Of a stretch of DNA of 24,903 nucleotides, positions 1 to 24,903 are shown piece by piece; positions within the stretch are counted from its first letter, which is position 1, and the number at the start of each line of letters is the position of its first letter. This DNA comes from a virus. The position numbers and the translations under genes are program-made. The stretch covers positions 1 to 24,903 of the IMG/VR virus record IMGVR_UViG_3300009130_000127. One strand, written 5' to 3'. The notes under the pieces were generated by a model. It had not been told where the DNA came from. It saw only the letters and a list, made by a program, of their open reading frames with translations, and searched no databases.

Positions 1-23
1 CCGTGGTTATAAATTGTGATCAT
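1..23 (-). CDS. start of a gene running off the window edge
   Basis: An ATG at 23-21 overlaps the TGA of the preceding HTH gene by four bases (ATGA), the coupling seen at many junctions here. Only seven codons (MITIYNH) are visible before the window ends, so no function can be given. The call rests on the overlap pattern alone. Confidence 0.35.
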
Positions 24-202
24 GATTGATAAAATTCTATTAGTTTAATTACTTCAAAATAAGATACCCCGTAACCCTCTTCGATTCTTGATATTTTACC
101 TCTATTGATTCCTGTTTCTTTTTCTACTTGGTAAACGCTTAATTGTTTACTTTCTCGCATCTTTTTAATTTGTGATGCTGATGGTAATTTATACTTTTTC
201 AT
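20..202 (-). CDS. small HTH (Cro/CI-like, XRE) DNA-binding protein
   Basis: This 60-residue protein is almost entirely a helix-turn-helix domain of the XRE type: residues about 17-55 read as helix, turn and recognition helix (VYQVEKETGI then GKISRIEEGYG), followed by VSYFEVIKLIEFY, the usual closing helices. It probably binds an operator as a dimer and regulates phage transcription; that role is inferred from the family. I chose the ATG at 202. A GTG at 235 would add 11 residues but lengthen the overlap with the upstream gene from 14 to 47 bases. It sits at the end of the chain of small early genes, coupled to the next gene by ATGA. It could be Cro-like, or an antitoxin-like regulator whose partner lies outside the window. 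Confidence 0.75.
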   Translation of the reverse strand: MKKYKLPSASQIKKMRESKQLSVYQVEKETGINRGKISRIEEGYGVSYFEVIKLIEFYQS

Positions 203-515
203 AATTGTTTTTAATTCTTGATATTTCCCATTCACTAAACCCAGCTAGATTTAAATTTAATATTGGAGCATTTTTAGAAACATTAAAACAGTTAATGATC
301 TTGTGTTTAGCTAAATGAAAGTCTTTGTTTTCTAAAAACTTCTCTACGTTTTTAATTGTTTTATCTGCTTTCAACTCTTGGTTTCCTAATTCGTGGATAG
401 TCCACCATGAAAGATTAGTATTTTCAGCAATATAATTAACGTTTACACCTGCTTCTATTAGCTCGTATATTTCTCTAACTGTTTTAAGTGGTACGCTTTG
501 ATATGGCTTATTCAT
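189..515 (-). CDS. putative HTH-containing early protein
   Basis: A 108-residue protein. Residues about 10-45 (LKTVREIYELIEAG, then YIAENTNLSWWTIHELG) look like a helix-turn-helix in which an AENTNLS turn precedes the recognition helix. The C-terminal part (about 50-108) is helical and charged and resembles nothing I know; SEWEISRIKNNYEK near the end may be a second short helical pair. Its ATG overlaps the stop of the 56-residue gene before it by one base (TAATG), and it overlaps the downstream XRE gene by 14 bases. A DNA-binding role is inferred from the helix pattern and from being paired with the XRE gene. Confidence 0.6.
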   Translation of the reverse strand: MNKPYQSVPLKTVREIYELIEAGVNVNYIAENTNLSWWTIHELGNQELKADKTIKNVEKFLENKDFHLAKHKIINCFNVSKNAPILNLNLAGFSEWEISRIKNNYEKV

Positions 516-685
516 TATTGCTCTATTAATCTTATATCCCAGTATCTAGTACTAAAACATCTTTCTATTATCTTCTTGTCTTCATCGCAATAAAAAACAT
601 ATTGATAGTTTTCTATTTCCCAATTAAGGCAAGAGAATTGAAGCACCACTTCAGTACTCCAATTCACAAGCGTTATCTTTTTCAT
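515..685 (-). CDS. 56-residue hypothetical early protein
   Basis: A complete small ORF of 56 residues starting MKKITLVNWS and ending IRLIEQ. Its ATG directly abuts the TAA of the SSB-like gene with no spacer, and its TAA overlaps the next ATG (TAATG). Both junctions support it as a real translated gene. It is rich in aromatics and has three cysteines (about positions 19, 33 and 43); no motif is recognised. The compact beta-like N-terminus and the neighbourhood suggest a soluble early protein of unknown role. Confidence 0.7.
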   Translation of the reverse strand: MKKITLVNWSTEVVLQFSCLNWEIENYQYVFYCDEDKKIIERCFSTRYWDIRLIEQ

Positions 686-1024
686 TTAAAATGGTAAGTC
701 GTCTGCTAGATCATCCGCAGGACTTGGAACTTGAGCAGCTTCTGCATTAGCCTTAAATACCTTCCAAGCTGATAAGCTAGTAAAATAACGTCCTTCCCAT
801 TCTCTTGTAGATACGTTAAAATCAACATCCACCACATCACCAACTTTATTATACTTTACAAAATTATCTACTTTCTCTTCTCCGAATAATTCAAAGGCGT
901 ATAAATTGTTATACTGTTCTTGTGTTTCTCCTACAAAGGTAAGTTTCTTCCATGCCTTACCTGCTTTACTTGTACCGCTTTCAACCTCGTTGACTTTGGT
1001 AATCTTTAAATTTGCTACTTGCAT
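686..1024 (-). CDS. SSB-like OB-fold protein with acidic DDLPF tail
   Basis: A 112-residue protein of the single-stranded-DNA-binding OB-fold type seen in Bacteroidetes and their phages. Visible signatures are GTSKAGKAWKK (about 17-27) leading into a beta strand, FVGETQEQY, the FELFGEEKVDNF strand-helix, and STREWEGRYFTSLSAWK (about 72-88). The chain ends in ADDLADDLPF, the acidic tip ending in Pro-Phe by which SSBs recruit replication and repair partners. It probably coats phage ssDNA during replication and recombination. It lies three genes below the ERF annealing protein, which fits a recombination module. The fold is inferred from the motif layout; the tail is seen directly. Confidence 0.82.
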   Translation of the reverse strand: MQVANLKITKVNEVESGTSKAGKAWKKLTFVGETQEQYNNLYAFELFGEEKVDNFVKYNKVGDVVDVDFNVSTREWEGRYFTSLSAWKVFKANAEAAQVPSPADDLADDLPF

Positions 1025-1028
1025 AATA

Positions 1029-1178
1029 TTATTTGTTTTTTTGTAAAATGTTTCTATTTGCGTTGTTTATTTGCGTAGCCATTTGTGAAAATGTTCTAGC
1101 TTTTTCGATTGATATACGACCTTTTTCTAAATCATACATCTTTTCAAACATGAATTTAATTAACTCTTTGTTTTTCAT
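1029..1178 (-). CDS. 49-residue hypothetical early protein
   Basis: A complete 49-residue ORF (MKNKELIKFM to NRNILQKNK). Its ATG lies inside the end of the preceding gene, overlapping it by 23 bases in another frame, and its TAA falls four bases before the SSB-like start. The pattern, a charged helix, then DLEKGRISIEKARTFSQMATQINNANRN, resembles the short helical proteins common in phage early regions in which a GxIxxxxA segment precedes a QxxN helix. No function is known to me. It fills a gap that would otherwise be empty, which supports it. Confidence 0.65.
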   Translation of the reverse strand: MKNKELIKFMFEKMYDLEKGRISIEKARTFSQMATQINNANRNILQKNK

Positions 1179-1560
1179 ATTCCTCTATCATTTGAATTTT
1201 TAATGAATGTTTTATTTCCTTAAACATAAAATGAGGGGCATCCCTTAAAGCTGAAACATAACAAGAAACTAATTCTTTTGACCATCTTATTTTTTTTGTT
1301 ATATCGTTTACTTTATCAGTATTAAACCCTGTGTGATCCTTGATGCACTTAACACAAAAAACTCTAAAAGACCTTCTTTCTTCCCATTTTATATCTAGTA
1401 AATCATTGTACTTGTTTTGTTTTTTTATTTTATCCCTTATAGAATCAACTGTTAGTTTTAATGAGTCAACAGAATAATCGTTTTTATCAAAGTACTTATA
1501 AGACGACTCTATAATTTCTATTGCTTTTGATAGTTTGTGTATTTTAACATGATTAATCAT
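1156..1560 (-). CDS. hypothetical protein in recombination operon
   Basis: A 134-residue, lysine-rich, mostly helical protein. It contains RSFRVFCVKCIKDHTGF (about 63-79), with a CVKC pair that could be half of a metal site but has no second Cys pair, and a WSKELVSCYVSALRDAP stretch that reads like a helix-turn-helix or a globular helical pair. Its ATG overlaps the TGA/TAA region of the ERF gene by four bases, so it is probably co-translated with that protein. Nothing more specific can be supported. Confidence 0.7.
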   Translation of the reverse strand: MINHVKIHKLSKAIEIIESSYKYFDKNDYSVDSLKLTVDSIRDKIKKQNKYNDLLDIKWEERRSFRVFCVKCIKDHTGFNTDKVNDITKKIRWSKELVSCYVSALRDAPHFMFKEIKHSLKIQMIEEYEKQRVN

Positions 1561-2087
1561 AGTTTAATTAATTCTTTTAGCGCTTTCTCTCTAGTTTCTG
1601 ATAGTTCGTATTTAGCTTTGATTTGCTCAATAGTTACTTTACCCTCTTTTACAGCATCAACAGACTTCTGATAAATCTCTGCTGTCATTTCTAGTTTTTT
1701 AACTGGTTTAGATGCTTTCTTACTAGCTAGATTTGCATCATCGTCTTCAGCTTGTAAACCTAATAAAGAAGCTAGTGTATAACGTCTGTAATATGTGATA
1801 CATGATCCTAACTTTTGAGGGTCTGTAAGTTCGGGTAATGGTAATTCAGAACAAACAAAAGAATATAATTCCCCTTCATTTATATCAATATCTCTTATAA
1901 CGCTACAAACTTTACCGTCTTCAATAGGTTGTAACAATACTAAACCATGCTTATTTAATACAGGCTGTACGTGTTCAATTAACTGATTAATATCAAAATA
2001 CTTTGATTTGAAGAATGGGTTTTTCGAGTCCTTAGAGATAGCTCCTACCTCTTTTTGGACTTCTAGCAATTTCTTGTAAATGCTCAT
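1557..2087 (-). CDS. erf: ERF-family single-strand annealing recombinase
   Basis: A 176-residue protein of the ERF superfamily, phage proteins that anneal complementary single strands during recombination and genome circularisation. Family hallmarks are visible: the N-terminal helix YKKLLEVQKEVGAISKDSKN, FKSKYFDINQLIEHVQPVLNKHGL (about 26-49), the beta hairpin around residues 50-80, and the conserved GSCITYYRRYTLASLLGLQAEDDD (about 93-116), where the YYRRY core and acidic DDD tail are typical. Residues 120-176 form a lysine-rich helical tail that may contact the SSB-like protein encoded nearby. It overlaps the downstream gene by four bases. Family assignment is strong; the partner contact is inference. 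Confidence 0.88.
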   Translation of the reverse strand: MSIYKKLLEVQKEVGAISKDSKNPFFKSKYFDINQLIEHVQPVLNKHGLVLLQPIEDGKVCSVIRDIDINEGELYSFVCSELPLPELTDPQKLGSCITYYRRYTLASLLGLQAEDDDANLASKKASKPVKKLEMTAEIYQKSVDAVKEGKVTIEQIKAKYELSETREKALKELIKL

Positions 2088-2088
2088 T

Positions 2089-2271
2089 TTATTCGTTTAT
2101 TAATTTTTTTACTTGTTCGTATTGAGTAGCTGTCATTTCACCATCTAAAAACTTTTCTCTAGCTATTTGTAAAGCTTTCTTTTTGTCGTGGTGATTTGTC
2201 AAACCTACAATATCAGTAGGTATTGACAATAAATCCTCTGTTAAATTGAATATGTCTTTAAAGAACCCCAT
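2089..2271 (-). CDS. small protein with SHOCT-like C-terminal helix pair
   Basis: A 60-residue protein. The N-terminal part (FKDIFNLTEDLLSIPTDIVGLT) is amphipathic, and the second half (about 34-58, with KFLDGEMTATQYEQVKKLI) resembles the SHOCT short helical hairpin that often ends oligomerising or membrane-associated phage and bacterial proteins. It sits one base before the ERF gene start and one base after the preceding gene, so all three are probably translated together. The N-terminal amphipathic helix could bind membrane; that is inference. Confidence 0.7.
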   Translation of the reverse strand: MGFFKDIFNLTEDLLSIPTDIVGLTNHHDKKKALQIAREKFLDGEMTATQYEQVKKLINE

Positions 2272-2272
2272 A

Positions 2273-2470
2273 TTATAGTAAATCTAATTTGTTTAAAATT
2301 CTGTTTTTCTCTTCTTTGGTGATTACAATTACTTCGTAACAATCGCACTCTGTTGTAGATGAATATTTAAAATGTACAACATCTTCTTTTTCAAGAAAAC
2401 TAAAATCTACTATCAGATCAAAGTTTAAATAATAGGTGTAATCTCCTTTTGTGTTTACTGCTATTCTCAT
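2273..2470 (-). CDS. first gene of the early operon, hypothetical
   Basis: A 65-residue protein (MRIAVNTKGD to LNKLDLL) of alternating beta strands ending in a lysine-rich helix, with a CDC pair at about residues 43-45. I take the ATG at 2470. The longer reading frame begins with TTG at 2494, but that TTG lies inside the -7 promoter box (TATATTTG, 2499-2492), so it would be upstream of the transcript start. The predicted leader is then about 15 bases. As the promoter-proximal gene it is probably among the most strongly expressed early products; its function is unknown. Confidence 0.65.
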   Translation of the reverse strand: MRIAVNTKGDYTYYLNFDLIVDFSFLEKEDVVHFKYSSTTECDCYEVIVITKEEKNRILNKLDLL

Positions 2471-2491
2471 AATTACTTGTTTTTGTATGCT

Positions 2492-2526
2492 CAAATATAA
2501 ACAAGATAAACGAGAATATGAACAAA
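2492..2526 (-). promoter_or_regulatory. Bacteroidetes-type promoter for the early/recombination genes
   Basis: Minus-strand TTTG (2526-2523), 23 bases, then TATATTTG (2499-2492), an exact match to the Bacteroidetes -7 consensus TAnnTTTG with the -33 TTTG at the upper end of the normal spacing. The TTTG is part of a perfect 12-base palindrome AACAAATTTGTT (2521-2532), which could be an operator covering the -33 box. It lies in the only gap between the phosphoesterase gene and the early genes. Confidence 0.65.
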
Positions 2527-2541
2527 TTTGTTACAAACTTT

Positions 2542-3633
2542 TTAAAATAAATGTGTTAAACGTGCGATTTGGCCGTATTCTTTATGATGTAAAAAGCCCT
2601 CGATAGCTTTAGGTGAACCCGTATATCCGTTTCTGTGATGCCACGAGTCTGTGCCGCTTGGTGATCTCAATGCCTCAACAGTACACCCTATTAAGTCTTT
2701 ACCAGTCTTATGGTGTAAATGGTGAGTATAAAAATATCTATGTTTTGTGTCACTCCACATTTTAGGTGTTTCATGTGCCATTAAAGAAGCTAAACTATCA
2801 ATCTTTGCACCATCTCCATGAGTAGAGCCTATTAAGTTTTTGCCGTATTGATAATACTTTCTATGCTTAATTGATACATCAAAAGTAATATTAGAATCGT
2901 TTTTAAAATAAGCCTCTATTAATTGAGATAAAAAGAACCCGTTTGTATAGTCGTGGTTTGATGGGTTATAGACAAAGTGTACAGGCGCTATTTTAGACAA
3001 CTGTGTTAATACTTGTTGGTATAATCTACAAGCTATCATAAAGTTTTCATACCACATACCATCAGTATCTTGAGGCGTTCCGCTTGTTGTAGTCCTCTTT
3101 GGTGTATCAATGTGTAGAATATCGTTACCACCTATAAAAAGTATCTTTTCTATGTCAAACCCTTTACAGTTGTTTAAAATACCGTCTACCCCCTCTAAAA
3201 CTCGTTTAACTGCTATTTGTGAATTGTAAACCTCACCACTTTCAAAAGAGGTGCATAGTTTTCCTATGTGTACATCTGCTGGATCAATAACAAGTAGATG
3301 TGAACCGCCTCTAGTTTTAGTCTTTTTTACTTTTGGGCTTTCTTCTTTTACCCAGCTTAGTATTTCTTCTTTTAGTTTTTCGTGTTCTTTGTCCTCTTGT
3401 GTTTTGTATTCGGGATTCTTAAAGAATAAAGATGAATCATCTGTTTTTATCCATCCGTGTTTAACATCTTCAATGTTTAGATTACCATCTTTACAAGCGT
3501 TTCTAATCCCTTGTAATTTTTCATACTGTTCATCAGATATACAGTATTGAGCGTTTCCGTAGTTGGTTTTTTTCTTGTTTTTAAGGTCTAAAAGTTTTGC
3601 TTCTTCGTCGCTTAACCTAACTCTCTTTTTCAT
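2542..3633 (-). CDS. calcineurin-like metallophosphoesterase
   Basis: A 363-residue protein with the full motif set of the calcineurin-like phosphoesterase superfamily: D-x-H at 120-122 (PADVHIGK), GGND at 168-171, NHD at 226-228 (PSNHDY), an isolated histidine in STHGDG (272), and HHLHH at 304-308. These residues bind two metal ions and attack phosphodiester or phosphomonoester bonds. The first 100 or so residues are a charged helical extension that may recognise nucleic acid. Such enzymes occur in many phages, with substrates mostly unknown; nuclease, phosphatase and cyclic-nucleotide activities are all possible. Its ATG overlaps the stop of the preceding coiled-coil gene by four bases. The enzyme class is well supported; the substrate is not. 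Confidence 0.85.
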   Translation of the reverse strand: MKKRVRLSDEEAKLLDLKNKKKTNYGNAQYCISDEQYEKLQGIRNACKDGNLNIEDVKHGWIKTDDSSLFFKNPEYKTQEDKEHEKLKEEILSWVKEESPKVKKTKTRGGSHLLVIDPADVHIGKLCTSFESGEVYNSQIAVKRVLEGVDGILNNCKGFDIEKILFIGGNDILHIDTPKRTTTSGTPQDTDGMWYENFMIACRLYQQVLTQLSKIAPVHFVYNPSNHDYTNGFFLSQLIEAYFKNDSNITFDVSIKHRKYYQYGKNLIGSTHGDGAKIDSLASLMAHETPKMWSDTKHRYFYTHHLHHKTGKDLIGCTVEALRSPSGTDSWHHRNGYTGSPKAIEGFLHHKEYGQIARLTHLF

Positions 3634-4100
3634 ATTATAGCTATAATTAGTGCTGTTTCTATTACTATTGCACCAATTAACGAAACTAAAACGATATTTT
3701 TACGTTTAATAGATTTTTTTTGCTGTTTTATCGTTTTTCTATACTGCTTTATCTCTTCGTTTAGCAGTGTTAAACTATAATAAAGTTCCTTTTTTTCGTC
3801 TTCTAGTTTTAAATCAATAGCGTTTAAGATACTATCCTTTTCTATTTCTAGCCTATCTATTTCACCTATGAGAGAGTCTAAAACTACTTTAGTTTTTAAC
3901 TTTTCATGGTTAATAGCCTTTATTTTATCTAGTTTCTTTTGAAGGAATAGTATCTTTTTACGCTGTTTTGCTTCTTCTTCTACTGGTTGAACCCATTTAC
4001 CTTTAAGATGTAAAGTATCGTTTTCAACGTAGAACCCTTGACCGTTACAGTTTAAGCCAAATAATATTGATACAAGAACTGAAATAATAAATAATCTCAT
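3630..4100 (-). CDS. exported coiled-coil protein with C-terminal membrane anchor, spanin-like
   Basis: A 156-residue protein with three parts: an N-terminal signal sequence (1-21, MRLFIISVLVSILFGLNC then NGQ), a charged heptad-rich coiled coil (about 40-132, many K/E/L/I), and a C-terminal hydrophobic helix (about 136-156, NIVLVSLIGAIVIETALIIAII). Cys18 sits at a possible lipobox-like position, although GLN before it is not the standard sequence; cleavage after NGQ by signal peptidase I is the alternative. An envelope-spanning coil tethered at both ends is the architecture of a unimolecular spanin, which disrupts the outer membrane at the end of lysis. It follows the amidase and holin candidates, which supports a lysis role. 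The signal, coil and anchor are seen; spanin function is inferred. Confidence 0.65.
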   Translation of the reverse strand: MRLFIISVLVSILFGLNCNGQGFYVENDTLHLKGKWVQPVEEEAKQRKKILFLQKKLDKIKAINHEKLKTKVVLDSLIGEIDRLEIEKDSILNAIDLKLEDEKKELYYSLTLLNEEIKQYRKTIKQQKKSIKRKNIVLVSLIGAIVIETALIIAII

Positions 4101-4435
4101 TTAGTTTGATGTTTAAGATCATTAATAATCGAATCAAGGCTAATTTCACTCTGTACATTTTCTATCGTGTTAATGGTTTCAATATTTAAACTATCATAAA
4201 TATCTAAATTAACTCTAACACCATCAATAGTTGCAGAATAATATTTGTCATATTCTTTTATGACTTCTTCTCTAACAGTCCACAAACTATCATAACTGTT
4301 TAGCCTACTTTTAAGACTCTCTATTTCGCTGTTTTGCTTTTTGTCCTCCTCTTGTATTGACTCAATGTATTTAGTAGCTAAAAACGTAATTAACGCAATA
4401 ACACAAGCCGTCAATATCTGTTTAGAGTCAATCAC
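4097..4435 (-). CDS. inner-membrane coiled-coil protein, i-spanin-like
   Basis: A 112-residue protein with one N-terminal transmembrane helix (about 7-23, ILTACVIALITFLATKY) followed by a periplasmic charged coiled coil (about 24-112). This is the Rz-type layout. It starts with GTG, whose first base is the last base of the preceding TAG stop, and no internal Met would keep the membrane helix, so the GTG is probably genuine. Its 3' end overlaps the next gene by four bases. With the doubly anchored coiled-coil protein after it, the pair may act together in envelope disruption, or the second may work alone; both are inference from layout. Confidence 0.62.
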   Translation of the reverse strand: MIDSKQILTACVIALITFLATKYIESIQEEDKKQNSEIESLKSRLNSYDSLWTVREEVIKEYDKYYSATIDGVRVNLDIYDSLNIETINTIENVQSEISLDSIINDLKHQTK

Positions 4436-4629
4436 TATGAAGTCTTTTTACTAGCTTTTACAGCCGTCCCACCTAATGCGGTTATTATGATACCAGAAAC
4501 AGGATAATAAGCTTCTTCTATCTTATACTTTACAGCATAAGCCAAAACCATAAACCCCAAAATAACAGATATTAAAATGGTGAAGTTTACTAAGTCGCTT
4601 TTTTTATCTTCTGAATCTATTAAACTCAT
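4435..4629 (-). CDS. small two-helix membrane protein, holin candidate
   Basis: A 64-residue protein with two predicted membrane helices (about 15-33 and 44-57) joined by a short polar turn (KYKIEEAYYPVS) and a basic tail (KASKKTS). Size, topology and charge fit a small holin, and it overlaps the amidase gene by four bases (ATGA). A second holin-like gene sits just upstream of the amidase, so one may be holin and the other antiholin or pinholin. Lytic function is inferred from topology and context only. Confidence 0.6.
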   Translation of the reverse strand: MSLIDSEDKKSDLVNFTILISVILGFMVLAYAVKYKIEEAYYPVSGIIITALGGTAVKASKKTS

Positions 4630-5039
4630 AGTTTTAGATGTGTTTCTATGTCAAAGTTTGGACAGGTTTTAGAACTAAATTCATTATGAGAATGAATAGG
4701 TAATTGTCTTTGAAACACAAACCATAGATAGTCATTTAAAGCCTCAAAAGCTTCTAACTGCATTTGCAAAGGTGAGTCCCATTTAGAACCATCTTCATTC
4801 TTACCACCTTCAAAACAGATACCTATTGAATTTTTGTTTTGTCCTTTACAGTGTGCGCCTATTTCGTTTAGGTTTCTACCCTCTTCTATCTTACCATCTA
4901 AGCCGATATAAAAATGATAACCTATTTCTCTAAACCCTCTTTTTTTATGCCAATTATCTATGTCTCTGGCGCTAAACTTTTGATTAATCTTTGTATCTGA
5001 ACAATGAATTATAATCTTATTTATTTTTCTTGATATCAT
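4626..5039 (-). CDS. N-acetylmuramoyl-L-alanine amidase (endolysin, T7-lysozyme type)
   Basis: A 137-residue single-domain amidase of the Amidase_2/PGRP fold, close in length to T7 lysozyme. Zinc ligands can be placed at His12 (IIIHCSDT), His118 (IHSHNEF) and Cys126 (KTCPNFD), with catalytic Tyr41 (IGYHFYI) and Lys124. Other family landmarks are LDGKIEEGR, IGAHCKGQN and SIGICFEGG. It cuts the bond between MurNAc and L-alanine in peptidoglycan, releasing progeny. There is no signal peptide, so it needs a holin to reach the wall; holin candidates flank it. Its start overlaps the upstream membrane gene by 23 bases and its end overlaps the downstream one by four. Confidence 0.92.
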   Translation of the reverse strand: MISRKINKIIIHCSDTKINQKFSARDIDNWHKKRGFREIGYHFYIGLDGKIEEGRNLNEIGAHCKGQNKNSIGICFEGGKNEDGSKWDSPLQMQLEAFEALNDYLWFVFQRQLPIHSHNEFSSKTCPNFDIETHLKL

Positions 5040-5232
5040 TTATCCTAGTAATAATCTTAGGGTAATTTAAAAACATAAATACAAAAAATGAAGCTAAAGA
5101 TGTGAACTTCAATAATATAGCCATAAAAGAGTCTATTGCACCCATGTTTTCTAGAAATATATCTCCTATAAAGGTAATAAATCCTAAAATTATACTAATT
5201 ATTGAGTCGTTACTATTACTCTGATGTGGCAT
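5017..5232 (-). CDS. small two-helix membrane protein, holin candidate
   Basis: A 71-residue protein: a polar N-terminus (MPHQSNSND), hydrophobic helix about 10-26 (SIISIILGFITFIGDIF), helix about 36-57 (SFMAILLKFTSLASFFVFMF), then a basic tail (ITRINDIKKNK). This is a class II holin-like layout. It immediately precedes and overlaps the amidase by 23 bases, the classic place for a holin. It competes with the 64-residue protein on the far side of the amidase for that role. Confidence 0.6.
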   Translation of the reverse strand: MPHQSNSNDSIISIILGFITFIGDIFLENMGAIDSFMAILLKFTSLASFFVFMFLNYPKIITRINDIKKNK

Positions 5233-5255
5233 GATATAAAGATACTAAAATAATG

Positions 5256-5591
5256 TTAATAGGCTATGTCTTCTATGACATCCCAACCAAAGTTAATATA
5301 ACTTTCTTTGTCTAATACAAAAGCATCGTTACTGTTCGCTGGTTGTTGCATTAAAGGGTGACTTGTAAAAGGAAGAACCCAGTACTTAACCCCGTCTTTT
5401 TCTTTAATGATCTCTGAACCTCTGCCTTTTTCTTTTGCAGACTCTTCGAAAGATTGCTTTAAACGTCCCCACGTGTCACCCTCTTCAACTTGTGTGAATG
5501 TTTGAAGGTGTCCGTTTCTTTCGTTAATTAATGGAATAATGAAACCGTCCATCACTCCACTTTCGTTTTTTACTATTAAATAAACTGTCAT
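5256..5591 (-). CDS. hypothetical protein between adhesin and lysis genes
   Basis: A 111-residue soluble protein (MTVYLIVKNESGVMDG to WDVIEDIAY) with mixed alpha and beta character. It overlaps the end of the LamG adhesin by four bases (ATGA), so translation is probably coupled. Candidate roles are a fibre-assembly chaperone or a small tail-tip subunit, judging only from the position after the adhesin; no motif supports either. Confidence 0.65.
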   Translation of the reverse strand: MTVYLIVKNESGVMDGFIIPLINERNGHLQTFTQVEEGDTWGRLKQSFEESAKEKGRGSEIIKEKDGVKYWVLPFTSHPLMQQPANSNDAFVLDKESYINFGWDVIEDIAY

Positions 5592-7081
5592 ATCTTATAA
5601 TCTATCCATTTTTGTTTTGATTCTTCCCACAATATATCCGCACCACTCGCATGGCTTGTGTTAATATTTACTGTTGTTGTCCCGTCTTCACTTGTAGTTG
5701 TGTTTCCGCTTCCTTCTCTTAGTTTGAAGGTTTTATCATCTAAATTAAAACTACTTATCTTCAGTGAATTGTATATTGTAGATTGTCTTCCAATTGTGTT
5801 AAATTCCCAAAACAAAACATCACTTAAATCTGAACTTTCAAAAAGAACGTTATCAACGTAGATATTAAGAACACTTCCAACTGTTTCAATTTTTAATTCT
5901 TGAACACCTAACGTGTTATTAAGTGCGCCTGTTGTTGTGTAGCCCTTTATCCCGACGGATGAATTAAATCTTAAAACTATTTTTCTATTTGAAGCAACAT
6001 AAGCATAGTTATTACTTCTTGAAGTATCTCCGAATATAGCATTATTTGAACCCCCTAAATCGTTAAAATTAAATAACACACTAACACTATAATCTCCGTT
6101 AATGGTCTTTCTAGGGAAACCAATAAAATCATTATTTGCAGAATCAAACTCCAGAACATTCCCGTTCTTCTGCCATCCTCCAAAGTTTAAGCCCGTACCC
6201 GTAAAACCTTGTATAGTTGCTGTTTCTCCTGTTGTGCTTTTTATTTTATTTCCTAGTCCTTCAGTTAGATTATAAATAACGCTGTCTAAAGTAAAACCAC
6301 CCTCTAAAGGTGTACTTGTTAAAATTAAATCAGTTCCTAAATGACCCACTATTTTTTGAGTTGTTCCATTACCAACCAACGCAAAAGAAGACTTTTGAAA
6401 AACAGTACCTAAAATGTAAGACAGCCCCGAAGCGTGTGAAGTGTTAACAGTCGCAACCGTTCCGTTGCTTCCTTCAATTTGTCCTGAACTATTAATGTCG
6501 ATAGGGTTGAATGTTTCGTTGTTAACAGTAGTCGAAACAATTGAGCCATCTAAATATAAACTATTTGAATAAGCAGCCTTACCAATTGTACAAGCGCCAA
6601 AACTAGAATCAACATCTATCGTAAGAGTAGGAACAGTTGCAACACTTACCCCATTTACTTTTATGTCGCTATTCTTAATCTTTATATTTAAAAACCCATC
6701 AGGTGCTGGAACAGCTGTACCAACTATTCCACTAAGGTTTTTACCATTAATCACTAGTCTTAATCTGTTCGCTTCATTATCTTGGTTTCTTCTTAATACA
6801 ACCCCCCCACTATTAGGGTCATTTAATTGACCTACTGAAAAAACGTGTGATTGAACACCACTAAAAGCGCCTAAAAAAACATTTATTTCAAAGTCTATTT
6901 CAGAAGATTGAACCCAATTAATGGCTTGAGCTATTTCTAAATAATCATTATTCGCAGCCTCAAAAACCAATTCATGCCCGTTTTGCCTGAAGATAGGCTC
7001 GTTATTAGGGTGAGTAGTCACCTTGTCCCACTCCCCATTAGTATTTATTCTCTTTTCGTCTTTTAAACTATAATCTGCCAT
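5588..7081 (-). CDS. LamG/ConA-like adhesin with internal duplication (probable receptor-binding protein)
   Basis: A 497-residue beta-rich protein with two copies of a concanavalin-like lectin module. The first opens with ELVFEAANNDYLEI at about 37 and the second with VLEFDSANNDFIGF at about 309. Each ends with an IG-x motif (CTIGKAAYSNSLYLDG, NTIGRQSTIYNSLKI). A linker motif recurs three times, at about 190-218, 263-296 and 446-480; the outer two share VNTSHASG and NINTSHASG. It lies at the end of the tail genes, after the short fibre gene, as expected for a cell-surface-binding protein. Glycan binding is known for the fold; the actual ligand is unknown. It overlaps the fibre gene by one base and the next gene by four. 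Confidence 0.72.
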   Translation of the reverse strand: MADYSLKDEKRINTNGEWDKVTTHPNNEPIFRQNGHELVFEAANNDYLEIAQAINWVQSSEIDFEINVFLGAFSGVQSHVFSVGQLNDPNSGGVVLRRNQDNEANRLRLVINGKNLSGIVGTAVPAPDGFLNIKIKNSDIKVNGVSVATVPTLTIDVDSSFGACTIGKAAYSNSLYLDGSIVSTTVNNETFNPIDINSSGQIEGSNGTVATVNTSHASGLSYILGTVFQKSSFALVGNGTTQKIVGHLGTDLILTSTPLEGGFTLDSVIYNLTEGLGNKIKSTTGETATIQGFTGTGLNFGGWQKNGNVLEFDSANNDFIGFPRKTINGDYSVSVLFNFNDLGGSNNAIFGDTSRSNNYAYVASNRKIVLRFNSSVGIKGYTTTGALNNTLGVQELKIETVGSVLNIYVDNVLFESSDLSDVLFWEFNTIGRQSTIYNSLKISSFNLDDKTFKLREGSGNTTTSEDGTTTVNINTSHASGADILWEESKQKWIDYKI

Positions 7082-7581
7082 TATGTTACGTTTGGTGTAT
7101 CAGTACCATCAAAAGAAATATAAGTTGTTGAACTTGCGCTATCCCTAGATATTTTAATACCTCCTACAACATCATAAGCAGCATTAGGAATAGACTCTAG
7201 TTTATCATCTAGAGCCGTTTGCGTTGCTGTACTGATAGGCTTATCCGCATCACTTGTATTGTCAACGTTACCTAAGCCTACATCAGATTTATTTATATCA
7301 ATGTTACCCGAACCCTCTACACTTTCACCGTTAACATTTTTTAAAGGTCTTTTAGTTTGGATAGTTGAAGTAGTTTCGTCTCCTGTATTTGTTCCCGATG
7401 TGTTGCCTATTACTGTTTTTTCTGCATCAGTTACATAGTTTTTATCAGTAGATTCAGTTACTAAAGAAGTAGTATAATCTCCATTTGCTGCAACTACAAC
7501 CCCCGTTCTACCAAAAACAGAATCAACAGTACCCCCAGCAATAGGAGAACCAACCGATATGATTAATCTTTTATTTTCCAT
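7081..7581 (-). CDS. short tail fibre protein
   Basis: A 166-residue protein with two motifs familiar from phage tail fibres: VDSVFGRTGVVVAANGDYT (about 20-38) and the collar-type SDVGLGNVDNTSDADKPIS followed by TATQTALD (about 99-126). Such segments form trimeric stalk repeats. No chaperone or enzymatic domain is visible. It overlaps the gene before it by 11 bases and the LamG adhesin after it by one base, so it probably builds the shaft to which the adhesin attaches; that attachment is inference. Confidence 0.75.
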   Translation of the reverse strand: MENKRLIISVGSPIAGGTVDSVFGRTGVVVAANGDYTTSLVTESTDKNYVTDAEKTVIGNTSGTNTGDETTSTIQTKRPLKNVNGESVEGSGNIDINKSDVGLGNVDNTSDADKPISTATQTALDDKLESIPNAAYDVVGGIKISRDSASSTTYISFDGTDTPNVT

Positions 7582-7927
7582 TCTTAACTACTTTAAATTT
7601 GCCCTTTATTACTGATTGCCCCCCTACTATTTTTATCTCATAATCATATACCCCTGTATCAACGGACACATTAGGTAAGTCTAAATAAAGTTTATTAGTG
7701 TTTGCTTTTACTAAATCCGTAGATTGTAAAACAACCTCATTAAAGTTATCATAAACAAATAACTCGAAGTCTAAACTTGTAATATCATATTCTGTTTTCT
7801 CGCCTGTTATTAGGTCTTCTTCTACAAACTCAAAAGGCGCTCTAGCTGTATTGAACGGTTGAAACTTTATGCATTCAATGTTTACAGGGTCGTTAGCCTC
7901 ACTTGTAGTTTTTAAAGTTTGAATCAT
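7571..7927 (-). CDS. Ig/BppU-like beta-sandwich tail-tip protein
   Basis: A 118-residue beta-rich protein. The pattern of DLITGEKTEYDITSLDFELFVYD (about 37-59), then a paired strand segment, then VDTGVYDYEIKIVGG near the end, resembles the N-terminal domain of baseplate upper proteins, where small Ig-like folds plug receptor-binding proteins onto the tail. It starts the fibre/adhesin cluster just below the tail-tube terminator and overlaps the fibre gene by 11 bases. The assignment rests on strand pattern and position, so a generic tail domain is also possible. Confidence 0.5.
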   Translation of the reverse strand: MIQTLKTTSEANDPVNIECIKFQPFNTARAPFEFVEEDLITGEKTEYDITSLDFELFVYDNFNEVVLQSTDLVKANTNKLYLDLPNVSVDTGVYDYEIKIVGGQSVIKGKFKVVKNGK

Positions 7928-7950
7928 TTTGTTTAACGTTTGATTAAAAG

Positions 7951-7980
7951 AAAAAAGCCGTACCTAATCAGATACGGCTA
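7951..7980 (-). terminator. intrinsic terminator after the tail tube gene
   Basis: On the minus strand AGCCGTA (7979-7973) pairs with TACGGCT (7962-7956) around a small loop, followed by six T's (7956-7951). It lies nine bases after the tube stop codon and before the fibre cluster, so it would limit transcription from the abundant tube gene into the fibre genes. Confidence 0.85.
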
Positions 7981-7988
7981 ATTTATGA

Positions 7989-8561
7989 TTAAGAAGCAGG
8001 AGTTAAGTAACCCTCTAATTTTGCTTTAGTTGTAGCGTAGTCAGTATCAAAGAAGTATCTTTTATGAAAGTCTTCTTCACCAGATAAAGCAACAGATGTA
8101 GAAACATCAGCAGCAGGATCAACATCAAAAGCGAACATATCACCTTCAGCAGCAGTCAAACCGTTTTGAGTTCCTAAGATGATAAACTTCTCGTTGTAAG
8201 TTTCAATAACAACAGTTAAAGCTTCTGCTCTAGCTAATTCATCAACAAAAGCTAAATCTGCTTCACCATCTTCTAACAACTTAACAACTAAGTTCTGCAT
8301 GTAGAATTGATTCCCTTTAGTTGGTACAGATAAAGAAGCTCCGTAAGTATGCATTAACTTAGAACCTGATAACTTGTATCCTTGATCACCAGTATCTAAA
8401 GTGATATCAGAGATAACTTGCTCAGTCGCACCTTCTGTAAAACCTAGTTTTACCCCTGATGAATTAAAAAGGTTGAAGAAATAAACATCACCCTTTAAAC
8501 CGTTTTTCTTCTTTTTAGTTGAACAGGTAGAAGTATAACCCGAAGCTAATAAACAGCCCAT
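7989..8561 (-). CDS. major tail tube protein (probable)
   Basis: A 190-residue beta-rich acidic protein with the look of a siphovirus tail tube subunit: an N-terminal Cys/Ser-rich arm with a KKKK patch (about 1-20), then strands such as GDVYFFNLFNSSGV and EQVISDITLDTGDQGYKL, a central FYMQNLVVKLLEDG, and a long strand ALTVVIETYNEKFIILGTQNG (about 113-133). It is flanked by its own candidate promoter and a strong terminator, as expected for a subunit needed in hundreds of copies. It lies downstream of the tape measure gene, the reverse of the usual order. No motif proves the role; a capsid decoration or baseplate subunit would be the alternative. Confidence 0.6.
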   Translation of the reverse strand: MGCLLASGYTSTCSTKKKKNGLKGDVYFFNLFNSSGVKLGFTEGATEQVISDITLDTGDQGYKLSGSKLMHTYGASLSVPTKGNQFYMQNLVVKLLEDGEADLAFVDELARAEALTVVIETYNEKFIILGTQNGLTAAEGDMFAFDVDPAADVSTSVALSGEEDFHKRYFFDTDYATTKAKLEGYLTPAS

Positions 8562-8572
8562 AATTTTAGATT

Positions 8573-8627
8573 TTTAACGTTAAACAAAATAAAATTTTAC
8601 TTAATCGCTAATATACAAAATAAAATT
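8573..8627 (-). promoter_or_regulatory. candidate promoter for the tail tube gene, with 13-base direct repeat
   Basis: The sequence ACAAAATAAAATT occurs twice on the plus strand (8584-8596 and 8615-8627), 31 bases apart. On the minus strand the upstream copy supplies TTTG (8619-8616) and the downstream copy TTATTTTG (8592-8585), 23 bases apart: a -33/-7 pair with one mismatch to TAnnTTTG. A perfect palindrome TTTAACGTTAAA (8573-8584) lies at the expected transcript start and could be an operator. The region fills the gap between tape measure and tube genes. Confidence 0.45.
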
Positions 8628-8631
8628 CGGT

Positions 8632-10767
8632 TTAGATTGTAGATGTGTCTTGTGTTACTTGTACGTTGTTTTGAGCGTCGTTTATTTCTGTTACTGATAC
8701 CGTTAAACCTAGATTAGCTATTGCACCTTCTAACGCTGCCTGTTGTGCTAATGATTGGTCTGCTTCGCTTGTGTTAGCTGTTGCCGTTCCGTTATAACCT
8801 GCTGTACTAGGTGTAACAGGGCTAGGAGTACTAGACGAGCCAGCACTACTAATAGATGCTATTTGTGCTGCACCCGACGCAACTGTTGCTGCTGCTGCTG
8901 CTACTGCTGCTGGCCAAGGTGTAACCGTAGCTAAAGCGTTAGTAACCCCCACCGCTGTATTTATTATAGCTTGAGTTATACCTATGGCTTTTGCTAGTTT
9001 TTCGTTTTTACTTGCAAAAACTTTAGCTAATTCAAAACCAGAATTCAATACACTTGCAGCGTGTTGAGCGTTTGATATTCTTAAACTTCTTTGATAATCA
9101 TAACTAGCTCTAACGGTTGCGTTAATAGCTCTTGTTGAATCTTCTACGGCTTTTTGTTTTTCAAGTTCAGAGTTTTTAAACTCAATCATTACTTCTCTAA
9201 GTCTGTTTTTTTGGACTTCTGACAAGTAATCAATATCCGTTATCGCCTTTCCTAATTCTGCAGGATCTTTAATGCCTAGTAATCTGTTTAACTCTTCATC
9301 AGATAAACCTATTTCATTAAATTGAGTTCTTTGAGCTTGTAAAAACCGATCATAACTAGCTTGATAATCTGCTAAAGCTTGTTTTCTTTGCTCTATTGTT
9401 AATTCTTCGTTATTCGCTCTTTGTTCTAAAACATCTCTTTCTCTTTCACCAACATCTATAATAAAGTCTAACTCTTGTTCCCAAATATCTTGTTTTCTTT
9501 GGCGTGTTATTTTTAGGTTGTTTTCTTCATCTAAATTAGCTTGGTTTCTTATTTCTGTTCTTTCTTTTTGTTTTTCTGTTAGCTCTCTTTGAATCTCTAA
9601 AGTGTCTTGGCTGTTTCTTTTAGCTATATCAAGTTGTTTTTGAATTAGTGTTATTTCTTGATTAACTAAAGATTCTTGTTGTTGAAACTTTCTTTTTTGT
9701 ACCTCTATTAGCTCCTCTTGTGCTTGTGCTTGTTCTTGGAATGATAATGTAGAATCCTCAGCTTTACTAGCTAATACAGCTTCTTGGCCCTCTAGTTTTT
9801 TAATCTCTTTTTGAGTAGCTAACATTGATCGGTTTAGCTTCCAAGTAGCATCTTCTAATTCAATTGTAGCTTTAACATTTTTTTGAACTTTTTCTGTAAC
9901 ATCGGAAACTACATCAGCCGTAGCCTTAAACAAATCAACATAAGGATTAGCGTTATTAAATGATTCTCCTGCTTTTCTAGCATTTTCAATAGCAGATTCA
10001 AAATCACCTTTAAAAACATCTCTAATAACTTTACCTAAGTAACCAAATGTATCTATTAAAGCATCTATTTTTTCTAATACATAGTTTTGAACTAGATTAG
10101 CAAAAGATTTAATACTTTCTTGTGGATTAGTAAAAGCATCATAAATTCCAACTGCAAACTCACCTACATAACCCACTAAGGTATCAAAAACAACATTTAA
10201 AACAGCCATAGCCGTCTTTAAAACTTTAGCGCCTTTTTCGGTTCTCCCAAAAGCAGCAATTAAAGCTGTAAACCCAGCAACTATTAACCCTATTGGATTT
10301 GCTAACATGGCAATGTTTAACCCTTGAAAAGAAGGGATAACGCCATCTAAAGCGCTCTTGTAATCCCCGACTGAGCGCCTGAAATCTCCTCCTGATTGTT
10401 CAGCTTTCTTTATAGAGTCATTTTGTTTTTTTATAGCTTCGTTTAACCTTTGAAACTTTCTTACACCTTCTTCTGTGGATGTATTAACCGCGTTTCTTTG
10501 TGTTGTTAACTTTGCTAAGTTCGCTCTAAGCTCGTTTAGGCTTCCTTTTTCAGCACCTATTAACCTTACATTTTGTCTTCTAGCTGTGTTTAGTTTTTGT
10601 ATCTCAGCTGCGTTTTTTTGGTATTGGGTGCTGTTTTTTTGCCCTTGTGCTGCTAACTCTCTATTCTCTTGTTGCAGTTTTTCAATGGCTTCATTTTGTT
10701 CGTTAATGTCTTTTATTGCTTGGGCGTTGTCTACCTCAATTTCAATTAATACTTTTTCGTCAGCCAT
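8632..10767 (-). CDS. tail tape measure protein
   Basis: A 711-residue protein with tape measure architecture: a long N-terminal coiled coil (about 10-125, heptads rich in Q, N, E and K), a central hydrophobic helical region (about 148-205, with ANPIGLIVAGFTALIAAFG and VLNVVFDTLVGYVGEF), another long coiled coil (about 300-470), and an alanine/serine-rich hydrophobic C-terminus (about 590-650, AVAAAAATVASGAAQ). It sets tail length and forms the DNA-ejection channel. By the known proportionality of about 0.15 nm per residue, the tail should be roughly 105-110 nm, a siphovirus. It lies between the tail-tip genes and the tube gene, two bases from the former. Confidence 0.9.
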   Translation of the reverse strand: MADEKVLIEIEVDNAQAIKDINEQNEAIEKLQQENRELAAQGQKNSTQYQKNAAEIQKLNTARRQNVRLIGAEKGSLNELRANLAKLTTQRNAVNTSTEEGVRKFQRLNEAIKKQNDSIKKAEQSGGDFRRSVGDYKSALDGVIPSFQGLNIAMLANPIGLIVAGFTALIAAFGRTEKGAKVLKTAMAVLNVVFDTLVGYVGEFAVGIYDAFTNPQESIKSFANLVQNYVLEKIDALIDTFGYLGKVIRDVFKGDFESAIENARKAGESFNNANPYVDLFKATADVVSDVTEKVQKNVKATIELEDATWKLNRSMLATQKEIKKLEGQEAVLASKAEDSTLSFQEQAQAQEELIEVQKRKFQQQESLVNQEITLIQKQLDIAKRNSQDTLEIQRELTEKQKERTEIRNQANLDEENNLKITRQRKQDIWEQELDFIIDVGERERDVLEQRANNEELTIEQRKQALADYQASYDRFLQAQRTQFNEIGLSDEELNRLLGIKDPAELGKAITDIDYLSEVQKNRLREVMIEFKNSELEKQKAVEDSTRAINATVRASYDYQRSLRISNAQHAASVLNSGFELAKVFASKNEKLAKAIGITQAIINTAVGVTNALATVTPWPAAVAAAAATVASGAAQIASISSAGSSSTPSPVTPSTAGYNGTATANTSEADQSLAQQAALEGAIANLGLTVSVTEINDAQNNVQVTQDTSTI

Positions 10768-10769
10768 TA

Positions 10770-12926
10770 TTATATTTTAACTAAGTTAACTTTTGTTGTT
10801 GATCCATCACCTTTGTACTGTTCTACGCTATCAATGTAATAATAGCCGCTATCATATTTGTACTCTAAGAATATTGGAGTAAAGAAGTCAAGCTGTTGAA
10901 TATCCAAGGCTGTCAAGTTCATGTATAAAGATACATAAAAAGGAGCGTTTAGAATTTTGTTGTATAGATTGTAATTCTTTTGTAATAATGGAATACCTAC
11001 AAAGTTGTTACCATACTCTTTTAACTCGTAATTCTCGAAGTTTAAAGTATCTAAATTAGAATCTAAATCATTATTGTTTAACCCTAATCTATTGGCTTGT
11101 ACTTTAGCAAAGAAACAATAACCGATAGAAGTAAAGTCTTGACCTTGACCGTTATCATCTTCAATAGAAACTGTGTCTTCTGTATTTTTATTCATACTAA
11201 GTACAGAAGTATTTCCATTAGTCATCAATATTCTAGGTGCTATTTCGTTTTCTTCAAATAATGGCTGTCCTTGGGTGTTAGTTCCTTCTAATTTCCAAAT
11301 AGGCATAAAAGGAAGGTAAAAATCATCATTACTGGTAACTGGAAGTATCTGAGCGGTAGAAGAAAACGGGCTTTTGTATACATCTTTTTCATCACTTAAA
11401 TACTCATTATCAATGTTTAATACTCCCGTTCCTAAGTTATAAGGTAAGAGACGATTAAAAGCACCTATTTGACTATCTTGTTTAGCATCATTTTCATAAA
11501 CAAAAAGACTTCTCTTGGCATAACCGTTTAATATCTTAGTAAAATCTACATCAATTACTTTTGATAAATCTATTTTAGAAGTCCAATCTGGAGAATTAAC
11601 ACGGTTGTTATCAATATCCTCAAATTTATTTAATGTTAATGTTCTAGTTTTTACATCAAAGTAAGAAATAACAGCATTTCTAACTAAAATATCTTTTATG
11701 AAGTCTGTTTGTTTTACTCTTGGTAATACATCGAGAACATTGTATTTATTAACAGCATTTACTAAATCAACATTTAAAAAAGCTAGATTTCCATCAATAC
11801 TTCTTAAAGTTCTTCTAACTCTGTTTTGTGTACCTCCTACATTCTTCATATCAAAGTAAATTTCATCATCTTTTGATATGTTGTTAAAAGTCCAAGTTAC
11901 TTCGTTGTATTGTCTTACAATAGCAGAACCACCAATACCAGCAAACCCACTAGGGGGAGTAATAGTTCTTGAAAAAGCTCCTGTCAACGATCTGACAACT
12001 GGAGTGCCGCCATTCAAAGCAGCTCTAACTTCAATGCTTCCTGTACTCCCAAAAAAGGCGCTTTCAATAGTTTGAAATGATAGCCTAAAAGTTATAGAAT
12101 CAGCATCAGAATTAGCTTTAAACGTGCTACCGTTCCATTGAGAATTGTATTGACCTGTGCCGTAATTAATACCTACGTAATCATCTACACTAACATGAGT
12201 ACCTCCTTGAGTAGTAAAACCTAATCCATAATCCCCAACTTTATAAGGTTCTAGACTTTTAGTAGCAGGGATGACCTCTCTAGGGAATTGACTATCATTG
12301 AATAAAGTGCCTTCTAATTTAATATCTACACTATCAAATATCTTTTCAAAAATATGTTTAGAATAAATACCAACGTTAAAAACGTCTATTGTAGTAGTGC
12401 CTTTTGTCTTGCCTTGAATATTATCTCTTGAGTTATAAAAAGGAAAATAAATATAGCCTTCTGTATTAGTAAAGCTATTTGTAACATTAGCAAAGTTATA
12501 TTCATGTTGTAACTCGTCTAAGTTATAAGGATATGGGCTATCCTGTGTTCTAACTTCTTCATTAATATACCTATCTTTTAACAAGTCGAACCAATCACTA
12601 TTTCCACCAAAAAAGCGCATTTGTATTTCTTTTTTAGTTGGTGAAAACTTCATTACTTGAAAATATCCGTCACTAATTACAGATTCATCTTTTATTAATT
12701 GCCCGTTATACCTTTTAAATTGCCCTTCATTAGTATTGTTGTTTAACTCTGGCGTATACCTTAATATACGAGAATTATTAGCTGTTAAAGGCACTTTAAA
12801 CGATGTTGAAAAGTCACCATGACGAGAGTTAATTTCACCTATTTTAGATATTTGCTTTGTTATTGCAAAGTCTTTAAGGTCTAAAAATAAGTCTAAATAC
12901 TCCCCGTTTATTCTATACTTTATCAT
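10770..12926 (-). CDS. large tail-tip/baseplate hub protein
   Basis: A 718-residue protein. Its N-terminus (YRINGEYLDLFLDLKDFAI, then KQISKIGEINSRHGDFSTSF and KVPLTANN, about 4-52) matches the pattern of large tail proteins recurrent in Bacteroidetes prophages, where a GDFS-x-x-F-x-x-P-x-T-x-N segment opens a hub-like fold. The middle is strand-rich, and a DFIKDILVRN segment plus LTLNKFEDID (about 410-435) resembles the hub domain of baseplate proteins that dock on the tube. It lies next to the tape measure gene, as distal tail and hub proteins do. Overlaps the 793-residue gene by one base. Role inferred from pattern and position. Confidence 0.6.
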   Translation of the reverse strand: MIKYRINGEYLDLFLDLKDFAITKQISKIGEINSRHGDFSTSFKVPLTANNSRILRYTPELNNNTNEGQFKRYNGQLIKDESVISDGYFQVMKFSPTKKEIQMRFFGGNSDWFDLLKDRYINEEVRTQDSPYPYNLDELQHEYNFANVTNSFTNTEGYIYFPFYNSRDNIQGKTKGTTTIDVFNVGIYSKHIFEKIFDSVDIKLEGTLFNDSQFPREVIPATKSLEPYKVGDYGLGFTTQGGTHVSVDDYVGINYGTGQYNSQWNGSTFKANSDADSITFRLSFQTIESAFFGSTGSIEVRAALNGGTPVVRSLTGAFSRTITPPSGFAGIGGSAIVRQYNEVTWTFNNISKDDEIYFDMKNVGGTQNRVRRTLRSIDGNLAFLNVDLVNAVNKYNVLDVLPRVKQTDFIKDILVRNAVISYFDVKTRTLTLNKFEDIDNNRVNSPDWTSKIDLSKVIDVDFTKILNGYAKRSLFVYENDAKQDSQIGAFNRLLPYNLGTGVLNIDNEYLSDEKDVYKSPFSSTAQILPVTSNDDFYLPFMPIWKLEGTNTQGQPLFEENEIAPRILMTNGNTSVLSMNKNTEDTVSIEDDNGQGQDFTSIGYCFFAKVQANRLGLNNNDLDSNLDTLNFENYELKEYGNNFVGIPLLQKNYNLYNKILNAPFYVSLYMNLTALDIQQLDFFTPIFLEYKYDSGYYYIDSVEQYKGDGSTTKVNLVKI

Positions 12927-15307
12927 TATTGTTCTTGTACTAATGTATTAGGTAAAAACACCTCAAAACTAACTTCTCTCATGTACTCGCTTTCGTCGGT
13001 TAATAAGAAAGTGCTAGGTTTAGTTGTTACAGTTGTCCAAACTCCATCTAATTGAATTTGTATTTTAATTGATCGCCTAATTTGGTTTAAAATTATCTGC
13101 TCATTTTCTGTTAGCAATCCACTTCTAAGGGTTAAAGACTTTCTAACGTTTAAATTAATAGTTTCATACTCAGTATCTCCGTTAATAAAATCATTGTCCC
13201 AATCTTGCGTAACATCTCTTCTTATTTCATTACGATTAGAAACAGTTTCGTTAAATGTTCTGTATCTGTTAAAGTTCCATTGTTCCCAACCACCTAAATC
13301 ATTTTTCCATCTTAACGGTGTACTGTATCTATTGCATTTATCACCTATTTTAGTTGGTTTAACTTGTGTTAAGTATTCAATAGGCCCCTTAAACGTTGTA
13401 TTATCAACACCAAAAGAAAAACCTCCCCCCGTTAAAACATCATTAGTGATAACTAAAATAACTTCTATTTGATGGCTTGTTTGAGTAGCTTCAAAATCAA
13501 ACTGAAAACTTCCTTCTGCAATAGGGAATTGAACAAATTCGAATTTATTTGATATTATGCTTGTACCCTTTAAACGATAACAAAAATACCCGTTACCTAT
13601 TAAGCTCGGTGCAAAGTTATTCATTAATGAAGAATCAGTGTTAAAGGCGTACCCCTCACCTACAATAGTTTGTATAGGTGTATCAAATTGATATAATACA
13701 TATTCTCCCGCTGTTAATGATGCGTAATTAGCATTATAAATACCAAAACCACCAGTAGGACCCCCTGTACTGTGGCTTATTGGGTTTGCTATCGCGTTAA
13801 TGTTAGAAATATTCCAAGTTGCTGTATTGGAATTTTCATACGTTCCGTTATCACCATCTAAAAGAAGATTAGAAGGTATTGAAACTAATTGAGCCGTTCC
13901 CTTTTTCCAACTATCAGAAGTTATAGCGCTTTCAACAGTATAAACACCATCTGAACTATTGCTAATTTGTGTCCTTACCTCTTCAACTACAACCCCTTGT
14001 CCATCAAAAACTTTTTCATCTAAGAACACACTGTCGCCTCCCTCACTGCTGTTAAATGTAGCGCTGGGTACAATTGAATTAATGTAATAAGGATATGTAA
14101 GGGTATCAAAGTGAGTTAATAAACCGCCTTGTAATCCACTATCTGCAATGTAATCTCCAAAATTACCACCTAAAGAATCTTGAAACTGTTTAGCTCCAAA
14201 GATTGAAAAACTAGAATACTCACAAGGATTAGGCACGTTTGTAGATATTGCAAATCTATTTAACCTAAAGTCCATTACTTGACTCTGATTAACTGGATTA
14301 GTAGCAATTCCAACAGCGTCAACATCAAAAGAAGGTGTGATAGTTATAATGTTATCTTTTACACCTAATGAACCTATATTAACAGTAGAAAAAGGTTGCC
14401 AAGTTTGATCGTCTTTTTTTCTTAAATAAACAGTATACCTAATTCCATCGGGTAAATTTCCACTAACTAAATTAATATTCACATTTAACTCATAAGGAAT
14501 AGAAGGCACTAAGTCTTTTTCTTGATAAAGTATTTTACTTGTGCTATCAACAGATACATAGCCTAAACCCCCCACCCATAAAGTGCTTGAGTTAGTTGAT
14601 TGACTCCAATCAGTTAATCCATTATTAAAATCCTCATTATCAAACCCCGTAAAAGGAACACAGTTATCTAAAGAATCTTTTGTGTAAGTTGGAATTGTTG
14701 AACCGTCCCAAATTTCCGCATATTGAATAGCAAATGAAGTCCAAGCAAAATGACTATTATCATCATTGTAATCAAAAGCTGCTGTCATATCAGGTTTAAT
14801 GAAGTTCCTAACGTTAGCTATTCCCTCATTATTAGAATCAAATTCTATTTCAATAGTACCTATCTCTGTTAGTGGCTTACTAGAATCTGTATTATATGGA
14901 TGGTAACTAGGCGCACCAGCATAAACCTTTGCCAAACCCTTATAACCTTTGTAATATCTTTGGAAAGTTCCTAAAGGTGAAATTTCTGATTCGTTAGTAA
15001 ACAAATCAATAACAACAAACCCCGTAATAATGTCTATTACTTTGTATATTCCATCTATTTTACCAGTGCCATCAACAGTAACAAAATCACCTATAATAAC
15101 ATTATCAGTAGTTAAAAAACCTAGTTTAGTACCTCTTAAACTAGAATCATACGTAAATGATTGGATATTTGAAGCTGTATCAAAAGTGTTAACAGGGAAT
15201 TTTGTGCTGTTAAATTTATAGTTTAAAGGTGTTCTAGATGCGTTCCATCTACTTACGTACCCACTTGATAGGGTTTTTTCTGGTCTACTGGTTACTGATA
15301 TTGCCAT
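12926..15307 (-). CDS. large tail-tip protein with probable carbohydrate-binding modules
   Basis: A 793-residue beta-rich protein. The first 180 residues resemble tail-tip proteins of Bacteroidetes phages (Ser/Thr-rich start, RWNASRTPLNYKFNSTKFP). Residues about 225-360 (FDNEDFNNGLTDWSQSTNSS to VMDFRLNRFAIS) have the hallmarks of a jelly-roll carbohydrate-binding module: NGLTDWS at the opening strand and IPYELNVNINL. A second similar stretch spans about 490-640. The C-terminus (about 690-793) is a compact domain with TLRSGLLTENEQIILNQIRR. It probably forms the tail tip and touches the host surface; ligand unknown. It overlaps the neck gene by 23 bases. Confidence 0.55.
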   Translation of the reverse strand: MAISVTSRPEKTLSSGYVSRWNASRTPLNYKFNSTKFPVNTFDTASNIQSFTYDSSLRGTKLGFLTTDNVIIGDFVTVDGTGKIDGIYKVIDIITGFVVIDLFTNESEISPLGTFQRYYKGYKGLAKVYAGAPSYHPYNTDSSKPLTEIGTIEIEFDSNNEGIANVRNFIKPDMTAAFDYNDDNSHFAWTSFAIQYAEIWDGSTIPTYTKDSLDNCVPFTGFDNEDFNNGLTDWSQSTNSSTLWVGGLGYVSVDSTSKILYQEKDLVPSIPYELNVNINLVSGNLPDGIRYTVYLRKKDDQTWQPFSTVNIGSLGVKDNIITITPSFDVDAVGIATNPVNQSQVMDFRLNRFAISTNVPNPCEYSSFSIFGAKQFQDSLGGNFGDYIADSGLQGGLLTHFDTLTYPYYINSIVPSATFNSSEGGDSVFLDEKVFDGQGVVVEEVRTQISNSSDGVYTVESAITSDSWKKGTAQLVSIPSNLLLDGDNGTYENSNTATWNISNINAIANPISHSTGGPTGGFGIYNANYASLTAGEYVLYQFDTPIQTIVGEGYAFNTDSSLMNNFAPSLIGNGYFCYRLKGTSIISNKFEFVQFPIAEGSFQFDFEATQTSHQIEVILVITNDVLTGGGFSFGVDNTTFKGPIEYLTQVKPTKIGDKCNRYSTPLRWKNDLGGWEQWNFNRYRTFNETVSNRNEIRRDVTQDWDNDFINGDTEYETINLNVRKSLTLRSGLLTENEQIILNQIRRSIKIQIQLDGVWTTVTTKPSTFLLTDESEYMREVSFEVFLPNTLVQEQ

Positions 15308-15743
15308 TCTTAGAGGTTCTTAATTCCCCTAAGATAATACTTTTTGAACTTTGTTTAATATCGTTAAGTATGTTGTTTTCTATTGACTCATCAACACTCG
15401 TTATTAAATCGGGTGTACCCTCATAACCATTCTGATATAAACCCCTTATAATACTGTTTGCGGTTCTGTTTATACCTCTAGCGTTAGCCCATCTTGTTAT
15501 TTGGTCAAATATTGGAGGATTAGAAGCAACATCAGCAGGAGTCATGCCCGTTTCTAAAAACCTGATATGATCCAAAGCATAAAGGGTTAGAGTAGTTGTA
15601 GTTTTATTGGTTTCTTTAACTTCGTATCTAATAGATTGGCTAGTGTCACCAGTTGCCACCCTATCATTATCCCTTAAAGATTGCCTATAAAGTTGTACAG
15701 CTTCTTTACCGTTATCTTCTAATATCTTTTTTAAGTCGCTCAA
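15285..15743 (-). CDS. HK97-gp10-like neck/tail-completion protein
   Basis: A 152-residue protein with the gp10-like signature: ATGDTSQSIRYEV (about 30-42), a strand run of T's, YALDHIRFLETGMTP (about 55-69), then ITRWANARGI and a C-terminal GTPDLITSVDESIENNI helix. In related phages this protein closes the head-tail junction. Translation must start at TTG (15743): an in-frame TGA lies two codons upstream and there is no internal Met near the N-terminus. The TTG overlaps the upstream stop as TTGA, the TTG counterpart of the ATGA junctions in this genome. Confidence 0.72.
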   Translation of the reverse strand: MSDLKKILEDNGKEAVQLYRQSLRDNDRVATGDTSQSIRYEVKETNKTTTTLTLYALDHIRFLETGMTPADVASNPPIFDQITRWANARGINRTANSIIRGLYQNGYEGTPDLITSVDESIENNILNDIKQSSKSIILGELRTSKNGNISNQ

Positions 15744-16219
15744 ATGCTTTCAGTTTGATTATTACTAAAGTCATCACAATAATCTTGTACATCACTCATA
15801 GTTACAGACATTGTAAAACCTCGGCCTATACCTAAATATTGAGGGTCTTTAAACGCTTCTTCTATGTTGTAAGTCATTGTGTTTATGTATTCGTTTTTTT
15901 GTACAAAGTTACAGAACCTACCTATTAACTCATCTACTTGGTTTTGATAATACTCTACTTCTTCATTGTAGTAATTATCTTCTGGGTTCATGTTAGTAGT
16001 TTCAACACAAGCCACTAGAGTCAAATCAAATCTAACTTCATTAGATTGACTAAAAGAAACTGTAATATCTTGTGTTAGTCCTAGTAAGGCTATAAATGTT
16101 TTGTGATTCTCATCAATAGACCACTTTTGAAGCCTCTCTGATGTCGTTTTAACATAAGGACAGCCCAACTGTCTACAAGCTATCCTAAAAAGGTTTGATA
16201 TGTAATATGATGCTGTCAT
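15740..16219 (-). CDS. tail completion/terminator-like protein
   Basis: A 159-residue protein sitting between chaperone and neck genes, the usual neighbourhood of the tail terminator. It opens with a helix (SYYISNLFRIACRQLGCP), then DITVSFSQSNEVRFDLTLVACVE (about 51-73), a central acidic segment rich in N, Y and E (about 78-95), and a final strand GIGRGFTMSVTMSDVQDYC. The helix-strand-strand layout is compatible with the tail terminator fold, but no motif is diagnostic. Its ATG overlaps the frameshifted chaperone stop as ATGA, which is the main evidence for where that gene ends. Confidence 0.55.
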   Translation of the reverse strand: MTASYYISNLFRIACRQLGCPYVKTTSERLQKWSIDENHKTFIALLGLTQDITVSFSQSNEVRFDLTLVACVETTNMNPEDNYYNEEVEYYQNQVDELIGRFCNFVQKNEYINTMTYNIEEAFKDPQYLGIGRGFTMSVTMSDVQDYCDDFSNNQTESI

Positions 16220-17018
16220 CTTTTCCTACTCATGTTTATTATTTGTTGATACTTTTTATCTGCGGCACTGTCTCTACTTTGTAGTTGCGCCCACCTGTAC
16301 ACCTCACCCACAGTCTTTTTAAAAATCTCAGAAGCGTTGATAAGATCACCTTTGGATAACGAATAAATGTTATACAGATAACCAAAATCGCTACAGATCT
16401 CACCATAACCTGCTTGAGTTTGTTCGTCAGTGAGTCCGTTACTGACTGTTTCTTTTTCGTTCCACTGTTCAACTCGGTTAATTTCTGCAAAAAAAAACCT
16501 CCTAAAGAATAGACTACATTACATGGCATTTCATCAATACGCTCTGATATTCTTTCTATTTCTTCTATGCTGTTGTATTCTTTACAAGCAAAAACCGCTA
16601 TCATTTTAGACATCACAGCTATTTGCTCTATGTCGTCTTTTTCTTCTTCGTCTACATTAACAACTTGATTAACAAACTCTATAATATCTCTGTATTTACC
16701 CAAAGGAACGTTTAAAAAGTCCTTTTCAATAGGGTAAAACTCTCCATCCATTTCAATATGTGTAGGTACTTCACAAGTAGGTTCTAATCTAGTAAACTTT
16801 AATACTTTGTCTATATTAAAGAATAACTCGGCCTTATGTGGTTTTGTCCACATCTTTATAGATATACCCGTTAAGGCGCTATAAATAGCCTCAATAGAGC
16901 CGCTTTCAACCCCTCTAAGGTATTTAATGTAATCTTTAAAAGAAACATCACCCCAATCTTTAGGAATAGAGCCTTTTTCTACTGTTTTCTCGTATTTTAC
17001 TTTTATAGGTATTCTCAT
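16216..17018 (-). CDS. tail assembly chaperone, made through a -1 frameshift
   Basis: Frame 0 from the ATG at 17018 encodes 174 convincing residues (DWGDVSFKDYIKYL, YSALTGIS, then helices to YSLGG) and then meets nine T's at 16497-16489. In frame 0 the next 83 codons give a basic, hydrophobic stretch that looks like a shadow reading. One frame back (-1) the sequence continues as a normal acidic helical protein: AEINRVEQWNEKE, YGEICSDFGYLYNIYSLSKG, then EIFKKTVGEVYRWAQLQSRD, ending MSRKR at 16216. That frame has 90 residues and its TGA overlaps the next ATG as ATGA. The fused product is 267 residues. Tail assembly chaperones are classically made as a short and a -1-shifted long form that escort the tape measure. 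A tenth T lost in sequencing, or transcriptional slippage, are alternatives. Frame 0 alone would end at 16239. Confidence 0.75.
16489..16497 (-). other. nine-T slippery site in the tail chaperone gene
   Basis: On the minus strand the codons GGA GGT TTT TTT TTG run over nine consecutive T's. A one-base slip back changes the continuation from LQKL to FAEI and opens the frame that reaches 16216. A run of this length can act by ribosomal -1 shifting or by RNA polymerase slippage. Confidence 0.7.
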
Positions 17019-17530
17019 TAAAATATAGAATTATAATCTTTAGATTGACCGTTAAACTCTGGATAAACGTCTCTATTATCACAGCAAAACACTTGAATAC
17101 TCCAAAAACTGTCTATTGCTTCATTGTATTTGTTGGTTAACCCTGCCATTTTAGAACTAATTACCTCCCCTTGTTCATAAAGGTTTTGGCTATTACCGTT
17201 TATATTGTTTTTAAAGTTCTGCTCTTTAGTAAACTCAGCATAAACAAGACCCTTTAAGACCTCTTTAATACCTTCTGAATGGTATATTTTGTCTTTAAAG
17301 TTGAATGATAAAGGGTTGAAAATAGCTGTAAATCTTGCGTTTTGTGGCTCTTTGTATTGATCCAAGTCAAGTAATAACAAATCAGCTAATTCTATGCCTA
17401 ATAAGTCGTATAAAAGCTTCTTTTCGTTTAGTTTGATGTACTGTTTTAAGCTTTGTCTAGTCCAGTCATCATCGTTTATCATGTATCGCCCAAAGTTAAA
17501 ATCTTCAGAAGAACTTATTATTAATCCCAT
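17018..17530 (-). CDS. head-tail connector (adaptor) protein, probable
   Basis: A 170-residue helical protein between the capsid side and the tail genes, with the profile of the small connector that joins portal and tail: a short extended start (GLIISSSEDFNFGRYMIN), helices QSLKQYIKLNEKKLLYDLLG and ELADLLLLDLDQ, then KEVLKGLVYAEFTKEQN (about 90-106) and a final YNEAIDSFWSIQVFC helix. I chose the ATG at 17530; the frame stays open to a TTG at 17599, but that extension lies across the terminator hairpin at 17561-17593. It overlaps the chaperone gene by one base (TAATG). Role is inferred from position and helical pattern. Confidence 0.62.
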   Translation of the reverse strand: MGLIISSSEDFNFGRYMINDDDWTRQSLKQYIKLNEKKLLYDLLGIELADLLLLDLDQYKEPQNARFTAIFNPLSFNFKDKIYHSEGIKEVLKGLVYAEFTKEQNFKNNINGNSQNLYEQGEVISSKMAGLTNKYNEAIDSFWSIQVFCCDNRDVYPEFNGQSKDYNSIF

Positions 17531-17560
17531 TTCATTAATCTTTAATAATTGCAATATACG

Positions 17561-17593
17561 AAAAATAGGCTCACCTAATATAGATGAACCTAT
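17561..17593 (-). terminator. intrinsic terminator closing the accessory island
   Basis: On the minus strand ATAGGTTCA (17593-17585) pairs with TGAGCCTAT (17573-17565), nine pairs including one G-T, loop of 11 bases, followed by TTTTT. It follows the second exported-protein gene and precedes the connector ATG by 31 bases, so it both ends the island and rules out the TTG start at 17599. Confidence 0.8.
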
Positions 17594-17618
17594 CAGCAAT
17601 TAACACAAACAAATGAAA

Positions 17619-17924
17619 CTAATTAATGTTTTGGGGCTTTATTTTACCTGTGTAAGTTTGCATCTCGTAGTAACAGGTAGGTATTTGCTCCATTAGCATT
17701 GCTGTTCTAAACCTAAGTTTCCTTAGTGTAATATTTCCATTTGAATCAATGTACAAAGTGCCTTTTTTAGTATTTCTAAACCCTTTTTCCTTAAGTTTTT
17801 CAACGTTTACTTTAAACTCTAGCGGCTTGTCTTCTGATTTACCGTAAAGTGTTACCGTTTGTTTTTGAGCAAATATAGGAGATAAACCTAGTACTAAAAC
17901 CGCTATAAATAATATTCTTTTCAT
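17619..17924 (-). CDS. exported small protein of the accessory island
   Basis: A 101-residue protein with a clear Sec signal peptide (1-20, MKRILFIAVLVLGLSPIFAQ), cleaved most likely after FAQ. The mature part is beta-rich and basic (VTLYGKSEDKPLEFKVNVEKL, LYIDSNGNITLRKLRF) and ends NIN. The DSNGNITL turn reads like a small beta-barrel or hairpin domain. Virion proteins do not normally carry a signal peptide, so it probably acts in the periplasm or envelope of the infected or lysogenic cell, for example in exclusion of other phages. That function is inference; secretion is seen. Confidence 0.75.
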   Translation of the reverse strand: MKRILFIAVLVLGLSPIFAQKQTVTLYGKSEDKPLEFKVNVEKLKEKGFRNTKKGTLYIDSNGNITLRKLRFRTAMLMEQIPTCYYEMQTYTGKIKPQNIN

Positions 17925-17943
17925 GTTTTCTTGTTTTTAATAA

Positions 17944-18279
17944 TTAATTACTTGTTACTTTAGTTACCTCACCTTCATATATTTCTTCTCCAACTTGCAT
18001 AGCTACAGAACCATCTTCGCATCTAACGAAGGTTAAAACAGCGCCATTAGTGTCTTCAATGAATAGAAAAAGGCAGTCATCTTGTATAAAACTATTGGTT
18101 ACATCTAAATAAGGCGTTGATTCTTCTCCTTGTACTGTCATACGCACCTGCGTATAATCGTTTATGAATTTAAAATACATTGGAACGTTAATACCGTTAA
18201 ACTGTACTTTTTGTGTCGTTTGTCCAAACGTTGCTAATGTACCTAGTACAAATGCAACTACTAAAAGTGTTCTTTTCAT
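17944..18279 (-). CDS. exported small protein of the accessory island
   Basis: A 111-residue protein with a Sec signal peptide (1-20, MKRTLLVVAFVLGTLATFGQ) likely cut after FGQ, a flavobacterial cleavage style shared with the gene after it. The mature domain is beta-rich and acidic (TQKVQFNGINVPMYFKFIND, CLFLFIEDTNGAVLTFVRCE), with cysteines at about 69 and 87 that could form a disulfide. The two exported genes lie 19 bases apart and share an MKR-plus-hydrophobic signal, so they may work together outside the cytoplasm. No family is recognised. Confidence 0.75.
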   Translation of the reverse strand: MKRTLLVVAFVLGTLATFGQTTQKVQFNGINVPMYFKFINDYTQVRMTVQGEESTPYLDVTNSFIQDDCLFLFIEDTNGAVLTFVRCEDGSVAMQVGEEIYEGEVTKVTSN

Positions 18280-18285
18280 GTTTTC

Positions 18286-18585
18286 TTAATCTACTATTTC
18301 AAATACTTGTTCTAATTGTTTTCTGTAATCCTTTTTCATTTCGTAAAGTACGTCATGCACTGCATCTATTACGCCTTCTAAGTGATTGTTTTCTTCTTCT
18401 GTTAGTCCAGCTCTATTTAGTTGTTTGTCCATGATGTTAATAGCGTTATTAATCATCTGTTTCTGTTTCATCTTGTAATGATCCTGCAAAGATATTGCAT
18501 TTTCTTTTGTCGCATGGATTAAAGCAGCCTGAAAGTTAAATGATACTAATCTGCTAAGTTCTTCTTTCTTTAATTTTGGTTTCAT
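18286..18585 (-). CDS. helical hypothetical protein
   Basis: A 99-residue, almost wholly helical, lysine/glutamate-rich protein (SRLVSFNFQAALIHATKEN, then TEEENNHLEGVIDAVHDVLYEM). Its ATG overlaps the stop of the two-helix membrane peptide by four bases, and it ends six bases before the first exported gene. The form could be a coiled-coil cytoplasmic partner of the membrane peptide; no motif identifies it. Confidence 0.65.
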   Translation of the reverse strand: MKPKLKKEELSRLVSFNFQAALIHATKENAISLQDHYKMKQKQMINNAINIMDKQLNRAGLTEEENNHLEGVIDAVHDVLYEMKKDYRKQLEQVFEIVD

Positions 18586-18722
18586 TTGTCTAATGTTTTA
18601 ATTCCTTGAAATGTGTAATAAAAGGCGATAGATACGCCAAATCCTATAATTGCAATATTAGGCACTTTATCTGAGAAAACAGCTAACAATATACCTAAAA
18701 TAGCTAGTGTAAAGTTTTTCAT
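18582..18722 (-). CDS. 46-residue two-helix membrane peptide
   Basis: A 46-residue ORF (MKNFTLAILG to FQGIKTLDK) with hydrophobic helices at about 4-17 (FTLAILGILLAVFS) and 22-38 (NIAIIGFGVSIAFYYTF), separated by DKVP. Its stop overlaps the next ATG as ATGA, and its ATG lies one base past the preceding TAG, so it fits the operon exactly. With two exported proteins following, it adds to an envelope-directed set. Function unknown; superinfection exclusion is a possibility. Confidence 0.7.
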   Translation of the reverse strand: MKNFTLAILGILLAVFSDKVPNIAIIGFGVSIAFYYTFQGIKTLDK

Positions 18723-18723
18723 A

Positions 18724-19044
18724 CTAATAATCATTAAAACCTGTTTCTTCCATTAGGTACTCTAAATTAACCTCAGCGCATCTCTTTAGAAATGCCTTCT
18801 CTAGTTTTTTGCTTAGTTTCTCCATCAGGTAATCGTAAGGAAGTTCGTAAACGTGTATACCTCCTTCATCTGATTTATAAGCTATGGTAGTTGATAACTC
18901 GCCATTGATAAAAGAAAATTGAATATTATTAAACCAGAAGTCTATCCAATGACTTTGAGTGTCCTCCATGGTTATGATCTCATATCCTAAAACTACTTCA
19001 AAAGCTGGTTCAACGTCTTTAATTAATTGTTTTGTTAAGTTCAT
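18724..19044 (-). CDS. hypothetical protein of the accessory island
   Basis: A 106-residue acidic protein. Residues about 10-60 are strand-rich (AFEVVLGYEIITMED, IDFWFNNIQFSFINGELSTT), then a helical C-terminus (YDYLMEKLSKKLEKAFLKRC). It has no signal or membrane segment. It is the second gene of the island and comes after an internal terminator, so its transcription depends on readthrough or on a promoter I cannot see. Function unknown. Confidence 0.65.
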   Translation of the reverse strand: MNLTKQLIKDVEPAFEVVLGYEIITMEDTQSHWIDFWFNNIQFSFINGELSTTIAYKSDEGGIHVYELPYDYLMEKLSKKLEKAFLKRCAEVNLEYLMEETGFNDY

Positions 19045-19065
19045 GTTATTTGTGTTTATAAGGTT

Positions 19066-19089
19066 AAAAAATGCCTCTAATTAAGAGGC
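19066..19089 (-). terminator. terminator embedded in the end of the first island gene
   Basis: On the minus strand GCCTCT (19089-19084), TAATT loop, AGAGGC (19078-19073), A, then six T's (19071-19066). The stop codon of the 91-residue gene forms the start of the loop. It should attenuate transcription between the first and second island genes. Confidence 0.75.
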
Positions 19090-19356
19090 GTAAGCTACGT
19101 TTATTGATTCGTCTTGTATTAATGTTTGAATGTTAGACTCTAATTCAGATAATAACTCGTTGTCTTCAACTTCTTCTGTACCTAACCATAAAGAAATATC
19201 GTCTACTTTGTAACCTCCAAAGATAGATACAGAGCTAAAGTAAGTTAAACAAATGTCTTTGTTCTCTACTACTAATGTAACTGGTACACCGTTTCTAAGA
19301 TCAGCAGCTATTTGCGTTCTAATTTCTGCTTCGTGTTTACTGATAATTGAGTTCAT
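19081..19356 (-). CDS. first gene of the accessory island, hypothetical
   Basis: A 91-residue acidic protein: a helix (ISKHEAEIRTQIAADLRNG), a two-strand segment (VTLVVENKDICLTYFSSVSI), then VDDISLWLGTEEVEDNELLSE leading into a final helix. No membrane segment or motif is recognised. It is the promoter-proximal gene, about 23 bases below the expected transcript start, and a terminator overlaps its stop codon, so it should be the most expressed gene of the island. A regulator or a small inhibitor of host enzymes is conceivable; neither is supported. Confidence 0.65.
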   Translation of the reverse strand: MNSIISKHEAEIRTQIAADLRNGVPVTLVVENKDICLTYFSSVSIFGGYKVDDISLWLGTEEVEDNELLSELESNIQTLIQDESINVAYAS

Positions 19357-19385
19357 AATGTTTGTGTTTTTGTAAATGTCTTGTA

Positions 19386-19421
19386 CAAATATAAACGGAA
19401 GTTTTTAATAAGCGTTACAAA
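19386..19421 (-). promoter_or_regulatory. promoter of the accessory island
   Basis: Minus-strand TTTG (19421-19418), 24 bases, TATATTTG (19393-19386), an exact -7 match. The -33 TTTG is half of a palindromic CAAATTTG (19418-19425) whose other half faces the plus-strand RNA candidate, so the two promoters are back to back. Confidence 0.6.
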
Positions 19422-19460
19422 TTTGAACATTTTTTTAAAAATATTTTTTTTGTATCTTTG
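19422..19460 (+). promoter_or_regulatory. weak candidate promoter for the plus-strand RNA
   Basis: TATCTTTG at 19453-19460 matches TAnnTTTG exactly on the plus strand. The nearest TTTG (19422-19425) is 27 bases upstream, longer than usual, so the -33 part is weak. TATCTTT also forms the 5' arm of an inverted repeat with AAAGATA (19484-19490), so the same bases could instead be RNA stem. Confidence 0.35.
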
Positions 19461-19554
19461 GGTATAGCCTGTCCACAATAGCTAAAGATATTACAATCAA
19501 TCAATTTGATTCTATAAAAGGGTAACGAAGTGGACAGCGTTAACCCTTTTTTTT
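19453..19554 (+). ncRNA. compact structured RNA candidate with complementary hairpin loops
   Basis: Three hairpins fit in about 100 bases. Hairpin 1: TATCTTT (19453-19459) pairs with AAAGATA (19484-19490), extended by AGC/GCT (19466-19468 with 19481-19483), loop about 12 bases. Hairpin 2: AATCAA (19495-19500) with TTGATT (19506-19511). Hairpin 3: AAAAGGGTAACG (19516-19527) with CGTTAACCCTTTT (19538-19550), one bulged base, followed by eight T's: a strong terminator. Loop 1 contains CTGTCCAC (19469-19476) and loop 3 contains GTGGACAG (19530-19537), a perfect 8-base match. They could form an intramolecular kissing loop or pseudoknot, or pair between two molecules. If the TATCTTTG box is used as promoter, the RNA would start near 19467 and hairpin 1 would be DNA only. 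I recognise no known RNA family. Confidence 0.5.
19516..19554 (+). terminator. terminator hairpin at the 3' end of the RNA candidate
   Basis: A 12-pair stem with one bulge (19516-19527 with 19538-19550), 10-base loop AAGTGGACAG, then an eight-T run (19547-19554). Its loop is complementary to an upstream loop, so termination may depend on how the RNA folds. Confidence 0.7.
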
Positions 19555-19892
19555 GTCTGTATGTCGGAATGAAATTAACGGTGGGTACAGATAAATAAAT
19601 AAACCTAACAACCATGATGAGGTTAGGAGTGAAGCGAACCAGCACACTAGGAGTCATTTAATATGGCAAACGCTGGATATTTACTTGAAGTGGTTAAGCT
19701 GAAAAGTTAAATATGCCTATCGTAGTTAAATAGAACGTTAGTTAATTGTTGATCCAATTTTAATCTATTTTTCTACAATAGGATAACTATATCCCTTTCT
19801 TTGGTTGTCTGAAAGTTAAATTATTATAGTATAGGTTGAAGAATTTGTGATTCGCGAATCGAGAATATGAGCCGAATGTATAGTTTAATTAG
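19555..19892. other. 338-base non-coding stretch of unknown function
   Basis: No credible gene spans this region. It holds short inverted repeats on the plus strand: TCTGTA/TACAGA (19556-19561 with 19586-19591), CCTAAC/GTTAGG (19604-19609 with 19622-19627), CCAGC/GCTGG (19639-19643 with 19672-19676), GGATA/TATCC around 19781-19794, four AGTTAA-type repeats (19705, 19724, 19740, 19814), and a perfect 12-base palindrome GATTCGCGAATC (19849-19860). Two 15-codon plus-strand ORFs lie end to end (19614-19661 and 19663-19710), the second after AGGAG. It may hold a second RNA, operator sites or an attachment or packaging element; none is established. Confidence 0.5.
19849..19860. repeat. perfect palindrome GATTCGCGAATC
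   Basis: A 12-base perfect palindrome with a CGCG core, notable in such AT-rich DNA. It could bind a dimeric regulator. It lies between the capsid-module terminator and the RNA candidate. Confidence 0.5.
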
Positions 19893-19940
19893 CTCATAAA
19901 AAAAGGTATACCTAAATAGATATACCCTTTTAATTATGAG
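19893..19940 (-). terminator. terminator of the capsid module (possibly bidirectional)
   Basis: On the minus strand GGTATA (19926-19921) pairs with TATACC (19910-19905) and is followed by seven T's. An outer pair CTCATAA/TTATGAG (19893-19899 with 19934-19940) can extend the stem. On the plus strand the hairpin is followed by CTTTT, so it may also stop plus-strand transcripts. It lies 15 bases after the 56-residue gene. Confidence 0.8.
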
Positions 19941-19954
19941 AAAACAAGAAAGAA

Positions 19955-20125
19955 TTACTCTTCTATTTTTTTACGTCTACCCCTCTTAGGTTTTTCTTTA
20001 ACCTCTTCTGTTACTTGTTTAACGTAACCCTCTTTTATCCATCTTTTAGCCGTATTAGGATTAGTATCAACTACTCTACCCTCTTTTATCCCTACTGGGT
20101 GATCTTTTACAAATATTACTTTCAT
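19955..20125 (-). CDS. 56-residue basic-tailed protein after the capsid genes
   Basis: A 56-residue ORF: a short strand start (MKVIFVKDHPVGIKEGRVVD), a helix NTAKRWIKEGYVKQVTEE, then a basic tail (KPKRGRRKKIEE). Small proteins of exactly this build (strand, KxGxVVD turn, helix, lysine-rich tail) are common beside phage capsid genes. The basic tail could contact packaged DNA or scaffold. It is the last gene before the capsid-module terminator and starts 18 bases after the LamG gene. Its role is unknown. Confidence 0.75.
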   Translation of the reverse strand: MKVIFVKDHPVGIKEGRVVDTNPNTAKRWIKEGYVKQVTEEVKEKPKRGRRKKIEE

Positions 20126-20143
20126 AACTCTAATATAATAAAT

Positions 20144-21442
20144 TTAAGGGACATCATTAACAATATCCGCAGAAGTCATGTTGTTCATTATGAATATACA
20201 ATTAGCTTGGAATCCTACATCAAACAAATAAGGGTACTGATCTCCGTCACCCATTCTCCACCAATGCTCTGGCTGTGTTCCTAAGTTCATTAAATCAACA
20301 GCAGAACCATTATTATAAATATCAGAAGCTAAAGCGCTAACATCATCATTGTATATTGCTAATTCATCAATACGACAGTTATTACGCATTGCTTGACCAT
20401 TATTAAACCTTCCTACTCTAAAGTTCTGAGGCTGTATGCTTCCTGTATATCCAAAGTTGTTATTAGTTCTAATATTACTAGCACTAACATCTACACCATC
20501 TATAAACGTTTTAAACCTGTTATAATAGTTGTTTACTGAGCCACTATTAGCGCCTGTTGTGCCTCCATTGTACGTTATCAAAACATGATGCCACTGACCC
20601 ACAGTAAAGGTCGCTGCTTGTGTAAATAGGTTTATTCTATTGTTATTACTGCCATACCTAAACTCTAACCTTTTAAATGTGTTTTGACCGTTGTACTTTA
20701 TTTGTATACACCCTTGATTAACTACATCTTGATTACCAAAGTAAAGGATTGTTTGACTTGCGTTAGTTGCTGTTCCTGGTTTAAACCAAAATGCAATACT
20801 CCAAGCATCAGAAGCCCCTGAACCGTTAGCATTTCTTCCTAAAGTATTTTGCAAAATACCCGCATTAGCTCCTAACCAATCATTATTATTAAAGTTTACA
20901 CTTTTAGTATTCGCAAAAGCTGGATTTGATACCGTTAATACAACCGTTTTAGAGTCCTCACCATTATAATTGATAGCTTTTACAGGTATATTATAAGTCC
21001 CTGCTACTAAACCCGAACCTCCTACCAACTTACGAACGTTACCCTCTACTGTTGTAACACCTGCGACGTTTGATAAATCCCATTCATAACCAACGCCAAG
21101 GTTAGCAGTCAACTCGTAGTTAATAATAGAACCCTCTACGCTGTTAATAGTTAAAGGGCTTGTAATAGTTGGGGCGTCAGCCGTAGGAGTACCCGAACTT
21201 TGGAAGATAGCGTTTAATGTATTACATACATCAACAGCTGTACCCGTATAAGGGTTATCATTTTCATCAACAAATTCTGTATGATCAGCATTAGACACAA
21301 GATCAATTTGTCTAGCTAAATCTGTAATAGTTACTTTATCAACTGGAACACTAGCCTGTAAACTGTTTACGAATTGTGCCCCGTTAGCATCTTCAATAAA
21401 TATCGAATTTGCTGCTAAATCTTTATAAACTTTAATAGCCAT
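20144..21442 (-). CDS. capsid-proximal protein with Ig-like and LamG-like domains
   Basis: A 432-residue protein in three parts. Residues 1-85 form a small domain similar in pattern to the N-terminus of the protein encoded just upstream (MA-x-x-VY start, closing helix CNTLNAIFQSSG). Residues about 88-172 look like a putative Ig/PKD fold (TITSPLTINSVEGSIINYEL, TYNIPVKAINYNGEDSK). Residues about 175-400 are a LamG/ConA-like lectin domain with WSIAFWFKPG, GQWHHVLITYNGG, TFIDGVDV, VGRFN and CRIDELAIYND. The position directly after the capsid genes suggests a head-decoration protein that displays a sugar- or mucus-binding domain, as Ig-like decorations do in other phages. A tail adhesin is the alternative. 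Confidence 0.68.
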   Translation of the reverse strand: MAIKVYKDLAANSIFIEDANGAQFVNSLQASVPVDKVTITDLARQIDLVSNADHTEFVDENDNPYTGTAVDVCNTLNAIFQSSGTPTADAPTITSPLTINSVEGSIINYELTANLGVGYEWDLSNVAGVTTVEGNVRKLVGGSGLVAGTYNIPVKAINYNGEDSKTVVLTVSNPAFANTKSVNFNNNDWLGANAGILQNTLGRNANGSGASDAWSIAFWFKPGTATNASQTILYFGNQDVVNQGCIQIKYNGQNTFKRLEFRYGSNNNRINLFTQAATFTVGQWHHVLITYNGGTTGANSGSVNNYYNRFKTFIDGVDVSASNIRTNNNFGYTGSIQPQNFRVGRFNNGQAMRNNCRIDELAIYNDDVSALASDIYNNGSAVDLMNLGTQPEHWWRMGDGDQYPYLFDVGFQANCIFIMNNMTSADIVNDVP

Positions 21443-21444
21443 AA

Positions 21445-22197
21445 TTATCTTTTAATTACTTGAATTACTGAACCTGCATTAGTTACTGTTGCGTTAGAAG
21501 TACAATATACTTGTATTTTAATAGGGTTATCCCTTGTGTTAGTATCCCCCATGTAAATTAAGTCAGGCGCTAAACTGAACCTATAATCTTGACCCGAGCC
21601 ACTATCTAAACGACCTATAATCTTTTCAAGGGTATAAGAACCACCCCCACCACCTAAAGCGTATCTAAACCTTAATTGAGCGTTATTTGTGTTTGGGTTA
21701 ATAGTGTAATCATTACGAATTAAAATAGTATCACCTAAGTTTAATTTTGTTGGATCAATATAACCTGTTGCAACATCTAGCAATTCAGTAACCCCAGAAG
21801 GTGGATAGTTCTTATTTGTGAACACCCCTGCTCCGTCATTAGGCAAATCAGTCCAAGTGTCAGCAAGTATTGAAAAAGCCCCCGTAGTATCATTGTAATC
21901 AATAAAACCATTTTGGGAGCTATTACCACTGTCATCTAAAAAAAAAATTGCCTCTAGTGCATCCCTTAATTCTGTTGCTGTTGTAGAGCCAGAGCCTACA
22001 CCGTTTATAGTGTCTGTTTGTAAGTCTACTTTAAGAAGTGTAAATGACGCAGAATTAGACCTAATTTCTAGATATCTATTTGTTGCTGAATCTTCAATTA
22101 ATAATTCCACAAAGTTTTTACCCGCTGTGTATTGAGTTCCGTCCCTCTCAACGGTAAACGAATCCCCGTTATCAATAAAATTATATACGTTAGCCAT
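21445..22197 (-). CDS. probable capsid-associated structural protein
   Basis: A 250-residue beta-rich protein. The first 95 residues (VYNFIDNGDSFTVERDG, YLEIRSNSASFTLLKVDL, then TATELRDALEAIFFLDDSG) match the layout of the first 85 residues of the LamG protein after it, so the two may share a capsid-anchoring domain. The C-terminal half is strand-rich with a Gly run (ALGGGGGSYTLEKIIGRL) and ends NAGSVIQVIKR. It starts 80 bases below the capsid gene and lies two bases from the LamG gene. A head fibre or cement subunit is the likely role; not proven. Confidence 0.6.
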   Translation of the reverse strand: MANVYNFIDNGDSFTVERDGTQYTAGKNFVELLIEDSATNRYLEIRSNSASFTLLKVDLQTDTINGVGSGSTTATELRDALEAIFFLDDSGNSSQNGFIDYNDTTGAFSILADTWTDLPNDGAGVFTNKNYPPSGVTELLDVATGYIDPTKLNLGDTILIRNDYTINPNTNNAQLRFRYALGGGGGSYTLEKIIGRLDSGSGQDYRFSLAPDLIYMGDTNTRDNPIKIQVYCTSNATVTNAGSVIQVIKR

Positions 22198-22214
22198 ATT
22201 TAGTTATTATTTGT

Positions 22215-22248
22215 CAAAATAAAAGGGAGCTGAAATAAATCAACCCCC
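22215..22248 (-). terminator. hairpin below the major capsid gene
   Basis: On the minus strand GGGGGTTGA (22248-22240) pairs with TCAGCTCCC (22233-22225), nine pairs with two G-T, six-base loop, followed by TTTTATTTT. It fits a terminator or processing hairpin that lifts capsid mRNA over the genes below. If the adjacent TATATTTG is used as promoter, the hairpin would instead sit at the 5' end of the next transcript. Confidence 0.6.
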
Positions 22249-22249
22249 T

Positions 22250-22257
22250 CAAATATA
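22250..22257 (-). promoter_or_regulatory. candidate -7 box below the capsid gene
   Basis: An exact TATATTTG on the minus strand, identical to the -7 boxes at 2492 and 19386. No TTTG or TTG lies at the proper distance upstream, so it is a weaker candidate. It is preceded by a palindromic AGGTAATTTTACCT (22258-22271), a possible operator. Confidence 0.35.
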
Positions 22258-22277
22258 GGTAAAATTACCTAAATGTA

Positions 22278-23468
22278 TTAAACAGCAGTGATTGCAGTAA
22301 TAGCAGCGTCCACATCAGAGATATAAATAAATCCTCTAGCGTTAGACTCTTTGATTAAGAAAGCTAATCTCTTACGAACTTTCAATGTTTCAAGGTCTTG
22401 AACGAATTGAGAACCTACTAAACCTCTCTCCATAGTTACACCAGCCTTTTCATAGATAGCCCCATAACGTCTATCAGCTAAGATAGCTTCATTATCAGCC
22501 ATTACGTTAGACTCAACAACTACCATTCCACCAACATTCATACCGTTTAAAGTAGTGAATGGAGGTACGATATAGTTACCGTCAGCATCTTTAGTTAACT
22601 GTAATTTGTTGATCATCTTTTTGTTCATCAATACAGTATCAAAAACGAATTTAGAACCGTATCCGATTAACATTTCAGGAGCGATAGCTAACAAGTCATA
22701 GAAAGTAGCACTAGGAACTGTTGTAAGACCTGTGGAACTAAAAGCTGTAGCTGTTTGAGTAATACCTGTTAAGTTTTGTCCTGTACCATCTCCATTATAG
22801 ATTTGTGAATCAATCTCTAATTCGATGTTAGTTTGTAAGAACAACTCTAATTCAGCAGCAAAACGAGCTTCATCTTCGTAGAACTCAGCAGATACAGGAA
22901 GAGTATCACCTACTTTTTTGATAGCGATATTCTTTTCAATGAAAGTAGCTGTAGACTCTGGGAAAGTTCCACCTTCTGCAACCATAGCAGCAGCTCTTAC
23001 AGTTGTAGCCTCATCCCAATCAGAATAAGTGATTACACCGTTATTGTTAGAACCATCAACAGGAATTTTAGGGAAAATATCATACATAGATAGTTTTCTA
23101 TGTGCTAATTTTTCAATTTCTGGTAATCTGTATGATTCAGTATTATCAGAGATAGAAGCTCTTACAGTATCAGCCTTTACTAAGATTTCAGCAGCAGAAA
23201 CACCTTTAGCAACAGCTTTGATGTCTTCCATTTTTTGCTTTAACTCCTCAGCAGTTGAAAGGTTAGATTGTTTTTTAGCTAGGTTTGCTTCTTTCATTTT
23301 AGATACTTCTGATCCAAGTTTAACAACTTCGTCTTTTGCAGACTTTAGCTCTACTTCTAAAGCTTCTGCTTTTTCTTTAGCAGCCTTTACCTCTACTGCA
23401 TTGTCATTGATTTGAGCCGCTTTTTCGTTAATTCCGTTGATAGCGCTCTCTAATTGTGAGTTCTCCAT
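22278..23468 (-). CDS. major capsid protein (HK97 fold)
   Basis: A 396-residue protein. Residues about 10-92 are a charged coiled coil matching the scaffolding delta domain that the prohead protease removes. The mature part begins around residue 100-115 and shows family features: SYRLPEIEKLAHRKLSMYD, GVITYSDWDEA, the extended-loop region around 155-200, IYNGDGTGQNLTGI (about 223-236, a signature of this family), a spine helix region, and a C-terminal ALADRRYGAIYE-type strand (here AILADRRYG) with LETLKVRKRLAFLIK. It builds the icosahedral shell. It starts one base after the protease gene stop, the canonical order portal, protease, capsid. Confidence 0.93.
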   Translation of the reverse strand: MENSQLESAINGINEKAAQINDNAVEVKAAKEKAEALEVELKSAKDEVVKLGSEVSKMKEANLAKKQSNLSTAEELKQKMEDIKAVAKGVSAAEILVKADTVRASISDNTESYRLPEIEKLAHRKLSMYDIFPKIPVDGSNNNGVITYSDWDEATTVRAAAMVAEGGTFPESTATFIEKNIAIKKVGDTLPVSAEFYEDEARFAAELELFLQTNIELEIDSQIYNGDGTGQNLTGITQTATAFSSTGLTTVPSATFYDLLAIAPEMLIGYGSKFVFDTVLMNKKMINKLQLTKDADGNYIVPPFTTLNGMNVGGMVVVESNVMADNEAILADRRYGAIYEKAGVTMERGLVGSQFVQDLETLKVRKRLAFLIKESNARGFIYISDVDAAITAITAV

Positions 23469-23469
23469 T

Positions 23470-24105
23470 TTAGGATAGTTTTAAAGTGTTTAAAATATTT
23501 ACATCTATTGTCGGTTCTTCTGCTTTTTCCTCAACGGCTTGAGTGCTTTGCGGCTCAAGTGCTTTTAGTCTAGCTTCCAAATCTTCAATTCTTTTTATAA
23601 GTTCTTCACTATTTAATTCTGCATTCTTTAGGTCTAATAATGGCGTTTCAGAATTAGCGCCTAAAAAGTCAAGTGAAGAATACTCTAATAGGTTTACTTC
23701 TTTTAGTGATGTTATACCGTCTTCTATTGGTTCAGACTTAATAACTGTGTACCCTATACTGTGTTCCAACGTTTGACCATTCTCAGCATAGAATTTATAG
23801 TCACTAAATGTTTCAGCCCCTATTTGTTTATCAATATTAATCTTTGATACAATATCTAAACCTTTTTCACTAGCAACCATTTCTAAAGGAACTCCTATTG
23901 CTTGATTCCATGAATGGTTTTTAAGGTGTTTGATACGTGTCTTACCTAATGAGTTAAAGTCTGCAATAGTCTTATTAAATGCTTTTGAGTCCATCACATC
24001 ACCATATGAATCAACATTACCAAAGGCGCTAACTCTAATTTTTACTATTCCTTTTTCGTCTACATCTTCAATAGAAGACTTTATATCTAGTTTCTTACAA
24101 TTCAT
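23470..24105 (-). CDS. prohead maturation protease (HK97/U35-type)
   Basis: A 211-residue serine protease of the phage prohead family. It shows VSAFGNVDSYGDVM (about 26-39), the histidine segment RIKHLKNHSW (His60 and His63) and the serine segment LEHSIGY (Ser116), followed by LLEYSSLDFLGAN (about 138-150). It cleaves the capsid scaffold region and itself during head maturation. The C-terminus (about 160-211) is a charged coiled coil with an acidic tail that may tether it to the capsid protein. It overlaps the portal gene by 11 bases and precedes the capsid gene by one. Confidence 0.92.
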   Translation of the reverse strand: MNCKKLDIKSSIEDVDEKGIVKIRVSAFGNVDSYGDVMDSKAFNKTIADFNSLGKTRIKHLKNHSWNQAIGVPLEMVASEKGLDIVSKINIDKQIGAETFSDYKFYAENGQTLEHSIGYTVIKSEPIEDGITSLKEVNLLEYSSLDFLGANSETPLLDLKNAELNSEELIKRIEDLEARLKALEPQSTQAVEEKAEEPTIDVNILNTLKLS

Positions 24106-24903
24106 ATCCTAAATAAGTATAAAGGTTTTGTTTTTGATCGTCTGATAAACTTTGATTATCTGCAATAGATAAAATAGTGTCTACCTCTGTTTTTTGTTTA
24201 TCAACTTTAGTTTTTTGGTCTGGTTGTAGCGCATCAATTTCGCTAACATCTTGACATATTTTGAGCTGTTTATTCTCATAAGCTGAGTAAGACGGTGTAA
24301 TAAGTTCATTCATTACAGCTAATAACTTTTCATTATTAGGAATAACAGCGTCCGTATACATCAACTTAGTACCTACTTTTAGATTGTCAAGTGTCGAAGC
24401 TGCTTGATCATTAAATAAAGTAGATGGAACAGCAAAAGCGTTACAAATATCTCTTAGGTCTAAGTCTTTAGCCTCAATCAAACGTAAATCAGTTGCAGAC
24501 ATTCCCAATGGCTGTACGTTTACATTCTTATTAGTCACGATTGATTTATTAAAGTTTTGCGCTCCTCCTAGTATCTTATCTGATGCCTGTTGTAACTTCT
24601 CTCTTTCATCAGGACTTAATGCAATATCAGAACCAGAAGAAATAATGTTAGTAGCTCCTCTGTTTTTGTATAGAGACGCTTGTGCTAGTTGTCTATTGTT
24701 AGAAGCTGTCAACGAGTTATACGCAGCTTGTAAAGGTGATAACCCTCTAAACGATTGTAACCCACATAGAGACGGGTTAAAGTACATACCATGTATTAAC
24801 TCTTCTAAAGGTATTCTTTCTTGATAACCATCTAATCTATCAAACTGATAGTAAGAAGGTAGGTTATCAGTACCTAATTGAATTTGTACAAGGTTAGACG
24901 GTA
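24095..24903 (-). CDS. portal protein, C-terminal 268 residues (HK97-type), partial
   Basis: The frame is open from the window edge for 268 codons, so the N-terminus lies outside. Visible portal features are RIPLEELIHGMYFNPS, the helix GLSPLQAAYNSLTASNNRQ, YKNRGATNIISSG, the DLRDICNAFAVPSTLFND segment and the QAASTLDNLKVGTKL helix that follows (Phe-x-Val-Pro and Leu-Phe-Asn-Asp are typical of the portal clip region), then a long wing of charged helices. A dodecamer of this protein forms the DNA gate of the head. An internal ATG at 24787 is not the true start because the upstream codons continue the portal pattern. Confidence 0.9.
   Translation of the reverse strand, partial: PSNLVQIQLGTDNLPSYYQFDRLDGYQERIPLEELIHGMYFNPSLCGLQSFRGLSPLQAAYNSLTASNNRQLAQASLYKNRGATNIISSGSDIALSPDEREKLQQASDKILGGAQNFNKSIVTNKNVNVQPLGMSATDLRLIEAKDLDLRDICNAFAVPSTLFNDQAASTLDNLKVGTKLMYTDAVIPNNEKLLAVMNELITPSYSAYENKQLKICQDVSEIDALQPDQKTKVDKQKTEVDTILSIADNQSLSDDQKQNLYTYLGYEL

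Follow-up and report, generated by a model that had tools for sequence, protein, structure and literature searches.

A Bacteroidota phage gene family recoded into the -1 frame at an invariant run of nine T's

We analysed a stretch of 24,903 bases, the IMG/VR virus record IMGVR_UViG_3300009130_000127 (called the window here), and found that one of its genes belongs to an unannotated phage family of Bacteroidota. Sequence conservation across this family identifies the fusion of an N-terminal and a C-terminal part as a real, conserved gene that is recoded at a run of nine T's (T9). The chances are about even that we are dealing with a Bacteroidota-wide phage tail gene in which slippage of the host RNA polymerase on the invariant T9, rather than ribosomal frameshifting, sets the ratio of two protein forms and in which both C-termini are coded by overlapping frames over ~80 codons.

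Layout and relatives of the slip gene

The gene, called the slip gene below, lies on the minus strand, and its start codon shares bases with the stop codon of the DUF6712-like gene upstream. Frame 0 consists of 259 codons (Table 1). Around the run the sequence reads GGA GGT TTT TTT TTG CAG. Past T9 some 90 open codons follow in the -1 frame, whose TGA overlaps the next ATG (16219-16217) as ATGA; the +1 frame is closed within 3 codons. At the sequence level, a shift into the -1 frame gives two products with a common N-terminus; the peptides LQKLTELNSGTK and AEINRVEQWNEK represent the frame-0 tail and the -1 frame of the window, respectively. The preliminary description had reported the T9 at 16497-16489, the lengths of both frames and the ATGA junction, and its coordinates were right throughout.

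Table 1. Features of the slip gene and its neighbours in the window
Feature	Position	Strand	Remarks
N-terminal domain common to both products	16498..17018	-	173 codons, ATG at 17018
Slippage site	16489..16497	-	exactly nine T's, GGT TTT TTT TTG, phase 2 (run begins at third codon position)
-1 frame C-terminal domain	16216..16488	-	AEINRVEQWNEK...NMSRKR; TGA 16218-16216 overlaps next ATG
Frame-0 C-terminal tail	16239..16488	-	LQKLTELNSGTKKK...; 83 codons, stop ends at 16239, overlaps -1 frame
First ~18 post-slip codons	16435..16488	-	both frames conserved as protein in relatives; assigned by position in the window
Next gene, 159 aa	15740..16219	-	start codon overlaps -1 stop as ATGA
gp10/Neck1-like tail completion protein	15285..15743	-	member of the slip gene's module
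Upstream neighbour	17018..17599	-	weak DUF6712 similarity, head-tail adaptor-like
Tape measure protein	8632..10767	-	four genes between it and the slip gene

In the order of transcription, the window encodes portal, protease, HK97-type capsid protein, several other genes, the DUF6712-like protein and the slip gene, followed by the 159-residue protein, the Neck1/gp10-like protein, two large structural proteins, the tape measure protein and a 190-residue protein, which may be the tail tube protein. The slip gene belongs to the head-tail/tail module and does not adjoin the tape measure gene. This order (24901-7989, minus strand) is unusual for a siphovirus, with a possible tail tube gene after the tape measure gene and the slip gene far upstream. 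Relatives likewise have a gene in the position of the 159-residue gene, after the slip gene. Contig L060 has four genes between slip gene and tape measure gene, as in the window, and in many relatives the slip gene adjoins the large terminase gene, downstream of it.

Used as direct queries, the window's own N domain, -1 domain, p793, p718, MTP-like and DUF6712 sequences found no close relatives among viral contigs and phage records. Relatives were reached through a capsid alignment, then through a p718 alignment, a terminase (TerL) alignment and family HMMs. The capsid alignment led to contigs L058-L062, which have a gene at the same place with T9 and a -1 ORF that extends to the following ATG. 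Alignment of p718 proteins led to Flavobacteriaceae prophages, one of which (L107) has T9 in the codon phase of the window and five of which (L102-L106) have the N and C parts in a single frame. A tblastn search with L107 gave the cultured Nonlabens phages P12024L and P12024S, which also contain T9 and in which the gene is annotated as two separate hypothetical genes. The terminase alignment gave 80 viral contigs, mostly with T9 just downstream of the terminase gene; the rest ended before the site, had single-frame forms or had a different next gene. When Bacteroidota genomes were searched with profiles that take no account of the run, additional two-frame loci with GC contents of 0.26-0.57 were recovered, among them the order of a gut-type genome (G752), and T9 was present in every complete one. 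A weak match in G161 was dropped as an RNase III locus.

The fused protein of the window matched the wide family HMM with 45.8 bits (residues 17-244; E 6e-12 for 20,000 sequences). The match is colinear across T9 into the -1 domain, where the window follows the conserved family domain ...WGWY..IY.LAKGD.T.FDEVT.... The membership of the window rests on this wider HMM; in a profile comparison with the core clade alone the match was weak (7% probability), and a MAFFT alignment of the window with L060 alone was unusable. L060 and L062 are members by gene order and T9 and not by significant sequence similarity (E 0.2). More than 100 nt around and after T9 are identical between L060 (4504-5375) and L062 (3508-4379), although the gene differs by 5%.

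We counted 83 two-frame members, which correspond to 33 lineages at <70% identity and 14 at <40%. Their GC contents range from 0.26 to 0.57, and they include the cultured Nonlabens phages and Bacteroidales prophages. L134 was left out of the count because it has T9 but a -1 frame closed by one substitution; this change (6674 onward) introduces a stop after 12 codons of the -1 frame, which is open in the close relatives L131 and L148. L207 and L214 are split at contig ends and were therefore uninformative.

Recoding at T9 into the -1 frame, as proposed in the preliminary description, is supported: the -1 domain is the conserved one and is in one frame with the N domain in the single-ORF relatives. 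The two halves of the family correspond to PHROGs phrog_32199 and phrog_38404 (P12024 gp40 and gp41), whose function is annotated as unknown; these records neither join the halves nor read them as a recoded gene.

Run length, codon phase and the mechanism of frame change

T9 was exact and followed by a -1 ORF in all 83 two-frame members (the window and 82 others), and neither a T8 nor a T10 allele was found among these members, which come from independent samples. Two further explanations were considered. The first is a sequencing or assembly error in an ordinary 267-residue ORF with ten T's, the plain-gene alternative named beforehand. Single-frame relatives are known, but the same T9 occurs in IMG/VR contigs of many samples, in two complete cultured-phage genomes and in bacterial genomes. 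These T9-bearing relatives refute the error, to which we assign virtually no probability. The second is phase variation, in which T9 would be a hypermutable on/off DNA switch for the fused protein. Phase variation through homopolymers is known from other systems (PMC3711429), but the missing T8 and T10 alleles make this explanation very improbable.

The nine T's are not tied to one codon phase. With phases 0, 1 and 2 denoting a run that begins at the first, second and third codon position, respectively, phases 1, 2 and 0 were found in 20, 11 and 2 of the 33 lineages at 70% identity and in 5, 7 and 2 of the 14 lineages at 40% identity. In phase 1 the Phe-Phe pair is preceded by V or L and followed by W, Y, S or C; in phase 2 it is preceded by S, G, A or T and followed by L; in phase 0 the run starts as FFF. 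Compared across the members, the flanking residues covary such that nine T's are kept. L117 and L122 are related and have their runs in different phases, and both runs consist of nine T's. On the relatives' plus strands (589 kb), T9 occurs 74 times (~67 in the slip gene), vs. 23 times for T8 and twice for T10. T8 is recurrent in a downstream gene that lacks an alternative -1 ORF (L121:3696, L134:7856, L144:4440, L150:7956, L187:3363, L188:5713), so that T8 is tolerated where recoding is not used. In another gene of L142 (1695) and L154 (197), T10 is followed by AATGA, possibly marking a second slip site.

Adding a single U to the transcript shifts reading exactly into the -1 frame. Because nine T's are kept in all phases, a process that sees the run itself explains the pattern better, and we prefer slippage of RNA polymerase on T9, with addition of one U, to slippage of the ribosome; the slip gene is probably recoded in this way. 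Nine bases is about the length of the RNA-DNA hybrid of the polymerase. The slip gene would then yield two proteins with a common 173-residue N-terminal domain. Transcripts with U9 would be read in frame 0 to give the 259-residue product. On a minority of transcripts the host RNA polymerase would slip on T9 and add one U, and these U10 transcripts, continuing in the -1 frame, would give a 267-residue product with the conserved helical C-terminal domain.

Published work on runs is in line with the preferred polymerase slippage. Selection against A/T runs begins at nine nucleotides in many bacteria (PMC1088944), runs of Tn with n>8 are cited for polymerase slippage (PMC3711429), insertions rise exponentially with the length of A/T runs (PMC5574713), and the E. 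coli polymerase prefers T runs for insertions (PMC6260861). Against it, the amino acid needs of two overlapping frames fix some of the nine bases. In addition, U_UUU_UUU is present in the window and, judged by phase and run length, in all members, so a ribosomal slip is possible everywhere.

Programmed -1 ribosomal frameshifting on this heptamer, as in lambda G/GT and with an efficiency tuned by run length, is possible but about half as probable. It is the classical route for tail chaperones of long-tailed phages (PMC5009743), the heptamer is in the right phase in all members, and two chaperone cassettes showed 6-7% frameshifting when measured in E. coli (PMC3711429). Reporters in E. coli also show more frameshifting with longer homopolymers (PMC3711429), so that a run of nine could be optimal for the ribosome. 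However, U_UUU_UUU requires only seven and eight T's in phases 2 and 1, and nine in phase 0, and T8 or T10 never occurs in any phase among the 83 members. Pairs of the type S/G/A-FF-W with T8, which are acceptable in both frames by the residues of other members, were never found. No consensus RNA pairs were predicted from 60 nt upstream to ~110 nt downstream of the site in 20 relatives; the downstream structure that would fit ribosomal frameshifting was thus not found, nor was the nascent RNA stem-loop that may stimulate transcriptional slippage, an optional feature that does not define it. The absence of consensus structure also speaks against RNA structure as the cause of the post-slip conservation described below. 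The preliminary description had spoken of a -1 ribosomal frameshift. Its shift to the -1 frame stands; as to the agent, polymerase slippage fits the invariant nine in all phases better than the ribosome does.

Constraint on the frame-0 tail

Frame 0 continues past T9 for longer than expected. When the -1 protein of the window was resampled with synonymous codons, the mean opening of frame 0 was 8-18 codons, while its actual opening is 82 codons (for the window alone, p 0.002-0.004). The preliminary description had called the lack of an early stop unusual. The same resampling for 52 non-redundant members (<95% identical) gave an expected median of ~16 vs. an observed median of 82 open codons. 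Among 5,940 control windows from other genes, read in the same shifted frame, none was open for 80 codons and 0.13% reached 60. Further loci from bacterial genomes had a similar openness of 39-85 codons, which was significant in only part of the loci. The length of the tail ranges from 25 to 89 codons across members, with short tails of 25 codons in P12024 and 40 codons in L107.

Conservation of the tail as protein is concentrated near the slip point. Over the first ~18 codons the frame-0 protein identity was 0.52 vs. 0.30 expected, and beyond them it was 0.36 vs. 0.32, a ratio of 1.13, where control regions reach 1.04-1.09 from shared ancestry alone. Some distal frame-0 columns are strongly above the null. 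Third-position substitutions in the -1 frame fall to 14.6% after the slip from 25% upstream. As an internal control, no release of constraint was seen after the frame-0 stop (272 codon comparisons, few sites), so that the lower rate at third positions does not on its own establish dual coding. From the identities and the resampling we conclude that both frames appear to code for protein over the first ~18 post-slip codons, and that the longer tail is under selection for openness across the family. The preliminary description had regarded the frame-0 tail as implausible. As to composition this is correct; the tail is not a mere leftover, because the relatives keep the frame open and its first ~18 codons are conserved.

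Two readings of the longer tail fit either slippage mechanism. The tail may equally well be no functional domain, stops being avoided so that most ribosomes reach the next start, with translational coupling and no polarity. The frame-0 end 8-167 nt before the -1 stop and the next start (in members with both ends) is in accord with such coupling, as are the near-control conservation beyond ~18 codons and a confidence of the structural model that falls to 39-71 in the tail. The distal columns that far exceed the null speak against coupling, as does the persistence of the genes in P12024 and L107 despite their short tails. With a somewhat lower probability, the tail is a second functional C-terminus, so that two alternative domains would be coded in fully overlapping frames. 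The excess of open codons over resampling and controls, the lowered third-position change in the -1 frame and the conserved first 18 codons support a second C-terminus, but constraint is not released after the frame-0 stop (at few sites), conservation past codon 18 is weak and the length of the tail varies among members (25-89 codons).

Known recoded genes and the possible role in tail assembly

In the predicted model of the frame-0 product of L149, a relative from the dense clade, helices predominate and short strands are also present; one helix (residues 153-184) spans the slip point, and the confidence drops in the tail. The -1 domain modelled alone is helical (pLDDT 70). Foldseek found nothing significant in the PDB for either model. 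VIA-align of the frame-0 model gave only middling helical matches, and in a viral library the P12024S protein plus unnamed or uncharacterized proteins were matched. There was no match in Pfam and no named match in PHROGs.

Like lambda gpG/gpGT (PMC5009743), the slip gene lies in the tail module and has an N-terminal product and a -1-frame fusion (the rarer product in the lambda type) that carries a separate C-terminal domain, and the in-frame heptamer X_XXY_YYZ is present as U_UUU_UUU. Unlike gpG/gpGT, it has no detectable sequence or fold relation to that pair, does not lie directly upstream of the tape measure gene or between it and the major tail protein gene, has an invariant nine-base T run and not a short heptamer, and keeps frame 0 open for 25-89 codons further. 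Its likely role is in tail assembly, which by analogy with lambda would involve a plentiful short form and a scarce long form bridging tape measure and tail tube. The preliminary description had called the gene a tail assembly chaperone. The position in the tail module agrees with this, but the gene lies four genes before the tape measure gene, and neither a sequence nor a fold match to any known tail chaperone was found. The chaperone role suggested here is an analogy drawn from architecture and module, not from membership in a chaperone family.

The chaperone of Flavobacterium phage 1/32 (AHK11383/AHK11384) is likewise a joined -1 product of a Bacteroidota phage with a homopolymer at the junction, but its run is A10, it lies directly upstream of the tape measure gene, and it gave no significant match to the slip-gene family. 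This annotated tail assembly chaperone (L003, 9734) is another case of a long homopolymer in a Bacteroidota phage chaperone gene.

Among genes with programmed transcriptional slippage, Thermus dnaX (A9) and IS element transposases share with the slip gene an A/T run of about nine, and these as well as Shigella spa13 share one gene with products in two frames (PMC1088944, PMC5009743). An A/T run of about nine or more in the coding region, a frame for a shifted product and a run length independent of phase, features of transcriptional slippage, are all present in the slip gene. It differs from the genes named in being a phage tail-module gene, in having a T run and in being known here from sequence alone. 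In the searchable literature, which leaves most subscription journals outside, we found neither an account of the slip-gene family nor a case of polymerase slippage recoding a phage tail gene.

These results correct the annotation of two halves that are currently filed as separate genes of unknown function. The members form a natural series for tests of nine-base runs in the polymerase and ribosome of Bacteroidota, with three phases, GC contents of 26-57% and the cultured P12024L/S. Frameshifting in tail genes is a textbook case of ribosomal recoding; in this family it is the length of the run, rather than its codon phase, that is fixed, which suggests that the ratio of the two forms may be set at the level of transcription.
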